A DNA stretch of 64,000 nucleotides, from NCBI RefSeq assembly GCF_901686465.1, contig NZ_LR594487.1, positions 2,803,773 through 2,867,772 of the forward strand, read 5' to 3'. The notes under the pieces were generated by a model. That model did no database searches. It saw only the letters and a list, made by a program, of their open reading frames with translations, and had not been told where the DNA came from. Positions 1 to 64,000 of this stretch are shown here, one piece after another. The translations under genes were made by a program, and so were the position numbers. Within the stretch, counting starts at the first letter, position 1. Every line of letters starts with the position of its first letter. The stretch is from Halorubrum sp. DM2 (lineage in GTDB: Archaea > Halobacteriota > Halobacteria > Halobacteriales > Haloferacaceae).

Positions 1-13
1 GATGACGCTGTAT

Positions 14-73
14 CCCCTCCCTACTGCGCTACTCGGTCGCTTCGCTCCCTGCGTTGCTCCTTGAGGGAGGGAA
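14..73. repeat. Stem-loop in the left-edge intergenic region
   Basis: The arm CCCTCCCT near 15-22 faces AGGGAGGG near 64-71 across a GC-rich loop, so the segment can fold into a hairpin. It lies just left of the Rad3-like helicase gene. It could be a terminator for a gene outside the window or the end of an IS200/IS605-type element, but no transposase gene is present here. The function is unknown. Confidence 0.35.
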
Positions 74-120
74 CTTAGCGCCTGAATACAGTTAAGTTCG
101 ATGCCGCGTAACTCGCTTTC

Positions 121-2484
121 GTGACCGACTCGCCCCCGTGGGCCGACCTCTTCGGCCATCCCGAACCCTACCCCGAGCAGGCCGACGGCATCGACGCCGC
201 CATCGACGCCGCCGAGGACGGCGGCTTCCTCGCCTTAGAGGGTGCCTGCGGGACCGGAAAGACGATGCTCGCGCTCACGGCCGGACTCGACCGCGTCCGG
301 GACCCGGAGTCCGACTTCGAGCGCATCTTCGTCCTCACCAGCGTCAAACAGCAGCTACGCCAGTTCGAGACGGACCTGCGGACCATAAATGACGACCTCC
401 CGGGCGACTACGACCCGGTCTCCGGGCTCACGCTCGTCGGCAAGGCCGATGTCTGCCCGTACGCCCGGGAAAATCGCGGCGGTATCGACCGCGAGAACGT
501 CTACGAGCGCTGCGAGGGCCTCCGCGAGCGAACCCGGAACCTCGTCGGCGACGGCGGGGCGACGACGACCTCGAACCTCGTGAGCGAGGCGCGGAGCCAG
601 CAGGTCGGCCTGATGGACTCCGGGAACGCCGCCGAATCCCCCGCGGACGGCGCGGCCGACTACCTCTCGGTCGACGGCGAGCCGACACCGTACCGACCGG
701 ACACCGAGGAGTACGACGGGACCGAGTTCTGTCCCTTTTATGCCGGCTTCCTCGACGACCTCCCGGAGGACGGCGACCCCGCCGAGGCGGTCCCGTTCGA
801 CGTGACCGAACTCGGCCACGTCGACGCCGACGAACTCGTCCGGCTCGCGGCGGGCCACGGCTCGTGTCCCCACTCGATCATGGGCGCGCTCGTCCCAGAG
901 GTCGAGGTCGTGATCGGTAACTACTACCACGCGTTCGACCCAGTGACGACCGGGACGTTCACCGGCGCGCTGCTCGACGACTCGACGTTCGTCGTCTGCG
1001 ACGAGGCACACATGCTCGAACCGCGCGTCCGGGACCTCGTGAGCGACGCGGTCGCGGACGCGAGCCTGCGCGACGCCGAGGACGAACTCACCCGCGTCGT
1101 CCAGCCGCTATCCTTCGAGTCGGCGGGCGCGGAGTCCGACGACGCCGCGCTGGTCCGCGGCGAACTGGAGGACGCCGACGTGACGGTCGAGGAGATCGAG
1201 GCGGTCCGGAAGTTCTACGCCGACCTCCGCGGCGAACTCGACCGCCGCGTGACCGCGCACCTCGACCGCGAACGCCCCGACTGGCGGGCGTCGATGCGCG
1301 ACCTCGACGACGACGAGATCCCGCTCCGCGACCCGAAGGAGCCGGATGAAGACGAGATCACGGCGTGGGCGGACGGCGAGGGGTACGGCGAGCGCGTCTG
1401 GGCGCGCGCCGAGCAGGTCGGCGCGGTCGTCAAGCGCGTCCTCGACTCGCTCGAAGACGAGGACAAGCGGCGCGCCGCGCCGGGCGTCGGTCGCACCCTC
1501 AACGCCTGGTACCGCGAGGGACACACCGACTTCTTCCGCGCGATAGAACTCGAACGCACGTTCGACGAGACGGAGCCGCCCGACTCGTGGCGGCGGGCGT
1601 ACAACGCGCGCCTCGCGCTCCACAACTGCCTGCCGAGCGAGCCGATCGGCGACCGGCTCGCGTCGTTCGGCGGCGGCGTCCTCATGAGCGCGACGCTGGA
1701 GCCGATGGACCTGTTCCGAGAGGTGACCGGCCTCGACCACGTGGCGGAGCGGGGGCGGCCGGTCGTCGAGCGGACGTACGGCCTCTCGTTCCCGGAGGAG
1801 AACCGCGCCAGCCTCGCGGTCGACGCGCCGAAGTTCACCCACCAGAACCGCGGATCACCGGGCGAGGAGAACCCGACGCGGCTCGCGCATATCGACGCGA
1901 CAGTCGCGGTCGCCCGCCGCGAGGGGAACGTGCTGGTCGGCACCCCGAACTACGCGGAGGCGACGTGGATGGCCGAGGCGCTCGCCGACCGGCTCGACAA
2001 GCCGGTCCTCCTCGACGAGTCGTCCGACGACCGCGAGACGGAGTCGCTGAAGGACGACTTCTTCGCCGGCGACGGGAAGGTGTTGGTGACGAGCCTCCGC
2101 GGGACGCTCACGGAGGGCGTCGACTACCGCGGCGACCGGCTCGCCGCGGCGGTCGTCTGCGGCGTCCCGATCATCAACACCGCGCAGCCGCGGACGCGTG
2201 CGGTGATCGCGGCCTACGACCGGCGGTTCGAGTCGGGGTTCGAGACGGCGCTCACGGTGCCCGCCGTGCGGAAGGCCCGACAGGCGGTCGGTCGGGTCAT
2301 CCGCGGCCCGGACGAGCGCGGGGTCCGCGTGCTGCTCGACGCCCGCTACGCCCGCGACTCGTGGAACGGCGTCCGAGAGTACCTACCCGGACACGAGCGC
2401 GAGGAGTTCCAGCCGGTAAGTCCGGACATGGTGGAAGTCGCGCTCGACCGGTTCGAGTCGCGGCTTCCGGCCGCGAGTGAGTGA
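121..2484 (+). CDS. Rad3/XPD-family ATP-dependent DNA helicase with iron-sulfur cluster
   Basis: This 787-residue superfamily 2 helicase starts at GTG. Walker A GACGTGKT lies at residues 41-48 and the DEAH box at 294-297. Between them are four cysteines at about 112, 131, 204 and 249, spaced like the 4Fe-4S ligands of XPD/DinG helicases. The C-terminal half carries the second RecA domain, with motif VI-like QAVGRVIRGPDERG near residue 720. Family members unwind DNA 5' to 3' in repair or replication; the exact role here is inferred. A low-complexity stretch between the second and third cysteines (about residues 140-195) looks like a haloarchaeal insertion. The gene is transcribed alone; the next gene downstream on this strand is a small CxxC protein. 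Confidence 0.9.
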   Translation: MTDSPPWADLFGHPEPYPEQADGIDAAIDAAEDGGFLALEGACGTGKTMLALTAGLDRVRDPESDFERIFVLTSVKQQLRQFETDLRTINDDLPGDYDPVSGLTLVGKADVCPYARENRGGIDRENVYERCEGLRERTRNLVGDGGATTTSNLVSEARSQQVGLMDSGNAAESPADGAADYLSVDGEPTPYRPDTEEYDGTEFCPFYAGFLDDLPEDGDPAEAVPFDVTELGHVDADELVRLAAGHGSCPHSIMGALVPEVEVVIGNYYHAFDPVTTGTFTGALLDDSTFVVCDEAHMLEPRVRDLVSDAVADASLRDAEDELTRVVQPLSFESAGAESDDAALVRGELEDADVTVEEIEAVRKFYADLRGELDRRVTAHLDRERPDWRASMRDLDDDEIPLRDPKEPDEDEITAWADGEGYGERVWARAEQVGAVVKRVLDSLEDEDKRRAAPGVGRTLNAWYREGHTDFFRAIELERTFDETEPPDSWRRAYNARLALHNCLPSEPIGDRLASFGGGVLMSATLEPMDLFREVTGLDHVAERGRPVVERTYGLSFPEENRASLAVDAPKFTHQNRGSPGEENPTRLAHIDATVAVARREGNVLVGTPNYAEATWMAEALADRLDKPVLLDESSDDRETESLKDDFFAGDGKVLVTSLRGTLTEGVDYRGDRLAAAVVCGVPIINTAQPRTRAVIAAYDRRFESGFETALTVPAVRKARQAVGRVIRGPDERGVRVLLDARYARDSWNGVREYLPGHEREEFQPVSPDMVEVALDRFESRLPAASE

Positions 2485-2571
2485 GTCCGACCCCGTTTGG
2501 CACCGTATAACGGCCCGTTACCGCCGGGTATGCGGGTCGTAACTATACCGCTAGGGACGGTTCCGACGCCC

Positions 2572-2724
2572 ATGGACGCCGTCTCTCGGAACGAACGATA
2601 CCACCTCGTCTGTCGCGAGTGTCCGCTCGAACGCCTGTTTGATACCGCGGTCGACGCGGACGCGATCCGACGCGATCACGTCGACGAAACCGGCCACCGC
2701 GTCGCCGTCGATCGGGTCGAGTAA
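2572..2724 (+). CDS. Small CxxC-containing haloarchaeal protein
   Basis: This 50-residue ORF begins MDAVSRNERYHLVCRECPLE and carries one CxxC pair. A longer in-frame reading from 2497 exists, but residues upstream of the ATG at 2572 look like non-coding DNA, so the shorter form is chosen. The protein resembles small haloarchaeal proteins with half a zinc-ribbon, which might bind metal as dimers. No function can be assigned. It ends about 57 bp before the stop codon of the convergent M24 gene. Confidence 0.6.
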   Translation: MDAVSRNERYHLVCRECPLERLFDTAVDADAIRRDHVDETGHRVAVDRVE

Positions 2725-2780
2725 CAGACCGGTTCGGGGCGGCTCGACGGATGCCGGCGAACGATCCGGCGGCGGTCCCC

Positions 2781-3956
2781 TCAGACGACGTTCGAGTCGA
2801 TGTCCCGCGGGAAGTTCGTGAGCGTCTCGGTCCCCGACTCGGTGATCGCTACGGTGTCGGAGTGGCGGTAGCCGTACTCGTCAGTGTAGAGTCCCGGTTC
2901 GATCGTGTACACGTGTCCGGGTCGAATCAGGGCGTCGTCGCCGTCGTAGCGCTCGCCCCAGCCGCGGTCGATGTACGGCGGCTCGTGGCCGCCGAGACCG
3001 ATGTTGTGGCCGACGTGATGTTGCGCAAGCTCGGTCACGCCCTGTTCCTCGAAGTAGTCCCAGACGACGCGGTCGACCTCGGCGACCGGCACGCCCGGAC
3101 CCAAGGCGTCGATCGCGAGCGTCTGCGCCTCCAACATTAGCTCGAAGTGGTGTTCCTGCTCGTCGGAGTAGTCGCCGACGAACATGGTCCGCTCCAGCTC
3201 CGAGCGGTAGCCGTCGACGTTCGCGGTCGCGCCGGTGACCAGCACGTCGCCCTCGGAGAGCCGCTCGTTCGGGGTGTGGCCGTGCGGGAGCGCGGTCTCT
3301 TCGCCGGAGATATACCCTGCGTGGACCGGGCCGTCGCCGCGGACGCGGACGCTGTAGTCGTCACCGAGCGTGTCGAGCATGGCGCGGGACGCGTCGGTCG
3401 ACGCGCGCTGCGAGACGGTCGCCGGGTGCGCCCCCGGCTCGGAGTAGTCGGCGAGGTAGCGGTGCCCGAGGTTCGCCCACTTCGCCGACTCGCGGATCAG
3501 GTCGACCTCGTCGTCGGACTTCGCCCAGCGCATCCGGCCGACCCACGACTGCGTCTCGACGTCGAGCGAGTCGGAGAAGGCGGGGCCCTCGTACCCCATC
3601 ACGCCCGGGGGTCCGTCGGCGTCGGCGGCGATCGCGTCGACGCCGAGCCCGTTCAGCATCTCCACGGCGACGCTGACCGGCTCGCCGCCGGGATAGTCGA
3701 AGTAATCGTGGACGGCGTCGATCCGCGAATTCGGCGAGACGCGCTCGACCTCCAGTCTCGGGACGGTGATCTCGACGCGGTCGTCGGTGACCGCGAGGAC
3801 GACCGGGCACTCCGTCTGGATGTGGTGGAATCCCGTGAGGTACTCGATGGCGGTCGCGCCGACCCACGTCGCGGCGTCGGCGTCGGTCGCTGCGAGACGG
3901 TCTCGGACCGCGGCGAGCCGGTCCTCGAAGGCCGACTCGGGGAGTCGCGTGGCCAT
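2781..3956 (-). CDS. M24-fold protein (Xaa-Pro peptidase/creatinase-like), metal ligands degenerate
   Basis: The 391-residue protein has an N-terminal creatinase-type domain (about 1-150) followed by a pita-bread M24 domain. The signatures HHVGHNIG (313-320) and TIEPGLY (351-357) are clear. When aligned by eye to prolidase, the two metal-binding aspartates correspond to Gly242 and Glu253, and the last glutamate to Ser366; only His317 and Glu353 remain. That pattern suggests a non-dimetal hydrolase such as a creatinase-like enzyme rather than an active aminopeptidase. Databases would probably still label it aminopeptidase P family. It is transcribed alone, convergent with the small CxxC gene. 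Confidence 0.8.
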   Translation of the reverse strand: MATRLPESAFEDRLAAVRDRLAATDADAATWVGATAIEYLTGFHHIQTECPVVLAVTDDRVEITVPRLEVERVSPNSRIDAVHDYFDYPGGEPVSVAVEMLNGLGVDAIAADADGPPGVMGYEGPAFSDSLDVETQSWVGRMRWAKSDDEVDLIRESAKWANLGHRYLADYSEPGAHPATVSQRASTDASRAMLDTLGDDYSVRVRGDGPVHAGYISGEETALPHGHTPNERLSEGDVLVTGATANVDGYRSELERTMFVGDYSDEQEHHFELMLEAQTLAIDALGPGVPVAEVDRVVWDYFEEQGVTELAQHHVGHNIGLGGHEPPYIDRGWGERYDGDDALIRPGHVYTIEPGLYTDEYGYRHSDTVAITESGTETLTNFPRDIDSNVV

Positions 3957-4075
3957 ACCTCACGATGGACGAACGCGCCGATAAACGGTCGGGTAGCGGA
4001 ACGGTGGTTAGCGTCGGTACCGGGGGCGGTGCCGGTCTCAGGAAGGGAATTGGTGACGCGGTCGCTCCGGACGGA

Positions 4076-4687
4076 TCAGCTCTCGCGGCGGGCGAACGCG
4101 AGGTTGCCGGAGACGTTCTTGATGTAGGCCGTCACGGTCTCGCCCTCCTGTGCGCCGGGGACGAAGATCGTGTACTCGCCGCGTTCGGCGACGCCGTCGC
4201 CCTTGCGACCGGTGCCGACGATCTCGAGTTCGTACGTGTTGCCCGACTCGACGGCGTCCTCCTGTCGCTGGGTGTTCTGCGTGTTCTGTTTCGCCACCGG
4301 GCGGAACGCCCCGCAGGCCTCACAGCGAAGCATCGGCGTCCGGTTCTCCGTCTCCAGCCGGGTGTCGGGGAGACCGCACTCCGAGCAGGTGACGTACGAC
4401 TCGATGTACGAGTCGATCGCGGCCTGAAAGTCGCGCTCGCGGAAGTTCCCGCTGTAGCGGGCGCGGCCGTCCTCGTACTGGCCGGCCGTACCGAGCTCCT
4501 GTTGGATCTTCGAGTGGACGTGTTCGGGGTCGCGGCTCAGCGCGTCGGCGATTCCGGAGAGGTTCGTCAGGCGGGTGAACGCCCCGTCCTTCTGCGCTTC
4601 GGGGTCTGGGACGGACAGCCGCTCGTCGGAGCCGCCCAGGTCCGGGACCTCCTCCATCGCGCGGTCGAGGCTCGATTCGTAATCCAT
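4076..4687 (-). CDS. eif2b: Translation initiation factor aIF2 subunit beta with C-terminal TRAM domain
   Basis: The 203-residue protein has an N-terminal helix, a central alpha-beta domain (FTRLTNLSGIADALSRDP), and a zinc ribbon with CSEC and CEAC pairs, all typical of aIF2-beta. The last ~55 residues match a TRAM RNA-binding domain (GDGVAERGEYTIFVPGAQ). This fusion is known in haloarchaea. aIF2 carries initiator Met-tRNA to the small ribosomal subunit. The initiator tRNA gene lies about 100 bp upstream on the same strand, so the two may be co-transcribed or simply linked. The start is the ATG giving MDYESSLDRAMEEVPDL, which matches the family N-terminus. Confidence 0.93.
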   Translation of the reverse strand: MDYESSLDRAMEEVPDLGGSDERLSVPDPEAQKDGAFTRLTNLSGIADALSRDPEHVHSKIQQELGTAGQYEDGRARYSGNFRERDFQAAIDSYIESYVTCSECGLPDTRLETENRTPMLRCEACGAFRPVAKQNTQNTQRQEDAVESGNTYELEIVGTGRKGDGVAERGEYTIFVPGAQEGETVTAYIKNVSGNLAFARRES

Positions 4688-4788
4688 ACGCGAGGGAACG
4701 ACAGCGCGACGGAAATCGCTTCCGGGTTCGAAATCAGCCGCGTTTCGACCCCGGAGTCGAGCCTAAGAGTGTAGCAGTCGGCCAGAAG

Positions 4789-4863
4789 TAGCGGGAGGTA
4801 GATTTGAACTACCGATCTCCGGGTTATGAGCCCGGCGGAATCTCCTGGCTATCCCATCCCGCT
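4789..4863 (-). tRNA. Initiator tRNA-Met (CAT)
   Basis: Read on the minus strand, the gene folds into a full cloverleaf of 75 nt. The acceptor stem is AGCGGGA/TCCCGCT with discriminator A, the anticodon loop is CTCATAA, and the T-loop is TTCAAAT. The A1-U72 pair and the three G-C pairs at the base of the anticodon stem (GGG/CCC) are hallmarks of archaeal initiator tRNA. CCA is not encoded. The aIF2-beta gene lies about 100 bp downstream on the same strand. Confidence 0.95.
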
Positions 4864-4978
4864 ATCGTAGCAAAATCGCGTGCGACTGTTAAGGGTTCTG
4901 ATCCCGCCGCCCGTGTGCGATTCGTCCACGCGTCTGCGACGGGTATTGTCCTGCCGAGCGGTCGCCCCCGCCGCTCCG

Positions 4979-5221
4979 TCACTCCTCGCTCGCGTCGTCG
5001 GTCGCGTCCCCTCCCTTCGCCGCCACGGCCTTGATCCGGATCCGAAGCGCGATGACGGCGACGGCGGCGAATCCCACCGTCACGGCGATGTCGGCCGGGT
5101 CGCCTGAGAGCGCGCGCTGCGCGGTGAGTCCCGCCATCAGCGCGAACATCAGCGCCAACAGCCCCGCGATCGGGACCACGTACCCCTCGGTGAACGCCGA
5201 CCCGCCGGATTCGTCGCTCAT
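4979..5221 (-). CDS. Small two-helix membrane protein
   Basis: This 80-residue protein starts MSDESGGSAF. Two hydrophobic helices (about residues 15-35 and 46-60) are followed by a basic patch (RIRIKAVAAK) and an acidic tail. The reading frame extends upstream, but the internal ATG gives a normal haloarchaeal N-terminus and the upstream residues are non-coding in character. No function is recognised. It is divergent from the acyl-CoA synthetase that begins about 100 bp away. Confidence 0.65.
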   Translation of the reverse strand: MSDESGGSAFTEGYVVPIAGLLALMFALMAGLTAQRALSGDPADIAVTVGFAAVAVIALRIRIKAVAAKGGDATDDASEE

Positions 5222-5320
5222 GTCCTCCCCCTCCGCGGGCGACCGTGAAAAGCGTCTCGCGCCCACCTCCGCCTTGCGCCGGCCGCAAACGATTTCACTC
5301 ATCATCGATAGTGATAGACG

Positions 5321-6937
5321 ATGCACAAGCCGCTACTGACGACCGACTTTCTGGATCGGGCGCGTCGACACTACGCCGACGAGGAGGCGGTCCTCGCGGT
5401 CGACGGGACGCGATACACGTACGCGGAGCTAGGCGAGCGGGCCGACCGCTTCTCCGCCGCGTTACAGGAGCGCGGGATCGAGAAGGGGGACCGGGTCGCG
5501 GTGTTGGATCCGAACACGCACTACCACTTGGAGGCCGCCTACGGCGCGATGCAGGTCGGTGCGGTCCACACCCCGCTGAACTACCGGCTCACGCCCGACG
5601 ACTTCTCGTACATGCTCTCGGACGCCGGCGTCGACGCCATCTACGCCGACGCCGAGTACGCGGCGAACGTCGAGGCGATCCGCGACGAGGTGCCGACCGA
5701 GACGTTCCTCACGAACGACGCGGACGCGGTCGAGGGCGACTGGGAGTCGTTCGACGCCGCACTCGACGACGCGGACCCCGACGCCTACCAGCGCCCGGAG
5801 ATGGACGAAGACGAGGTGATCACGATCAACTACACCTCGGGGACCACCGGCGACCCGAAGGGCGTCTGTCGCACGCACCGCGCCGAGACGCTCCACGCGT
5901 ACCTCATCTCGATCCATCAGGAGATCACCGACGACGACGTGTACCTCTGGACGCTGCCGATGTTCCACGTCAACGGCTGGGGCCACATCTACGCGGTCAC
6001 GGGAATGGGCGCGCGGCACGTCTGTACCCGCGGGGTCGACGTCGCGGAGACGTTCGACCGGATCCGCACCGAAGACGTGTCGTACTTCTGTGCGGCCCCG
6101 ACCGTGCTCAACATGCTCGGCGACCACCACGCCGAACACGGCGGCGCGACGACCGGCGACGCCGACGTGCGGGTCGCGACCGCGGGCGCGGCCCCGCCGG
6201 AGGCGACGATCCGCACCGTCGAAGAGGAGTTCGGCTGGGACCTCAAACACGTGTACGGCGCGACCGAGACGGGACCGCTCGTGACGACCTCGGACGCGAA
6301 GCGCCACTTCGACGCCGACGCCGACGACCGCTTCGCGGTGAAGAAAACGCAGGGGATCGGCTACCTCGGCACGGACGTGCGCGTCGTCGACGAGAACGGC
6401 GAGGACGTGGCCGCCGACGGCGAGACGATCGGCGAGATCGTCGTCCGCGGCAATCAGGTGATGGACCGCTACTGGAACAAGCCCGAGGCCACCGAGGAGG
6501 CGTTCTCGGAGCGGTTGGAGGGGTACTACCACATGGGCGATCTGGCCGTCGTCGACGAGGACGGGTTCGTCTCGATTCAGGACCGCAAGAAGGACATCAT
6601 CATCTCCGGCGGGGAGAACATCTCCTCGATCGAGTTAGAGGACACCCTCTTCGAACACGACGCCGTCTCCGACGTCGCCGTCATCCCCGCGCCCGACGAG
6701 CGGTGGGGCGAGACGCCGAAGGCGTTCGTCGTCCCCGAGAGCGGCGACCCGGACGACGCGGGCGTGACGCCGGAGGAACTCAAAACGTTCGTCCGCGAGC
6801 GCGTCGCGGACTACAAGACGCCCGGCGAGGTGGAGTTCGTGGAGGAACTTCCGACGACCGCGACCGGGAAGATCCAGAAGTACGAGCTTCGCGAACGCGA
6901 GTGGGACGAGGAAGAGCGGATGGTCGGAGAAGGGTAG
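5321..6937 (+). CDS. AMP-forming acyl-CoA synthetase
   Basis: The 538-residue protein belongs to the ANL adenylate-forming superfamily. The P-loop-like motif YTSGTTGDPKG lies near residues 171-181, the YGATETGP motif near 311, HMGDLAVVDEDGF near 405, and the C-terminal catalytic lysine motif ATGKIQK near 518. It activates a carboxylic acid, probably a medium- or long-chain fatty acid, to an acyl-adenylate and then the CoA thioester. Substrate cannot be read from sequence. Together with the acyl-CoA dehydrogenases at 31.7 and 59.2 kb it would support fatty-acid oxidation. The start ATG follows the intergenic region shared with a divergent membrane protein gene. Confidence 0.9.
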   Translation: MHKPLLTTDFLDRARRHYADEEAVLAVDGTRYTYAELGERADRFSAALQERGIEKGDRVAVLDPNTHYHLEAAYGAMQVGAVHTPLNYRLTPDDFSYMLSDAGVDAIYADAEYAANVEAIRDEVPTETFLTNDADAVEGDWESFDAALDDADPDAYQRPEMDEDEVITINYTSGTTGDPKGVCRTHRAETLHAYLISIHQEITDDDVYLWTLPMFHVNGWGHIYAVTGMGARHVCTRGVDVAETFDRIRTEDVSYFCAAPTVLNMLGDHHAEHGGATTGDADVRVATAGAAPPEATIRTVEEEFGWDLKHVYGATETGPLVTTSDAKRHFDADADDRFAVKKTQGIGYLGTDVRVVDENGEDVAADGETIGEIVVRGNQVMDRYWNKPEATEEAFSERLEGYYHMGDLAVVDEDGFVSIQDRKKDIIISGGENISSIELEDTLFEHDAVSDVAVIPAPDERWGETPKAFVVPESGDPDDAGVTPEELKTFVRERVADYKTPGEVEFVEELPTTATGKIQKYELREREWDEEERMVGEG

Positions 6938-6970
6938 TTGCTCGGCGCGGTTAGGAGGTGTTCGGGCCGC

Positions 6971-7387
6971 TCAGGCCTCTCCGTCGTCGATTTCGTCGCC
7001 GTCGTCGATTTCGTCGCCGTCGTCGATTTCGTCGCCGTCGTCGGTCTCGCCGGATTCGTCCGCTCCGGTGCGTTCCTCGCCGTCCCCGCCGGAGTCGCTC
7101 AGCCGGTCGGCGTCGATGCTCACGCCGGGCGGCGTCACGACGAGGAACCCCCGGAAGTGCATCAGCTCTCCGTCCATGTCCTTCACGTCGCGCGCGAAGG
7201 GGGCGGCCAGCTCGTTGAGGTCGCCCGCTATCGACAACACCAGCGTGTTCCCGTAGTCGACGCTGCGGACCCACTCCTCCGGGTCGGTCGTGCCGTCCAA
7301 GACGCCGAGGACGACGTCACCGCCGGCCGCGAACGCCTCGTCCATCTTCTCCTCGGCGTCCCGCAGGTCGAGGTCCCAGTCGCTCAT
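6971..7387 (-). CDS. DUF5779-like haloarchaeal protein with acidic repeat tail
   Basis: The 138-residue protein begins MSDWDLDLRDAEEKMDEAF. Its first ~95 residues form a compact domain resembling the haloarchaeal DUF5779 family. The C-terminus is a run of Asp/Glu including three DDGDEI units encoded by an 18-bp tandem repeat. No catalytic motif is visible and the function is unknown. It converges on the acyl-CoA synthetase with about 33 bp between stop codons. Confidence 0.75.
   Translation of the reverse strand: MSDWDLDLRDAEEKMDEAFAAGGDVVLGVLDGTTDPEEWVRSVDYGNTLVLSIAGDLNELAAPFARDVKDMDGELMHFRGFLVVTPPGVSIDADRLSDSGGDGEERTGADESGETDDGDEIDDGDEIDDGDEIDDGEA
6983..7036. repeat. Three 18-bp tandem repeats inside the DUF5779-like gene
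   Basis: Three near-identical copies of GTCGTCGATTTCGTCGCC lie at 6983-7000, 7001-7018 and 7019-7036, followed by a diverged fourth unit. On the minus strand they encode the hexapeptide DGDEID in frame. Unit number is likely to vary between strains by slippage. Confidence 0.9.
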
Positions 7388-7517
7388 ACGTGGGGGTCGA
7401 CAGGCGGCGGCAAAAGCGTTCGGGAGCCGAGACGGTGAACACGAGCGCCGGCGGTTCCCTAGGCCCGGGACGGCGCGGTCGCGGTGTGGTTAAGTGCGTT
7501 CCCGACCGATCGGTGAT

Positions 7518-8183
7518 ATGGAACACACGCGGCGGTCCCTGCTTGCGGCGGGAGCGACGGTCGGCGTCGTCGGCCTCGCCGGCTGCTCGGGCGGCGGCGG
7601 GGGTGGCGGCGGACTCAACTTCGACGCCGGGGCGTACAACTGTGACGTATCAGAGCCCAGCGACTCCGACCTCGACTACCGGCCGACGCTTGGGAACCCC
7701 GACGCAGACGTGACCGTTCAGGCCTTCGAGGACTTCACCTGCGGTCACTGCGCGACGTACAAACTCGATCACTTTCCGACGATCCGCGAGGAGTACATCG
7801 AGCCGGGCGATATCCACTACGAACACTGGGACTTCCCGCTCCCGGTCAACGAGCGGTGGGCGGTCCCGGTCGCGAGCGCGGCTCGGGGCGTCGGCGCTCG
7901 CCACGGCGACGAGGCGTTCTTCGAGTTCGCATCGGCGGCCTACGAGTCGCAGGGGAGCTACGGACAGGGCAACGCGACGGAGGAGATGCCGGGCGGCGCG
8001 GACCCCTGTGCGGTCCTCGCCGACGTGGAATTCACGACGTACGCGGAAGCCATTCAGAGCGACCGTTCCGAGGGCGAGTCCATGGGCGTCAGCGGGACGC
8101 CGGCGATATTCGTGAACGGCAGCCCGGTTCAGGAAGGGTACTCCGCGGAGGCGATCTCGTCGGCGATCGACGCCGAACTCTGA
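7518..8183 (+). CDS. DsbA-family thioredoxin-fold lipoprotein
   Basis: From the ATG at 7518 this is a 221-residue protein. It begins with a twin-arginine-like signal (HTRRSLLAAGATVGVVG) ending in the lipobox LAGC and a glycine-rich linker. The mature part is a DsbA-like thioredoxin domain with FEDFTCGHC (active-site CxxC at residues 75-78) and a cis-proline region GTPAIFVNG. It should act outside the membrane as a thiol-disulfide oxidoreductase; partners are unknown. The upstream residues of the open frame are excluded because the Tat motif fixes the start. The MFS gene follows 46 bp downstream. Confidence 0.88.
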   Translation: MEHTRRSLLAAGATVGVVGLAGCSGGGGGGGGLNFDAGAYNCDVSEPSDSDLDYRPTLGNPDADVTVQAFEDFTCGHCATYKLDHFPTIREEYIEPGDIHYEHWDFPLPVNERWAVPVASAARGVGARHGDEAFFEFASAAYESQGSYGQGNATEEMPGGADPCAVLADVEFTTYAEAIQSDRSEGESMGVSGTPAIFVNGSPVQEGYSAEAISSAIDAEL

Positions 8184-8229
8184 CACCGGAGCGTCGGTCT
8201 TTTGCCCGTTCGACCCGTTTTATAAGCGG

Positions 8230-9519
8230 ATGAGCGACGCCGAACGAGACCGAGACGCGGCGGCCGAGACCGATGCTGGCGAGGCCGACGCCGCGGACCG
8301 CCGCCGACTCGGGGCGGTCGTCCTCGCCGTACTGATCTCGCAGGTCCTCCTCTACCCCGGCGTGCCGGATCTGGTGGTCGCGCTCGGCGCGCCGGCCGGC
8401 ATCGACGCCGGGATGTGGTTCCTCGTCGCGGAGTTCGGCGCGTTCGTGACGTTCGCGGTCGTCTGGGGCGCGCTCTCGGACGCGCTCGGCCGGCGGATCC
8501 CCCTGATCGTCGTCGGCGCGTTCGGCGGCGCGGCCTCGTACGTCGCGCTCGCCTCGCTCCCCGGACTCGGCCTCGGATTCGAGGTCGCGCTCCTCGTCCG
8601 CGTCGTCGGGGGTGCGCTCACCATCGGCGCGTTCTCGCTGTCTATCACCCTGCTGATGGACCTCCGCGGCGGCAACGGCCGCAACATGGGGACCGCCGGA
8701 CTCGCGATCGGACTCGGCGCGGCGGTCGGCTCGGTCGTCGGGGGATCGCTCGCCGACCTCGACGCGCTGTACCCCGTGTACGCCGGCGCGGTCGTGCTGG
8801 CCGCGGCGGGGCTGCTCGCGGCGACCGTCGACGACCGCGCGGCGACGGTCTCGACCCGGAGTGCGGACGGTACCGAGCCGACCGACGAGGTCGGCTTCCG
8901 CGACGTGCTCGCGCGGGCACGGGCGACCCCCGGTCTCCTCGTCCCGCTCGCGTTCGGCTTCGTCGACCGCCTGACTGCGGGCTTCTTCGCGCTGGTCGGC
9001 GTGTACTACTTCCAGGACCCGGCGACGTTCGGCCTGTCGGCGGGCGCGGCGGGCGCGACGCTCGCGCTCTTTTTCGTCCCGTTCGCGCTGCTTCAGTCGC
9101 CGTTCGGCGCGCTCTCGGACCGGATCGGTCGCTTCCTTCCCGTGGTGGCCGGATCGATCGCGTACGGCATCGTCACGGTCGGCGTCGGCGTCGCGCCGGC
9201 GTACCCGATCGCCGCGGCGCTGATGGTCCTCGTCGGGGTCTGCGGCGCGCTGATGGCCCCGGCGACGATGGCGCTCGTCACGGATCTCGTGGAGCCGGAG
9301 GTGCGCGGCGCGGCGATGGGCCTGTTCAACGTGTTCGGGTCGCTCGGCTTCCTGACCGGGTTCCTCATCGGTGGGAGCGCGACGGACGCGTTCGGCTACA
9401 CGCCGGCGTTCCTCGCGGTCGGCGGGCTGGAGCTGGTCATCGCGCTCGCACTGCTGCCGGCGGTCCGCTCGCTGTCGCCCGGCGCGGGACTGGTCGGGCG
9501 ACTCGGGGCCGAGGGCTGA
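8230..9519 (+). CDS. MFS transporter
   Basis: The 429-residue protein has about twelve hydrophobic segments and a cytoplasmic acidic N-terminus. MFS motifs are visible in both halves: GALSDALGRRIPLIVVGA after TM2 and GALSDRIGRFLPVVAGS after TM8. The substrate cannot be deduced; drug or metabolite efflux is plausible. It lies 46 bp downstream of the DsbA-like lipoprotein gene and could share its transcript. The TTTTATAAG just before the start lies too close to serve as its own TATA box. Confidence 0.88.
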   Translation: MSDAERDRDAAAETDAGEADAADRRRLGAVVLAVLISQVLLYPGVPDLVVALGAPAGIDAGMWFLVAEFGAFVTFAVVWGALSDALGRRIPLIVVGAFGGAASYVALASLPGLGLGFEVALLVRVVGGALTIGAFSLSITLLMDLRGGNGRNMGTAGLAIGLGAAVGSVVGGSLADLDALYPVYAGAVVLAAAGLLAATVDDRAATVSTRSADGTEPTDEVGFRDVLARARATPGLLVPLAFGFVDRLTAGFFALVGVYYFQDPATFGLSAGAAGATLALFFVPFALLQSPFGALSDRIGRFLPVVAGSIAYGIVTVGVGVAPAYPIAAALMVLVGVCGALMAPATMALVTDLVEPEVRGAAMGLFNVFGSLGFLTGFLIGGSATDAFGYTPAFLAVGGLELVIALALLPAVRSLSPGAGLVGRLGAEG

Positions 9520-9605
9520 GGGAAGCGAGCGCGAGCGGCCGGGGGGAACGACCGGAACCACCGACGCCGGGAGACTATCACGGCGCTTTGTGTCTCCGGT
9601 GTTGA

Positions 9606-9613
9606 TTTAAATA
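9606..9613 (+). promoter_or_regulatory. TATA-like box for the 973-residue Tat protein
   Basis: TTTAAATA is centred about 25 nt before the ATG at 9634, the spacing expected for a leaderless archaeal message. The surrounding DNA is GC-rich, so the box stands out. Confidence 0.6.
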
Positions 9614-9633
9614 CGGCGGCGCAACTCCGGGCC

Positions 9634-12555
9634 ATGGTACGACCCTCCCGTCGGCGCTTCCTCGGTGGTAGCGCCCTGACGCTCGCCGCGCTGACAGGCG
9701 TTCTCGACCCCGCGACCGACGACCGCTCCCTCGACCGACCGGCCGGAGCGCCGACCGACCTCGACGTCGACGTCCCCGCACCGCTCGCCGACGCGTTCCT
9801 CCCCATCCCGACAGCCGACGCGCTCTCGACGACGTACGCGACGGTCATCGCCGACAGCGTCGACGCCGACGCGGACGAGGACCTGAGCTACCGCGTCCGC
9901 CCTGCGACCGAACGGCTCGACGTCGACGCCGACGAGCTCTCGGCGACCGCCGGGATCCGGACGGCCGACCGCGGCGTCAGGCTGACGACGGCCGTCGGCG
10001 AGTTCGACCGGCCCGACGGCGGCGAGACGGTCGCGGTCGGTGCGGAAGACGGCGAGGCGAACGGTTCGAGCGACGACGCGTCTGCGGACGCCGAGACGAC
10101 GGACGAACTCCCCGCTGGCTGGCGGCTGGCCGAGACGGACGAGACCGCCTTCGTCGCCGGCGACGGCGTCGCGGCGGTCGCGACCGGGGACGGGGCCGCC
10201 CCCGGCCCGCGCGGTCGGTCGAGCGCGTCGGCGGACGACGCCGCGGAAGCGCGGATCGAGACCGCCCGGACCGCCGGCCGCGCGGCCGCGGACGAGGCCG
10301 ACCGCTTCGCGGAGGGGTCGCTCGGCGCGGCCGCGCTCCCGCGACTCGGCGGGTTCGAGACGGTGCTGCTCGTCCCGGACGCCGCGGCCGGTCCGTTCCC
10401 GGCCGGGATCCCGGAGGCCGTCGACGCGTTCGCCGCCGGCTTCGAGGTCGCCCCCGAGGCGCTCCGCGACCTGACCGGGACGGCGGAGAACGCCTACGTG
10501 ATCCGCCCGGCCGAGGACGCGGGACGGCTCTCGGACGAGAGTGCCGAACGGCTGGTGCGTGAGATCGACCCGGCGGTCCCGGTCGAGACCGAGGTCACCC
10601 GGACCGATGGGGTCGTCCTCGTCGACGCCGTCGTCGAGGCACCGCCGGAGCGGGACCCCGAGGCGTCGCCCGACGCGGAAGTTCGGTCCCGGTTCGACCG
10701 CGACGCCGGAACGGTGACCTTCGAACACGTCGAGGGCGAGCCGGTCCCGGCCGCCGAACTGGAGCTGTGGCACGACGGCGAGGAGGTGAGCGACGACGCC
10801 CTCGACAGCGACGCCTTCGAGGCGGGCGACGAGTTCGCCGTCGACACGGGGCTGATCGCCGCCGTCGCGCTGCGGTGGTTCGACCCGGACGCGAACGCCT
10901 ACGACGTCTACGCCCGCGAGCGGGTCGACCGCGAGGCGTTCGCCTTCGAGTACGACCTGTCGACCGAGACGCTGACGCTCACCTACGACGGCGACGGCGA
11001 GGCCGACGCGAGCGACCTCCGACTGGTCCACCGCGCCGACGACGGCGCGCGGACGGTCGGGGACGGATTCACCGACGGGACGCTCGCCCCCGAGGACGCG
11101 GTCACGGTCGAGGGGGTGTCGGTCGGCGACAGCGTGCGGCTGGAGTTCGACGTCGAGCAGCCGCCGGGCGTCGGCGGCGGGTCGCTCGTCCACTACCGCG
11201 CCCGGCCGCCCCGCGTCTGGATCCACTCGCGCGCCGAGGAGGGGACCGTCGTCAGGTACGGTGACGAGGAGTCCCGCCCCGCCGACGCGTTCGTGACGCT
11301 GGTCGACGGGGAGCCGACCGACGCCCAGTTCGCCGACGAGTACGACACCCTCTCGGAGCGGGACGAGTTGGTGCTCGGCGAACTCCCGCTCGGGAGCACG
11401 GTCTCCGTCGAGTGGCGGGAACCGGACGAACCGGTCGTCGTCGCCGAGGAGGAGGTCGCGCCGAACACCCGCGCGTCGATGGAGTACGACCCGGATGCGG
11501 GCGAGGTCACGGTGCGACACCGGCGGGGCCGGGCGCTCCCGGCCTCGGAGTTGGAGGTACAGGCCGACCGGAGCCCGACCGACGTCCAGCCCGCCGACGA
11601 ACTCGACGAGTTCGGTCCCGACGACTCGTTCTCGGTCCCGGTCCCGCCGCTCTCGCGGGTGCGGCTCGTGTGGACCGGCGGCGAGCACGAACACCACATC
11701 GGCGGCACGACCACGGCCCGCGACGCGTTCGCCGCGGGGTACGACGCCGACGACGAGGCGATGACGGTCGAGTATGTCGGCGAGCGGCCGGTCGACCCGG
11801 AGCGGCTGCGGGTGAGAGTTCGGGGCGGAACTGCGTCCCGGGAACAGGAACGCGAGCAGGAGTCGACGTTCGCGGCCGAGTACGACGAGCTGACGACCGG
11901 CGACGCGGTCACGGTCGCGGACGTCGGTCTCGACGACACCGTGGCCGTCAGCGTTCACACCGAGTTCGAGAACGGCTCGATGACCAGCTCAGTCGCTCAC
12001 TTCCCGGCGGCACCGCGCAGAGGGTTCGTCGTCGAGGATGGCGAGGAGGCGTCCGAGACGGTCCTCCGCTACGTCGGCGAGGTCCGCCGCGACGCAGACG
12101 CCTTCCGGGTCCTGATCGACGGCGAACCCGCGGACGCCCAGCCCGCAGACGAGACCGACCGCTTGACCGGCGGAGAGACCCTCTCGCTCGGCGATCTGGG
12201 GGCTGGAACGACGGTCGCCGTCGAGTGGTCCGGGGGGGACGAGACGCGGACCGTGACGGAACACGTGCTCCCGCCGCAGGCGACGTTCGAGGTCACCTAC
12301 GAGCCGGCCGACGACGGAGAGTCGGGCGGCGTCGTGACGTTCGCGCACGCCGGGGGTGACGGCATCGACGCCGAACACCTCGACGTGGCCGTGGAGCCGG
12401 CGACCGACGGACTGCGCCCGTGGGACCCCGACGCCGACTCGGTGACGGCGGGCGACGAGACGACCGTCGCGGTCGACGAGGACGCCCGAATGGCCGTCGT
12501 CGTCTTCCGCGAGCGAGAGCTGCTCCACCGCGAACCGCTCGGGGGCGAGGAGTAG
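9634..12555 (+). CDS. Tat-exported protein with seven tandem pilin-like beta-repeats
   Basis: The 973-residue protein begins MVRPSRRRFLGGSALTLAAL, a twin-arginine signal. Residues about 40-350 form an acidic, Ala-rich domain I do not recognise. From residue 351 to the end there are seven repeats of about 80-100 residues, starting near 351, 434, 527, 612, 697, 795 and 882. Each has the pattern FxYDxxxxxVTxxHxGGxxxxAxxLxV, then an acidic GDxVTV step and a (V/L)xVxW strand. This resembles the beta-sandwich of haloarchaeal type IV pilin domains (Pilin_N/DUF1628). A surface or adhesive role is inferred. There is no C-terminal membrane anchor. Confidence 0.7.
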   Translation: MVRPSRRRFLGGSALTLAALTGVLDPATDDRSLDRPAGAPTDLDVDVPAPLADAFLPIPTADALSTTYATVIADSVDADADEDLSYRVRPATERLDVDADELSATAGIRTADRGVRLTTAVGEFDRPDGGETVAVGAEDGEANGSSDDASADAETTDELPAGWRLAETDETAFVAGDGVAAVATGDGAAPGPRGRSSASADDAAEARIETARTAGRAAADEADRFAEGSLGAAALPRLGGFETVLLVPDAAAGPFPAGIPEAVDAFAAGFEVAPEALRDLTGTAENAYVIRPAEDAGRLSDESAERLVREIDPAVPVETEVTRTDGVVLVDAVVEAPPERDPEASPDAEVRSRFDRDAGTVTFEHVEGEPVPAAELELWHDGEEVSDDALDSDAFEAGDEFAVDTGLIAAVALRWFDPDANAYDVYARERVDREAFAFEYDLSTETLTLTYDGDGEADASDLRLVHRADDGARTVGDGFTDGTLAPEDAVTVEGVSVGDSVRLEFDVEQPPGVGGGSLVHYRARPPRVWIHSRAEEGTVVRYGDEESRPADAFVTLVDGEPTDAQFADEYDTLSERDELVLGELPLGSTVSVEWREPDEPVVVAEEEVAPNTRASMEYDPDAGEVTVRHRRGRALPASELEVQADRSPTDVQPADELDEFGPDDSFSVPVPPLSRVRLVWTGGEHEHHIGGTTTARDAFAAGYDADDEAMTVEYVGERPVDPERLRVRVRGGTASREQEREQESTFAAEYDELTTGDAVTVADVGLDDTVAVSVHTEFENGSMTSSVAHFPAAPRRGFVVEDGEEASETVLRYVGEVRRDADAFRVLIDGEPADAQPADETDRLTGGETLSLGDLGAGTTVAVEWSGGDETRTVTEHVLPPQATFEVTYEPADDGESGGVVTFAHAGGDGIDAEHLDVAVEPATDGLRPWDPDADSVTAGDETTVAVDEDARMAVVVFRERELLHREPLGGEE

Positions 12556-12601
12556 TCGGTTCGACTCCGGCCGGCTCGCGCTCGAACGCCGTTCGACGGC
12601 G

Positions 12602-12609
12602 TTTTATCC
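12602..12609 (+). promoter_or_regulatory. TATA-like box for the class I methyltransferase
   Basis: TTTTATCC lies about 25 nt before the GTG at 12630. The spacing supports that GTG as the start of a leaderless message. Confidence 0.5.
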
Positions 12610-12629
12610 CTCTGTCTCGGCCGACACAC

Positions 12630-13250
12630 GTGGATATTGACACCGTCCGAGAGTCGTGGACGAACCGGACGGGCGAATACTCCCCGGCGTACTACGCGCA
12701 TTACGGTCCGAACGAGACGAGTTCGGTGATCCGCGATATCCTCGACCGGAACTTCTGCCCCGACGCGAGCGTCCTCGAACTCGGCTGCGGCTCGGGCCGC
12801 CACCTCTCGCACCTCGCGGACCACGGCTTCGAGGACCTCTCCGGCGTCGACATCGACCCCGAGGCGTTCGACACGATGCGGGAGACGTATCCCGACCTCG
12901 CCGACGCCGGAACGTTTCGCTGCGGTCCCATAGAGGAGGTCGTCACGGAGTTTGACGACGGTCAGTTCGACGCGGTCTACTCCGTCGAAACGCTCCAGCA
13001 CCTACACCCCGACGTCGAGTGGGTCTTCGGAGAGGCCGCCAGAGTCACGGACGGCGTCCTCGTCACGGCGGAGATCGAGGGACCGACACCCGACTCACCG
13101 TCGTCCGACCCGGACGTGAACTACGTCGACGAGGAGACGCCGCTGTACTACCGGGACTGGAACCGCGTCTTCACCTCGCTGGGCCTCGTCGAGGTCGATG
13201 TCGTTCGCGGTGACAGAGACACCACGCGGACCTTCCGAGCGTCCGACTGA
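12630..13250 (+). CDS. Class I SAM-dependent methyltransferase
   Basis: The 206-residue protein starts at GTG (MDIDTVRESWTNRTGEYSP). Motif I is VLELGCGSGRHLSHL near residues 48-62, and the acidic post-motif SGVDIDPEAFD follows. Motif IV is FDAVYSVETLQHL near 113, typical of small-molecule or lipid methyltransferases with Rossmann folds. The substrate is unknown. The start was chosen because a TATA-like box lies about 25 nt upstream and because the longer frame runs back into the previous gene. Related proteins in haloarchaea are annotated only as methyltransferase domain proteins. Confidence 0.82.
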   Translation: MDIDTVRESWTNRTGEYSPAYYAHYGPNETSSVIRDILDRNFCPDASVLELGCGSGRHLSHLADHGFEDLSGVDIDPEAFDTMRETYPDLADAGTFRCGPIEEVVTEFDDGQFDAVYSVETLQHLHPDVEWVFGEAARVTDGVLVTAEIEGPTPDSPSSDPDVNYVDEETPLYYRDWNRVFTSLGLVEVDVVRGDRDTTRTFRASD

Positions 13251-13415
13251 CCGCCGGAGCCGAGAGGCCCTCCACGACCGGACGCCGCGGTCCCGTGACC
13301 CGGCGACCGGGCCGCCGTTCGAGCGGAAAATCCTTCGCTCGGACCGACCCGTCCGAACAGCGCCGCCCCGAGGCGAGTCCTTTTAACCGGCGCGCCGCCT
13401 CGTCTCTCCTAACCG

Positions 13416-14189
13416 ATGGACGTACTCGTCGTCGGCGCGGGCGAGATCGGACGCTGGGTCGCCGACACGGTGTCGGCCGACGACGCGCCGATCGACGCGA
13501 GCGTCGCGTTCGCCGACCGCGATCCGGCGGTCGCCGCGGACGCCGCGGCCGACCGCGACGCGCGGACGGTCGACCCCGACGGGGACACCGTCCACGACGT
13601 CGTCTGCCTTGCGGTCCCGATGTCGGCGGTTCCGGGCGCGGTCGCGGCGTACGCGCCGCGCGCGGAGCGGGCGATCGTCGACGTCTCCGGCGAGATGACC
13701 GACGCGGTCGCGGCGATGCGGGAACACGCTCCCAACCTCGAACGCGCTAGCTACCACCCGCTGTTCGCGCCGCCGCGGGTTCCGGGCAACGTCGCGGTCG
13801 TCGTCGACGAGGCCGGCCCGGCGGTCGAGTCCCTCTCAGCCGCCGTCGAGGCCGGCGGCAACGACGTGTTCGAGACGACCGCCGCGGAACACGACGCGGC
13901 GATGGAGACCGTTCAGGCGGGGGCCCACGCCGCGGTGCTCGCGTGGCGGCTCGCCGCGGACCCCGTCCGCGAGGAGTTCCACACCCCGGTGTCGGCCGCC
14001 CTCGACGAGGTCGCCGACACCGTCACGGAGGGGTCACCGGCGGTGTACGCCGAGATTCAGCGCGCCTTCGACGGGGCCGACGGCGTGGCCGACGCCGCGG
14101 CCGAGATCGCGGCGGCGGACGACGAGGCGTTCGCCGCCCTCTACGAGCGCGCCCGCGGCGACCGGGAGGGGCGGGACCGACTGGAGTGA
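13416..14189 (+). CDS. tyrA: Prephenate dehydrogenase family protein
   Basis: The 257-residue protein opens with the Rossmann motif VLVVGAGEIGRWV. The middle has the TyrA-like segment IVDVSGEMTDAV and the substrate-side motif YHPLFAPP (matching the HPMFGP-type motif of prephenate/arogenate dehydrogenases). The C-terminal half is helical, as in the family. It would oxidatively decarboxylate prephenate in tyrosine synthesis. A T-rich box (CCTTTTAACC) lies about 33 nt upstream. The Rsm22-like gene begins 23 bp after its stop codon, so the two are likely co-transcribed. Confidence 0.85.
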   Translation: MDVLVVGAGEIGRWVADTVSADDAPIDASVAFADRDPAVAADAAADRDARTVDPDGDTVHDVVCLAVPMSAVPGAVAAYAPRAERAIVDVSGEMTDAVAAMREHAPNLERASYHPLFAPPRVPGNVAVVVDEAGPAVESLSAAVEAGGNDVFETTAAEHDAAMETVQAGAHAAVLAWRLAADPVREEFHTPVSAALDEVADTVTEGSPAVYAEIQRAFDGADGVADAAAEIAAADDEAFAALYERARGDREGRDRLE

Positions 14190-14212
14190 GAGGCGGGACA
14201 GACGAGACACCC

Positions 14213-15706
14213 ATGATCGACAGAACTGCGGTTCGGAACAACGCGAACTACCTGCGCAACGTCAGACCGATCGACCCCGAGGAGATCGCCGAGTACATTG
14301 AGGGGACCCCGCACCCGGCGGTCGTCCGCGAGACGCTCCGCGAGGAGGCGTTCGACCTCCGGCTCCGCGAGCGCGAGGACGGGACGTTCGTCCCCGTCGA
14401 GGAGCGGCCGGTCGGGGGGCCGGGGTGGTCGCCCGACGCGCTCCCGGAGCGGTACACCTTCGCCTTAGAGGACCTCCTGGTCCGCGAGTACGGCGCGAAC
14501 TGGCACCGCGGGGAGTCCGGCGACGCGCTCCGCGAGCGGGTCCGGCAACTGAAGGCCGACTACCTCTACGAGAACGACGTCGAGTACGACCGCGTCGCGG
14601 CGCTCGGGTACGCTATCTACCACCTGCCCGCCTACTACGCGACGGTCGGATACGTCCTCGACGACCTCGTCGAGAACGGGCTGCTCGACCGGACGATCCG
14701 CGTCCTCGACGTCGGTGCCGGCGTGGGCGGTCCCGCGCTCGGGCTCTGCGACTACCTCCCCGACGACGCCGTCGTCGAGTACCACGCCGTCGAGCCGAGC
14801 GCGGCGACTGACATCCTCGACCGGATGCTCGAAGAGACCGGGCGGAACTTCCGGACGACGGTCCACGAGACGACGGCCGAGGCGTTCCTCGGTCTCGAAG
14901 GCAGCGGCGAGGGAGCCGACCCCGACGACGCCGATGCCTCCGACGACGCCGACCCCGCGACCGACGATCCCTTCGATCTCGTGCTCTTCGGGAACGTCCT
15001 CTCCGAACTGGCGGACCCGGTCGCGGTCGCCGGCGCCGCGATCGACGCGCTCGCGCCCGACGGCAGCCTCGTCGCGTTCGCGCCCGCCGACCGGAACACC
15101 GCCGTCGGACTCCGCAAAATCGAGCGCGAGATCGTCGCCTCCGGCGGCGACCCGGGACGCGACGCCGAGATCTACTCGCCGACGCTGCGGCTGTGGCCCG
15201 ACGCGGTGCCGACCGATCCGGGCTGGTCGTTCGACGTCGCGGCCGATCTGGCGGTCCCGCCGTTCCAGCGTCGGCTCGACGAGGCGGCGGCCCGCGGGGA
15301 GACCGACGAGCCGGGCGAGTTCGTCAACGTCGACGTCCAGTTTGCCTACTCGATCCTTTGCCCCGACGGGACGCGGCGCGTCGACATCGAGGCGAGCGCG
15401 GAGCGGTGCGCGCGCATGGCCGAGTCGGAGCGCCACGTCACCGACCGGGTGAACTTCCTCGCCGTGAAGCTGAGCCACGACTTAAGCGAGGGCGACAACG
15501 CGCTGTACCGCGTCGGCGACGGCTCGCAGGCGACCGACCACTACCTCGTCTGTACCCGCGAGACCGCCCTGAACCGCGACCTCCGGGAGGCGGGCTACGG
15601 GGCTGTCGTCTTCGTCGAGAACGGGCTGGTCCTCTGGAACGAGGACGAGGGCGCGTACAACGTCGTCGTCGACGACGAGACGGTCGTCGACCTCGTCGCG
15701 CCCTGA
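14213..15706 (+). CDS. Rsm22-like SAM methyltransferase (putative ribosome-associated)
   Basis: The 497-residue protein starts MIDRTAVRNNANYLRNVRP. The SAM-binding motif VLDVGAGVGGPALGL lies near residues 164-178, with AVEPSAA after it and DLVLFGNVLSEL near 258, typical of the Rsm22/METTL17 group. Haloarchaeal homologues carry this annotation. Cysteines in the C-terminal part (near 382, 402 and 446) do not form the clear four-cysteine iron-sulfur motif described for mitochondrial METTL17. A role in small-subunit rRNA modification or assembly is inferred from family. It follows tyrA by 23 bp and ends 27 bp from the convergent SRAP gene. Confidence 0.78.
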   Translation: MIDRTAVRNNANYLRNVRPIDPEEIAEYIEGTPHPAVVRETLREEAFDLRLREREDGTFVPVEERPVGGPGWSPDALPERYTFALEDLLVREYGANWHRGESGDALRERVRQLKADYLYENDVEYDRVAALGYAIYHLPAYYATVGYVLDDLVENGLLDRTIRVLDVGAGVGGPALGLCDYLPDDAVVEYHAVEPSAATDILDRMLEETGRNFRTTVHETTAEAFLGLEGSGEGADPDDADASDDADPATDDPFDLVLFGNVLSELADPVAVAGAAIDALAPDGSLVAFAPADRNTAVGLRKIEREIVASGGDPGRDAEIYSPTLRLWPDAVPTDPGWSFDVAADLAVPPFQRRLDEAAARGETDEPGEFVNVDVQFAYSILCPDGTRRVDIEASAERCARMAESERHVTDRVNFLAVKLSHDLSEGDNALYRVGDGSQATDHYLVCTRETALNRDLREAGYGAVVFVENGLVLWNEDEGAYNVVVDDETVVDLVAP

Positions 15707-15733
15707 CCCGGCGGAAGTTCGGTCCCCGGGCGC

Positions 15734-16483
15734 TCAGCGGGCCTCGACCGACTCGATCAGCTCCGGCGCGTCGACGCTCGGCGAGTTCACCCGAGTCGAC
15801 ACGGGATGCGCGGTGAGGTCGTCGCTCGGGTACGGGTCGAGCAGGCCGGCGGCCTCGTCGGGATCGGCGCGGAGCCACGCCTCCTCCTCGCCCGCGTCGG
15901 GGTCCAGTACCACCGCCATGCGGTGGTGGAGGTCGGCGACGAGGTCGTTCGGCTCGGTGGTCACGATCGAGAAAGTCTCGACGACCTCGGGGTCGTCGGC
16001 GCTCCCGCTCCCGTCGTTCCCGCCGCCGAACGCGCCGAGTCCGGTCTGGGTCGTCTCCGGCGTCGGCGGCTCCCACCGCTCGTAGATTCCGGCCATCGCG
16101 AACGGTCGGCTGTCGTCGAAAGCGACGCGGTAGGGGGTCTTCCCGGACCCGCCTCGGTCGCCGTCTCCGGGCCTTCCGCCGTCGACCCACTCGTAGAAGC
16201 CGTCGGCGGGGACGAGACACCGTCGGCGCTCGAAGGCGTCGGCGAAGCTCCGCTTTTCGCGGACCGTCTCCGCCCGGGCGTTGATGAGGTCGAACGACTC
16301 GTCGGCCCACGAGGGGGTCAGCCCCCACTCCATCCGCGTCGCCTCGCTCGGATCCTCGTCGGTGATCACCGGCAACGACTGCCCCGGCGCGCAGTTGTAG
16401 CTCGGCTCGTGGTCGCTGAAGTCGGCGTCGAACCTCGCTTCGAGGTCGGCGGTCGGCGTGAAGAGGGTGTAGCGGCCGCACAT
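15734..16483 (-). CDS. SRAP (HMCES/YedK) protein, abasic-site DNA crosslink protector
   Basis: The 249-residue protein begins MCGRYTLF, so after Met removal the catalytic cysteine is the N-terminal residue, which fixes the start. Other signature elements are INARAETV, CLVPADGFYEW with the key glutamate, and AHPVSTRVNSPS with the catalytic histidine. Family members form a thiazolidine crosslink to abasic sites in single-stranded DNA. Insertions of 25-40 residues (GGRPGDGDRGGSGK and a Gly/Ser-rich loop) are lineage-specific. It is convergent with the Rsm22-like gene. Confidence 0.92.
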   Translation of the reverse strand: MCGRYTLFTPTADLEARFDADFSDHEPSYNCAPGQSLPVITDEDPSEATRMEWGLTPSWADESFDLINARAETVREKRSFADAFERRRCLVPADGFYEWVDGGRPGDGDRGGSGKTPYRVAFDDSRPFAMAGIYERWEPPTPETTQTGLGAFGGGNDGSGSADDPEVVETFSIVTTEPNDLVADLHHRMAVVLDPDAGEEEAWLRADPDEAAGLLDPYPSDDLTAHPVSTRVNSPSVDAPELIESVEAR

Positions 16484-16601
16484 ACCCCTCCCTCGGCGCG
16501 GACGGGCTTCAATTCGGCGCAGCCGTCCCGGCCTCGCGGTCGACGCGTTCGCCGGAAACCCGTATTGGCCTCCCACCGCTCGAATTCCGCTTCGGACACC
16601 A

Positions 16602-16609
16602 TTATATAT
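16602..16609 (+). promoter_or_regulatory. TATA box upstream of the hydrolase/membrane fusion gene
   Basis: TTATATAT is one of the strongest TATA matches in the window. Initiation would be expected near 16630, downstream of the ATG at 16621. That favours the in-frame ATG at 16648 as the translation start. Confidence 0.6.
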
Positions 16610-16647
16610 CTCTAATCTTCATGATTGACCTGCGGCCGTTAGTAATT

Positions 16648-18399
16648 ATGAACAGAAAGAGGCTCGTACTGTTTGGCGTTGCGCTCGCACTGATACTTGT
16701 CGGCGGCGTCGTCGGGTGGTGGGGCCACACCGACGGCGGCGACCTGACGATACAGGAGACACAGATCGAGACGGAAGGGGGGACGATCGACGCGTACCTC
16801 TACGTCCCGCCGGGGGTCACCCCCGACGACCCGGCACCGGGCGTGCTGGCGACGCACGGGTACATCAACAGTAAGGAGACGCAAGCGCCGTTCGCGATCG
16901 AGTTGGCCAGACGCGGTCACGTGGTGTTGGCCATCGATCAGACGGGTCACGGCTACTCCGACCCGCCGGCGTTCTCGCAGGGGTGGGGCGGCCCGCCCGC
17001 GCTCGCGTACCTCTCTGAACACGAACTCGTCGACGAGGACCGCATCGCGCTCGAAGGCCACTCCATGGGCGGCTGGGCCTCGGTCGCGGCGGCCGCGACC
17101 TATCCGGACCGCTACGAGTCGATGGTCCTCGCCGGCTCGTCGACCGGGTCGTCCGGCGCGCCGCCGGGCAACGCGACCTTCCCGCGGAACCTCGGCGTCG
17201 TCTACGCCGAGTACGACGAGTTCCACTGGCTGATGTGGGAGACGGAGACCGCGCCGGCCGCGCCCGAGAGCGAGAAGCTCCAGTCGGTGTTCGGCACCGA
17301 CGAGCGGATCGAGACCGGCAGGACGTACGGCGACGTGGAGTCCGGGACCGCTCGGGCGCTGTACCAGCCCAGCACGACCCATCCCGGAACGCACCACTCG
17401 CCGACGGCCGTCGGACAGACCGTCGAGTGGATCGAGCGGACGACCGGGGGCGACACGTCGCTCGACCCGGACGACCAGGTCTGGCACTGGAAGGAACTGG
17501 GGACCGCCGTCGCGCTGCTCGGCGGCTTCCTGTTCCTCTTCCCGACGATCGGGACCCTCTCCGAGGCCGGCGCGCTGTCGGCGGCGACCCGGTCGGTCCC
17601 GGAGCCGGTCGCCGAGCGCGACCGCGGCTGGCTCGTCTCGGTCGCGTTGACCGCGCTGCTCCCGGTCGTGACGTACTATCCGCTGATGCTCCTCGGCGGG
17701 CAGATGATGCCGCTGACCGCGGTGACGCCGCAAAACGAGACGAACAGCATCGTGCTGTGGGTCCTCGGGAACGCGGCGATCATCGCCCTGCTGCTCGGCG
17801 TCTGGCACGTCCGCAGCGACCGGACGCTCGCCGCAGCGCGCGCCCGATACGGGCTGGACGCGGGCGGCGGCGCGGGGACGATCGCCCGGTCCGTCGCGAT
17901 CGCGGCCGGGACGGCCCTCGCGCTGCTCGCGCTGCTCTTCGCGTTCGACGCCGTCTTCGGGCTCGACTTCCGCGCGTGGGTCCTCGGCCTGAAGCTCCCG
18001 AGCGCGCTCCACGTCCGCATCGGCGCGGGCTACTTCCCGGCCTTCCTCGCGTTCTTCCTCGCGCTCGAACTGCTGCTCCACGCCCGGCTTCGGACCCCGG
18101 CGGCGACTGACTCTCTCCGTCGAGCGATCGCGGGCAACGTCGGTCTGCTCGCCGGGCCGTTCGTCGGGTTCCTCGCCGTCCAGTACGGCTGGCTGTTCGC
18201 GACGGGTGCTCTGCCGCTGCCAATCACGGCGCTCCAAGCGATCATCGCGTTCCAGTTCGTCGGCGTGCTGGTCGGCGTGGGCGCGGTCTCGACGTACAGC
18301 TTCCACCGGACCGGCCGCGTGTGGGTCGGGGCCGTCCTCAACGCCCTGCTCGTGACGTGGCTCGTCGTCGCCTCGCAGGCGACGCACCTCCCGCTCTGA
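16648..18399 (+). CDS. Alpha/beta hydrolase fused to a multi-pass membrane domain
   Basis: From the ATG at 16648 the protein has 583 residues. An N-terminal signal anchor (RLVLFGVALALILVGGVV) is followed by an alpha/beta hydrolase domain to about residue 275 with the nucleophile elbow ALEGHSMGGWAS. An oxyanion-side motif LATHGYINSKE and a late histidine (THHSPTAV) complete a plausible triad. After about 285 the protein has roughly eight membrane helices. The catalytic domain should face outside the cell. Substrate is unknown. An alternative ATG at 16621 is in frame but lies upstream of the predicted transcription start. The downstream gene is convergent. Confidence 0.75.
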   Translation: MNRKRLVLFGVALALILVGGVVGWWGHTDGGDLTIQETQIETEGGTIDAYLYVPPGVTPDDPAPGVLATHGYINSKETQAPFAIELARRGHVVLAIDQTGHGYSDPPAFSQGWGGPPALAYLSEHELVDEDRIALEGHSMGGWASVAAAATYPDRYESMVLAGSSTGSSGAPPGNATFPRNLGVVYAEYDEFHWLMWETETAPAAPESEKLQSVFGTDERIETGRTYGDVESGTARALYQPSTTHPGTHHSPTAVGQTVEWIERTTGGDTSLDPDDQVWHWKELGTAVALLGGFLFLFPTIGTLSEAGALSAATRSVPEPVAERDRGWLVSVALTALLPVVTYYPLMLLGGQMMPLTAVTPQNETNSIVLWVLGNAAIIALLLGVWHVRSDRTLAAARARYGLDAGGGAGTIARSVAIAAGTALALLALLFAFDAVFGLDFRAWVLGLKLPSALHVRIGAGYFPAFLAFFLALELLLHARLRTPAATDSLRRAIAGNVGLLAGPFVGFLAVQYGWLFATGALPLPITALQAIIAFQFVGVLVGVGAVSTYSFHRTGRVWVGAVLNALLVTWLVVASQATHLPL

Positions 18400-18418
18400 C
18401 CGAGCGGTTCGGCCGTAC

Positions 18419-19105
18419 TTAGAACAGGTCCCACCGGTCGGCGATGATCCCGTCGACCCCGGCCGCGAGGAGTTCCTCGGCGTCCCCGCGGTCGGTCGCG
18501 GTCCACGCGTTCACTCTCAGTCCGGCCTCGCGTACCGTCTCGACGAACCCCGGTTCTGTCGCGAGGTCGATCGGCGGATGGACCGCGACGCAGCCGAGGT
18601 CGGTCGCCGCCGCGGCCGCGCGCTCGGCGCTCCCGTCTGCGACGAGGAGCGCGCGATCGGTCGTCGGGTCGCGGTCTCGCAGGGTCGCCAGCGCCTTCGG
18701 ACGAAACGACGAGAACCACGCCTCGGCGTCCGCCTCGCCGACGGCGTCGAGCGCGTCGCCGGCGACGCCCCGGTCTTTGATCTCGACGTTGACCGCGGTT
18801 CCGTCCGGGAGGGCTCGCAGCGCCTCGTCGAGCCGCGGGATCGGCTCGCCGGAATCGAGGACGGTCAGCTCTCGGAGTTCGTCCCACTCGGCGTCCGCGA
18901 CGCGGCCGGTCCCCTCGGTCAGTCGGTCGAGTTCCGCGTCGTGGAAGACGACGAGTTCGCCGCTCGCGCACCGGCGCACGTCGACCTCGACGGCGTCGAC
19001 GTGCGGCGACGCGCGCCCGATCGCTTCGACCGTGTTCTCGGGGTACTGGCCGGCACAGCCGCGGTGCCCGATCAGCACCACGTCGTCCCGCTCTGTCTGA
19101 CTCAT
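18419..19105 (-). CDS. Glycerophosphodiester phosphodiesterase
   Basis: The 228-residue protein starts MSQTERDDVVLIGHRGCAG. The GDPD signature is complete: IGHRG, PENTVEAI, VEVDVRRCASGELVVFHD with the metal-binding Glu-Asp pair and the catalytic second histidine, and VNVEIKD. The C-terminus VNAWTATDRGDAEELLAAGVDGIIADRW is also typical. It hydrolyses glycerophosphodiesters to glycerol-3-phosphate (or glycerol-1-phosphate) and an alcohol. There is no signal peptide, so it is cytoplasmic. The open frame extends upstream but the chosen Met matches the family N-terminus. Confidence 0.92.
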   Translation of the reverse strand: MSQTERDDVVLIGHRGCAGQYPENTVEAIGRASPHVDAVEVDVRRCASGELVVFHDAELDRLTEGTGRVADAEWDELRELTVLDSGEPIPRLDEALRALPDGTAVNVEIKDRGVAGDALDAVGEADAEAWFSSFRPKALATLRDRDPTTDRALLVADGSAERAAAAATDLGCVAVHPPIDLATEPGFVETVREAGLRVNAWTATDRGDAEELLAAGVDGIIADRWDLF

Positions 19106-19251
19106 CCCGGTGTCTTCACCCCGCTTACGGTCCGTCCTTCCTCGCTCGCTCACGCTCTCGTCTCGGGCGCGGAGCGGGTTAGTCGTTCCCCGATCTCGGC
19201 CGAGCCGCCGCACCCGCGGAGTTTTTCACCGCGCGTCGCCCGGGGACGGAC

Positions 19252-20022
19252 ATGCGCATCGAGAACAGCTTCATCCCCGTCGACGGGGTCGGCGAGACGA
19301 CCGAACGACGCCTCTGGGAGCGGGGGGTCACGACGTGGGACGAGTTCGATCCCGCGGTCGACGTCGCGGGGGTCGGCGCGACCACCGCGGACCGGATCGA
19401 GTCGTTCATCGCGGAGGCGCTCGCGCGGCTCGACGACGACGACGCCGCCTACTTCGACCGGGAGTTCCCTTCCGGCGAGCGCTGGCGGCTCTACGAGAAC
19501 TTCCGCGAGGAGACCTGCTTTTTCGACATCGAGACGACCGGCCTCGACGAGCGGCGCGACCGGGTGACGACGGTGAGCTTCCACCAGGGCGGCGAGACCA
19601 CGACGCTCGTCGCGGGCGAGGACCTCACCGCGCGGCGGCTCCGCGAGCAGTTCGCGGACGCCAGCCTGCTCGCGACGTTCAACGGCGCGCGCTTCGACGT
19701 TCCCTTCTTGGAGACCTCCTTCGATATCGACGTCGACACGCCGCACCTCGATTTGATGTACCCCGCCAAGCGCGTCGGTCTCTCCGGCGGCCTGAAACCG
19801 ATCGAGAAGGAGCTCGGCATCGACCGCGACCGGCCGGACATCTCCGGCCGCGACGCGGTCCGCCTCTGGCGCGAGTACGAGCGCGGGAACGAAGAGTCGC
19901 TGGAGACGCTCGTCTCGTACAACCGCGAGGACGCGGTGAACCTTCGAGCGCTCGCCGACGCGGTCTGTGCCGCGCTCGACGAAGAAGTGTTCGCCGCCGT
20001 CCCGGACGGAGACGGCGACTGA
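19252..20022 (+). CDS. RNase H-fold DEDD exonuclease, YprB-like
   Basis: The 256-residue protein has an N-terminal helix-hairpin-helix-like region (FIPVDGVGETTERRLWERGV) and then a DEDD exonuclease domain. ExoI motif FFDIETTGLD is near residues 89-98, ExoII ATFNGARFDVPFL near 141-153, and ExoIII YNREDAVNLRAL near 223. LDLMYPAKR lies between them. It probably degrades DNA or RNA from 3' ends; the substrate is unknown. A T-rich box (GTTTTTCAC) lies about 28 nt before the ATG. Confidence 0.85.
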   Translation: MRIENSFIPVDGVGETTERRLWERGVTTWDEFDPAVDVAGVGATTADRIESFIAEALARLDDDDAAYFDREFPSGERWRLYENFREETCFFDIETTGLDERRDRVTTVSFHQGGETTTLVAGEDLTARRLREQFADASLLATFNGARFDVPFLETSFDIDVDTPHLDLMYPAKRVGLSGGLKPIEKELGIDRDRPDISGRDAVRLWREYERGNEESLETLVSYNREDAVNLRALADAVCAALDEEVFAAVPDGDGD

Positions 20023-20174
20023 AGGGATCCGATAGCTCTCGGACGGTGGGTACGGACCGCGGCGGTCGGCTACAGAATAAAACGGGTCGATTCGTCTCCC
20101 GAAAAACGGCTTCGACGGCGCGCTACCGGCGGATACCTGAGACGAATACGATCGCGCCCGACTGTCCGACCCGA

Positions 20175-21371
20175 TCAGGCGTCGTCGGTGTCGGACTCAT
20201 CCCCGTCCGCTCCCGGATTGGGTTTTACGGTCGCGGTCTCGCCGGTCGACGCGTCCGCCGCCTCGTCCGTCGGTGCGCCCGCCACTTCGCCGGTCGCCGC
20301 CTCCTCGTCGAGGTCGTCCGTTTCGCCCGCGGAATCGGATTCGGAGGCGTCGTCGGATTCGGAGTCGTCGTCGCCCTCGTTCCGCGCGCCCTCGTCCGCG
20401 TCACCCGCTTCTTCGCTCTCGTCGTCGCGGTCGGGCTCGACGCCGTCCTCGGTATCGTCATTTTCGGTGTCCTCGACGTCAGCGTCCTCGGTGTCGTCGT
20501 CTTCGACCCCGTCTGCCTCGTCGTCCGCTTCCCCGGTCTCTTGGACCAGTTTCATCTCACCGCGCGCCCGGAGCGTCCCCTGTATCTCCGCGCCGTCGTA
20601 CACCACGAGGTCGCCGGCCGACACGTCGCCGAGCACGCGCGCGCCCGCCTCGACGGTCACGGTCCCGCCGCGGGTCGTCACGTCGCCGTGGATGACCGTG
20701 TCGGAGCCGACGGTGACGTCGTCGCGGGCGCGCAGCGACCCGAACACTTCGTTGCGCTCGCCGACTTGGATCGACTCGGCCCGGAGGTTGCCGTGGAGCC
20801 GGCAGTCGTCGCCGACGGTCGCCGGCGTCGACACCCGCCAGGCGTCGTCGGATATCTCCGCGCTCCGCGGCACGAGGAGCGGGTCGCGGACGTCGTCGCC
20901 GTCGGCGAGCGCCGCCGCCAGCTCGTCGGCGGCGTCGGTCTCGCCGACGCGCAGCAGCTGCGAGAGGACGATGAAGTAGAAGACGATCGTCGGCACGGGG
21001 TTGCGGATGACGATCCAGCCGTTCGCCTCGAACCCCTCTTCGATCGTCACGTCGTCGCCGATGTCGAGGTCGCCGGAGACCATCAGCCGGCCCGTGACGG
21101 TGACGCGCTCGCCGAGGTACGCGTCCTCGCCGACCAGCACGTTCCCGTCGACGGAACACCAGGTGTCGAGCCGGCAGTCCCCCTCGGCCTCGATGTCGTC
21201 GCCGACGCTCACGCGCTCGCCGATCGCGACGTTGCGACCGCGAACGCCGAGCTCGACCGTTGACTGCCCACCCACGAGCACGTCGCCGTCGACGACGAGG
21301 TCGTGTTCCTCGACGGTCGTCCCCGACGGGATCGCGAGCTCCTCGACCGGACCGTCTCCTCGCAGCGACAC
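20175..21371 (-). CDS. Bactofilin-like polymer-forming protein with acidic tail
   Basis: The 398-residue protein is built of two left-handed beta-helix-like blocks (about 10-115 and 180-272), seen as short repeats such as VDGDVLVGG and IGERVSVGDDIEAEG. Between them lies a hydrophobic stretch (IVIRNPVPTIVFYFIVLSQ, about 121-139) and a variable linker. The last ~125 residues are almost entirely Asp, Glu, Ser, Thr and Ala. Such proteins are annotated as polymer-forming cytoskeletal proteins, and the haloarchaeal halofilins are relatives in concept. Membrane association through the hydrophobic stretch is inferred. The gene is transcribed alone. Confidence 0.75.
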   Translation of the reverse strand: MSLRGDGPVEELAIPSGTTVEEHDLVVDGDVLVGGQSTVELGVRGRNVAIGERVSVGDDIEAEGDCRLDTWCSVDGNVLVGEDAYLGERVTVTGRLMVSGDLDIGDDVTIEEGFEANGWIVIRNPVPTIVFYFIVLSQLLRVGETDAADELAAALADGDDVRDPLLVPRSAEISDDAWRVSTPATVGDDCRLHGNLRAESIQVGERNEVFGSLRARDDVTVGSDTVIHGDVTTRGGTVTVEAGARVLGDVSAGDLVVYDGAEIQGTLRARGEMKLVQETGEADDEADGVEDDDTEDADVEDTENDDTEDGVEPDRDDESEEAGDADEGARNEGDDDSESDDASESDSAGETDDLDEEAATGEVAGAPTDEAADASTGETATVKPNPGADGDESDTDDA

Positions 21372-21498
21372 ACCGGGAGCAGTCGCCCCGGGGGTATAAA
21401 CGGTGCGGGGGCGTCCGACGGTCGTCGGACGCGTGCGACTTCCTCTCGAACGCTCCGGATGCCGCTGCGCTTTTCAGTGCGCCGCTGGAAAAGCGACC

Positions 21499-21678
21499 AT
21501 GGGATTTGGATCGTACGACGAGAGCGAACAGAAGGATCAGGACGTCGACACGGACGAAGACGACGCGGTGAACGTCCACGAGAACGACCACGACGGCGAT
21601 GTCTCCATCGAGGGCGACGCCGACACCGACGACCTCGTCGGCCGCCTCTCGGAGATGCGCGACGACGACGACGAGTAG
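21499..21678 (+). CDS. DUF5786-like small acidic protein
   Basis: This 59-residue ORF starts MGFGSYDESEQKDQDVDTDE, the hallmark N-terminus of a conserved haloarchaeal family I recall as DUF5786. The sequence is highly acidic with no hydrophobic segment and ends in an Asp-rich tail. A T-rich box GCTTTTCAG lies about 26 nt upstream, supporting this ATG as a leaderless start. Function is unknown. Confidence 0.8.
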   Translation: MGFGSYDESEQKDQDVDTDEDDAVNVHENDHDGDVSIEGDADTDDLVGRLSEMRDDDDE

Positions 21679-21826
21679 CTGACGACGATCGGTCGACCGC
21701 GACCGGTCGACGACGAGTAACCGACGGCGATCGGGAGCCGACGAACTTTTTGCCGCCTCGATGCCACAGCGATGGCGACCGGCCCGTGTCGCGCTCCTTT
21801 TACAGACACGCCGCCTACCTCGACGC

Positions 21827-22024
21827 ATGAGTACGGATCTGACGTTCACCGACCGCGGCGTCGACGTCGTCTACGAGGGCACCGAGTTCGAACTGGAAAA
21901 GACGCTGATAGAGGAGGCCACCGGGAAGTCCTACCGCAACGTCACCAACCACGAGGTCCTGACTATCGTCGCCGAGGACCCGGAACTGGACGGCGAACCG
22001 GTCCGGATCGGCGACGTGCTGTAG
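21827..22024 (+). CDS. DUF5800-like small protein
   Basis: This 65-residue protein begins MSTDLTFTDRGVDVVYEGTE and appears to be a single compact alpha-beta domain. It resembles a small conserved haloarchaeal family I recall as DUF5800. A T-rich box CCTTTTACA lies about 27 nt upstream of the ATG. The stop codon is 24 bp from the end of the convergent PQQ-propeller gene. No function can be proposed. Confidence 0.78.
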   Translation: MSTDLTFTDRGVDVVYEGTEFELEKTLIEEATGKSYRNVTNHEVLTIVAEDPELDGEPVRIGDVL

Positions 22025-22047
22025 GCTTACTGTCCGAAGCCGACCCC

Positions 22048-23337
22048 TCACTCCGCCGCGACGAGCTTGTAGCCGCCGCCGTCGGTCTCGCCGTCCTCCG
22101 GGTCTGGGGCGCGCTCGGCGTAGTAGATATCGCCGTCGACGACGCGGGGAGCGCTCGTTATCCACCCGTCGTGTTCGACGCGCCACACCTCGTCGCCCGA
22201 GTCGGCGTCGAGCGCGTAGAGGGTCCCGTCCTTCGACCCCGTCAGCACGCGGTCGCCCGCGATCGTCGCACAGCCGGTCAGCGGGCGGCCGGTCCGGAAG
22301 CGCCACTCCACGTCCCCGGTCGACGCGTCGAGCGCGTACAGGTGGTCGTCGTGGCTCCCCATGTACACCACGTCGCGTGCGGGGTCGATCGCGGGTCCCG
22401 TCATTGACAGGTCGCCCGTCTCGAAGCGCCAGTCCGCCTCTCCGGTCACCAGATCTACACGGTAAACGTAGGAGTCCCACGATCCGAAGAACGCGGCCCC
22501 GTCGTACGTCGCGATCGGCCCTTTGATCTCGCCGTCGTTCGTGTCGGGCGGGTCCGTCGCGAACCGCCACTGGAACTCCAGATCCGGGAAGCTCCAGCAG
22601 TAGCAGTAGCCGTCGTTCGACCCGCACACCATCCGCCCGGCGTCGAGCGACACCGCGGGCGAGGAGTGCGGGTGATCGGTGGGGCGGTGGTCCGGCTCCG
22701 CCCAGGTCACGTCGCCCGTCTCCGCGTCGACCGCGAACATCCGTCCCTCGGGCGTCGGGAACTCGACCGAGACGTACAGTTCACCGTCGTAGTACAGCGG
22801 GCTGGACCCGATCGAGCCGCCGAGCTCCGTCGACCACTCCAGATCGCCCGAGTCGAGTGCGAACGCGTAGAGGACGCCATCGTACGCGCCGATATACGCC
22901 CGCCCGTCCGCGACCGCCGGCGTCCCGTGGATCCCCCTCCCCTCCATGTCGGTCTCGCCGCGCCAGCGCACGTCGCCGTCGGCCGTTATCGCGAGGAGTT
23001 CGCCGGTGTCGCCCGGGAGGACGACGCCCCCGTCGGAGAGTGGGACCGCGCTGGCCTTCGCCGCGCTGTGTTCGCCGGTGTTGACCTCGGGGATCCGCCA
23101 GGCCGTTTCGACGGAGTCGGGAACCGTCTCGTCCGGGTAATACCCCCATCGCTCCAGCGACCCGCGGAACTGCGCGACGCCCGCGGGGATCGTCTGCTCT
23201 GTGGCACTTCCGGGGTCGGGATCCGAATCGGTGCCGTCGTCGGCCGTCCCGTTCAGCGAGGAACACCCGGCCGCGGCGGCCGTCGTCGCCGCACCGACCG
23301 CGGCGAGCCACTCGCGTCGGGAGGGGGTGTCGGTCAT
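22048..23337 (-). CDS. PQQ-type beta-propeller lipoprotein
   Basis: The 429-residue protein has a Tat-like N-terminus (SRREWLAAVGAATTAAAAGC) whose lipobox cysteine implies a lipid anchor. The mature chain is a series of propeller repeats of about 38-45 residues with the pattern VYxGSxDGxLYALDxxTGDxxW, for example VYMGSHDDHLYALDASTGD. These repeats occur in PQQ dehydrogenases and in BamB-like scaffolds. No dehydrogenase catalytic residues are obvious, so a scaffold or binding role outside the membrane is more likely than enzyme activity. It is transcribed alone. Confidence 0.85.
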   Translation of the reverse strand: MTDTPSRREWLAAVGAATTAAAAGCSSLNGTADDGTDSDPDPGSATEQTIPAGVAQFRGSLERWGYYPDETVPDSVETAWRIPEVNTGEHSAAKASAVPLSDGGVVLPGDTGELLAITADGDVRWRGETDMEGRGIHGTPAVADGRAYIGAYDGVLYAFALDSGDLEWSTELGGSIGSSPLYYDGELYVSVEFPTPEGRMFAVDAETGDVTWAEPDHRPTDHPHSSPAVSLDAGRMVCGSNDGYCYCWSFPDLEFQWRFATDPPDTNDGEIKGPIATYDGAAFFGSWDSYVYRVDLVTGEADWRFETGDLSMTGPAIDPARDVVYMGSHDDHLYALDASTGDVEWRFRTGRPLTGCATIAGDRVLTGSKDGTLYALDADSGDEVWRVEHDGWITSAPRVVDGDIYYAERAPDPEDGETDGGGYKLVAAE

Positions 23338-23446
23338 CGAGATGTCCGTCGCGCCGGGGTCGCTTTAGTGTGGTGACTGCGTCGTTCCCGAACACCGTCG
23401 CGCCTCCGACCGGACGACTTTTTCCGCCGGTGGCCGAAGCGAAGGC

Positions 23447-23647
23447 ATGGAGATCGGATTCGAGCTCGGAGCGAACGTCCCGTCCGGCGTGTTCGCGCTC
23501 CACGCCGCCGTCGCGGTCGTGTTTCTGTACCTCGCGGCCGTAAACGCGACGAACGGTGAGACGGTGGGGCTGGCGCTGTACCTCGCTATGGCGGGCATGA
23601 TCGCCCTCGTCGGTCTCGTAGCCGGTCGGATCGTATCGCGCCGCTGA
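23447..23647 (+). CDS. Small membrane protein
   Basis: The 66-residue protein has two hydrophobic helices (about 15-33 and 42-60) and ends in IVSRR. A T-rich box (GACTTTTTCC) lies about 27 nt before the ATG. No family is recognised. It is divergent from the PQQ-propeller gene, with about 110 bp between starts. Confidence 0.6.
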   Translation: MEIGFELGANVPSGVFALHAAVAVVFLYLAAVNATNGETVGLALYLAMAGMIALVGLVAGRIVSRR

Positions 23648-23701
23648 CCGGCTGCCGAGTACGTCCTAACGCGGTCGCTTGTCGGAGCGTTCGCGGGACG
23701 G

Positions 23702-23926
23702 AAAGTGGGGTCGGAGAGATCGTACACCACACGGACTCGCTTCAGTCGTCGCTGAGTTTAACCCCAACTCAGTACGATGCCACCGCTCGCGAGTTTGCTT
23801 GCGGCGGCAGGAAGTGGGGCCGGAGGGATTGTGAACCACGAGGACTTCGCTCCGCTCGTCCTCTGGGTTCAAATCCCTCCTCAGTACGACGCCGCCGCTC
23901 GCGACGTTGCTCGTGGTGGCAGAAAG
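23702..23926. repeat. Two tandem ~110-bp hairpin repeats derived from the 3' end of tRNA-Trp
   Basis: The tRNA-Trp 3'-end sequence (TGGGGCCGGAGGGAT in plus orientation at 23927) recurs at 23815 and, decayed, at 23706. Each unit continues through a hairpin and then a conserved spacer (CAGTACGA..GCCGCTCGCGA). In the inner copy the arms 23822-23845 and 23858-23880 are nearly perfect complements, and both resemble the T-arm. The array lies directly downstream of the tRNA. It may mark past integration events or a tRNA-derived palindromic repeat family. It carries no gene. Confidence 0.8.
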
Positions 23927-24101
23927 TGGGGCCGGAGGGATTTGAACCCCCGATCGACTGATATCTCCGGTGCGCCTCGGAACTCCAGAGGGTCGTCAAC
24001 ACGACCGATGATCAGTCGGCCGCTCGGTATATCAGTCTGGAGTGTCGTCCCGGGCGCGAGCCTCTGGAGTCAGTCGCCATGCCTGGCTTGGCCACAGCCC
24101 C
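23927..24101 (-). tRNA. tRNA-Trp (CCA) with intron
   Basis: Read on the minus strand, the acceptor stem GGGGCTG/CGGCCCC with discriminator A, D-arm, T-arm and anticodon stem ACTGA/TCAGT are all present. The anticodon loop CTCCA is interrupted by about 101 nt (roughly 23963-24063), leaving a mature tRNA of 74 nt. Haloarchaeal tRNA-Trp introns are known to hold a box C/D guide that directs methylation of the tRNA itself. Here the intron contains CTGA boxes and a 10-nt stretch complementary to the 5' splice region. Confidence 0.93.
23963..24063 (-). ncRNA. tRNA-Trp intron, likely box C/D guide RNA
   Basis: This is the intron between anticodon-loop positions 37 and 38, placed by cloverleaf geometry. 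CCTCTGGAGT within it is complementary to ACTCCAGAGG at the 5' splice junction. Two CTGA D-box-like motifs are present, but I could not define a perfect C box by eye. The guide role rests on the known Haloferax homologue. Confidence 0.6.
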
Positions 24102-24236
24102 GCGTGATCTCGCATCAAATTGTTGCCGAAACGCAGATAAAGGGGTTTCGATCGACGGCGATCGAGGGACGGCGACACCCCCGCGCCCACCCGCGATCGA
24201 CCGACCCGCTGCTCGCGAGAGGGACGCACGCGGCGG

Positions 24237-24461
24237 TCAGTTCCGGTCGTCGTCGCTCCAATCGCAGTCCTGGCACTTGTAGCCGGTGACGAACTCGGTC
24301 ACGCTCGGCATGTACCCGACGGAGATGACGTCCCCGCCGCAGTCCGGGCAGTCGCGGTCGGCGTCGGCGATCGACTCGGCCTCCAGCACCGACTCGCCCT
24401 CGACCAGCTCCGCGAGCTTTTCTGGCGTCACCATCCGTCCCTGAACGACGCGGTTCGACAT
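24237..24461 (-). CDS. DUF5795-like zinc-ribbon protein
   Basis: This 74-residue protein starts MSNRVVQGRMVTPEKLAELV. Two CxxC pairs (CPDCGG near 38 and CQDCDW near 63) form a probable zinc ribbon. It resembles a small conserved haloarchaeal family I recall as DUF5795. The same reading frame is open far upstream, but that region is antisense to the acidic tail of the DUF5794 gene and is not used. Function is unknown. Confidence 0.8.
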   Translation of the reverse strand: MSNRVVQGRMVTPEKLAELVEGESVLEAESIADADRDCPDCGGDVISVGYMPSVTEFVTGYKCQDCDWSDDDRN

Positions 24462-24570
24462 ACCGGCCGTTCGGCGTCGAGTACCTAAACCCCGGCGACA
24501 CGCCCGGCGCACGGGCGACGAACGAGACGATTCCGAGAGCGAGGCGAACCCGCCAGCGCCGACGCGCGAC

Positions 24571-25599
24571 TCACAGCCACGGGGCCCGGGAGTCGTCGTC
24601 CGTGAACGGGTCCGTCCCGTCGTCGTCGGTCTCTCGTCCCTCGCCGCCGTTCGCGAGGACGGCGACGTCGTCGTCGACGACGGGTGACGACCCCTCCGGC
24701 GGGGCGTCGAGGGGCGGGTCGGACGGGGGGCTCTCCGCGAGGTCGTCTTCGGTGTCGGTCGAGTCCCCGTCTGACGATCCGTCGTCGTCGTCGTCGGGTG
24801 CGTCATCGCCGTCGGACACGTTGCCGTCGTCCGGCGCGTCGTCGTCGGTACCCTCCAGCGCGCCCGCGTTCGGGTCGTACGCGAACAGCGTCGTCACCGC
24901 GAGCACCGCGAGCGCGACCGGCGCGTCGGTCTGCATGAGATCGAACGGCCCCAGCAGGATCGGCAGCGCGAGTACGCCCAGCGCGACCGCCGAGCCGAAC
25001 CGGAACCGGTCGATGTCGACGCGGCCGCGGAGGTGCGGCGAGAGCAGCGCGATCGAGAGCGCGAAGGCTACCCCCACTGCGGCGGCCGCGGTCCCGTTGA
25101 CCACGTACTCGGTCGACGTCTCCAACGTGAATCCCGACGGATCGAAGCTCGCGACGAGACCGAGCCCGATGATCACGCCCGGACTCGGCAGGTACTCACC
25201 GATCTCGGAGCTGGCGGTCTTGGCGGCGATCGTCAAGATCACTAGCCCGGCGAACCGCTCGAAGATGGGTAGATTCAGGAGCCCCTGAAGGGTCGGCGCA
25301 AGGGCGGCCTCGACGGCGGCGACCGGGATGATGACCGCGCCGATCAGCAGCACCGAGCCGACCATCTCTCGCCGAGAGCCGTCCATCTCCGCGAGGATCA
25401 CCGCGGCGGTCGCCGAACCGCCGAAGATCAGGATTCCCGTCTCGACGACGCCCGTGGCCGATCCGAGGACCCCGGCGACGACGAGCGCGGGGAAGATGCC
25501 GTCGACGAGCGGCAGGACCATGACGGTCGCGAGCAGCTTCGTCGCGCTCCCGACCTGCTGTTCTAATCGCAGGGCGACGGGGTGGCGTGAAGTGCTCAT
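24571..25599 (-). CDS. DUF5794-like multi-pass membrane protein
   Basis: The 342-residue protein has about seven hydrophobic helices in its first 240 residues (for example LVDGIFPALVVAGVLG and GLVILTIAAKTASSEIG). The last ~95 residues are an Asp-rich cytoplasmic tail. It resembles a haloarchaeal family I recall as DUF5794. No transporter or enzyme motif is evident. Its ATG immediately follows the stop codon of a 68-codon open frame on the same strand, which is treated as doubtful. Confidence 0.78.
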   Translation of the reverse strand: MSTSRHPVALRLEQQVGSATKLLATVMVLPLVDGIFPALVVAGVLGSATGVVETGILIFGGSATAAVILAEMDGSRREMVGSVLLIGAVIIPVAAVEAALAPTLQGLLNLPIFERFAGLVILTIAAKTASSEIGEYLPSPGVIIGLGLVASFDPSGFTLETSTEYVVNGTAAAAVGVAFALSIALLSPHLRGRVDIDRFRFGSAVALGVLALPILLGPFDLMQTDAPVALAVLAVTTLFAYDPNAGALEGTDDDAPDDGNVSDGDDAPDDDDDGSSDGDSTDTEDDLAESPPSDPPLDAPPEGSSPVVDDDVAVLANGGEGRETDDDGTDPFTDDDSRAPWL

Positions 25600-26127
25600 T
25601 CAGGGACGATAGCCCTGACCAACGGGGGGGCGGTAGGATGCGTGCGACTCGCGATGGTATGGGGACCAGCACGCGGAGCCCACGCCGCGGGAGGTCCGAC
25701 GAGCCCATGTAAAGCGTTTGCGCGGATTGCCGGCTGTAAAGCGGACGCCGAGGTCGGCGTTCGGCTGGCCGGCGATGCGCGCATTCACGGGACTGTCGGA
25801 GTCCATACCGGATATACGTGTTTCGGTCGCGTTAAAGGTTGTGTGAGACGTGTCCGCACGACACGACGGATCTACGGTGAAAACCCGTCTTCGACGATGA
25901 TACGTCGATGCCTCTCGATGTTCCCCGATTATTCCTCGGCTTTCGAAACCGCTGCGGGCGATTCACTCATGACCGCCCTCGGGCAGCGATACGGGTAGAG
26001 GACTCTGGCGACGATCGCGTTCTCCGAGACATACAGAATCATGTATACAAAACGGATCTGAATGTGAACAACCTCCACGTCCGTGCCGTCTCGCAACGCT
26101 TTTCATCGGCCGTTCGTGACGGATTAT
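25600..26127. other. Intergenic region of about 530 bp without a confident gene
   Basis: The stretch separates the DUF5794 gene from guaB, which are divergent. It holds a 68-codon minus-strand frame (25600-25806) that ends exactly where the DUF5794 ATG begins, and two TGTAAAGCG boxes near 25708 and 25735. The half nearer guaB has lower GC content and likely contains its promoter, including ATGTATACAAAAC near 26042. I see no tRNA or recognisable RNA gene. Confidence 0.5.
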
Positions 26128-27615
26128 ATGGCGACAGATTCTGGCCGATTCTCGGCGAAACTCGAGGTTCCGGAAGCGCTGACGTTCGACGACGTGCTAC
26201 TCCGACCGAAGGAGAGCCGCGTCGAACCCGACGACGCCGACCTGAGTACCCGCGTCTCGAAGAACGTCGAACTGACCGTGCCGGTGCTGTCGGCGGCGAT
26301 GGACACCGTCACAGAGAGCGACCTCGCGATCGCGATGGCCCGCGAGGGCGGTCTCGGCGTCCTCCACCGCAACATGACCGTCGAGGAGACGGCCGCCGAG
26401 GTCGAACGCATCAAGCGCGCGCACGAACTCGTCATCCGCCGCGAGAACGTCGTCACCGTCTCGCCCGACGACACCGTCCGCGAGGCCGACGCGGTGATGG
26501 AGCGGCAGGGCGTCTCCGGTGCCCCCGTCGTCGCCGACGACGACACCGTCCTCGGGATCATCTCCGGGACGGACATCCGGCCGTACCTGGAGGTCGGCGA
26601 GGACGACGCGGTCCGCGAGGCGATGACCGACGAGGTCATCACCGCGGCGGAGGATGTGGGCGCGCGCGAGGCGCTCGAACTAATGTACGACCACAAGATC
26701 GAGCGCGTCCCCATCGTCGACGAGGCCGAGCGCCTGGTCGGACTGGTGACGATGCAGGGCATCCTCCAGCGCCGCGAACACGAGGAGGCCGCCCGCGACG
26801 AGGACGGACGGCTTCTGGCCGGCGTCGCAGTCGGCCCCTTCGAGGAGGAGCGCGCCGTCGCGGCCGACGAGGCCGGCGTCGACGTGATCTTCATCGACTG
26901 TGCACACGCGCACAACCTCAACGTCTTGGACTCCGCGGAGGCGATCAAAGCGACCGTTGACGCCGACGTCGTCGTCGGCAACGTCGGGACGCGCGAGGCG
27001 GCCGAGGCCGCGGTCGACTTCGCCGACGGGCTGAAGGTCGGCATCGGGCCGGGATCGATCTGTACCACTCGCGTCGTCAGCGGCGCGGGGATGCCCCAGA
27101 TGACCGCCGTCGCGGAGGTCGCGGACGTCGCCGTCGAGCACGACGTTCCCGTGATCGCCGACGGCGGCATCCGCTACTCCGGTGACGCCATCAAGGCGCT
27201 CGCCGCGGGCGCGGACGCGGTGATGCTCGGCTCGTACTTCGCCGGCACCGACGAGGCCCCCGGCCGCGTCATCACGATGAACGGCAAGAAGTACAAGCAG
27301 TACCGCGGCATGGGCTCGGTCGGCGCGATGAAGTCCGGCGGCGGCGACCGCTACCTCAAAGAGGAGGACGAAGACGAGGAGTTCGTGCCCGAGGGCGTCG
27401 AGGCCGCGACCCCGTACAAGGGGAGCCTCGCCTCCGAGCTCCACCAGCTCACGGGCGGGATGCGCTCGGGGATGGGCTACGTCGGCGCGGAGACCGTTCC
27501 CGACCTCCACGAGCGCGCGGAGTTCGTCCGGGTTTCGACCGCGGGGCAGAGCGAGAGCCACCCGCACGACGTGATGATCACGGACGAGGCCCCCAACTAC
27601 AGTCCGGGCGAGTAA
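26128..27615 (+). CDS. guaB: IMP dehydrogenase
   Basis: The 495-residue protein contains the IMPDH barrel split by two CBS domains (about residues 100-215). Early signatures are [19 protein letters not shown] and [12 protein letters not shown]. The catalytic loop [18 protein letters not shown] places the active cysteine at residue 312. The flap region ends with [10 protein letters not shown]. It oxidises IMP to XMP, the first committed step to GMP. The start [20 protein letters not shown] was chosen over a longer frame because it matches the family N-terminus. Confidence 0.96.
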
Positions 27616-27691
27616 CGCCGGGCAACCCCCGGCCGGCCGAGACCGGATCCGAGTCCGGCCGAGCGACCGAAGTGCCGGCGCACCGAAGAGG

Positions 27692-27703
27692 TATTTTAAT
27701 ATA
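27692..27703 (+). promoter_or_regulatory. TATA box for the HalX response regulator
   Basis: TATTTTAATATA is a strong TATA-like element 53-64 nt before the ATG at 27756. It predicts initiation near 27725 and a leader of roughly 30 nt, unlike most genes here, which look leaderless. Confidence 0.6.
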
Positions 27704-27755
27704 GCCAGCGGAGAGACGAAACGTGTGAGCGAACACCCCCTCGCTCCCGTCATCC

Positions 27756-28343
27756 ATGAGTGAGCAACCGCCGCTGGTCCTCGTGGTCGAGGACGAACCC
27801 GACTTGGCCGACCTGTATGCCGCCTGGCTTGGCGACGAGTACCGCGTTCGAACCGCGTACGGCGGCCACGAGGCCCTCGATCAGCTCGACGAGGCCGACG
27901 ACGAGGTCGACGCCATCCTCCTCGATCGACGGATGCCCGGGCTCTCCGGCGACGAGGTCCTCACGGCCGTCCGCGACCGCGGTATCAACTGCCGGGTCGC
28001 GATGGTCACCGCCGTCGAGCCGGACTTCGACATTCTGGAGATGGGCTTCGACGACTACCTCGTCAAGCCCGTCACCAGCGACACGCTCCGAGACACCGTC
28101 GAGGGGCTGCTGCGGCGTGGCGAGTACGACACGGAGGTCCAAGAGCTGTTCTCGCTGACGTCGAAGAAGGCGATGCTCGAGTCCGAAAAGAGCGCGAGCG
28201 ACCTCGCCGACAACGCGGAGTACCAGGAACTCACCGACCGGATCGAGGAACTCCGCGAGCAGGCCGACGAGTCGCGCGACGCGGTCGCGACCGACGACGA
28301 GGACTACGAGAAGCTCTTCCAGGATTTCGACACCGACTCGTAA
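27756..28343 (+). CDS. HalX-domain response regulator
   Basis: The 195-residue protein has an N-terminal receiver domain with the acidic pocket VVEDEPD (about 10-16), phosphoacceptor Asp in AILLDRRMPG (near 53) and the conserved lysine in DYLVKPV (near 104). The C-terminal ~70 residues are helical and match the HalX domain (LFSLTSKKAMLESEK), known from haloarchaea. No DNA-binding domain is visible. The cognate histidine kinase is not in this window. The gene stands alone behind its own promoter, downstream of guaB. Confidence 0.92.
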   Translation: MSEQPPLVLVVEDEPDLADLYAAWLGDEYRVRTAYGGHEALDQLDEADDEVDAILLDRRMPGLSGDEVLTAVRDRGINCRVAMVTAVEPDFDILEMGFDDYLVKPVTSDTLRDTVEGLLRRGEYDTEVQELFSLTSKKAMLESEKSASDLADNAEYQELTDRIEELREQADESRDAVATDDEDYEKLFQDFDTDS

Positions 28344-28410
28344 CGGGCGACCGGTTCGAGGGGGGACGCTGCCGACTCTTTATGACCGATCCGGCCGAAT
28401 CCGTGTCCGT

Positions 28411-30432
28411 ATGCGCGTTCGGGATCTGCCGCTCTCGTCGACCGTCGTCGACCACTTCGCCGAGCGGGGCGTCCGCGAACTGTACCCGCCGCAGCGCGCG
28501 GCGGTCGAGGCGGGCGTCTGCGAGGGCGCGAACGTCGTCGCGGCGGTGCCGACCGCGTCCGGGAAGACGTTCGTCGCGCAGCTCGCGCTCCTGACCGCCG
28601 ACGGTCCCGGGCTGTACGTCTGCCCGCTCCGCGCGCTCGCCCGCGAGAAGTACGAGACGTTCGCGGCGCTGCCCGGCGTCGACGTGGGCATCTCGACCGG
28701 CGACTTCGACGCGACCGGCGAGGAGCTGGCGGGCAACGACGTCGTCGTCGCCACCAGCGAGAAGGTCGACTCCGCGATCCGCAACGGGGCCTCGTGGGTC
28801 GACGATCTGGCCTGCGTCGTCGTCGACGAGGTCCACCTGCTCGGCGCGAAGCGGCGCGGGCCGACCCTCGAAGTGACGCTGGCGACGCTCAGGCGGCGGA
28901 ACCCCGACCTCCAGACCGTGGCGCTGTCGGCGACCGTCGACAACCCGGACGCCATCGCGGACTGGCTCGACGCCGCCCTCGTCGAGTCCGACTGGCGTCC
29001 CGTCGAGCTACGGACCGGCGTCGCCGTCGGCGGCGACGTCGCCTTCGACGACGGAACGAGCCTGTCCGTCGACGTTGCGTCCCCCAACGAGACGGATCCT
29101 GACGGCGACGCCTACGCCGGCGACGAGACCGACGCCGAAGACGAGAGCGACCCCGACGCTGATGACGACGACGAACCCGATCCCACCGAGGTCACTGCCG
29201 CTCTGGTCGCCGACGCGGTCGCGGACGGCGGGCAGTGTCTCGCGTTCGTCCGCTCCCGCCGCGAGGCGGTCGACCTCGCGGAGCGGCTCGCGGACGAGGG
29301 GCTCGCGGAGCGGCTCGGCATCGAGGACGCGGCCACCGTGGCGGCGGAGGAGGCCACCGACGTGGACGGGACGCTCACCGGCCGGCAGCTCGCGGCGTGT
29401 CTGCGCGCCGGCGTCGCGTTCCACCATGCGGGCCTCCGGTCGGGCCACCGATCGGTCGTCGAGTCGGCGTTCCGCGACCGCGACGTCGCCTGTATCTGCG
29501 CGACGCCCACGCTCGCGGCCGGCGTCAACGTCCCCGCGCGGCGCGTCGTCGTCCGCGACCAGCGACGGTACGGCGAGGGCGGCATGGAGTGGATTCCGAC
29601 GCTCGAAGTCCACCAGATGTGCGGCCGGGCGGGGCGTCCGGGGCTCGACCCGCACGGCGAGGCCGTCCTCGTCGCCGACGCCGACACGCGCGAGGAAGTT
29701 CACGAGCGGTACGTCGAGGGCGAACCCGAGGCGGTCGAGTCGCAGTTGGCCGACCCAGGGGCGCTCCGAACCCACGTCCTCGCGGCGATCGCCACCGGGT
29801 TCGCGGGGACCGAGACCGAGATACTCGACGTCTTCGAGGGGACGTTCTACGCGCGGGAGACGGGTGCCGGCGGCCTCGCCGACGCGGTCGCCGTCGCAGT
29901 CGACGACCTCGTTGCCGCCGGGATGGTCGTCAGGGAGACCGGCGGCGTCGAGGACTACTGCCTCGTCGCGACGGCGGTCGGCGAGACCACCTCGAAGCAG
30001 TACGTTCGGCCCGAGACGGGCGAGCGGATCGTCGCCGGGCTCCGCGCGGCGGCCGATCTGGCAGACACGACGACGCTCACCGCCTTCGAGGTGATCTGCG
30101 ACACGCCGGACATGCAGGACACCTACCTCGGAAACGCCGAGCGCGCCGACGTCTATCGGTTCGCGCGGCGCAACGCCGCCCATCTGACGACGGACATGAC
30201 GGAGCCGGACGACTTCGAGGGGTGGCTGGAGTCGGTGAAGACGGCGCGAATCTTAGACGAGTGGATCGGCGGCGCGACCGTCGAGGATCTGGTCGAGCGC
30301 TACCGGATCGGTCCCGGGGACCTCGACTCGCGGGTCGAGCGCGCGGAGTGGCTGCTGAGCGCCGCCGAGGCGCTCGGGGAGACGATCGGCGTGCGCGTTC
30401 CCGCGGTGTCACGGGCGCGGTCGCGGCTGTGA
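28411..30432 (+). CDS. Hel308-like Ski2-family helicase lacking the C-terminal HhH domain
   Basis: The 673-residue protein carries the superfamily 2 set: Q-motif region ELYPPQRAAVEAGV, Walker A PTASGKT (near 47-53), DEVHLLG box, ALSATV motif III, and HQMCGRAGRPG motif VI. Order and wording match Hel308 DNA helicases closely. An acidic insert (about 225-258) replaces part of the usual linker. The chain ends after the winged-helix/ratchet region (AEWLLSAAEALGE) where Hel308 normally continues into a helix-hairpin-helix domain. It may be a Hel308 paralogue with changed regulation. A T-rich box lies about 30 nt upstream. Confidence 0.85.
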   Translation: MRVRDLPLSSTVVDHFAERGVRELYPPQRAAVEAGVCEGANVVAAVPTASGKTFVAQLALLTADGPGLYVCPLRALAREKYETFAALPGVDVGISTGDFDATGEELAGNDVVVATSEKVDSAIRNGASWVDDLACVVVDEVHLLGAKRRGPTLEVTLATLRRRNPDLQTVALSATVDNPDAIADWLDAALVESDWRPVELRTGVAVGGDVAFDDGTSLSVDVASPNETDPDGDAYAGDETDAEDESDPDADDDDEPDPTEVTAALVADAVADGGQCLAFVRSRREAVDLAERLADEGLAERLGIEDAATVAAEEATDVDGTLTGRQLAACLRAGVAFHHAGLRSGHRSVVESAFRDRDVACICATPTLAAGVNVPARRVVVRDQRRYGEGGMEWIPTLEVHQMCGRAGRPGLDPHGEAVLVADADTREEVHERYVEGEPEAVESQLADPGALRTHVLAAIATGFAGTETEILDVFEGTFYARETGAGGLADAVAVAVDDLVAAGMVVRETGGVEDYCLVATAVGETTSKQYVRPETGERIVAGLRAAADLADTTTLTAFEVICDTPDMQDTYLGNAERADVYRFARRNAAHLTTDMTEPDDFEGWLESVKTARILDEWIGGATVEDLVERYRIGPGDLDSRVERAEWLLSAAEALGETIGVRVPAVSRARSRL

Positions 30433-30462
30433 GAAAGCGGTTGGGGTGTCCGAACCGTGCGC

Positions 30463-31524
30463 TCAGTCAGCCGACCCGACCGCCCGATGGAACGGGGTCC
30501 GGGCGATCGTCTGCCGCAGCTCCGCCAGCGAGTCGCGGCCGACGTCGCTCGCGGCCGACATCACCGCGAACACTTCCTGTCTGGACACCTTCACGCCGGT
30601 CTCGGTGAGCGCGTCTTCGGGGCGCGAGTTGATCTCTCGGAGGGTGCCGACCGCGAGCAGGTACGGGACGGTCCACGCCTCCATCGTGTTCCCGTTCGAG
30701 AGCGGCATCGTCTCTAAGTACGCCTGCGCGTCGTCGAGGAACGAGCGGGCGTAGTCGGCGGTCCGGTCGACGACGCGCGCGGACGACTCGCGGTTCTCCG
30801 GGTGGACGACCCGCTCCTGTTCGACGCCCTCCGCTTCGAGCCACTCGGCGGGGAGGTAGACGTTGTTCTCTTCCGTGTAGTCGTCGTAGACGTCCTTCGA
30901 GACGTTCACGAGCTGTAAGAGGAGGCCGAACTCCTCGGCGGTCTCGCGCAGCCGGTCGGCGCGCTCCTCGGCGACGTCGCCGCGCGTGAGCAGGTTCGTG
31001 ATGAGGTTGCCGACCGTCCCGGCCGCGTAGTAGCAGTACTGCTCTAACTCGTCGCGGTCGTCGATGCGGAGCCCGCCCTCGGTGGCGTGGCGGTCGACGA
31101 ACATCGCCATCCCGTCGACCATCTCCAGCACCGGCGGAACGATGGCCTCCTGGGCCTCCGGATCGAGCTCCGCGAACGTGGCGGCGATCGTCGGTGCCTC
31201 CGCGACGACGGTCCAGTCGTCGTCCAATTCCGCGGGCAGCCACTCGTCGACCGCCTCGCGGAACGCCGCGATGTCGGTCTCGTCGTCCGGGTCGATCGCT
31301 CGTCGGTACGTCCGCAGCACGTCGCTCTGGGCTTCCGGCGGGATGTGACCGGCGTCCTCGACGGTGTCGGCGACCCGACAGAGGAGGTAACCGACACAGA
31401 TCTGCGAGGCCATCGGCTCCTCTAGCACGTCGACGGTCAGCGCGAAGGTCCGCGAGACCCCTTGGACCGCCTCGTGACACCACGCGAGGTCGGCCTCGCC
31501 GGGGCCGTGTTCTCGTCCGCTCAT
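30463..31524 (-). CDS. Squalene/phytoene synthase family protein
   Basis: The 353-residue protein has the two Asp-rich motifs of head-to-head prenyl synthases: CRVADTVEDAG near residues 49-59 and NVSKDVYDDYTEEN near 208. The segment YCYYAAGTVG near 163 is also diagnostic. It condenses two prenyl diphosphates, giving squalene (from C15) or phytoene (from C20). The sequence resembles what I recall of haloarchaeal squalene synthases, but the choice cannot be settled by eye. A TATA-like TTTTTATG lies about 32 nt upstream of the start. Confidence 0.87.
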   Translation of the reverse strand: MSGREHGPGEADLAWCHEAVQGVSRTFALTVDVLEEPMASQICVGYLLCRVADTVEDAGHIPPEAQSDVLRTYRRAIDPDDETDIAAFREAVDEWLPAELDDDWTVVAEAPTIAATFAELDPEAQEAIVPPVLEMVDGMAMFVDRHATEGGLRIDDRDELEQYCYYAAGTVGNLITNLLTRGDVAEERADRLRETAEEFGLLLQLVNVSKDVYDDYTEENNVYLPAEWLEAEGVEQERVVHPENRESSARVVDRTADYARSFLDDAQAYLETMPLSNGNTMEAWTVPYLLAVGTLREINSRPEDALTETGVKVSRQEVFAVMSAASDVGRDSLAELRQTIARTPFHRAVGSAD

Positions 31525-31551
31525 TCAGTTGCCAGTCCTTACGGCACAACG

Positions 31552-31560
31552 CATAAAAAG
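31552..31560 (-). promoter_or_regulatory. TATA-like box for the squalene/phytoene synthase gene
   Basis: On the minus strand the box reads CTTTTTATG, centred about 32 nt before the ATG at 31524. A leader of only a few nucleotides is implied. Confidence 0.5.
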
Positions 31561-31700
31561 CCTCGTGGAACGGCGGCCGGCCGCCCCCTGCTGCGCGGGG
31601 CCTCGAAACCGAACGACGCCGCGCCGCTCGAACCCACGAACCTCCGCCCCGTGTACAATCGTGTGGAAACGGCTAAGTCGGCCCAGTCGAAGGGGAGACC

Positions 31701-32846
31701 ATGAAGTTCACGCTCACCGAAGAGCAGCGTCAGATCCGCGACACCGTCGCGGAGTTCGTCGACGAGGAGGTCGTGCCGCGGGCGGCCAAAATCGACGAGA
31801 CGGACGAGTTCCCGGCCGACCTGATAGACGAGATGGCCGACCTCGGGCTCATGGGAATGCCGTTCCCGGTCGAGTACGAGGGCGCGGGGCTCGACTACCA
31901 CAGCTACGCGATCGGACTCGAAGAGATATCTCGCGGCTCCGGCGGACTCGGGACGGTCGTCGCGGCCCACACGTCGCTCGCGGGCAACATGCTCTACGAG
32001 TTCGGCGACGAGGCGCAAAAGGAGGAGTACCTCACCGCCCTGAACACCGCCGAGGACATCGGCGCGTTCGCGCTCTCGGAGGCCGAGGCCGGCTCGGACG
32101 TGCCAGCCATGTCGACGGCCGCGGAGCGCGACGGCGACGGCTACCTCGTCAACGGCGGGAAGCTCTGGATCTCCAACGGCTCCGTCGCGGACACCGTCAC
32201 GCTGTTCGCGAAGACCGACCCCGACGCGGGCCGGAAGGGCATCTCGTCGTTCGTCGTGCGTCCCGAGGAGGACGACGGGTTCGTCGTCGAGGGCACGGAG
32301 GACAAGCTCGGCGACAAGGGGTGTCCGACCGCCGAGCTTCGGTTCGACGACATGTGGATCCCCGAGGATCGGCTACTCGGCGAGGAGGGCGAGGGGTTCG
32401 TCCACGCGCTGAAGACGCTCAACGGCGGCCGGATCACGATCGCGGCCCGGTCGGTCGGGATCGCGCGCGCCGCGCTCGACGAGGCGGCGTCCTACGCGCA
32501 ACAGCGCGAGCAGTTCGACCGGCCGATCTCCGACTTTCAGGCGATCCAGCACAAGCTCGCGGACATGGACACGAAGGCCCGCGCCGCGGAGCTGCTGATG
32601 CACGAGGCGGCCGACCTGAAGATGCGCGACGGCGACTACATCAAGGAGGCCGCGCAGGCGAAGCTGTACGCTTCGGAGATCGCCCGCGAGGTCGCCAACG
32701 AGGGGATCCAGATCCACGGCGGCTACGGCTACACCAAGGACTTCCCCGCCGAGCGGTTCTACCGCGACGCGAAGCTATCGGAGATCTACGAGGGGACGAG
32801 CGAAGTGTTACGGAACACGATCGCCCAACAGCTGCTCGACGAGTAG
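31701..32846 (+). CDS. Acyl-CoA dehydrogenase
   Basis: The 381-residue flavoprotein shows the family signatures FALSEAEAGSD (FAD/substrate site, near 115-125) and QIHGGYGYTKDFPAERFYRDAK near the C-terminus. The catalytic glutamate is in IYEGTSEVLRNTIA. It oxidises a fatty or short-branched acyl-CoA to the 2-enoyl-CoA and passes electrons to ETF. The chain length preference cannot be read. A second member of the family lies at 59.2-60.4 kb. The start MKFTLTEEQRQIRDTV is the standard N-terminus. Confidence 0.93.
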   Translation: MKFTLTEEQRQIRDTVAEFVDEEVVPRAAKIDETDEFPADLIDEMADLGLMGMPFPVEYEGAGLDYHSYAIGLEEISRGSGGLGTVVAAHTSLAGNMLYEFGDEAQKEEYLTALNTAEDIGAFALSEAEAGSDVPAMSTAAERDGDGYLVNGGKLWISNGSVADTVTLFAKTDPDAGRKGISSFVVRPEEDDGFVVEGTEDKLGDKGCPTAELRFDDMWIPEDRLLGEEGEGFVHALKTLNGGRITIAARSVGIARAALDEAASYAQQREQFDRPISDFQAIQHKLADMDTKARAAELLMHEAADLKMRDGDYIKEAAQAKLYASEIAREVANEGIQIHGGYGYTKDFPAERFYRDAKLSEIYEGTSEVLRNTIAQQLLDE

Positions 32847-32862
32847 TGCCGGTGCGGACGGA

Positions 32863-34842
32863 TCACTCTGGCCGCTCGTCGGCGTCGGTCTCTTCTATCT
32901 CGTCCGTGCCACCTTTTCGGTCGGCGTTTTCGGACTCTCTGTTACCGTCTTCGGACTCTCTGTCATCGTTCTCTGTACCACGATCGGGACCGAACGGGAC
33001 GTCCGCGTCGGAGGCGCGCTGGTCGACGGCGTAGTCGCCCGTGTCGACCCGCTCCGCCGGCTCCGAGTAGTCGCGGTCGCCCGGCGAGAAGTCCGGGCGG
33101 ACGACGCCGTCGTCCGGAACATCCGGCGTCTCGTCGGTGGGCTCGTCGGCGGCGGCCCTGTGGTCCGCAGCGGTGTCGTCGGATTCCGAACCGTTGTCGG
33201 TCGGTGCGCCGGACATGGTCCCGCCCGATGTCGGCTCCGTTGCGGGTCCCGTCTCAGTAGTGGACTCCGCCCCCGCGGCGGGCCCCGTTTCTTCCGCCGC
33301 GTCCGCTTCTCCGTCGACATCGTCGCCCTCGTCGACCCACTCGAAGCGGTCTTTCCCGCCCGCGCGCCGCTCCGCGACGGCGGTCGCGAGGCGGTCGGTG
33401 AGCGTCTCCTTCAGCGCCTCGGCCTCGCCGATCTCGAAGTCGACCGCGGCGGCGTCGCTTCCCGTCAGCGACCCGGTCCCCGCCGTATCGGCGACGATCG
33501 TCGCCACGCCCCACCGGCGCTGGAACACGGTGCGGCTGTCGATCACGTTCTGGATCCGGTAGTACGGGACGACTGCGACGGTCCGGCCCCAGAACCCGTT
33601 CCGGGTGAGCAGGTGGTCCTCGCCGAGCCAGTAGCCGCGGTGCTTCCACTTGAGGTGCGCCGCGGGCGGTGCGATGAGGAGGAGCGCGGCGACCCCGTAC
33701 CACGGGAGCGACGCCGCGAAGTACCAGTTTACGCCGTACGCGACCGCCGTCAGCACCCCGACGACCATCGCGTAGCGGAAGACGTACCGCCACCGGATCC
33801 GCTTCGGCGGCCGGTTGAATTCGGGCGTCCCGAACGGCTCGATCTCGTGTGCGAGCCGGTAGACGCGGTCGGTCGTCGCGATCGGCACGGCGGATTGGTT
33901 GCCCGACTCCGTCCCCTGTCCGGGCGCGTACCCCGCGGTCTCGATCGAGAGGCTCGCGTACCCCAGCGCCCGCTTCGCGGGGTTGTCCGCGATACGCAGC
34001 GTCTGGACCTTCTCGGTCGGGATCGACCCGCTGTACCGCCGGAACAACCCGCGCTCGTAGCGCAGTTCGTCGCCGGCGCGGGAGAGGCGGAACCCGTAGT
34101 AGTTCGAGAAGGCGAGGCCTGCGCCGATGAACCACGACGCGAGGAACAGGACCGCCACGCCGACGAACGCAGTCGCGGTGAGCGCGGCGGCGGATGTCTC
34201 CGGCAGGAAGCTCGAAAGCACCGGGAACGACCCGGAACTGAGGAACGCCAACAGCCCGATCAGGCGTCCGTCGAACGACAGCGCCCCGACCAAGGCGAGT
34301 TCGCCGGGCGAGATGGCGAACAGCTCCTCCTCGCTCGGCGCGAACGCGTCGTCGCGCCCGCCCTCGACCGCGCCGGTGTCGGCGTCGCTCCGCTCGCCGC
34401 CCTCGCCCGTCCGGCTCGCGTCGGACTTCCGGCGCTGGACCTCGCGCTGGAGACGAGTCGCCTCCTCGGGCGTGACGAACCGGATCGATCCCTCGGTGCT
34501 GGAGCCGCCGGCGGTCTCCAAGTCGACCGCGGCGACGCCGATCGCGCGCTGGATCACGGACCGGCTCACGTCGACGTTCTGGATCCGGCGGTACGGGATC
34601 TCGCGCTCGCGCCGGGAGATGACGCCGGAGGAAATGTCGAGCGTGTCCTCGGTGAGGACGTACTCGAACCGCCGGTAGTACGCGACCTCGTAGGCGAGCA
34701 TCGCGACGAGGATGGCGGCACCGCCGGCGACCGCCAACGGAAGGCCGAACCCCCCGCTGTTGACGATGACGAACAGGGCAACCGCTGTCCCGGCCGCCTT
34801 CTGGAGCGCGCGGTACGGGACCGACTGCGGCGCTAACTTCAC
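32863..34842 (-). CDS. Large PH-domain membrane protein (YdbT-like)
   Basis: The 659-residue protein contains three bPH2-type domains, each introduced by a pair of hydrophobic helices. The recurring motif is YRRIQNVDVSRSVIQRAIGVA, seen again as IPTEKVQTLRIADNP and PYYRIQNVIDSRTVFQRRWG. The C-terminal ~160 residues are low-complexity and acidic. Bacterial relatives YdbS/YdbT occur as an adjacent pair, as here: the stop-start overlap with the upstream small PH gene is 4 bp (ATGA), so they are co-translated. A role at the cell membrane is inferred; the molecular function is unknown. Confidence 0.85.
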   Translation of the reverse strand: MKLAPQSVPYRALQKAAGTAVALFVIVNSGGFGLPLAVAGGAAILVAMLAYEVAYYRRFEYVLTEDTLDISSGVISRREREIPYRRIQNVDVSRSVIQRAIGVAAVDLETAGGSSTEGSIRFVTPEEATRLQREVQRRKSDASRTGEGGERSDADTGAVEGGRDDAFAPSEEELFAISPGELALVGALSFDGRLIGLLAFLSSGSFPVLSSFLPETSAAALTATAFVGVAVLFLASWFIGAGLAFSNYYGFRLSRAGDELRYERGLFRRYSGSIPTEKVQTLRIADNPAKRALGYASLSIETAGYAPGQGTESGNQSAVPIATTDRVYRLAHEIEPFGTPEFNRPPKRIRWRYVFRYAMVVGVLTAVAYGVNWYFAASLPWYGVAALLLIAPPAAHLKWKHRGYWLGEDHLLTRNGFWGRTVAVVPYYRIQNVIDSRTVFQRRWGVATIVADTAGTGSLTGSDAAAVDFEIGEAEALKETLTDRLATAVAERRAGGKDRFEWVDEGDDVDGEADAAEETGPAAGAESTTETGPATEPTSGGTMSGAPTDNGSESDDTAADHRAAADEPTDETPDVPDDGVVRPDFSPGDRDYSEPAERVDTGDYAVDQRASDADVPFGPDRGTENDDRESEDGNRESENADRKGGTDEIEETDADERPE

Positions 34843-35303
34843 ACCGCGTCCTCCCCGTCGGCGCGGATGGCCAGCCGTTTCAGCTCCTCGCGGAGGTCGC
34901 TCGCGCCCTCCGGCGTGAGTCCCGGGATCCGCACGTCAGCGCCCCGCGATCCGGCGGTGTACACCACGCAGGAGGCGAGCCCGGCGGTCCGCTCGATCGG
35001 GCCGCGCCGGGAATCGACGTGCTGGATCCGCACCAGCGGCACCGTGGTCCGCACCTGCGTGATCACGCCGCGGTCGAGGTAGATCGCGTCCTCGCGGATC
35101 TCGTAGCTCCAGCGGCGGTACCGGAGCAGCGCGTGTGCGACGGTGAGCGTCAGGATTGCGGCCCCGACGGCCACCGGAACCCACTCCGGGAGATACTCGA
35201 CGTACACGCCGCCGACGAACGGGGCGGTGACGAGCGCCGACAGGAGCACCGCACGGAGGACCCACACGATCTGGACTCGGGGATGGAGCGTCTGTGTCGT
35301 CAT
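34839..35303 (-). CDS. Small PH-domain membrane protein (YdbS-like)
   Basis: The 154-residue protein has two hydrophobic helices (about 14-30 and 37-58) followed by one bPH2 domain with the signature VPLVRIQHVDSRRGPIERTAGL. It is the first gene of a two-gene operon: its end overlaps the start of the large PH-domain gene by 4 bp. The pair mirrors ydbS-ydbT of bacteria. Function is unknown. Confidence 0.87.
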   Translation of the reverse strand: MTTQTLHPRVQIVWVLRAVLLSALVTAPFVGGVYVEYLPEWVPVAVGAAILTLTVAHALLRYRRWSYEIREDAIYLDRGVITQVRTTVPLVRIQHVDSRRGPIERTAGLASCVVYTAGSRGADVRIPGLTPEGASDLREELKRLAIRADGEDAV

Positions 35304-35475
35304 CGACGCTCCCCCGTCGCGTGTCCGCGTGTCATGAGCGGCGATTGACGGTCCCGACGTATAAGTCCGGCCGGAAACGACCGGCGAAATCCTGCCGGAA
35401 AATCATGGTAGACACTCTCTTTCGAAGGCGATACTTGCCGAAACCGATATCACGTGGGATCGAGTCGTGCCGCCC

Positions 35476-36765
35476 ATGACCGACGATCCGTTCGAGAACA
35501 TGCTCGCGCAGATGGACCGCGCGGAGGAGTACGCGGACGTGGACCACGGGATCTTCGAGCGGCTCAAACATCCGGAGCGCACGCTCAAAGTCACGCTGCC
35601 GGTCGAACTGGAGTCCGGCGAGGTCGAGGTGTTCGAGGGGTACCGCTGTCAGTTCGACAGCGCGCGCGGGCCGTTCAAGGGCGGCGTCCGGTTCCACCCG
35701 TCGGTGACCCAGCGCGAAGTCGAGGCGCTCGCCGGATGGATGACCTGGAAGACCGCGCTGGTCGATCTCCCGTACGGCGGCGCGAAGGGCGGCGTGATCT
35801 GCGAGCCGAAAGAGCTCACCGACCGCGACCTCGAACGACTCACTCGGCGGTACACCGAGGGGATCCGACGGATGATCGGCCCCGAAGTCGACGTGCCCGC
35901 GCCGGACATGAACACGAACCCGCAGACGATGGCGTGGATGATGGACACCTACTCGATGTACGAGGGGTACTCCGTCCCGCAGGTCGTCACCGGGAAGCCG
36001 TTGGAGATCGGCGGGACGCCCGGCCGCGTGGAGGCGACCGGCCGCGGCGTCTCGCTCGTGACCGAGCGGCTCTTCGAGTACCTCGACCGCGACCTCTCCG
36101 ACGCGACGATAGCGATTCAGGGGTTCGGGAACGTCGGGTCGAACGCGGCCCGACTCCTCGACGAGGCGGGTGCCAACGTGGTCGCGACTTCGGACGTGTC
36201 AGGGGCCGCCTACGACCCCGACGGGCTCGACGTGGCGGCGCTCGGCGCGCACGTCGACGCCGGCGGCCTCGTCGAGGAGTACGTCGCGGGCGATCTCAAG
36301 GGCAGCGCCGATCGCTCCCGCTGGGACGACCCGGACGCGATCACCAACGCGGAGCTACTGACTCTCGACGTGGACGTGCTCATCCCGGCCGCCGTCGAGG
36401 GCGTGATCACCGCGGACAACGTTGACGACCTCCGGGCGTCGGCGATCGTCGAGGCCGCAAACGGCCCGACGACCGTCGCCGCCGACGAGGCGCTCACCGA
36501 GCGCGACGTTCAGGTCGTGCCGGACATCCTCGCGAACGCGGGCGGCGTCATCGTCTCGTACCTGGAGTGGGTCCAGAACGCACAGGAGTTCTCGTGGCCG
36601 CTGGAAACGGTCAACGCCGAGTTGGAGCGTCGTATCGGCGACGCGTTCGACAAGACCATCGAGCAGTACGACACCAAGGATCTCCCCGACCTGCGGACCG
36701 CCGCGTACACGCTCGCCCTAGAGCGCACGGCGAAGGCCCACGAGTACCGCGGGCTGTTCCCGTAA
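35476..36765 (+). CDS. Glutamate dehydrogenase (Glu/Leu/Phe/Val family)
   Basis: The 429-residue enzyme contains the N-terminal substrate domain with GPFKGGVRFHPSV, the catalytic-lysine region LPYGGAKGGV (near 99-108) and DVPAPDMNT. The Rossmann domain starts at AIQGFGNVGSNAARLL (near 213). It interconverts glutamate and 2-oxoglutarate with ammonia. Cofactor preference is not certain from sequence. The ATG at 35476 was preferred over an in-frame GTG three codons earlier because it gives the usual MTDDPFENML start. Confidence 0.93.
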   Translation: MTDDPFENMLAQMDRAEEYADVDHGIFERLKHPERTLKVTLPVELESGEVEVFEGYRCQFDSARGPFKGGVRFHPSVTQREVEALAGWMTWKTALVDLPYGGAKGGVICEPKELTDRDLERLTRRYTEGIRRMIGPEVDVPAPDMNTNPQTMAWMMDTYSMYEGYSVPQVVTGKPLEIGGTPGRVEATGRGVSLVTERLFEYLDRDLSDATIAIQGFGNVGSNAARLLDEAGANVVATSDVSGAAYDPDGLDVAALGAHVDAGGLVEEYVAGDLKGSADRSRWDDPDAITNAELLTLDVDVLIPAAVEGVITADNVDDLRASAIVEAANGPTTVAADEALTERDVQVVPDILANAGGVIVSYLEWVQNAQEFSWPLETVNAELERRIGDAFDKTIEQYDTKDLPDLRTAAYTLALERTAKAHEYRGLFP

Positions 36766-36822
36766 CGCGGCCGTCCGTGAAGTTCTCGGTGTTCCCGATT
36801 TGCCCTCCCGGATCTGCCGGCG

Positions 36823-37590
36823 TCAGACCCGTCTGATCCGGTCGGCCGTGACCGCGATCGGCTCCGCGTAGTGGAGTATCGGGTCGCCGTCGGGCCGGTC
36901 GAACCCGTTCGCCGCGAACAGCGTGTTCGACCGGATCTCCGCCGTCGCCGGACGCAGCGTCCACGGCTCGTGGTCGATCTCGCCGACGTACAGTCGACCG
37001 CCCTCTCCCGCGGTGTAGAAGCGGTAGTTCTCCAGCAGGAACGCCGGCAGCGACCCCGGTTCGGGGGTGAACGCCTCGCCGGTCGGCGCGTACGTCGCGT
37101 CGAAGCGAGCGTGCGGGACGCCGCGGTGGACCCGTCGGCTCGTGAACCGGACGGAGCGCCCGTCGGCTGCGTCCCCGTCGCCGTGCCGAACGTCGGCCGC
37201 GCTCCCGTCGCCGTGCCGAACGTCGGCCGCGCTCCCGTCCCCGTGCCGAACGTCGGTCTCGGCCCGGTAGTACGGCAGCCGGAACAGGCCGCGAGCGACC
37301 GCCACGCCGAGCCGGTCGTCGGCGTCGAGGCTGTGGAAGTAGACGCCGGGTCCGTTCGGTCCCTCGACGTACGTGCGGAGGTTGAGTTCCGGGAACGACA
37401 GCCCCATCGGCACTCCCCGCGGGCGGATGTCGTCCATCACGAACGGGACGACGCCGAGGTACGCGTCGCCGTCATGGGTCGCCACGTCGAGCCCGTCGGG
37501 GAGCGCCGCCGCGACGACCTCCGGGTCGACGGGCCAGTGGGCGAACAGTCCGTCCCGCCACGTCATCTCTAACCAGCGGCGACCGATCAT
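36823..37590 (-). CDS. DUF2071 (YqjF-like) protein with in-frame 30-bp repeats
   Basis: The 255-residue protein begins MIGRRWLEMTWRDGLFAHWP, the characteristic DUF2071 N-terminus, and continues with VVPFVMDDIRPRGVP and ELNLRTYV. Near residues 110-140 the chain is interrupted by three copies of the decapeptide DVRHGDGSAA, encoded by a perfect or near-perfect 30-bp tandem repeat. The rest of the fold (FTPEPGSLPAFLLENYRFY) is intact. Biochemical function of the family is unknown. Confidence 0.87.
   Translation of the reverse strand: MIGRRWLEMTWRDGLFAHWPVDPEVVAAALPDGLDVATHDGDAYLGVVPFVMDDIRPRGVPMGLSFPELNLRTYVEGPNGPGVYFHSLDADDRLGVAVARGLFRLPYYRAETDVRHGDGSAADVRHGDGSAADVRHGDGDAADGRSVRFTSRRVHRGVPHARFDATYAPTGEAFTPEPGSLPAFLLENYRFYTAGEGGRLYVGEIDHEPWTLRPATAEIRSNTLFAANGFDRPDGDPILHYAEPIAVTADRIRRV
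37171..37260. repeat. Three 30-bp tandem repeats inside the DUF2071 gene
   Basis: Units at 37171-37200, 37201-37230 and 37231-37260 share the core CCGTGCCGAACGTCGG. Differences are one or a few bases. The period is a multiple of three, so copy-number changes keep the frame. Confidence 0.92.
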
Positions 37591-37688
37591 ATCGGACGTA
37601 GGGGTTCTGTCGGCATAACCCGCACGCCGGCGGTTTCGGGCCGTCGCCGCTCGCACGTTCTGGCGGCGGTCTCGGGCCGTCGGCGCTC

Positions 37689-38615
37689 TCACTCCGGCGG
37701 CGCGTCGACCGCATCCGGTGCGTCCTTCCACTCCCCGAGCCCGGAGGGGTCGAGGTGGACGTGGACGTCGCCGACGTCCTCCAACCCGCGGAGGCTCGTG
37801 ACGAGCTCCGTCTCCACGTCGTGGGCCTCCCGGAGGGTCATCGCCCCGTCGACCTCGACGTGGACCTCGACCTCCAGGTCCGTCCCGTCGTAGAACACGG
37901 TGAGGTCGTGGACCCCCTCGACGGCGGCGTGGTCGCGGAGGGCGGCGACGACGCGGTCGCGGTCGCCCGGTGGCGGCGCGGCTCCGACGAGGTACGTGAC
38001 GTTCTCGCGGCCGATCTCGATCCCTTGGTACACGACGAGAGCGCTGACGAGCGCCCCGGCGACCGGATCGAGGACCGGGACGTTCAGTAACACGCCGAAC
38101 ACGCCGACCAGGGCGGCGACCGTGGTGTAGATGTCGTTGAGACTGTCGACCGCGAGGGCGTCGAGCGCGGTCGACCCGAGGTCGGCGTTCACCAGTTCCG
38201 TGTACCGGTACAGCAGGTACATGTCGGCCATCGCGAACAGCAGCGCTCCGACGAGGAGGGGGCTCGGCCGCACCTCGACCGGCCCGACGAACCCGAGCAC
38301 CGACTCGCGCAACAGGAGCAGTCCGAGGATCACCACCGTCGCGCCGACGAACAGCGCCGTCAGCGGTTCGATCCGCTGGTGGCCGTGCGGGTGCGTCTCG
38401 TCCGCGCTCTCGTACCGCGAACCGCCCCAGACGAACACGACCGCGCTGGCGACGAGGTCGGCGACGGAGTGGGCGGCGTCGGCCAGGAGCGCGACGCTGC
38501 CGAACGCGAGTCCCGTCGCCCCGACGACCGCGATCTTCACCGCGTTGCCGACGACGTTGACCGCCGCCGCCCGCTGGAACCGAGCGCGGTCGCCGCTCCC
38601 GAAGGGGCTCAACAT
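37689..38615 (-). CDS. Cation diffusion facilitator transporter
   Basis: The 308-residue protein starts MLSPFGSGDRARFQRA. It has six membrane helices, with the CDF metal sites in TM2 (LLADAAHSVADL, HxxxD-like) and TM5 (LAVDSLNDIYTT). TM3-loop signatures DETHPHGHQRIEPL provide further His ligands. The cytoplasmic C-terminal domain (residues about 215-300) has the ferredoxin-like CDF fold with VHVHLDPSG. It should export divalent metal such as zinc or manganese in exchange for protons. The open frame extends far upstream but is antisense there to the HD-domain gene. Confidence 0.9.
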   Translation of the reverse strand: MLSPFGSGDRARFQRAAAVNVVGNAVKIAVVGATGLAFGSVALLADAAHSVADLVASAVVFVWGGSRYESADETHPHGHQRIEPLTALFVGATVVILGLLLLRESVLGFVGPVEVRPSPLLVGALLFAMADMYLLYRYTELVNADLGSTALDALAVDSLNDIYTTVAALVGVFGVLLNVPVLDPVAGALVSALVVYQGIEIGRENVTYLVGAAPPPGDRDRVVAALRDHAAVEGVHDLTVFYDGTDLEVEVHVEVDGAMTLREAHDVETELVTSLRGLEDVGDVHVHLDPSGLGEWKDAPDAVDAPPE

Positions 38616-38831
38616 ATCCGCCGATGCGACCGCGGCCCTGTTAAGCGTCCCGCGTCGCCGCGGCTTTTGCGCTCCCGCGTCGCGGCACCGTCGGAGCCCC
38701 GTCTCGGAGGGCCTCCCGCGCGCCTCGCCGTCGATGTCGTCCTCGGTCGGAGACTCCGTCGTAACGCCTAAGACCGAAACGCTCCTCGGTGACGGTAATG
38801 AATCACGATCTTTTCGCCCGAGGTGGTCCCG

Positions 38832-39524
38832 GTGGGCGTCGAAATTAAGGAAACGGAGGTGAGCGACGAGGATTTCAAGGAGATGAAAGGGTTCGTCCGC
38901 GACTACCTCGCGGCCAGCGTCGAGAGCGAGGACGACGGCGGACGCATGCGCTGGTACCCGTGGCACTCGTCGTCGTACCGGTTCAACCACATCCTCAACG
39001 TCGTCGACCTCGCGACCGAGATCGCCGAGGCCGAGGGGGCGGACGTCGACGTGGTCCGCGTCGCCGCCGTCTTCCACGATGTCGCGAAGCTGGAGGCCGA
39101 ACAGGACGTTCACGCGGAGGCCGGCGCGCGCGTCACCCGCGAGTACCTCCAGAGCCGCGGCAACTACCCGGAGTCGTTCATCGAGGAGGTGTGCGGGGCC
39201 GTCGTCGATCACTCGTACACCGGCGACCTGGCGGCCGTGCCCTTGGAGAGCCGGTGTCTGATCGAGGCCGACGTGCTCGACAAGGTCGGCGCGAACGGCG
39301 CGGTCCTCATGCTGTTGCGGATGGGGTACGAGTCCCGGACCCACATGGACTCCGCGAAGATGGTGGACCGCGTGCTCCAGCGCGCGTACGACCACACCGA
39401 GCGCGTCGTCTCCGACACCGCCGAGAGCATCGCACACCAGCGCATCAAGCGCGTGAAGTGGCTCCGCGAGTGGCTCGAAGAGGAGGTCTCTCACATGGAC
39501 GCCGAGGGAGTCACCGACCGCTGA
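38832..39524 (+). CDS. HD-domain phosphohydrolase family protein
   Basis: The 230-residue protein starts at a GTG giving MGVEIKETEVSDEDF. The HD signature is FNHILNVVDLA (His) and VAAVFHDVAKLE (His-Asp), with later AVVDHSY and EADVLDKVGANG. The arrangement is that of small metal-dependent phosphohydrolases; the substrate is unknown. A GTG three codons upstream is also possible. It is divergent from the CDF transporter gene and convergent with the TetR regulator, ending 5 bp from it. Confidence 0.85.
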   Translation: MGVEIKETEVSDEDFKEMKGFVRDYLAASVESEDDGGRMRWYPWHSSSYRFNHILNVVDLATEIAEAEGADVDVVRVAAVFHDVAKLEAEQDVHAEAGARVTREYLQSRGNYPESFIEEVCGAVVDHSYTGDLAAVPLESRCLIEADVLDKVGANGAVLMLLRMGYESRTHMDSAKMVDRVLQRAYDHTERVVSDTAESIAHQRIKRVKWLREWLEEEVSHMDAEGVTDR

Positions 39525-39529
39525 CCCTC

Positions 39530-40315
39530 TCAGTTCCCGCCGCCCGACTCGGCTGCGTCCGGATCGACGCGTGGTAACACCGTTTCGAGGTACCGGTCTA
39601 TCCCCGTCCGCGACGGCGTCGTCCATCCTCTGTCACCGGTGGTCGCCCACCGGAACATTCCGCCGGTCGCGAACGTCTGGAGTGTCGCCGCCACCTCGCC
39701 GGGGTCGACCGCCTCGCCGCCCGGTCCGGCGGTCTCCGTCGACTCGTCGTCGCGTTGTGCCTCGGTCGCGGCCTCGCGGACGAGGCGTTCGAGGTACGCG
39801 CCGAAGACGCGGTCGCTGCGGTCGAAGTGGTCGCGGTACGCCGCGTCGCTGGCGGCCTGTGCCCGTAGCTCCGTCATCACCGTGACGAACTGCGCGTCCG
39901 GCGCGTACTCGTCGTTGAGCGAGTCTGGATCGACCGCGGCCGTGAGGTAGCCGTCGAGCTGGTCGCGAGCGGACCGGTCGAAGGCCGCCTCGGGGGCTAT
40001 CTCGGTTCTTTCGCCCGCGGTTCCGTCTCTACACTCTGACGGCTCGTCGCCCTTCGACGGCGCATCTCCCTCCGACGACTCCGCGCTCCCGTCCGCGATG
40101 GATGCCTCGAACTGGTCGAGCAAGTACTCCAACAGGTCGATCAGCAGCTCGTCTTTCCCGTCGTAGTGGTGATACACGAGCGACGGGCTCTTGTCGAACT
40201 CGTCGCCGATCCGCTGGATCGTGACGTTCGCGTACCCGTGTTCGCAGAGCGCGCGGAACGCCGCACCGAGGATCGCCTGCCGGGTGTCCGACGGCTCCGC
40301 GAACGGGTCGTCCAT
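39530..40315 (-). CDS. TetR/AcrR-family transcriptional regulator
   Basis: The 261-residue protein has an N-terminal TetR helix-turn-helix (TRQAILGAAFRALCEHGYANVTI to SPSLVYHHYDGKDELL). The ligand domain contains an acidic low-complexity insertion (about 79-115), then helices ending in FATGGMFRWATTGDRGWTT. It is divergent from an exporter-like locus, with a palindrome between the two promoters, so it probably represses both. The ligand is unknown, but RND exporter linkage suggests a hydrophobic compound. Confidence 0.92.
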   Translation of the reverse strand: MDDPFAEPSDTRQAILGAAFRALCEHGYANVTIQRIGDEFDKSPSLVYHHYDGKDELLIDLLEYLLDQFEASIADGSAESSEGDAPSKGDEPSECRDGTAGERTEIAPEAAFDRSARDQLDGYLTAAVDPDSLNDEYAPDAQFVTVMTELRAQAASDAAYRDHFDRSDRVFGAYLERLVREAATEAQRDDESTETAGPGGEAVDPGEVAATLQTFATGGMFRWATTGDRGWTTPSRTGIDRYLETVLPRVDPDAAESGGGN

Positions 40316-40336
40316 ACGGACCCGTAGGCGAGTGCG

Positions 40337-40344
40337 TTATATAC
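40337..40344 (-). promoter_or_regulatory. TATA box for the TetR-family gene
   Basis: On the minus strand the box reads TATATAAC, centred 25-26 nt before the ATG at 40315. This is ideal spacing for a leaderless transcript. Confidence 0.65.
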
Positions 40345-40353
40345 CACTCCTGA

Positions 40354-40369
40354 TTGAACGTTTATTCAA
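40354..40369. promoter_or_regulatory. Inverted repeat TTGAA-N6-TTCAA, likely TetR operator
   Basis: TTGAACGTTTATTCAA lies between the two divergent TATA boxes, about 10 bp from the TetR gene's box and 4 bp from the box facing the exporter genes. The position suits a repressor controlling both directions. Binding by the adjacent TetR protein is inferred. Confidence 0.65.
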
Positions 40370-40372
40370 CAC

Positions 40373-40380
40373 GCTTATTT
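40373..40380 (+). promoter_or_regulatory. TATA-like box for the exporter locus
   Basis: GCTTATTT is centred about 26 nt before an ATG at 40403, where a 27-codon mini-ORF begins. The main gene starts 80 nt further on and has its own GGAGG Shine-Dalgarno site. Confidence 0.5.
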
Positions 40381-40402
40381 CTCGGGGCTCCGAGCGGACC
40401 GT

Positions 40403-40486
40403 ATGACTCGATCCGACGCGTCACGGCACGATCGGTCGCCGCGTGCGACCAGACCCTCCCGGAAGGCCGGCGGAGGCGATCGATGA
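40403..40486 (+). CDS. Possible leaderless 27-residue mini-ORF overlapping the next gene
   Basis: The frame reads MTRSDASRHDRSPRATRPSR and continues to a TGA at 40484-40486. Its ATG is at leaderless spacing from the TATA-like box and its stop overlaps the next start as ATGA. It could be a translated leader that couples translation to the exporter gene, or chance. The encoded peptide is basic, unlike most proteins here. Confidence 0.35.
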   Translation: MTRSDASRHDRSPRATRPSRKAGGGDR

Positions 40487-42192
40487 GCCGATCGACGCGG
40501 CTCGCGACGGTCGGACTCGCCGTCGTCGCCGCGGCTGCGCTCCTCGTCGGGGTCTCGCTCGCCGGCGCGGCGGCGGCGAACGCGGACGCGTCTCTCGACG
40601 GCGGTCACGCCGCGCTCTCGGGCGTCTCCTCCGGGGCCGCGGACGGCGCGGTCGCGCAGACGGGATCGGAACCGACCGACAGACAGATCCGCGGTTCCCC
40701 CGTCTTGGACCTCTTCGTCTCGCAACGGTCGGTGCCCAGCGGCGCGGAGTCGACGGTCACGGTCGACATCGTCAACACCGGCGAGATGACGATCGGCAAC
40801 CAGCTCGATTCCCGGGTGACGACAGCTCGCGGACTCACCCTCGAAATCGACGACGGCGACGTACCGATCGACGTCGAGGACGGCGAGATTCCGGTCGGCG
40901 ACGTGCGTACCGACGCCAGCCCGGTCTCCGTCCCGCTCGACGTGACCGTGCCCGACGACGTGCCTGACGGAACGTACGAGGTGGAGGCGACCGCCCGCTA
41001 CCGGTACACCTTCGAGGTCATCCCCGAGTTCAACGACCACAAGGACCGTCGGGGGATCGAGGACTTCGACCTGACCATCGTCATCGACGACGGCGCGCGC
41101 TTCGCGGTCCTCGAAACGGACACCGACGCGCAGGTGGGCGGCAGCGGCGACGTGACGGTCACGATGGCGAACGTGGGCGACGAGACCGCCCGCGACGCCG
41201 TCGTCTCGGGAACGACGACCAGCCCGGGCGTCCAGCTCGGGTCCGGCGGGAGCGGCCAGTCGTTCGTCGGCGACTGGGCACCCGGGGAGAACCGGACGGT
41301 GACGTTCGAATCGACCGTCAGCGAGGCGTTCGGCGAGGGCGCGTACGCGCTCTCCTCGACGGTCGACTACCGGGATCCGAACGGGGTCGACGCGACCGCG
41401 GCCGCCGCGCGCGCCGGCGTCGTTCCGATCCCGGAGCAGTCGTTCTCGCTGAGCAACGTCTCGGGGACGCTCGAAGTCGGGTACTCCGGGACGGTCTCCG
41501 GTACGCTGACGAACGAGGGACCGGTCGACGTCGAGGACGCGGTCCTCGTCGCCGACTCCGGAAGCGACCGCGTGAGCCTCGGCGAGAGCCGGTACGCGCT
41601 CCCGACCATCCCGGCCGGCGAGTCCACGGAGTTCTCCTTCGACGCCGACGTGAGCGGGAGCGCCGACCCCGGCCCCCGGCAGTTCCGCTTCACCACCGAG
41701 TACGACAGCGGCGACGCGACGGTCGCCGTCGAGGAGACTCGCCGCGTCGAGGTCGCCCCGCGGCAGCCGGAGTTCGAACTCGACGTCGAGAACGCTACCG
41801 TCCCGGCGGGCGGGACCCAGCGGATCGACGTGGAGATCACGAACCGGCGGCCGGAGACGCTGTCGTCGATCAACGCCGGCCTCTACGCCGACAGCCCGCT
41901 GACGACGGTCAACGACGAGGCGTTCGTCGACGAACTGGAGCCGGGTGAATCCAGGAACATCTGGTTCGAGGTGTCGGCCGCCCCGGGCGCGAGCGTCGAG
42001 GACCACCCGATCGAACTCGACTTCCGGTACGACGACGAGCGGGGCAACGACCGCATCTCGGACGTGACGCAGGTCCCGGTGTCGGTGACCGCCCCCGTCG
42101 ACGACGGCGGGACCCCGCTCGGACTGATCGCCGTCGTCGTCCTCGTCGTCGTCGCCGCGGCCGGCGGCGCGGTGTGGTACCGACGGCGGTGA
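40483..42192 (+). CDS. Exported CARDB/NEW3-like multi-domain protein with C-terminal anchor
   Basis: The 569-residue protein starts MSRSTRLATVGLAVVAAAAL, a Sec-type signal. The body contains about four Ig-like beta-domains of the CARDB/alpha-galactosidase NEW3 type (VTVTMANVGDETARDAVVSG, SGTLTNEGPVDVEDAVLVA, IDVEITNRRPETLSSINAG). A C-terminal helix GLIAVVVLVVVAAAGGAVWY plus YRRR anchors it. A GGAGG Shine-Dalgarno sequence lies about 7 nt before the ATG. It is followed by an RND transporter gene and likely serves as its extracellular accessory protein. Confidence 0.8.
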   Translation: MSRSTRLATVGLAVVAAAALLVGVSLAGAAAANADASLDGGHAALSGVSSGAADGAVAQTGSEPTDRQIRGSPVLDLFVSQRSVPSGAESTVTVDIVNTGEMTIGNQLDSRVTTARGLTLEIDDGDVPIDVEDGEIPVGDVRTDASPVSVPLDVTVPDDVPDGTYEVEATARYRYTFEVIPEFNDHKDRRGIEDFDLTIVIDDGARFAVLETDTDAQVGGSGDVTVTMANVGDETARDAVVSGTTTSPGVQLGSGGSGQSFVGDWAPGENRTVTFESTVSEAFGEGAYALSSTVDYRDPNGVDATAAAARAGVVPIPEQSFSLSNVSGTLEVGYSGTVSGTLTNEGPVDVEDAVLVADSGSDRVSLGESRYALPTIPAGESTEFSFDADVSGSADPGPRQFRFTTEYDSGDATVAVEETRRVEVAPRQPEFELDVENATVPAGGTQRIDVEITNRRPETLSSINAGLYADSPLTTVNDEAFVDELEPGESRNIWFEVSAAPGASVEDHPIELDFRYDDERGNDRISDVTQVPVSVTAPVDDGGTPLGLIAVVVLVVVAAAGGAVWYRRR

Positions 42193-42315
42193 TCCGATGA
42201 CGGGACACGCCACCTGCGGAGACGGGGAACGCCCCCGGTCTCGGCGACCCGTGACGGCGCGTAGACGCCGGACAGTGACGCGAGAGAGGCCGGGACGCCG
42301 GACAGCGGGGCGTCG

Positions 42316-44814
42316 GTGACCGCAGTCGACCGCCTCATCGAGCGGATCGACCGCCTCGTCACGGAGCGACCGGTGGCGGTTCTCGCGGTCTTTCTGCTCG
42401 TCACCGTCGTCTTCGCCGGCGGCCTGACCGGCATCGAGACCAGCGCGGGCGCGGACCAGTTCACGCAGGACATCCCCGCCCAGCAGGCGCTCGACGACAT
42501 CGACGAGGAGTTCGAGACCTCGATCGGCGGATCCGCGACCTCCGCGCAGGTGATCGTCTCCGACGACAACGTCCTCTCCCGCGATGCGCTGGTCAGGACC
42601 TTGGAGACCCAACACCGGCTGGAGTCGCGCTCGGCGCTCCGGGTCGCGTCGACGTCGAGCCACGCGGATGCGATCGCGCGGCAGCTGGACCCGGCGGCCG
42701 AGAGCCCGGCGGAGCGCCGCGACGCCGTGACGGAGGCGACGCCCGCCGAACTGCGGACCGCAGTCGCCGACGCGGACGCGGCCGGCGCGGTCGCGCCGCA
42801 GGTGTCCGTCGACTACAACCCCACCGCACAGCGGGCCGGCACCGCCATCGTGGGGATCACCTACGACCTGCCCGACGCGGCGACGACGGCGCGGGTGACG
42901 GAGCTCCAGACCCGCAGCGTCGACGTCGTCGACTCGGTCCCGGGCAACGAGGCCGGGGAGAACGCGATCCTCTTCGGCGACGGCGTCCTCCAGTCGGAGA
43001 TCACCGCGCTGTTGACCGACACCGCGATCATCGTCTTCCCGGCGGCGCTGGTACTGATCGTCGGGTTCCTGATCTTCGCGTATCGCGACCCGATCGACAT
43101 GGCGATCGGCATCTCGGCGCTGCTCGTTTCGCTCCTCTGGACGTTCGGCTTCATGGGGTACGCCGGGATCCCGTTCTCGGACTCGCTCGTGACCGTCTTC
43201 CCGCTCCTGCTCGCGGTCGGGATCGACTTCGGGATCCACATCGTCAACCGCTACCGCGAGGAGCGCGCGACAGGGACCGGGATCGGGGCGTCGATGCGGA
43301 CCACGACCGACCAGCTGCTCGTCGCCTTCCTCCTCGTGACGATCACCACCGTGTTCGGACTCGTCTCTAACGTGGTGAGTCCGTTCGACCCCAACCGCGA
43401 CTTCGGGATCGTCGCGGCCGCCGGGATCGTCTTCACGCTCCTGATATTCAGCGTCTACCTTCCGGCGGCGAAGGTCCTCGCCGACCGGTGGCGCGAGCGA
43501 CTGCCGATCCCGAAGTTCGGAACGACCGCGCTCGGATCGGGCGGCTCGCGGCTCGCGCGCGTCCTCCACGTCGGCGTCGACCTCTCCCGTCTCGCCCCGG
43601 TCGTCGTCGTCGCCCTCCTCCTCGTCGGCGGCGCGGCCGGCGGCGCGTACGGCACCGGCGTGAACACGGAGTTCTCGGAAGAGGCGTTCTTCCCCGACCA
43701 GGACCGGCTAGAGACGTACGCCGACCTGCCGGAGCCGTTCGCGCCGACGGAGTACACGTTCCTCGACGTGTTGACGCTGTTCGAGGAGGAGTTCGAACAG
43801 AACTTCGGCGGGTCCGTGACGCTGTACGTCGACCAGTCGGTCAGAGACGACGACGCCTTAGAGCTGATCGACCGGACCATGCGGAACCCCCCCGAGACCT
43901 TCGCGACGACCGACGAGCGCCGCGCGGCCGCGACGAGCGTCGTCACCGTGATCGACGACCGGGCCGCACAGGACCCCGAGTTCGCCGCGGTGGTCGAGCG
44001 CAACGACCGCCTCGGCAACGGCGTGCCGGACCGGAACGTCGACGAGGTGTACGACGCGCTCCTCGACTCCCCGGCCGAGACGCAGGCGCGCGGCTACGTG
44101 GCCGCCGACCGCGGTAGCGCGCGGATCGACTACACGATCCGACCCGGCGTCGACAACTCCGAGGCGGTCGCGGACGTGCGCGCCCTCGCCGAGCGCACCC
44201 CGCTCGAAGCCGTCCCGACCGGCTCTCTCGTCGTCAACGAGGCGGTGATCGACCTGTTGACGGAGTCCGCGATCCGCAGTCTGTTCACCGCCTTCGGACT
44301 CACGGCGCTGTTCTTGGCGCTGTCGTACGCGTACCTCGAAGGGAAGGCGGTGTACGGCCTGTTGAACCTCGTCCCCGTCCTCGTCACGGTCGGCCTGCTC
44401 GTCGGGTCGATGCGACTGCTCGACATCCCGCTGACGCCGATCAACGCGCCGATCCTCTCTGTCTCCATCGGACTCGGCGTCGACTACACCGTCCACTTCG
44501 TCCACCGGTTCGTCGACGAGTACAAGTCGGGGCTTCCGGTCGACGAGGCGCTCGACGTCACCATCGCCGGGACGGGCGGGGCGCTCACCGGCAGCATGCT
44601 CACCACCGTCTCCGGGCTGGGCGTCCTGTGGCTCGCGGTGATCCCCCTGCTGCGCGACTTCGGCGTCCTGCTCGCGCTGGGCGTGTTCTACGCGTACCTC
44701 TGTTCGATCCTGCTCGTCCCGTCGCTCGTCGTCGTGTGGGACCGGTACGGCGGCTACGTCGGACTCGGTCTCGACGGCGGACTTCGGGAGTCGAGTGCCG
44801 AGGGCGGTCGCTGA
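42316..44814 (+). CDS. RND-superfamily exporter (HAE3/MMPL-like)
   Basis: The 832-residue protein has a GTG start and the RND layout twice: one helix, a large external domain, then five or six helices. The TM4-like segments contain GIDFGIHIVNRYREERATG and SIGLGVDYTVHFVHRFVDEYK, characteristic of the MMPL/HAE3 group, with Asp residues in the helices for proton coupling. Exported substrate is unknown; lipids, hopanoid-like compounds or drugs are handled by relatives. It is 123 bp downstream of the CARDB-like gene and probably under the same TetR control. Confidence 0.88.
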   Translation: MTAVDRLIERIDRLVTERPVAVLAVFLLVTVVFAGGLTGIETSAGADQFTQDIPAQQALDDIDEEFETSIGGSATSAQVIVSDDNVLSRDALVRTLETQHRLESRSALRVASTSSHADAIARQLDPAAESPAERRDAVTEATPAELRTAVADADAAGAVAPQVSVDYNPTAQRAGTAIVGITYDLPDAATTARVTELQTRSVDVVDSVPGNEAGENAILFGDGVLQSEITALLTDTAIIVFPAALVLIVGFLIFAYRDPIDMAIGISALLVSLLWTFGFMGYAGIPFSDSLVTVFPLLLAVGIDFGIHIVNRYREERATGTGIGASMRTTTDQLLVAFLLVTITTVFGLVSNVVSPFDPNRDFGIVAAAGIVFTLLIFSVYLPAAKVLADRWRERLPIPKFGTTALGSGGSRLARVLHVGVDLSRLAPVVVVALLLVGGAAGGAYGTGVNTEFSEEAFFPDQDRLETYADLPEPFAPTEYTFLDVLTLFEEEFEQNFGGSVTLYVDQSVRDDDALELIDRTMRNPPETFATTDERRAAATSVVTVIDDRAAQDPEFAAVVERNDRLGNGVPDRNVDEVYDALLDSPAETQARGYVAADRGSARIDYTIRPGVDNSEAVADVRALAERTPLEAVPTGSLVVNEAVIDLLTESAIRSLFTAFGLTALFLALSYAYLEGKAVYGLLNLVPVLVTVGLLVGSMRLLDIPLTPINAPILSVSIGLGVDYTVHFVHRFVDEYKSGLPVDEALDVTIAGTGGALTGSMLTTVSGLGVLWLAVIPLLRDFGVLLALGVFYAYLCSILLVPSLVVVWDRYGGYVGLGLDGGLRESSAEGGR

Positions 44815-44871
44815 CGGTGTATCCGTTCTCGGAGTTCGGTAGCGGCCGACGAGACGATCCGACGGGGCGGC

Positions 44872-45327
44872 TCAGCCGACGACGCCGACGACCAACTGGA
44901 CGGTGACGAGGACGAGGAACGCCGCGCCGGTGGCGAGGGTTCCGGCGGCGACGCCGTGCGCGTTCCCGAGCCCACGGCTCCGGGTCGCGAAGTAGGCACC
45001 GAGGAAGACGAAGCCGACGAGCAGCAGTCCGACGATCAAGTACGCGACGTTCACCAGCGTGCCCGCGAGCGCCTCCGGGATACCGAAGCTCCCGACGCCG
45101 AGGAGGATACTCCCGCCGACGAGGACGGTGACGCCGACGAACGAGACCGCCCACACGACCGGCGTCCGAACGAACTCGCCGAGCGTCGCGACGACGGCCT
45201 CGTAGCGTCCGCCGCTCTCGTCGCGGCCGGGAGCGGACCGCTTCCCTCCGATCTCGGCGACTGCGACGAACGTGGCGACGACGAGCAGGCCCATCAGGCC
45301 CGTGCTCAAGAGGGTGAGTGATGTCAT
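44872..45327 (-). CDS. Four-helix membrane protein of unknown function
   Basis: The 151-residue protein has four hydrophobic helices (about 4-25, 56-78, 87-110 and 125-150) and a short basic/acidic loop after the first. No conserved charged residues in the helices suggest a transporter. Function is unknown. It is convergent with the RND exporter gene and divergent from the cytochrome oxidase operon. Confidence 0.7.
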   Translation of the reverse strand: MTSLTLLSTGLMGLLVVATFVAVAEIGGKRSAPGRDESGGRYEAVVATLGEFVRTPVVWAVSFVGVTVLVGGSILLGVGSFGIPEALAGTLVNVAYLIVGLLLVGFVFLGAYFATRSRGLGNAHGVAAGTLATGAAFLVLVTVQLVVGVVG

Positions 45328-45614
45328 GGATATCCGTTATTGGGACCTCCGTTCGCGCGTACAAATACCCTTCGACGCGTTGTTCTCTGCCCCATCGTTC
45401 CGGCGTCTTTCGCCCTGTCGTCCCGACGTCTTCATCTCTCTCGCCTGGCGCGCGCTTCGTCCCCCTCTCGACGGTCCACACCGCGGCTCCGCTGGCTGAC
45501 TCCGGGGGGTCGACACCGGCGCGAAACCGGGTTCTCTACCGTCGATCGTCCGCCCCGCTACACAAGAGATAAGTGTGCCATCGCTAAGGGAGAGACAAGG
45601 GCAGACAGACGAAC

Positions 45615-46397
45615 ATGATAGATCCAGTTATCCTACAACAGGGGAGCGACTGGCGCGCACAGGCGGAGATCTTCGACGAGATCTTCTTCGTCTTCCTCGC
45701 GCTCGGTACGCTCGTCGGCACCATCGTCGTGTCGTACACGCTGTGGAACGTGTACAAGTACCGCGACGACGGCGATCGATCGGACGAGAAGTTCGATGCG
45801 CCGACGGTCGGTGAGCTCCCGACGGGACAGGGCGGTCCGAAAGCGAAGAAGCTGTTCCTCTCGTTCGGGCTGAGCGCCATCGTCGTCATCAGCCTCGTCG
45901 TGTACGCGTACGGGCTTCTCCTCTACGTTGAGGACGGGCCGAGCGTTCAGGACGACGGGGACATCGAGATTCTCGTCGAGGGACAGCAGTACGGCTGGGT
46001 GTACGAGTACCCGAACGGCCACACCGAACGGGGTGAACTGATCGTTCCGGCCGATCAGCGGGTCGACCTCAACATCACGTCGAGCGACGTGTGGCACAAC
46101 TTCGGCTCGTCAGACTTGCGGATAAAGTCCGACGCCATCCCCGGAGAGTACAGCGAGACGTGGTTTAAGGTAAGCTCTGAGGATATCGAGGCACAAGGCG
46201 GGGAGGCGACCTACCGCGTCGAGTGCTTCGAGCTATGCGGTCCGGGTCACTCCCAGATGAAGGGCCAGGTTACGGTCATCCCGCAAGACGAGTGGGAGGA
46301 GTGGTACGCGGGCACCGGTAACGGTTCCGAGAGCGCCAGCATCGAGAGCACCGGCGTCGCGTTCGACGCGCCCTCCGCGGGCGGGGTGAGCGCATGA
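45615..46397 (+). CDS. coxB: Cytochrome c oxidase subunit II
   Basis: The 260-residue protein has two N-terminal membrane helices and an external cupredoxin domain. The CuA ligands are present: His161 (DVWHNF) and the loop [12 protein letters not shown] with Cys204, Cys208, His212 and Met215. The segment [18 protein letters not shown] is the family's aromatic-rich region. It accepts electrons, probably from halocyanin. The gene overlaps the fused subunit I-III gene by 4 bp (ATGA), so the two are translationally coupled. Confidence 0.95.
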
Positions 46398-48892
46398 GCG
46401 GACTTCCGCCGACGACCTCCGTCAAGCGGTGGTTCGTCACGACCAACCACAAGGACATCGGTATCCTCTACACGATCACCGCACTGTTCTTCCTGCTGTT
46501 CGGCGGCGTGATGGCGCTTCTCATCCGCCTCCAGCTGTGGGACCCGACGAGCCAGATCCTCTCCGGACTGGCGTACAACGAGGCGGTCACCGCCCACGGG
46601 CTGATCATGGTGTTCTGGTTCCTCTCGCCGTTCGCGTTCGGGTTCGCGAACTACTTCGTGCCGCTTCAGATCGGTGCGGACGACCTCGCGTTCCCGCGGC
46701 TCAACGCGGTGTCCTACTGGCTGTACCTGTTCTCGGGCGTCCTGCTCGCGATCAGCTTCTTCCAGGGCGGTACGCTCTCCGCCGGATGGACGATATACGC
46801 CCCGCTCAACGTGCCGATGTACACGCCGAGCATCGGGTCGACCGGTGCGGTACTCGCGCTCGCGATGTTCGTCACCGGCACCACGGCGTCGACGGTGAAC
46901 TTCCTCACGTCCATCCATCACTCGCGCGCCGAGGGGATGGGGATAATGGACATGCCGATGTTCACCTGGTCGATGCTTGCGACCGTGTGGATGATGCTGT
47001 TCGCGTTCGCCGCGCTGCTCGCGGTCGGACTCATCCTCGCGGCCGACCGCGTCCTCGGCAGCGTCTACTTCTCGGCGACTGAGGGCGGCTCCCTGCTGTG
47101 GGGCCACCTGTTCTGGTTCTTCGGCCATCCGGAGGTGTACATCGTCTTCTTCCCGGCGCTCGGCGTCATGCTGGAGCTGTTCCAAACGTTCTCCGGGCGG
47201 CGGCTCGTCGGCCGGAAGTGGGTGATCATCTCCATCTGTCTGATCGCCGTCCAGTCGTTCCTCGTGTGGATGCACCACATGTTCCTGACGACGATCAACC
47301 TGGAGATCAAGACGCTGATGATGGCCACGACCATCGGGATCTCGCTCCCGTTCGACCTGGTCGTCTTCTCGCTGATCTACACGCTGATCAAGGGGCGGAT
47401 ACAGTTCACGACGCCGTTCCTCTTCGCGTTCGGCGCGCTGCTGCTGTTCATACTTGGCGGCATCACGGGCGTCTTCCTCGGTGCCATCGTCCTCGACTAC
47501 GAGTTCCGCGGCACCTACTGGGTGGTCGCGCACTTCCACTACGTGATGTTCGGCGGGGCGACGGCGCTGTTCGGCGGGGCCTACTACTGGTTCCCGAAGA
47601 TAACCGGGAAGATGTACGACGAGTTCCTCGGGAAGCTCCACTTCGTGGTGTTCTTCCTCGGGTTCAACGCCGTCTACTTCTCGATGTTCCTCGGCTGGGA
47701 GACTCCCCGCCGGGTGTTCGAGTACAACCCCGAGTTCCAGATCTACCACCAGTTCGGGACGATCGGCGCGTTCGTGCTCGGACTGTCCTTCTTCATCATG
47801 TTCTACAACTTCGCAAAATCCTACGTCTCCGGCGAGCCGGCCGGCGACAACCCGTGGGACTACTCGCGGACGGCGGAGTGGGCGGTCTCCTCGCCCCCAC
47901 CGCTGGAGAACTGGCCGAACCGGCCGTCGTACGCCTCCGGGAAACTGGAGTTCGTGAAAGACTTCGTGCCGGACGGCGGTCCCGCGATGAAGACCGACGA
48001 CAACGGCGACATCGCCACCGACGGCGGCGACAGCCACTCGGCGCACATCTCCGAGTACCCCTACTGGGACAAACACGCGAGCCACGCGAGTATCTGGCCG
48101 TTCGCGCTCTCGTTAGCGCTCGGGATCACGCTGTTCGGCTTCTCCGGCTTCGCCGACGCGGTCACAGTCGTGCTGGGTGACAGCGCCATGCAGAGCGAGG
48201 TTCAGATCTCGAACGCGCTCTACCCGACCGCGATCGTCGTCGGTCTCGTCGGGCTCCTCTACACCGGCGTCAAGTGGGGCCTAGAGGACTTCTACGCCCC
48301 GCCGACCGAGTTCGCCGAGCGCTGGCCGTTCAACGGCGTCGAGAAGGTGAAACTGGGGATGTGGTTCTTCCTCGCCTCTGACGTGATCGTCTTCGGCGCG
48401 TTCATCTCGGCGGCCGTCTTCGTCCGCTACAACGCGGGCTGGATGACGTGGTCGCCGCTGACCGAGTCGCTACCGGGGCTGATCAACACGTTCGTCCTGA
48501 TCACGTCCTCGTTCACGGTCATCCTCGCGCTGGTCGCGGCGCGTCGGAAGAGCCGGCAGGGCCTGCTGGCGACGCTCGGAACGACCATCCTGCTCGGGTT
48601 CACCTTCATGGCGATCAAGCTGTGGGAGTGGAACCACGAGATATTCGACCGCGGCGTCACCATCTCCGCGAACGCCCACGGCGACCCGATCCAGGCGTCG
48701 ATCTACTACGTCACGACCGGGCTCCATGGGATCCACGTGCTGCTCGGCTTAGTGATCGCCCTCTTCCTGTTCGTCAGGGTGTACCAGGGCCACTACCTCG
48801 ACGACGAGCGGCCGATAGAGTACTTCGGCCTCTACTGGCACTTCGTCGACATCGTCTGGGTGTTCATCTTCCCGCTGTTCTACCTCTTCTGA
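46394..48892 (+). CDS. coxA: Cytochrome c oxidase fused subunit I-III
   Basis: Residues about 1-560 are subunit I with twelve helices. Haem and copper ligands appear in [24 protein letters not shown] (CuB His with the linked Tyr), VWMHHMF and [11 protein letters not shown]. The HPEVY glutamate marks an A-type oxidase. From about residue 570 the chain continues through a linker and a seven-helix subunit III domain ([31 protein letters not shown]). Fusion of I and III is known in some archaea and bacteria. It reduces oxygen to water and pumps protons. Subunit IV is encoded at 57 kb. Confidence 0.95.
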
Positions 48893-48949
48893 GGGGGCCA
48901 GCGGTCCCGTTTTCTCCGTTCTCGCTTTCCTACTATCTCACCTTCCGCG

Positions 48950-49426
48950 TCACGACGCGTCTTCTCCGCCCAGCGGCTCCGCACACCACTGACAGAAGTC
49001 GACCGTCGGGTCAGTCTCTTTCCCACACTCCGGGCAGCGAACGGTTCCGTCGGCGTCCGCCGCATCCGTCGACGCGGCGTCCGGGTCGCCGTCGACGCCG
49101 ACGGACGCCGCCGAAGCGTCGGCCGCGCGGGCCGCGTCGCGCTCCCGCTCGTACTCCCGGTTGTTCCTGCGGGCTACGACGTACGCGTCGATCACGCTGG
49201 CCCCGACGACCGCCGCGGGGGGCGCGAGGTCTCGGACCGGCGGGAGGTTCCCAGAGAACGCGGCGGTGACCGCGCCGTCGGGGACGAACAGGAAGACGGC
49301 CGCGGTGACCGCCAGATACCAGCCGAGGGCGCGGGCCCACCGACGGAGGTACGCGTGGCCGAGCCCGGAGACGACGAGTGCGAGCAGGGCGGCGAGCCAG
49401 GGTCGCCGCAGCGAACGGTCGGACAT
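48950..49426 (-). CDS. Membrane protein with C-terminal zinc ribbon
   Basis: The 158-residue protein starts MSDRSLRRPWLAALLALVVSG. It has three or four hydrophobic segments with GLGHAYLRRWARALGW, reminiscent of TM2-type membrane proteins, followed by an Ala/Asp linker. The C-terminus is a zinc ribbon (CPECGKETDPTVDFCQWC). Function is unknown. It is convergent with the oxidase operon. Confidence 0.78.
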   Translation of the reverse strand: MSDRSLRRPWLAALLALVVSGLGHAYLRRWARALGWYLAVTAAVFLFVPDGAVTAAFSGNLPPVRDLAPPAAVVGASVIDAYVVARRNNREYERERDAARAADASAASVGVDGDPDAASTDAADADGTVRCPECGKETDPTVDFCQWCAEPLGGEDAS

Positions 49427-49528
49427 GCGCTGCCGTACGGGCCCCCGGCCCGAGAAGCTACCCCTCTCTCGGCGCGTCGTCGCTCCTCTTCTCGGAGCGT
49501 TTATGTCGCGGACGCGCCGAACTGCGGT

Positions 49529-49669
49529 ATGTTCGGTCTGCCGGCCGGCGAGTTCCTCGGCGGAATCGCGATCGCGGTGTTCGGCGTCGGGACCTGGGCG
49601 ATCGGTCTCGGTGTCGCCTACTTCCTGTACCGGCGGTGGCGCGGCGACGGCCCCCGGAGCGAGGAGTAG
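49529..49669 (+). CDS. Very small single-helix membrane protein
   Basis: The 46-residue ORF begins MFGLPAGEFLGGIAIAVFGV and has one long hydrophobic helix followed by YRRWRGDGPRSEE. A T-rich box GCGTTTATG lies about 27 nt upstream, supporting the start. No family is recognised. Confidence 0.6.
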   Translation: MFGLPAGEFLGGIAIAVFGVGTWAIGLGVAYFLYRRWRGDGPRSEE

Positions 49670-49718
49670 CAGCGCCCGTCTCTCGGCCGCGAGCGATCCG
49701 GCGTCCGATTCGGCCACG

Positions 49719-49726
49719 TTTTTTAC
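49719..49726 (+). promoter_or_regulatory. TATA-like box for the SDR gene
   Basis: TTTTTTAC is centred about 25 nt before the ATG at 49748, fitting a leaderless message. Confidence 0.5.
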
Positions 49727-49747
49727 CTCGCTCGTCCGATCTCGGGT

Positions 49748-50740
49748 ATGACGGACACTGCGCTCGTCGTCGGCGGGACTCGGTTCATCGGCCGCCACAC
49801 GGTCGGCGAACTGCTGGCACACGACTACGAGGTGGCGATATTCAACCGCGGCAACCACGAGAACCCCTTCGCGGAGAACAACCGCGTGACCCACGTCGAG
49901 GGGGACCGGAAAGACGAGACCGCGCTGCGCGCCGCGAAGCTGTCGGTCGAACCGGACATCGTGATCGACTGCGTCGCCTACCAGCCGGCCGACGTGGAGA
50001 CCGCCACGGAGATCTTCGCCGACGTCGACGGGTACGTGTACATCTCGTCGGGGTCCAGCTACGCCGCCGAGGAGATCCCCAAGCGAGAGGGCGAGACGCC
50101 GCTGGAGCCGTGTACCGACGAGCAGGCGACCGACGACTCCGGCGAGACGTACGGCAACCGGAAGGCCGAGGGCGACCGCGCGGTGTTCGCGGCCGCCGAG
50201 GAGGGCGTCGCGGCCACCGCGGTTCGCCCGTGTATCGTCTACGGGCCGCACGACTACACGGAGCGGCTCGACTACTGGATCGACCGCGTACTCACGCACG
50301 ACCGCGTGGTGATCCCCGGCGACGGACAGAACCTCTGGCACCGGGCGTACGTCGAGGACGTCGCGAGCGCGCTCCGGATCGTCGCCGAGCGCGGCGAGCC
50401 GGGCGCGGCGTACAACGTCGGCGACAGGCGCGCACTTACGCTCGAAGAGACGGTAGAGACGATCGCTGACGTCGCCGGGGAGGACGTCGAAGTCGTCCCG
50501 GCGAGCGACGACGCGCTCGCCGCCGGCGGCCTCGAACCCGACGACTTCACGCTCTACCGCGAGTACCCGCACCTGCTCGACACCTGTGCGCTCGCGGACC
50601 TCGGCTGGAAGTCGACGCCGGTCGACGAGGCGATGGAACGGACCGTGACGGAACACCGCGAATCGGGTCGCGACGGGAGCAAGTGGGACCCCGGCCGCGA
50701 GGCCGAGGAGCGCGTCCTCGGCGTCATGGACACGCTCTGA
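49748..50740 (+). CDS. NAD-dependent epimerase/dehydratase (extended SDR)
   Basis: The 330-residue protein starts with the Rossmann motif ALVVGGTRFIGRHTVGELL. The mid-region shows VIDCVAYQPADVETA, YISSGSSYA and YGNRKAEGDR, where the Tyr-x-x-x-Lys pair is the SDR catalytic dyad (YGNRK). The remainder resembles nucleotide-sugar epimerases and reductases such as those acting on UDP-glucose or dTDP-sugars. Substrate is not clear. It stands alone behind a TATA-like box. Confidence 0.87.
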   Translation: MTDTALVVGGTRFIGRHTVGELLAHDYEVAIFNRGNHENPFAENNRVTHVEGDRKDETALRAAKLSVEPDIVIDCVAYQPADVETATEIFADVDGYVYISSGSSYAAEEIPKREGETPLEPCTDEQATDDSGETYGNRKAEGDRAVFAAAEEGVAATAVRPCIVYGPHDYTERLDYWIDRVLTHDRVVIPGDGQNLWHRAYVEDVASALRIVAERGEPGAAYNVGDRRALTLEETVETIADVAGEDVEVVPASDDALAAGGLEPDDFTLYREYPHLLDTCALADLGWKSTPVDEAMERTVTEHRESGRDGSKWDPGREAEERVLGVMDTL

Positions 50741-50796
50741 GACGGCGGGGCCGTCCCGACGGACGTGACAGGGTTGTCCCAGCGGACGCGCCGGAG

Positions 50797-51546
50797 TCAG
50801 TACGCCGCGTCCCAGCGCGTGGGTTTCCGCCGGTTCCCGCAGTCGCGACACTCCATCCGGTCCATGGTGTCGATCGCGACGTCGGTCCCCTCACAGTTGC
50901 CACAGAGGTAGCCGTACCGCCGCTCGTGGTCCGGGTCGGCGTACGCGACGTAGAAGGGCGCTCGCGACCCGCGGTCGCTCTCGTCGAACGCGACGTGGAC
51001 GGAGTCTCCCGCCTCGGTCTCGTAGACGGCCTCGGAGATGCCCGCGAGGCGGCCGATCTGCTTGCGGTACTCCCGTTCCGCGAACCGCTCCCCGCCGATG
51101 TCGACGTCGCGTTCGCCGGCGAGTTCGTACCCCTCGCGCTCGTAGAACGCCGTCCCCGCCTCGTTGTCGGCGAGGACGCGCGCCTCGATCCGGTCGACCT
51201 CCGCCGACCGGAGGGCGGACTCGACGCGTTCGAGCAGCGCGGAGCCGATCCCGGACCCCCTGTGGTCGGGGTGGACGTGGAGCCAGTCGATCTCGCCGAC
51301 GCGCTCGCGGCGGCCGACGACGTAGCTCTCCGCGAACCCGACGACGACCCCGTCCACGAGGGCGACGGGGAACACCGCGTCGTCGTCGTTGATGTCGTCC
51401 CCGAGGTCGCCGGCGTCGTACCACTCCTCGACGGCCTCGTCCAACAGTTCCTCGTCGACGGCGTGTCCGTACGATGCCGCGAGCGATTCGCGGGCGACCG
51501 ACCGGACCGCGTCGATATCGGTAGCGGTTGCGGCGCGCAGGTCCAT
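50797..51546 (-). CDS. GNAT N-acetyltransferase fused to a DUF5816-like zinc-ribbon domain
   Basis: The 249-residue protein has a GNAT domain (about 1-160) with the acetyl-CoA-binding motif VHPDHRGSGIGSALL and NEAGTAFYEREGYEL. The C-terminal ~90 residues (SVHVAFDESDRGSRAPFYVA, CGNCEG, CRDCGNRRKPTRWDAAY) match a small haloarchaeal zinc-ribbon family I recall as DUF5816, which usually stands alone. The domain fusion is a notable feature. Substrate is unknown. Confidence 0.83.
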   Translation of the reverse strand: MDLRAATATDIDAVRSVARESLAASYGHAVDEELLDEAVEEWYDAGDLGDDINDDDAVFPVALVDGVVVGFAESYVVGRRERVGEIDWLHVHPDHRGSGIGSALLERVESALRSAEVDRIEARVLADNEAGTAFYEREGYELAGERDVDIGGERFAEREYRKQIGRLAGISEAVYETEAGDSVHVAFDESDRGSRAPFYVAYADPDHERRYGYLCGNCEGTDVAIDTMDRMECRDCGNRRKPTRWDAAY

Positions 51547-51638
51547 GTGGGTCGGTCTCACTCCGACTACAAAAAACTCGGTCGGGATTCCACGTCGGCG
51601 ACGCGCGGGGACAGGAGACAGCCGTGGCCCGGCAGTCC

Positions 51639-52388
51639 TCAGAGCACGAACGGGCCGCGCTGTCTGATCGGCTCGCCGTGGGGGCGTCCCGAGACTGCGA
51701 CCGCACGCAGCGAATCCTCGCTGCGGACGTCGACCGTCGCCGCCTCCGTCACCGGAAGCACGTCGCCCTCGGCGATCGCCGCGCCGTCGACCGTCCCCGC
51801 ACCGTCTACGGCGTAGAGGAAACCGGTCCATCCGTCGGGAACGGACCACGCCCACGAGTCCGTGACCTCGATGTCGAGGTACTCCACCGGCGTGTGCGTC
51901 GAGAGCGGCGACCCGTCGCCGACGACCGTGGTGACCGTCGCCCCGTCGAGCGTCTCGGTCGGCAGTTCGTCGGCCGCGGCGTCCGCGTAGTCCGGCTCCA
52001 TCTCCTTCCGCTCTCGCGGCAGGTTGATCCAGAGCTGGAGTCCGTTACAGCCCGCTCCGTCGGCCGGGAACTCGGAGTGGCGGATCCCGCCGCCGGTCGT
52101 GATGTGCATCGCCTCGTTCTCGCGGGCGGTGTTCGTGACGCCGAGGCTGTCCTCGTGGTCCATCCCGCCCTCGATCATATACGAGACGATCTCGAACCCG
52201 CGGTGCGGGTGCATCGGGAACCCTTGGTCCGGCTCGATGTAGAACCGCTCGAAGAGGACGAACGGGTCGAGGTGCTGCGGGTGCGCCCCCGTCGGAAACG
52301 CTCGATTCGAGTTTACGCCCGTGCCGTGGCGGACCGGCTCGCCGGAGACGGGAGCCGCTCGGTCCGCACTCGGCTGACTGGAAGTCAT
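51639..52388 (-). CDS. Pirin-family protein
   Basis: The 249-residue cupin protein starts MTSSQPSADRAAPVSGEPVR. The first cupin barrel carries the pirin metal-binding pattern (GFPMHPHRGFEIVSYMIEG, MHITTGGGIRHSEF), and the second is degenerate, as usual. Related proteins are quercetinases or redox-responsive regulators. It faces the superoxide dismutase gene across a shared AT-rich control region, so it may be part of an oxidative stress response. A 12-residue-longer frame exists but the ATG at 52388 fits the family better. Confidence 0.85.
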   Translation of the reverse strand: MTSSQPSADRAAPVSGEPVRHGTGVNSNRAFPTGAHPQHLDPFVLFERFYIEPDQGFPMHPHRGFEIVSYMIEGGMDHEDSLGVTNTARENEAMHITTGGGIRHSEFPADGAGCNGLQLWINLPRERKEMEPDYADAAADELPTETLDGATVTTVVGDGSPLSTHTPVEYLDIEVTDSWAWSVPDGWTGFLYAVDGAGTVDGAAIAEGDVLPVTEAATVDVRSEDSLRAVAVSGRPHGEPIRQRGPFVL

Positions 52389-52429
52389 GTTCGACCCGAG
52401 CCGACCACAGCCGATAAGCATCACGATTA

Positions 52430-52540
52430 CGGAACTGAGAAATTATCAATAAAAATTGGTATTTCTTGATAAAACGCTTCAGGTAGTCTTTTAAGCTAAT
52501 TTAGTAGGTTTTTATCATAGCAGTATTTTTACTGGAACGC
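52430..52540. promoter_or_regulatory. AT-rich divergent control region between pirin and SOD
   Basis: This is a markedly AT-rich block in an otherwise GC-rich window. It contains the inverted repeat TTATCAA (52443-52449) and TTGATAA (52466-52472), and T-rich boxes at about 52508-52514 and 52524-52532 that could serve the SOD gene. The repeat spacing suits a dimeric regulator. Its identity is unknown. Confidence 0.6.
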
Positions 52541-52589
52541 GTTACAGAGAACCTTCTTACCCGTGCCGCGAGTACAATGGGACGCAACA

Positions 52590-53189
52590 ATGAGCTACGA
52601 ACTCGATCCGCTGCCGTACGACTACGACGCACTGGAACCGCACATTTCCGAGCAGGTGCTCGAATGGCATCACGACACCCATCATCAGGGGTACGTCAAC
52701 GGTTGGAACTCGGCCGAAGAGACGCTCGAAGAGAACCGTGAGTCCCACGACTTCTCTTCGTCCGGCGGAGCCATCCGCAACGTGACCCACAACTCCTCGG
52801 GCCACATCCTCCACGACCTGTTCTGGCAGAACATGTCGCCGGAGGGCGGCGCGGAGCCCGAGGGAGCGCTGGCCGACCGCATCGAGGAGGACTTCGGCTC
52901 GTACGAGGCCTGGAAGGGCGAGTTCGAGGCGGCGGCCTCCGCGGCCGGCGGCTGGGCACTTCTGGTGTACGACACGTTCTCGAACCAGCTTCGCAACGTC
53001 GTGGTCGACAAGCACGACCAGGGCGCTGTCTGGGGCGGTCACCCCATCCTCGCGCTGGACGTCTGGGAACACTCCTACTACCACGACTACGGTCCGGCTC
53101 GCGGCGAGTTCGTCGACAACTTCTTCGAAGTCGTCGACTGGGAGGAACCCTCCAGCCGCTACGAGCAGGCCGTCGAGCTGTTCGAGTAA
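52590..53189 (+). CDS. sod: Superoxide dismutase (Mn/Fe family)
   Basis: The 199-residue enzyme starts MSYELDPLPYDYDALEPHIS. The ligand set is complete: His in LEWHHDTHHQGYV, His in HNSSGHILHDLFW, and the DVWEHSYYHDY motif containing Asp and His ligands. Halophilic SODs of this type use manganese. It converts superoxide to peroxide and oxygen, protecting a respiring cell. It faces a pirin gene over an AT-rich control region; the leader is about 40-60 nt if initiation is from the boxes near 52510-52530. Confidence 0.96.
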   Translation: MSYELDPLPYDYDALEPHISEQVLEWHHDTHHQGYVNGWNSAEETLEENRESHDFSSSGGAIRNVTHNSSGHILHDLFWQNMSPEGGAEPEGALADRIEEDFGSYEAWKGEFEAAASAAGGWALLVYDTFSNQLRNVVVDKHDQGAVWGGHPILALDVWEHSYYHDYGPARGEFVDNFFEVVDWEEPSSRYEQAVELFE

Positions 53190-53378
53190 GCGCGTCTCCG
53201 GGCGCGCCCGACGCGTAGTCTGACGCGTCGTTGAGCGCACCCGACGCGCCGTCTCCGCTCCGTACGTCTCGGCCGCCGCCGACGGAGCGGAACTGTGGGC
53301 GTCGGCCCTCTCTCTGCGGTTTTCGACTCGACCCGACCTGACTCGACTCGGCGAGCGGCGGCGCTCCGGCGACGAGCG

Positions 53379-54341
53379 TTACTGCGCGTCGCGTTCGGGG
53401 CCGTCCGTCTCGACGACCGTTCCGGACTCGTCGACGCCCACGCGCATCTCGTCGCCCGCGCAGCCGACCGTCAGCCGCACGCGGAGCGGGTCCTCGGAGA
53501 CGACCGTCGTCGCGGCGTCGCTCACGCACCAGTCGAACTCCCAGAACGGTACCGAACTCAGATCGACGCCGCGGTCCGCGTGGAACCGGAGGACGTCGGG
53601 GTCGTCGAGCAGCAGGAGGCCGACCGTCGACCGGAGGTCGTAGCTACACCGTTGGCAGGCGTGTTCGACCGCGACAGCCTGTCCCTCCTCGTCGGGCGTC
53701 CGCACGAGGTCGGTCTCGACGGTTCCGGTACACTCGGGACAGACGCCGTCCGCGGCCAGACAGTAGTGGTGCCGGACGTAGTGGTGGAACGCCTCCAGCA
53801 GGTCGTCGGTAGACCGGCCGTCGAGCGCGCCCGCCGGGAAGGGGTAGCTCACCTGTATCGCGCCGCAGTCGGTACAGCCGATGGAGAGCGTGTCGTCGAC
53901 GTACCAGGCGTGGAGGTCGCCGCCGCAGGCGTGACACGACCCCTCCGCCGGGAAGAAGCCGAGCTGCGCCCGCTCGGTCAGCGTGCCGGTGAAGATGGAA
54001 CTCACCACCTTCCGCCCCGGTGCGCGGAACTCGTACCCCTCCTCGCGCCGCCGGACGAAGTGACCGATGAGCTGGTCGAGGTGGTAGCTGAAGTTCGCGC
54101 TGTCCGTCGCGTCGACCCGCTCGAAGAGGTCGGTAAAGCTCACCGGCGACTCGTCGCCGCCGAGTTCGAGCAGCGCGTGGAGGACCTCGACCCGCGTCTC
54201 GTTGCCGAGGACCGCGAACACCTCCGCGGGCGGGATCCGCGATTCCGTCCGGGGAGTCGCGGCCGCGGCGTCGGCTCCGTCGATGCGATCCGCGCGGTCC
54301 CCGTCGGAGGCGACGCCGCCGGATCGGTCGAACTGGCTCAT
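53379..54341 (-). CDS. ArsR-like transcriptional regulator with zinc-ribbon C-terminus
   Basis: The 320-residue protein has a winged-helix domain (about 35-110: EVFAVLGNETRVEVLHALLE and NFSYHLDQLIGHFV). The C-terminal half contains four CxxC pairs (CHACGG, CTDCGA, CPECTG, CQRCSY), suggesting two zinc ribbons. Similar multi-domain ArsR proteins are common in haloarchaea. It is divergent from an aldehyde dehydrogenase gene, and a palindrome related to one before that gene lies 13 nt upstream of its ATG, implying autoregulation. The effector is unknown. Confidence 0.85.
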   Translation of the reverse strand: MSQFDRSGGVASDGDRADRIDGADAAAATPRTESRIPPAEVFAVLGNETRVEVLHALLELGGDESPVSFTDLFERVDATDSANFSYHLDQLIGHFVRRREEGYEFRAPGRKVVSSIFTGTLTERAQLGFFPAEGSCHACGGDLHAWYVDDTLSIGCTDCGAIQVSYPFPAGALDGRSTDDLLEAFHHYVRHHYCLAADGVCPECTGTVETDLVRTPDEEGQAVAVEHACQRCSYDLRSTVGLLLLDDPDVLRFHADRGVDLSSVPFWEFDWCVSDAATTVVSEDPLRVRLTVGCAGDEMRVGVDESGTVVETDGPERDAQ

Positions 54342-54353
54342 ACGTCACCCTCG

Positions 54354-54369
54354 TTTACCGAGCGGTAAA
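54354..54369. promoter_or_regulatory. Palindromic operator TTTACC-N4-GGTAAA (regulator side)
   Basis: TTTACCGAGCGGTAAA lies 13 nt before the ATG of the ArsR-like gene. Its outer parts match the second palindrome at 54464-54479. Position near the start codon suggests it blocks initiation or elongation. Confidence 0.75.
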
Positions 54370-54463
54370 GTCTGTTGGAGCGGGTGGGACGCCGGCGCTC
54401 CCTGCCGGCGATCGATCCATCGAACCGGACGCAATCGCCGCTACCTCTCCCCTCTTTGCCTTT

Positions 54464-54479
54464 TCTACCGTTTGGTAAA
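54464..54479. promoter_or_regulatory. Palindromic operator TCTACC-N4-GGTAAA (aldehyde dehydrogenase side)
   Basis: TCTACCGTTTGGTAAA ends 5 nt before the ATG of the aldehyde dehydrogenase. It shares TACC-N4-GGTA with the palindrome 110 bp away. In a leaderless gene this would overlap the transcription start, consistent with repression. Confidence 0.75.
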
Positions 54480-54484
54480 CTGTA

Positions 54485-55975
54485 ATGACTACCGACCTAT
54501 CGATCGACGCGGACTGGGACGAACTCTACGTCGACGGCGAGTGGCGGGCGAGCGAGAGCGGCGAGACCATCGCCGTCGAGGACCCCTCGACGCGCGAGAC
54601 GGTGACCGAGGTGGCCTCGGGAACCGAGGCCGACGTGGACGCCGCCTACGAGGCCGCCGCCGAGGCGCAGGAGTCGTGGGGCGAGCAGCCGCCCGCGCAC
54701 CGGCAGGAAGTTGTCGAGCAGTTCCTCGGCGCGCTCGACGCCCACGCCGACGAGATAATGGAGCTGCTGGAGTACGAGGTTGGCGGCTCGGCGATCATGG
54801 GTGAGACGTCGATCCAGATCGCGGCCGACCACGCGAGCGAGGCCGCGACGCTCCCCCGCCGGATGAAGGGCGAACACGCCGCCTCCAACATCCCCGGCAA
54901 GGAGAACCAGCTTCAGGTGGGCCCCAAGGGCGTCGTCACGGTTATCTCGCCGTGGAACTTCCCGCTGAACCTCTCGATGCGGGCGGTCGCGCCGGCGATC
55001 GCGGCCGGTAACTCGGTGGTGCTCAAGCCGTCGACGAACTCCCCGATCACCGGCGGCCTGCTGTTCGCGAAGCTGTTCGAGGAGACCGACCTCCCCGAGG
55101 GCGTGATCAACGTCGTCACCGGCCGCGGCTCGGAGATCGGCGACCGCGTCGCGAGCCACCCCGAGAGCGACGTCGTCGCCTTCACGGGCTCGACCGAGAT
55201 CGGCAAGCGCGTCGCGGGCCTCGCCGGCGAGAACCTCGCGGTCCCGGCGATGGAGCTCGGCGGGAACAACGCGCACGTCGTCACCGCGGACGCCGACCTC
55301 GACCGCGCGCTCGACGGGGCCGCGTTCGGCTCCTTCGTCCACCAGGGGCAGGTGTGTATCTCGATCAACCGCCACGTCGTCCACGAGGACATCTACGACG
55401 AGTACGTCGCGGGCCTCGTCGACCGCGCCGAATCGCTGCCGGCCGGCGGCGTCCACGACCCGGAAACGATCGTCGGGCCGATCATCGACGAATCGCAGCG
55501 CGACGAGATGCTCGGCTACGTCGACGAGACGGTCGACGCGGGCGCGACGCTGGAGACCGGCGGCCACACGGTCGACGTCGACGGCGTCGACGACTCGCTC
55601 GTGGTCGCGCCGACGGTCCTCTCGGGCGTGACGAACGACATGCCCGCTGCGGCGAACGAGCACTTCGGCCCGATCGCGCCCGTGATCCCGTTCTCGGACG
55701 TCGACGAGGCGGTCGCGATCGCCAACGACACGGAGTACGGACTCTCCGGGGCGGTTCACTCCGGCGACCTCGGCACGGCCAAGGAGATCGCCGACCGCAT
55801 GGAGACCGGCAACGTCCACATCAACGACCAGCCGATCAACGACGAGGCGCACGTCCCGTTCAGCGGGATCGGCGCGTCCGGCGTCGGCCACTACAACAGC
55901 GACGCGTTCTTGGACGAGATCACCGAGACGAAGTGGATCTCGATCCAGCACGACCCGCGCGAGTACCCGTTCTGA
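54485..55975 (+). CDS. Aldehyde dehydrogenase (NAD(P)-dependent)
   Basis: The 496-residue enzyme has the cofactor loop ISPWNFPLNLS and FTGSTEIGK, the catalytic glutamate in MELGGNNAH and the nucleophilic cysteine in GQVCISINRH (near 290). It oxidises an aldehyde, probably aromatic or short aliphatic, to the acid. Substrate cannot be read. An ArsR-like regulator is divergently transcribed from it, and paired palindromes suggest repression until an aldehyde or related effector is present. A second, more distant family member is at 61.4 kb. Confidence 0.92.
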   Translation: MTTDLSIDADWDELYVDGEWRASESGETIAVEDPSTRETVTEVASGTEADVDAAYEAAAEAQESWGEQPPAHRQEVVEQFLGALDAHADEIMELLEYEVGGSAIMGETSIQIAADHASEAATLPRRMKGEHAASNIPGKENQLQVGPKGVVTVISPWNFPLNLSMRAVAPAIAAGNSVVLKPSTNSPITGGLLFAKLFEETDLPEGVINVVTGRGSEIGDRVASHPESDVVAFTGSTEIGKRVAGLAGENLAVPAMELGGNNAHVVTADADLDRALDGAAFGSFVHQGQVCISINRHVVHEDIYDEYVAGLVDRAESLPAGGVHDPETIVGPIIDESQRDEMLGYVDETVDAGATLETGGHTVDVDGVDDSLVVAPTVLSGVTNDMPAAANEHFGPIAPVIPFSDVDEAVAIANDTEYGLSGAVHSGDLGTAKEIADRMETGNVHINDQPINDEAHVPFSGIGASGVGHYNSDAFLDEITETKWISIQHDPREYPF

Positions 55976-56014
55976 GGGCACGGACCGATTCCGATCCGGC
56001 CCGTCTCTCCCGCC

Positions 56015-56674
56015 TCAGACGGACCACTCCTCCCGGTCGTAACACATCCCCCAGAACGCGTGTTCGAGCCGGGCGCTCCGCAGGAACGCCGCCCGCATGG
56101 CGTCGCGCTCGCCCGGGTACGCCTCCCCGTACCGGTCGACGAGTTCGCGCATCCACGCGACCGTCTCGCGAAACGCGTCGCTCGTGTACTTCTCGATAAA
56201 CGGGGTGTACCGGTGCTCCCCGCTTGCGAGGTCGGCCATGTGGTCGGCCACGTCGAGATACCCCTGTCCGCACGGGTAGACGGCGGCCGCGATCTCCGCG
56301 ATCGATCCCTCGTGGGCCGTCCGCACGAGGAAGTCCGTGTACGCGGCGCAGGTCGGTGCCTTCTCGACGGCTTCCAGGTCCGCGGGCGAGAGCCCGTACT
56401 CGGCCGCGAACGACCGATGGAGGTCCATCTCGTCCGCGAGGGTGGCGTGCGCGGTCCCCGTCAGCCGCCGGGTCGTCTCTTCGTCGTCCGCCGCCGCCCC
56501 CGCGAGCGCGAACACGCGGGCGTAGTCGAGCAGGTACCGGTAGTCCTGTTTCACCCAGTGACGGAACGCCGCCTCGTCGAGGCTGCCGTCCGCGAGTTCG
56601 ACGACGAACGGGTGTTCCTTCTGCGCGTCCCAGATCTCAGATCCGGCGTCGAGGAGTCGGTCGCTGAACGCCAT
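56015..56674 (-). CDS. tenA: TenA-family protein (thiaminase II-like)
   Basis: The 219-residue helical protein has the TenA signatures QKEHPFVVELADGSL, WVKQDYRYLLDYARVFAL and the catalytic cysteine in AAVYPCGQGYLDVA. Later conserved parts include YTPFIEKYTSDAF and EHAFWGMCY. Family members hydrolyse amino-pyrimidine thiamine breakdown products for salvage. No other thiamine gene or TPP riboswitch is visible nearby. A TATAA element lies about 31-35 nt upstream on the minus strand. Confidence 0.88.
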   Translation of the reverse strand: MAFSDRLLDAGSEIWDAQKEHPFVVELADGSLDEAAFRHWVKQDYRYLLDYARVFALAGAAADDEETTRRLTGTAHATLADEMDLHRSFAAEYGLSPADLEAVEKAPTCAAYTDFLVRTAHEGSIAEIAAAVYPCGQGYLDVADHMADLASGEHRYTPFIEKYTSDAFRETVAWMRELVDRYGEAYPGERDAMRAAFLRSARLEHAFWGMCYDREEWSV

Positions 56675-56702
56675 AGACGACTCACTATCGAAGTGCGACC
56701 GT

Positions 56703-56710
56703 GATATAAC
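56703..56710 (-). promoter_or_regulatory. TATA box for tenA
   Basis: On the minus strand the sequence reads GTTATATC, about 31 nt before the tenA ATG, within a short AT-rich block (56700-56735). Confidence 0.55.
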
Positions 56711-56887
56711 TAACTAATACCACTAATTAATACACAGGGAAGCGGAGGATCACGGGTGTCGAGAGCGACATCGAAACGGATCACGGCGACGACGAGACCG
56801 CCAGAGAGGCGTCGAAAACGGGTCAGGTGACGGAGAAAACGAATCGGAACAGCGGTGCGTCCGCGAGTCGGTGCGACGACGGCGCGT

Positions 56888-57163
56888 CTACGAGATGGAG
56901 TACGTCGCGGCAGCCATCAGCAGCATGGTGAGCGCGAGTGCCATCCCCATCAGGTAGGTCAGCGAGCGGTTCTCCGACCGGAGGTGCATGAAGTACGAGA
57001 CGATGAGCAGCGTTTTGACCGTCGCTATCACCAGCGTGCCGGCGACCGCCTGTGCGTAGGTGAACTCGACGAACGAAGACTCAAAGAGGAGGAAGTTCAG
57101 CGTCGCCGCTACCAAGAGTGCGACGTATATCGCCGAGTACAGTTTTACGGAGTCGTGCCCCAT
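56888..57163 (-). CDS. Cytochrome c oxidase subunit IV family protein
   Basis: The 91-residue protein has three hydrophobic helices and matches the small CyoD/CtaF-type subunit IV family, with VIATVKTLLIVSYFMHLRSE as its signature. It would be an accessory subunit of the haem-copper oxidase whose II and I-III subunits are encoded about 8 kb upstream on the opposite strand. The gene is isolated from the operon. Confidence 0.87.
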   Translation of the reverse strand: MGHDSVKLYSAIYVALLVAATLNFLLFESSFVEFTYAQAVAGTLVIATVKTLLIVSYFMHLRSENRSLTYLMGMALALTMLLMAAATYSIS

Positions 57164-57327
57164 CTTGCCTTCCTCTTCGTCCCTGCGCTTAAAGAATTAA
57201 CCATCCGGGGGTCGTTTGCGTCGACCGAGCGGGCGCGGCTCCGTAGTCGTCGTCACGGATCCCGAAACGCCTATGCCCGCGACGGTCGGACGTTCGGGCG
57301 GTCGCAGTACACGACCGGTATCCCGCC

Positions 57328-57846
57328 GTGACCCCGCTCGAACCGACGGACGATCTGCTCGAATCGCTGTACGTCGTCAACAAGGTCGCGAAGCAGTTCG
57401 CCGACGAGGCGACCGCCGCCTACGAGCGCGGCGACGTCACCGAGAGCAACGTCCGATCGGCGCGAAAGGACGCGCTCTACCGGCTCAAGACGGCCGTCCT
57501 CTCGCGTATCGTCGCGTACGACGCGGAGCGGGTCACCGGCGAGTACCACGCCATCAACGGCGACGTGTGGCTGTTCCTCACGGTCGGCGACTGGCATTTC
57601 CACCAGCCGCCGCACGCGATCGGCGGCGACCTCACCGACGACATCGAGATCTCGAACTCCCGGGCGGAGCCGCTCGACGCCCCCTACGTGCGCGACGCCG
57701 GCGTGGAGCGCTCGGACCGCACGCTCGACGAGGCGCTCGCTCACCTGGCGGACGCCGGCGTCAACGCCAACGACCACCTCGCGCGGCCGACGGTCACGGG
57801 CGAGCACGACCGGATCGTCGACGTCCGCTGGTCGTTCCTCTCGTGA
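57328..57846 (+). CDS. Conserved haloarchaeal protein of unknown function
   Basis: The 172-residue protein starts with GTG (MTPLEPTDDLLESLYVVNKV). It begins with helical segments and ends with a beta-rich region (WLFLTVGDWHFHQPPHAIG). I recall haloarchaeal homologues labelled as rnhA operon or DUF7108 proteins, but no rnhA is present here. Function is unknown. It is divergent from the oxidase subunit IV gene. Confidence 0.7.
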   Translation: MTPLEPTDDLLESLYVVNKVAKQFADEATAAYERGDVTESNVRSARKDALYRLKTAVLSRIVAYDAERVTGEYHAINGDVWLFLTVGDWHFHQPPHAIGGDLTDDIEISNSRAEPLDAPYVRDAGVERSDRTLDEALAHLADAGVNANDHLARPTVTGEHDRIVDVRWSFLS

Positions 57847-57915
57847 GTCTCCGGTGACTCTCGCGCCGTCGGAAAAAATCGCGTTCGCGTCCCGAACCCG
57901 TCCGCGGTGTGCGGA

Positions 57916-58428
57916 TCAGGCCTCGACGACTTCGATCGCGCCGAGCATCCCGTTCGCCGAGTGCGGAGTGCACTCGTAGAGCTGGATGCCGGTGTTGTCG
58001 AACGACTGCTCGAAGGTGTACCCTTCCTCGCTGACGGTTTCACCGTTGTCGAAGTCGGACTCGGAGTCCTCCACGGAGGCCACGTTGTGGCCCCCGCCGT
58101 TCCCGGTCCACTCCCAGACGACGGTCGTGCTGGAGTCGATCCGGATCGCCGCCGGCGAGAATCCGAAGCCGACGTCGCCGGTCCCGACCTCGACGGTGAC
58201 CTGGTCCTGTCCGGTGAGGTCCTCGATGGACCCGTCGTACTGGTTGGCGTCGGCAAGGTACTCGTCGATCTCGGTCGGCACGTCGCCACCGTCGCCGCCG
58301 TCGGACCCGTCACCGCCGTCCGAGCCGTCGGACCCGTCGCCGCCGCCGGAACAGCCGGCGAGCGTCCCGATGGTCAGCGCGGCTCCGGTTCCGGCGAGAT
58401 ACCGCCGTCTGGACAGTTTATCAGACAT
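57916..58428 (-). CDS. Halocyanin-like type I copper lipoprotein
   Basis: The 170-residue protein starts MSDKLSRRRYLAGTGAALTI, a Tat signal ending with the lipobox LAGC and a Gly/Asp/Ser linker. The mature domain is plastocyanin-like: copper ligands are His in GGHNVASVED and the loop YECTPHSANGMLG (Cys, His, Met). It is a mobile or membrane-anchored electron carrier. The nearby oxidase genes suggest it feeds electrons to cytochrome oxidase. An extra Met one codon upstream is possible. Confidence 0.93.
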   Translation of the reverse strand: MSDKLSRRRYLAGTGAALTIGTLAGCSGGGDGSDGSDGGDGSDGGDGGDVPTEIDEYLADANQYDGSIEDLTGQDQVTVEVGTGDVGFGFSPAAIRIDSSTTVVWEWTGNGGGHNVASVEDSESDFDNGETVSEEGYTFEQSFDNTGIQLYECTPHSANGMLGAIEVVEA

Positions 58429-58553
58429 CATCGACTGTAGGGGCTGTAGCCTTACAAACCCCGTGATGGCTCTCGGTTCGTGGGAACGCGGCGGGGCGCG
58501 CGACGCGACCGATCCCGCCCGAAGCGCCGCTCGGCGTGCGCCGCCGAGAGTCG

Positions 58554-58561
58554 GGTTTATC
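58554..58561 (+). promoter_or_regulatory. TATA-like box for the PD-(D/E)XK-like gene
   Basis: GGTTTATC lies about 28 nt before the ATG at 58586, consistent with a leaderless start. Confidence 0.5.
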
Positions 58562-58585
58562 GCCCTCCGTCTCGTCCCGGGATCC

Positions 58586-59176
58586 ATGCGCGAAGACGCG
58601 CTGGCGACCCGGCTCGTCGAACACTACGAGGCGACGGCCGACGACCCGGCGATCCGGCTCGAAGAGCCGTACGAGGCGGACGGGCGAGAGGGGGTGGCGG
58701 ATCTCTTCGTTCGGACGCGGACGCCCGAGCCGGTCGACCGCGTGGTCGAACTCAAGGCGGACGCCGCGGTCCGCCGCGCCACCGGCGCGAACGAGATCCT
58801 CCGGCAGTACCGCCGGATGGAGCGGTACTTCCACGACGACGACCGCCACGCCCTCCGACCCAAGCTGGGCCGCAGCGAGCCGGGCGCTCGCTACCTGCTG
58901 TGTTTCGCGCCGACGCCGACCTGCGTCCACCACGTCGCGGTCAACCGCACCCTGTACGGCTCCGTCAACCCCGACGCGCGGGCCGGCGACGTGCCCGCGG
59001 TCCGCACCGTCGCGTTCCTCACCGGACTCGACGGCGACCCCGCGGACCTCGGTCTGGTGTCCGTCAACGGTGAGGTCCGCTTCGGGTCGGAGCCGTTCCT
59101 CCGGGCGGTCCCCGAGGGGTCGCGGCTCGCGGAGAGCCTGCGCGGCGTCGACGACGACCTCGTGGAGTTCTCGTGA
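58586..59176 (+). CDS. Hypothetical protein with PD-(D/E)XK-like signature
   Basis: The 196-residue protein starts MREDALATRLVEHYEATADD. Residues about 35-60 read VADLFVRT followed after a short turn by VVELKAD, which has the D-x(n)-ExK pattern of restriction-endonuclease-like folds. Downstream helices (EILRQYRRMERYFH) place an RQYRR motif where such nucleases have a conserved helix. The rest is beta-rich (RYLLCFAPTPTCVHHVAV). No methylase or defence gene is nearby. The nuclease assignment is a hypothesis; the family is not recognised. Confidence 0.6.
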   Translation: MREDALATRLVEHYEATADDPAIRLEEPYEADGREGVADLFVRTRTPEPVDRVVELKADAAVRRATGANEILRQYRRMERYFHDDDRHALRPKLGRSEPGARYLLCFAPTPTCVHHVAVNRTLYGSVNPDARAGDVPAVRTVAFLTGLDGDPADLGLVSVNGEVRFGSEPFLRAVPEGSRLAESLRGVDDDLVEFS

Positions 59177-59213
59177 CGGCCGGTGCGGCGACGCCACCGA
59201 TCGCGTGGACCGC

Positions 59214-60362
59214 TCAGAGGCCGAGTTCGCGCCCGATGACGACGTGTTGGATCTCGCTCGTCCCCTCGCCGATCTCCATCAGCTTCGCGTCGCGGTAGAA
59301 CCGCTGCGGGGCGAAGTCGGTCGTGTAGCCGTAGCCGCCGAGCGTCTGAACCGCCTCCTCAGCCACTTCGCGGGCCGCCTCGCTGGCGTCAAGCTTCGCC
59401 AGCGCCGACTCCTTCGTGACCGACTCGCCCGCGTCGTACCGCGTGGCCGCCTTGTGCGTGAGCAGCCGTGCCCGCTCGATCTGCCGGTACATGTGAACGA
59501 TCTTGTCGCGGATCGCGTCGAACTTCGCGATCGGCCTGCCGAACTGCTCGCGCTCGCCCGCGTACGCCTCGGCGGCCTCGTAGGCCCCCTGCGCGAGCCC
59601 AACGGAGAGCGCGGCGATGGAGATCCGACCGCCGTCGAGCGTCTTCATCGTCTGTGTCCACCCCTCGCCCTCCTCGCCGAGCAGGCGGTTCTCCGGGAGC
59701 CGCACGTCGTCGAAGGCGATCTCGCATGTCGGCGAGCTGTTGAGTCCCATCTTGTCCCAGACGGTCGTCACCTCGAACCCGTCGTCCTCGTCCGGGTCGA
59801 CGATGAACGTCGAGATGCCGTCGTACCCCGCCTCGGAGTCGGTGACGGCCTTGACGAGGATCGAGTTCGCGACGTTCGCGTTCGTGATGAACTGCTTGGT
59901 GCCGTTCAGCACGTACTCGCCCGCGTCGGCGTCGTACTCGGCGGTGGTGTCCATGTCCGAGGCGTCGGAGCCGCTGCCCGGCTCGGTGAGCGCCCACGCC
60001 CCGATCCCCTCGCCCTCGGCGAGCGGGCGGAGCCACTCTTCCTTCTGTTCGTCCGTGCCGAACAGGTCGATCGGCTTCGCGCCAAGCGAGGTGTGCGCGG
60101 CGTACGAGAGCCCGATCCCGCCGGAGACGCGCCCGAGCTCCTCCGTGATCAGGGCGTACAGCAGCTGGTCGCCGCCGAGTCCGCCGTACTCCTCCGAGAC
60201 CGGGACGCCCATCACGTCGAGCTCGGCGAGCGAGTCGAACACCTCCTCGGGGAACCGGTGTTCGTCCTCGATCTCCTGTGCGATGGGGGCGATCTCCGAC
60301 TCGCAAAAGTCCCGGACGGTGTCGCGCATCATCCGGTGTTCGGCGGGTACCTCGAAGTCCAT
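59214..60362 (-). CDS. Acyl-CoA dehydrogenase
   Basis: The 382-residue flavoenzyme starts MDFEVPAEHRMMRDTVRDF. It shows the FAD/substrate signature WALTEPGSGSDASD, the TKQFITNA segment, QTLGGYGYTTDFAPQRFYRDAK and the catalytic glutamate region IGEGTSEIQHVVIGREL. The GEGTSEI sequence resembles short/branched-chain and isovaleryl-type dehydrogenases, so valine/leucine or fatty-acid breakdown are both possible. It is a diverged paralogue of the enzyme at 31.7 kb. A long upstream in-frame extension is antisense to the kinase gene and is not used. Confidence 0.93.
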   Translation of the reverse strand: MDFEVPAEHRMMRDTVRDFCESEIAPIAQEIEDEHRFPEEVFDSLAELDVMGVPVSEEYGGLGGDQLLYALITEELGRVSGGIGLSYAAHTSLGAKPIDLFGTDEQKEEWLRPLAEGEGIGAWALTEPGSGSDASDMDTTAEYDADAGEYVLNGTKQFITNANVANSILVKAVTDSEAGYDGISTFIVDPDEDDGFEVTTVWDKMGLNSSPTCEIAFDDVRLPENRLLGEEGEGWTQTMKTLDGGRISIAALSVGLAQGAYEAAEAYAGEREQFGRPIAKFDAIRDKIVHMYRQIERARLLTHKAATRYDAGESVTKESALAKLDASEAAREVAEEAVQTLGGYGYTTDFAPQRFYRDAKLMEIGEGTSEIQHVVIGRELGL

Positions 60363-60482
60363 GCGCAAGAATTGCGACCCGCGGGCATAAACGATGCGAA
60401 CGACCGTGAAAGATCGTGTCGCGTTCCGTCCGCCGTCGACCGCGAGCCGACGACTTATGAAGCGTCGCCGCGTTCCGCCGGT

Positions 60483-61316
60483 ATGGAGTTCCGGCAGCTC
60501 GTCCGCGGTCGCGTCGACTGGCCCGACATCGAGCGGGTCGCGCGCGAGCTGGCGGAGCGGTACGACCGCGACGGGATGCGGATCCGGTTCCTCGACGCCG
60601 ACAACTGGCTGTCGACCCCGATGGTCGTCGACGACGACCTCTTCGTGAAGGTGATCACCCGACAGAACACGCTCGTCCACGCGCTTTTCACCACCGGGCG
60701 GAACCTCGGCGCGTTCTCGGCCGGCACGGAGGGGTTCTTCGAGCGCCACGAGACCCCCTACGAGATGGCGCGGCACGAACTGGAGGCGACCCGGCGGGTC
60801 CGCGAGCTGGGAGTCCACGCGCCGGAGCCGGTCGAGGCGTTCGAGGTCGGCGACCTCGGCGTCCTCGTGTTGGAGTACCTCCCCGAGTTCCGTACCCTCG
60901 GCGAGTTGGACAGGGAGACCGTCGCTCGGCTCGCGCCCGAACTGTTCGCGACGCTGCGGACGGTCCACGACGCCGGCCTCGCGCACGGCGACCTCCGCGC
61001 CGAGAACGTCCTCGTCGCCGACGAGGAACTGTACGTCATCGACGCGACCCGCGTGAGCGAGGACGGTCGGGAGTCGGCGCGGGCGTACGACCTCGCGAGC
61101 GCGCTCGCGGCGCTCGAACCGCTGGTCGGCGCGGCTGCGGCCGTTGACGCGAGCCTGCGCAGTTACGACGTCGACGACCTCCTCGCCGCCGAGCGCTTCC
61201 TCGACTTCGTCGCGATCCGCCCCGACCACGAGTTCGACGCGGCGGAGCTGCGCGGCGAGTTCGACAAGCGGGCCGACGGCGAGCGGCGAGCCGGGGACGG
61301 ACCGCACGCGGGCTGA
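60483..61316 (+). CDS. RIO/Bud32-like protein kinase-fold protein
   Basis: The 277-residue protein shows kinase-like elements: VKVITR with the ATP-anchoring lysine (near 57), LVLEYLPEFRTL hinge region, HGDLRAENVLV with catalytic Asp and Asn (near 161-171), and YVIDATRV where the metal-binding Asp stands in place of DFG. The set is complete for activity, and HGDL..N..ID resembles Bud32/RIO kinases. Substrate is unknown. Family members act in tRNA modification or ribosome maturation. It is divergent from the acyl-CoA dehydrogenase gene. Confidence 0.78.
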   Translation: MEFRQLVRGRVDWPDIERVARELAERYDRDGMRIRFLDADNWLSTPMVVDDDLFVKVITRQNTLVHALFTTGRNLGAFSAGTEGFFERHETPYEMARHELEATRRVRELGVHAPEPVEAFEVGDLGVLVLEYLPEFRTLGELDRETVARLAPELFATLRTVHDAGLAHGDLRAENVLVADEELYVIDATRVSEDGRESARAYDLASALAALEPLVGAAAAVDASLRSYDVDDLLAAERFLDFVAIRPDHEFDAAELRGEFDKRADGERRAGDGPHAG

Positions 61317-61344
61317 TCGACGCGGGGCCGCCGACGGAGAGGTG

Positions 61345-61352
61345 ATTTTTTA
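61345..61352 (+). promoter_or_regulatory. TATA-like box for the second aldehyde dehydrogenase
   Basis: ATTTTTTA is centred about 28 nt before the ATG at 61377, suggesting a leaderless message. Confidence 0.6.
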
Positions 61353-61376
61353 CCCGGACCAGCAAATATTGCGTCC

Positions 61377-62897
61377 ATGGCGCAGCCGTACCAACACTAC
61401 ATCGACGGCGAGTGGGTCGACGGCGACGGGTCCGAGACGTTCGAAAGCGAGAACCCCGCGACGGGCGAGTCGCTCGGGGAGTTCCACCGCGGGACCCCCG
61501 ACGATGTCGACCGCGCGGTCGCCGCCGCCGACGAGGCGTTCGAAGAGTGGCGCGAGCTCTCCCGGATCCAGCGCGCGGAGTACCTCTGGGACGTGTACCA
61601 CGAGCTGCGCGAGCGCACCGACGAACTGGGCGCGGTCGTCTCGAAGGAGTGCGGCAAGGAGATCTCGGAGGGGAAAGCCGACGTGGTCGAGGCCGCGCAC
61701 ATGGTCGAGTGGGCCGCCGGCGACGCCCGCCACCCGAAAGGCGACATCGTCCCCTCGGAGATCCCCTCGAAGGACGCGTACATGCGGCGGAAGCCCCGCG
61801 GCGTCACCGGCTGTATCACGCCGTGGAACTTCCCGGTCGCGATCCCGTACTGGCACATGGCCATCGCGCTGGTGGAGGGGAACACCGTCGTGTTCAAGCC
61901 GGCCGAGCAGACGCCGTGGTGCGCGCAGATCGTCGCGGAGATGTTCGACGACGCGGGGATCCCCGACGGCGTGTTCAACATGGTTCAGGGGTTCGGCGAC
62001 GCGGGCAACGCGATCGTCGAGAACGACGACGTCCCGACCGTCCTCTTCACCGGCTCCGCGGAGGTCGGCCACCACATCCAGGACAAGCTCGGCGGCGTGC
62101 CCGGCAGGCGGGCGGCCTGCGAGATGGGCGGGAAGAACGCGGTCGTCGTCACCGAGGAGGCCGACCTCGACGTCGCGGTCCACTCCGCGGTGATGTCCTC
62201 GTTTAAGACGACCGGCCAGCGCTGCGTCTCCGCCGAGCGACTGATCATCCACAGCGACGTGTACGACGAGTTCACGTCGCGGTTCGTCGAGATCGCGGAA
62301 TCGGTCGCGGTCGGCGACCCCCTCGACGAGGACACGTTCATGGGACCGCTCGTCGAGGCGGAACACCACGAGAAGGTCACCGAGTACAACGAACTCGCCC
62401 GCGAGGAGGGCGTGAACGTCCTCGTCGACCGGACGGAACTCGACCCCGAGGAGATCCCCGACGGCCACGCGGACGGCCACTGGGTCGGCCCGTTCGTCTA
62501 CGAGGCGGACCCGGACGCCGACCTCCGGTGTACTCACGAGGAGGTGTTCGGCCCCCACGTCGCGCTCCTAGAGTACGACGGTGACATCGAGCGCGCCGTC
62601 GAGATCCACAACGATGTCGACTACGGACTGGCCGGCGCGATCATCTCCGAGGACTACCGGCAGATCAACTACTACCGCGACCGCGCCGAACTGGGGCTGG
62701 CGTACGGGAACCTCCCGTGTATCGGCGCTGAGGTCCAGCTCCCCTTCGGCGGCGTGAAGAAGTCCGGCAACGGCTACCCCTCCGCCCGGGAGGCGATCGA
62801 GGCCGTCACCGACCGCACCGCGTGGACCCTGAACAACTCGACGGAGATCGAGATGGCACAGGGGCTCTCGGCCGACATCAAGACGAAAGACGACTGA
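61377..62897 (+). CDS. Aldehyde dehydrogenase (ALDH7-like/semialdehyde type)
   Basis: The 506-residue enzyme contains ITPWNFPVAIPYWH, the FTGSAEVG loop, catalytic glutamate in CEMGGKNAVVV and the nucleophile in TTGQRCVSAERL (near 283). The C-terminal EVQLPFGGVKKSGNG is a typical ALDH ending. It resembles ALDH7/methylmalonate- or aminoadipate-semialdehyde type enzymes more than the paralogue at 54.5 kb. The substrate is uncertain. It has its own TATA-like box and is not clearly in an operon. Confidence 0.9.
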   Translation: MAQPYQHYIDGEWVDGDGSETFESENPATGESLGEFHRGTPDDVDRAVAAADEAFEEWRELSRIQRAEYLWDVYHELRERTDELGAVVSKECGKEISEGKADVVEAAHMVEWAAGDARHPKGDIVPSEIPSKDAYMRRKPRGVTGCITPWNFPVAIPYWHMAIALVEGNTVVFKPAEQTPWCAQIVAEMFDDAGIPDGVFNMVQGFGDAGNAIVENDDVPTVLFTGSAEVGHHIQDKLGGVPGRRAACEMGGKNAVVVTEEADLDVAVHSAVMSSFKTTGQRCVSAERLIIHSDVYDEFTSRFVEIAESVAVGDPLDEDTFMGPLVEAEHHEKVTEYNELAREEGVNVLVDRTELDPEEIPDGHADGHWVGPFVYEADPDADLRCTHEEVFGPHVALLEYDGDIERAVEIHNDVDYGLAGAIISEDYRQINYYRDRAELGLAYGNLPCIGAEVQLPFGGVKKSGNGYPSAREAIEAVTDRTAWTLNNSTEIEMAQGLSADIKTKDD

Positions 62898-62949
62898 CGC
62901 CGCGGTCCCGGCGGCTTCTCCGCGTCAGTCCGTCACGCCCCGCACCGAA

Positions 62950-63903
62950 TCACTCTGTGACGCCCCGCACCGCCGCGACGGTTTCTTCGGCCGTCTCGGC
63001 GGCCGCGAGCGCACCCCGGGCGACGAGCCGCTCTCGGGGTCGCCCGACCGGCTGCGACTCCGACGCCGTCTCGATCAGGTCGCTCTCTCGCAGGAGCCGT
63101 TTTATCCGCGTGAACGTCGAGGGACTCCCGAGTCCCGCGTCCTCGCAGGCTCTCCGAAGGGTCCGGTCGAGGACCTCCTCGCGGGCCCCGACAGCGTAGG
63201 TCCGGATCCGGGTTTCTTCCGGATCGGGACCGGCAGTCGGCCCGGGGGAGTCGTCCGCGCCGGTCGGATCGGTCGGCGCGTCGAGCGCGCGGAGTACGGC
63301 GACCGCGACCGACTTGTCGCACCGGGACGCGAACCCCCCGTACACCCGCCGTCGGCTCGGCGTCCGGAGCCGGTACAGCTCGGCGTCCGCAAAATCCGGC
63401 CCGTAGCGCCCGCGGAGCGAGGCGTCGTCGCCGACGCGGTGCCACCGGCGGTCCCGGTCGGTTCCGCCGTCAACTGTGCTCTCGTCGTCGCCCGCGGGCG
63501 CGTCGTCGTTCTCTCCTCCGATCAGCGCGAACCCCGTCTCGTCGCCCGCCAACACCGGGTTCGGCTGCGGCGCGTCGAGGACGCGGAGGTCGACCGCGCC
63601 GTCGTCCAGAAGCGCCGCGAGCCGACTCGCCGACCGGAACCCCGCGGCCGCGGCGTCGATCGCCGACTCGCCCGCCAGTACGCGCAGCGTCGGGAGGTGG
63701 TCTACCTGAGTGGAGTCTCTCCCCTTGCTCTCCCCGCTCGCGAGGTCCCCGACGGTCGGATCGACGAGCGCCGGCGCGACCTCGCGATACGCCTCGACGA
63801 CGGCCCGCAGCAGCCGCGGTCCGGGGTCGACGAGAAGCGGGTCAGAAAGCTCTCCGAGCGGGAGCGGCTCGGGGAGTAGGGGGAGCGCGGGTCCGGTCGC
63901 CAT
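62950..63903 (-). CDS. DUF5821/TbsP-like transcriptional regulator
   Basis: The 317-residue protein has an N-terminal domain (about 1-125, LLRAVVEAYREVAPALVDPTV to LRVLDAPQPNPVLAGDETG) and a C-terminal winged-helix-like part (LDRTLRRACEDAGLGSPSTFTRIKRLLRESDLIETASES). The pattern resembles a haloarchaeal family I recall as DUF5821, which includes the regulator TbsP. Low-complexity acidic linkers separate the parts. Direct DNA binding is inferred. It converges on the aldehyde dehydrogenase gene with about 52 bp between stops. Confidence 0.7.
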   Translation of the reverse strand: MATGPALPLLPEPLPLGELSDPLLVDPGPRLLRAVVEAYREVAPALVDPTVGDLASGESKGRDSTQVDHLPTLRVLAGESAIDAAAAGFRSASRLAALLDDGAVDLRVLDAPQPNPVLAGDETGFALIGGENDDAPAGDDESTVDGGTDRDRRWHRVGDDASLRGRYGPDFADAELYRLRTPSRRRVYGGFASRCDKSVAVAVLRALDAPTDPTGADDSPGPTAGPDPEETRIRTYAVGAREEVLDRTLRRACEDAGLGSPSTFTRIKRLLRESDLIETASESQPVGRPRERLVARGALAAAETAEETVAAVRGVTE

Positions 63904-64000
63904 CGGGCCGTCCTACGAGCGCGACGGAGTAAGGATGTCGGCCGCGCTCGCGGCGTGCCGGCTCGCGCGCCTTTTTCACTCCGCGCGGGAAACGCGACGG
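63904..64000. other. Right-edge intergenic sequence
   Basis: About 97 bp remain after the DUF5821-like gene. A T-rich CCTTTTTCAC near 63970 could be a promoter element for a gene beyond the window. No coding feature is visible here. Confidence 0.4.

Follow-up and report, generated by a model that had tools for sequence, protein, structure and literature searches.

Type IV pilins are familiar as subunits of filaments, and tandem beta-sandwiches connected by short linkers are familiar from stalks and adhesins of the Ig/FN3 type. The haloarchaeal type IV pilins (PF07790; 8fj5, 8gi2 of Natrinema PilA2, 9myg) share their head beta-sandwich with the Halorubrum protein described here, as well as the conserved patterns T-H-x-G-G and x-G-D and the junction PQA[S/T]F. 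Unlike the pilins, this protein has neither a class III signal nor an assembly helix, strings seven heads in one chain and possesses a Tat signal and an extra N-domain. Its tandem beta-sandwiches and short linkers also recall the Ig/FN3-type stalks and adhesins, from which it differs in that its heads are of pilin descent. Its twin-arginine signal resembles that of the haloarchaeal Tat lipoproteins with lipobox (PMC2945643), but unlike these the protein contains no cysteine at all. A protein with tandem or multiple pilin domains was not found in the literature searched, mostly papers readable without subscription and including passages of PMC4371748; the only match was a paper on a bacterial secreted factor that is pilus-dependent. 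A paper naming 8fj5 was likewise not found in this literature.

The window analysed is a stretch of 64,000 nucleotides from Halorubrum sp. DM2. An open reading frame on its + strand (9634-12555) encodes 973 residues without internal stop, built from a twin-arginine signal, an N-domain of about 300 residues and seven tandem beta-domains (Table 1). The signal had been predicted from the sequence and is borne out: SRRRFL precedes a hydrophobic stretch, as in Tat substrates, and the arginine residues R6 and R7 are invariant in 30 of 30 seven-head orthologues, though the NCBIfam TAT model TIGR01409 gives 9.7 and thus stays below its cut-off of 16.7. A profile of pilin signals, run against the open reading frames of 50 sequences, recovered the pilins and not the window protein, in agreement with the claim that a pilin signal is absent. 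As for the further claim that the protein has no membrane anchor, neither a lipobox (by regular expression) nor any cysteine is present, which sets it apart from Tat lipoproteins, and a C-terminal hydrophobic stretch is missing as well, but an uncleaved Tat signal is a possible membrane anchor. The protein may be soluble, as the original prediction had it. It contains no lysine and two N-glycosylation sequons.

Table 1. Features of the seven-head protein and their positions in the window
Feature	Position	Strand	Remarks
Twin-arginine signal	9634..9723	+	residues 1-30; SRRRFLGGSALTLAALTGVL; without lipobox cysteine; from sequence
N-terminal domain	9766..10671	+	residues about 45-346; two-part alpha/beta fold; common to relatives with 0-7 heads
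R1, head type A	10684..10932	+	residues 351-433
R2, head type B	10933..11211	+	residues 434-526
R3, head type C	11212..11466	+	residues 527-611; weakest pilin link
R4, head type A	11467..11721	+	residues 612-696; overlays Haloferax pilin head
R5, head type B	11722..12015	+	residues 697-794
R6, head type C	12016..12276	+	residues 795-881
PPQATF	12271..12288	+	resembles PQASF helix-to-head junction of haloarchaeal pilins; by eye
R7, head type D	12277..12552	+	residues 882-973; loose grouping with pilins and relatives' single heads

How are the seven repeats related to each other? Comparison of single sequences with 500 shuffles per pair yielded z scores of 13.0 for R1-R4, 10.8 for R2-R5 and 25.7 for R3-R6. 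R7 was nearest to R1 (z 5.0) and R4 (z 4.7), and several pairs, R3-R7 and R2-R7 for example, stayed at chance level in this comparison. When repeat profiles drawn from an alignment of the 30 seven-head orthologues were compared with each other, 19 of the 21 pairs were related with probabilities of 88-99.9%, and R3-R7 and R6-R7 showed no link. By both measures the repeats match each other well above chance, and the predicted repeat starts at residues 351, 434, 527, 612, 697, 795 and 882 are upheld in the alignment and in an AlphaFold2 model. The proposed common motif FxYDxxxxxVTxxHxGG is clear in some repeats, but its literal form is indistinct in others. Judged from the sequences, the order reads A-B-C-A-B-C-D rather than seven times one unit; type D begins with PQA[S/T]F, the sequence that joins helix and head in pilins. 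This order was not part of the original prediction, nor was the distinct N-domain or the existence of relatives with 0-7 heads. Prolines at the B-C, C-A and C-D junctions (P525, P526, P610, P794, P881) are invariant in all 30 orthologues, which is consistent with a stiff chain.

Several comparisons link these repeats to pilins. The Pfam model Pilin_N matches the whole protein with 42.7 bits (cut-off 25.2) and, at E<=1, every one of the 30 orthologues (best E 1.1e-14), the match in the window protein spanning profile positions 31-75 only and leaving the signal and helix part uncovered. Since the protein clears the cut-off without this part, a Pilin_N match alone is no proof of a pilin. No lone repeat reaches the cut-off: R1 scores 20.0 and R7 16.8 bits, and R2-R6 do not match. 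A pilin-only head profile was built from 40 pilin heads of haloarchaeal genomes (4 of 33 loci yielded none by the signal pattern, and the divergent locus L003 was left out). Its E values and probabilities were 4.5e-14 and 98.2% for R7, 1.3e-13 and 98.1% for R4, 4.1e-10 and 96.7% for R1, 1.7e-7 and 93.8% for R5, 2e-6 and 89.4% for R2, 4.5e-5 and 68.7% for R6, and 0.0017 and 15% for R3; null controls with the same profile (seven N-terminal slices and 42 column shuffles) gave about 1% at most. Identity between repeats and pilin heads in the profile alignments is 13-21%. Moreover, a full pilin profile found the window protein at E=3.7e-18 among all open reading frames of 50 sequences. A profile combining pilins with heads of types A and D, among them R1, R4 and R7 of the window protein and no B or C repeat of any protein, detected all seven repeats and one pilin in the window genome at E<=1e-5. 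R3 and R6 are tied to pilins mainly via their sister repeats. Together with the fold match described below, these data confirm that all seven repeats, most clearly R7, R4 and R1, are akin to the heads found in type IV pilins of haloarchaea, as the original prediction of pilin-type beta-domains had it. Of a pilin, the head beta-domain is present; what is absent is the class III signal together with the hydrophobic helix used in assembly (roughly positions 1-30 of the profile). That the protein consists of an N-domain and seven pilin-head domains and lacks an assembly helix can be stated with great confidence, and because the helix is missing it should not join a pilus as a pilin does.

Structure prediction points in the same direction. 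AlphaFold2 with the 30 orthologues gave a model with a mean pLDDT of 80.1, most repeat blocks lying at 80-94, and a pTM of 0.51, which leaves the spatial arrangement of the domains unestablished. The modelled repeat has the pilin head fold: in VIA-align, a re-scoring of Foldseek's list rather than an exhaustive structure search, the best solved match is 8fj5, the type IV pilus subunit of Haloferax volcanii, which superimposes on residues 608-696 (R4) with Z 10.3, an rmsd of 2.6 Å over 89 residues and 20% identity. A sequence search of the PDB with the window protein found only 2n2u (OR358) at E 0.038. The N-domain, modelled alone with 44 sequences, reached a pLDDT of 83.5 and a pTM of 0.83. 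Its nearest solved fold is TP0453, a spirochaete lipoprotein (3k8g, 3k8h, 3k8i, 3k8j) that is alike in overall fold (Z about 10 at an rmsd of 4.4-5.0 Å over about 200 residues) but lacks head domains; at 10% identity, homology is only a possibility, and TP0453 was not recovered by the N-domain sequence profile at E<=1. The first half of the N-domain also resembles TiME, RseB and MucB (Z 5.3-7.8). Kinship of DUF7388 (PF24114) with the N-domain was considered and rejected: a single member in 44 matched weakly (E 0.0018), and DUF7388 is a separate protein, mostly in open reading frames of about 260-360 residues, that does not occur in the window genome. CusF, an Xre-like HTH and other Pfam matches were scattered and weak and were likewise rejected.

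In a survey of the class, 64 of 292 genomes matched at E<=1e-5, a few of these matches being pilins and not family members; within Halorubrum, 14 genomes had a match and at least 20 had none. Profile scans counted seven heads in 30 proteins, plus one cut short where its contig ends and another broken by a frameshift, six heads in three, four heads in 14 (including one without N-domain match, L066) and one head in 11; nine further proteins have the N-domain without a detectable head, some of them scoring weakly. The frameshift-split orthologue (L056:8992-11993, - strand, genome G153) lies in two overlapping frames and is likely a pseudogene or a sequencing error. At another locus (L130:8689-11379, - strand, genome G016) two one-head lipoprotein paralogues are adjacent, one of them split over two frames. 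A lipobox follows the twin arginines in 0/30 seven-head, 2/3 six-head, 5/14 four-head, 11/11 one-head and 8/9 zero-head proteins, as determined by regular expression with correction by eye for L061, L130, L132 and L136 and by eye for L165 and L166. Nearly all relatives with no or one head are thus putative Tat lipoproteins.

In a tree of heads, the A repeats (R1, R4) fall with the first heads of six-head and of two four-head proteins, and the B repeats (R2, R5) with second heads. The C repeats (R3, R6) join third heads and also heads three to five of six-head proteins. The D repeat (R7) groups with pilins, with single heads and with the final heads of four-head proteins. The A/B/C/D order is largely kept over the 13 multi-head proteins in the tree. 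Exceptions are the last heads of six-head proteins, which stand beside B with low support and are R7-like in the profile scan, and, in three of the four-head proteins (G025, G204, G064), the first heads, which stand beside D; deep nodes, including the grouping of D with pilins, are weakly supported. A ladder D, ABCD, ABCCCD, ABCABCD is the best summary, these exceptions aside. Single pilin-type heads were also seen in differently built Tat lipoproteins, namely a protein of 304-326 residues (L164:1281-2258, + strand) and an 808-residue open reading frame with a Laminin_G_3 domain (L168:2668-5091, + strand); the head would thus be a module that can be carried from one protein to another. In other classes of the phylum (L170, L171), pilin-like N-termini and a head are followed by extra regions in larger proteins; from their sequence we take these regions to be PKD-like.

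Against seven orthologues the window gene has dN/dS values of 0.24-0.38 and is under purifying selection. An orthologue from a genome of another family (L038:10001-12913, + strand, G069) is 73% identical to the window protein and that of a Halorubrum (G194) 75%, at RpoB fragment identities to the window genome of 89.3% and 99.2%, respectively; the RpoB difference of G069 is the usual one between families. A second genome of the family of G069 (G199) also has 89.3% RpoB identity, but its pilin-head-chain protein is only about 40% identical, so that horizontal transfer is indicated; the gene is patchy and probably moves between genera. Neighbours are shared with the window at two of eight named Halorubrum loci. 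Among the loci listed, no recurrent neighbour or conserved partner gene was found across clades, and one open reading frame, presumably MutY-like, adjoins the gene in one clade and at one further locus. Relatives occur in two of 72,556 plasmid records, both from Natronorubrum and annotated 'hypothetical protein', and none was found in viral contigs. At one locus (L131:8998-11689, - strand) three pilin genes stand in a row, and a headless N-domain lipoprotein lies about 0.2 kb downstream of them on their strand. This lipoprotein has a match in 5 of 145 further genomes of its family, in each case a distant one.

Our preferred reading, to which we give a probability of about 0.5, is that of a Tat-exported, non-pilus protein of the cell surface or extracellular space made from reused type IV pilin heads. 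Its function as a rod or stalk-adhesin is a more tentative proposal, as are the roles of cap, adhesin or matrix protein put forward in the original prediction, and a Pfam scan detected no known adhesive or lectin domain. We infer that an N-domain lipoprotein acquired one pilin head of type D, that this head multiplied to A-B-C-D and that the ABC block then doubled to ABCABCD, in a lineage that is also without lipid anchor. Tat would carry the chain out of the cell, the N-domain would retain it at the membrane or S-layer or in their vicinity, and a rod would be formed by the heads, with binding surfaces turned outward, comparable to Ig- and FN3-type stalks and adhesins. Could the repeats instead be generic Ig/FN3-like beta-sandwiches that resemble pilins by convergence? 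Long Ig/FN3 chains do take most of the top ranks when Foldseek is run with the whole model; this ranking was given no weight as a sign of kinship. Nevertheless, the profile-profile scores with their null controls and the match of the full, pilin-only profile (E=3.7e-18) speak for descent, and 8fj5 stands at Z 10.3 versus 8.0 or less for the remaining beta-sandwich rows. The Pfam scan found no Ig, FN3 or Big family match in the repeats of the window protein at E<=10; among the orthologues, Big_8 (0.018) and I-set (0.22) each appeared in 1 of 30. Convergence is therefore highly improbable.

Alternatively, the N-domain could be the active part, binding lipids or small molecules as lipoproteins of like fold may do, with the heads as mere spacer. 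The nine proteins in which it occurs without detectable head and its fold neighbours TP0453, TiME, RseB and MucB would fit, but at the fold scores given above (rmsd above 4 Å) the likeness carries little functional meaning; furthermore, the head classes remain distinct across large divergence, and dN/dS of the repeats is below that of the N-domain in six of seven comparisons. We consider this unlikely, and slightly more so that the protein interacts with pili, its heads binding pili or archaella laterally, capping them or serving as soluble decoy for pilus-binding viruses or partner cells. The heads are true homologues of pilin heads, type D retains the pilin junction sequence, and Pilin_N proteins are present in 59 of 59 class genomes sampled, so that a pilus partner would always be at hand. 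The L131 locus, where three pilin genes neighbour a lipoprotein with the N-domain, would also fit, yet among the 50 sequences scanned this is the only place where pilins adjoin a family member (L054 and L055 also match but are stretches fetched for their pilins), and no N-domain gene was found at E<=0.1 in 35 pilin loci taken together with 1.5 kb on either side. Pilin adjacency was rejected as a clue to a partner, L131 alone not being clearly above chance, and the low identity to pilin heads also argues against such interaction. More speculative still is a pilus mimic, in which secreted, pre-strung pilin heads imitate the pilus surface without belonging to a pilus, and dock on pili of their own or other cells or absorb pilus-binding viruses; if true, stepwise capture and amplification of heads on a lipoprotein scaffold would be a new route of pilin exaptation.

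In the protein described here, the pilin-type head has been split from its assembly helix, placed after a Tat signal and copied several times, in an order that is for the most part constant. The relatives with 0, 1, 4, 6 and 7 heads suggest the route by which a pilus part was reused in another surface protein and, as living representatives of these copy numbers, provide a testable case of pilus parts made into another surface device.

Follow-up and report, generated by a model that had tools for sequence, protein, structure and literature searches.

Which protein reads the two matched palindromes that occupy the divergent promoter region between the regulator gene REG and an aldehyde dehydrogenase gene of Halorubrum sp. 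DM2? The original prediction took the adjacent regulator to be the binder, acting within a self-contained aldehyde-responsive switch. Comparison of promoters and gene content across related genomes leads to a different answer: the palindromes very probably serve as operators for a trans-encoded TetR/BetI-like repressor (TetR below). Its regulon would be catabolic and dispersed, and would include the dehydrogenase along with, at this locus, REG. The adjacent regulator thus looks like one target of TetR and not like the reader of the sites.

The palindrome pair and its setting

The features discussed here are collected in Table 1; the window is the whole stretch of 64,000 nucleotides that was analysed. 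Two matched palindromes are indeed present in the divergent region, conserved and above chance expectation, with the predicted start-to-start distance of 110 bp and the predicted gap of 5 nt between the dehydrogenase-side site and the dehydrogenase ATG (54485). The gap between the REG-side site and the REG ATG (54341) measures 12 nt instead of the 13 nt claimed. Most Halorubrum relatives that have the REG/dehydrogenase pair keep both palindromes at unchanged positions, and the pattern over the promoters of both genes fits the proposal that they would be the sites of one dimeric regulator.

Table 1. Coordinates of the operators, genes and promoter elements
Feature	Position	Strand	Remarks
REG-side operator TTTACC-GAGC-GGTAAA	54354..54369	.	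TTTACCGAGCGGTAAA; 6-bp arms perfect
Dehydrogenase-side operator TCTACC-GTTT-GGTAAA	54464..54479	.	TCTACCGTTTGGTAAA; single arm deviation, T to C
REG, 320 aa, DUF7347 winged-helix and DUF7351 double zinc-ribbon	53379..54341	-	Probably controlled through the operator rather than its reader
Aldehyde dehydrogenase (PF00171), 496 aa	54485..55975	+	Proposed regulon member
Presumed BRE/TATA region of the dehydrogenase promoter	54451..54460	+	CCTCTTTGCC; orthologues CCTTTTCNC/CCTTTTTGC; inferred from promoter comparison
TetR-family gene (outside the window)	G000:C1:1779489-1780169		TetR_N and BetI-type C-terminal Pfam matches

The window holds three copies of the core motif TACC-N4-GGTA, where dinucleotide shuffles lead one to expect 0.19; at least three copies were seen in 0 of 100 shuffles. 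A second-order Markov model gives an expectation of 0.47 per 64 kb, and a pair no more than 150 nt apart arose in none of 150 such simulations. When the full TTTACC-N4-GGTAAA form is searched with at most 2 of 12 mismatches, the two sites of Table 1 are the only ones in the window. The third core match (2519-2530, TACCGCCGGGTA) lacks the TTT/AAA flanks and is, together with most other genomic matches, treated as background. That the palindromes arose by chance or represent a promoter element that no specific protein reads has a negligible probability: TTTACC does resemble a TATA box, and stray TTTACC-N4-GGTAAA copies are found in 5 of 89 TetR-less genomes, but the shuffle counts, the position-specific conservation across genera with a variable spacer and the tight link to TetR all speak against it. 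Chance origin was ruled out by the shuffles and the Markov simulations.

The presumed BRE/TATA region sits approximately 25-34 nt 5' of the dehydrogenase ATG, so that the dehydrogenase-side operator follows the likely TATA region (CCTTTTC-like) and precedes the start codon. In the attempt to name a specific substrate for the dehydrogenase, no NCBIfam equivalog cut-off was reached. REG orthologues in the closest named relatives are 89-95% identical, and structural comparison of REG yielded weak matches only, with none at E<=0.001 and no convincing full-length match; DUF7347 and DUF7351 are not mentioned in the literature searched. The usual neighbour of REG is a superoxide dismutase gene. REG adjoins the dehydrogenase in the clade of the window, lies approximately 0.9 kb from it in Natrinema versiforme, and adjoins the TetR cluster in Halorubrum salinum and Halorubrum laminariae. 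Between the superoxide dismutase gene and a pirin-like ORF, the window also holds an AT-rich inverted repeat (TTATCAA...TTGATAA, 52441-52475), possibly an unrelated operator.

Sites elsewhere in the genome point to a TetR-family repressor

The 3.45-Mb genome contains 15 occurrences of TACC-N4-GGTA, but the strict TTT/AAA-flanked form is found at three places only: the REG-side site and positions 1779414 and 1783126. The two sites outside the window fall within a single catabolic cluster (1.78 Mb, approximately 1.1 million bases from the window), in the divergent TetR/amidohydrolase intergenic region and in a CoA-transferase promoter. The cluster consists of an amidohydrolase and a FAH-family hydrolase gene, the divergent TetR-family gene, and an operon for a CoA-transferase III and a thiolase. 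In several genera the TetR/amidohydrolase intergenic region carries TTTACC-N4-GGTAAA or a variant of it. Both Pfam matches of the TetR protein exceed their cut-offs (helix-turn-helix TetR_N, PF00440, 3.2e-9; BetI-type C-terminal domain). Its AlphaFold model predicts nine helices (pLDDT 79.7) and has 177 matches in the PDB at E<=0.001, the best being 3crj from Haloarcula. No publication on the operator or on the TetR cluster was found in the literature searched.

Across relatives, the genes that carry the operator or are linked to TetR encode an amidohydrolase, a FAH-family hydrolase, a TatD/amidohydrolase-2-like enzyme, a CoA-transferase, a thiolase, a pirin, a glyoxalase-family protein and the dehydrogenase, a set that points to the catabolism of an organic compound.

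Several further sites were noted. In the Halorubrum TetR clusters, the stretch from the main operator to the amidohydrolase ATG holds a further conserved element that resembles a palindrome, TTAACC-TCTT-GGTCAA (L046:7377-7415, G000:C1 about 1779380-1779414, and orthologues), and is possibly a second operator. Near the TetR cluster, a conserved one-mismatch site, e.g. TTTACCAACCTGTAAA (L046:3667-3682, with equivalents in L238, L239 and L252), is flanked by a TatD/amidohydrolase-2-like gene and a BNR-repeat gene and perhaps marks a further regulon member. In two other genera, one-mismatch operators are found approximately 12 nt 5' of pirin genes (L242:8230-8245 and L247:5338-5353). The match at 606082 (ATTACCAACTGGTAAA) lies beside an ORF without a Pfam match, and those at G000:C1:902463 and 1805871 share identical contexts (GCCAGCAGTACCGCGAGGTAGCTGGGGA) approximately 0.9 Mb apart, which points to a duplicated segment, possibly the rRNA operons.

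Promoters of the regulator orthologues

The proposal that REG is a dimeric repressor of itself and of the dehydrogenase, bound to both palindromes and released by an aldehyde or a redox signal, draws on the divergent gene arrangement, on the ArsR-like winged helix of REG and on the site that adjoins REG in almost every REG/dehydrogenase pair of Halorubrum and, in a one-mismatch form, in Natrinema versiforme (L054). A binding site of REG should also be found beside its orthologues elsewhere, yet none of 44 distinct unlinked REG promoters has the site at up to one mismatch, where unlinked means beside neither the dehydrogenase nor the TetR cluster, the latter judged within the fetched stretch. 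For REG, the search of related genomes gave the outcome that the original prediction had named as refuting it, palindromes not conserved beside the orthologues of the regulator. In the operator-less REG promoters, a TATA-like TTTTATC/TTTTAG stands at the place of the TTTACC arm. REG genes with and without the site encode one and the same predicted recognition helix (residues 81-91, SANF(S/N)YHL); altered REG specificity therefore does not account for the difference.

Thirteen linked REG promoters (dehydrogenase or TetR cluster) contain a match at up to two mismatches; in L051 the closest match is the dehydrogenase-side site, and the REG-side site has two mismatches. L055 and L075, in which REG lies by the TetR cluster and the dehydrogenase is absent, have their own site with 1-2 mismatches near the REG start, whereas G057, with REG approximately 4 kb from the TetR cluster, has none. 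Because an operator or near match appears at the REG start when the gene lies beside the dehydrogenase or the TetR cluster, REG is best seen as a target, and from its position we infer that the REG-side site controls REG.

Dehydrogenase promoters with and without REG

Nine dehydrogenase orthologues without an adjoining REG, from TetR-containing genomes of three genera (g1, g3, g5), are 80-95% identical at the protein level and retain, 2-6 nt 5' of the aligned start, a site with no more than a single mismatch. G135 lacks a REG orthologue altogether; its dehydrogenase is 95% identical, and the proximal operator of the window is copied there letter for letter. The only two dehydrogenase-bearing Halorubrum genomes without TetR (G120 and G129) show decayed versions at the operator position, TCTACCGTTTGATGAA and TCTACCGTTTGGTAAC, although both are drafts in which the absence of TetR could be an assembly gap. 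No site was found at some dehydrogenase homologues of TetR-containing genomes (G032, G070, G075, G154 and the second copy in G139); their identity is 74-77%, and they are possibly paralogues.

The TetR gene adjoins the dehydrogenase in G019 and G066. Gene order in G066 (L248) is pirin, superoxide dismutase, TetR, Rieske protein, SDR and dehydrogenase, compared with a pirin-like ORF, superoxide dismutase, REG and dehydrogenase in the window (51639-55975), which suggests a common ancestral neighbourhood for TetR and REG.

TetR could also bind both sites with the REG-side one serving as an auxiliary operator of the dehydrogenase, through looping or co-operative repression, and REG itself escaping control. 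A spacing of 110 bp amounts to approximately 10.5 helical turns and would permit bridging by looping. We consider this arrangement improbable, since dehydrogenase genes without REG have the proximal site only, REG in L055 and L075 has its own site with no dehydrogenase, and G156 combines a perfect REG-side site with an eroded dehydrogenase-proximal one.

Sites co-occur with TetR, not with REG

Of the 33 TetR-containing genomes among 52 from Halorubrum, 23 have strict sites, against 0 of the 19 that lack TetR (p=2.8e-7). The presence of REG shows no significant association with the sites (p=0.17). All p-values of this kind overstate independence, as the genomes are related and phylogenetic dependence inflates significance, and draft assemblies may lack some genes. 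Where TetR is present without REG, 8 of 12 genomes have strict sites, contrary to the expectation that the operator is missing where REG is missing; where REG is present without TetR, 0 of 7 do. Ten TetR-containing Halorubrum genomes have no strict site; most of those examined have a one-mismatch variant, and G123 has neither site nor variant near its TetR gene. The same pattern holds in 119 genomes of the family (15 of 30 with TetR, 5 of 89 without; p=2.8e-7), with p=6e-4 for TetR outside the genus, compared with p=0.18 in the family and 1.0 outside the genus for REG, the same caution about relatedness applying. The strict sites in the five TetR-less genomes (G015, G039, G060, G085 and G114, one each) look like background.

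REG as the binder was rejected on the promoter comparison and this co-occurrence, and as an account of the locus it is very unlikely: the dehydrogenase site follows the dehydrogenase and the trans-encoded TetR, with or without an adjacent REG. The likely reader being encoded approximately 1.1 million bases away, the switch would not be self-contained, and the ideas of REG autoregulation and of effector or redox sensing by its zinc-ribbon half found no support.

The TetR recognition helix varies together with the operator. A (T/S)RQV helix goes with the symmetric TTTACC/GGTAAA in 36 of 37 sites (perfect matches), and an SRTL or TRQI helix with one arm of the form GGTCAA/TTGACC in 11 of 11 (p=5e-10, uncorrected for relatedness; one or two events may underlie the covariation). 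In the TetR model the covarying residues precede and enter the predicted recognition helix 70-75. This covariation is strong, though not independent, evidence for TetR as the reader.

Proposed mechanism

Each TTTACC-N4-GGTAAA palindrome would be occupied by a TetR dimer. The dehydrogenase operator is placed after the TATA region and before the start codon, and the REG operator over the TATA position, so bound repressor should keep TBP/TFB or RNA polymerase from acting at either promoter. Since both placements should block archaeal initiation, the likely mode is repression relieved by a metabolite, for which the Sulfolobus acidocaldarius repressor FadRSa offers a precedent (PMC6449355). The same TetR would also sit at its own/amidohydrolase-FAH promoter and before the CoA-transferase-thiolase operon; operators at both the 1.78-Mb cluster and the dehydrogenase would assign the latter to a dispersed catabolic regulon. 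A small pathway metabolite presumably releases the repressor, and REG would here be a second-tier regulator under TetR control.

More tentatively, and with somewhat less than even chances, the locus may represent a two-tier circuit in which a DUF7347/DUF7351 regulator, otherwise linked to superoxide dismutase and operator-less, has been captured into the TetR regulon. Capture would have occurred by gain of a TetR operator over the REG TATA box upon landing beside regulon genes, i.e. the dehydrogenase (Halorubrum, Natrinema versiforme) or the TetR cluster (Halorubrum salinum/laminariae). If so, TetR would set when the second regulator acts.

Comparison with known systems

To our knowledge, operators have been defined for few haloarchaeal TetR regulators, and none was found in the literature searched. 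In the present case, comparative analysis by itself delivers a specific operator together with the protein that probably reads it and a group of target genes, as well as a correlation between recognition helix and operator. The locus also illustrates that assigning palindromes in a divergent region to the neighbouring regulator can mislead, since the protein that binds may be encoded a megabase off, with the adjacent regulator as its target.

REG resembles the ArsR/SmtB family in its predicted winged-helix fold and in a weak HTH_metalloreg match of its DUF7347 region (25.2 bits versus a subfamily cut-off of 55). It differs in falling under this curated cut-off and in its large DUF7351 zinc-ribbon half, and assignment as an ArsR/SmtB metalloregulator was rejected in favour of DUF7347 and DUF7351.

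For TetR, the closest solved structure is the Haloarcula marismortui TetR regulator 3crj (sequence E=2.4e-26, TM 0.90 by target), although the two proteins are only approximately 31% identical. TetR shares with BetI/AcrR-type repressors the TetR_N domain, the BetI-type C-terminal domain and a divergent, putatively autoregulated arrangement, but a choline-sensing BetI was rejected, as the protein scores far under the NCBIfam equivalog cut-off (34.8 versus 201.3 bits) and choline genes are not among its neighbours. PfmR (TTHB023) of Thermus thermophilus is a TetR-family protein that recognizes a 16-bp palindrome in several promoters including its own (PMC7022988). The Halorubrum system is similar in this respect, and PfmR is among the structural matches (3vpr); PfmR is, however, bacterial, has another consensus and controls genes of fatty-acid metabolism.

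The palindrome pair together with a TetR encoded in trans would form part of an archaeal TetR regulon, a type of system that is already known. FadRSa is a TetR-family repressor with few genomic operators of approximately 16 bp and dyad symmetry, one at its own gene and others at a CoA-linked catabolic cluster, and is released by a CoA ester (PMC6449355). The Halorubrum TetR likewise is archaeal and has few putative dyad operators of about this length at its own gene and at CoA-linked catabolic genes, although the Foldseek match to FadRSa (6el2) is remote, with only 13% identity. Furthermore, the FadRSa cluster is contiguous, whereas the predicted Halorubrum regulon would include a gene pair 1.1 Mb away.
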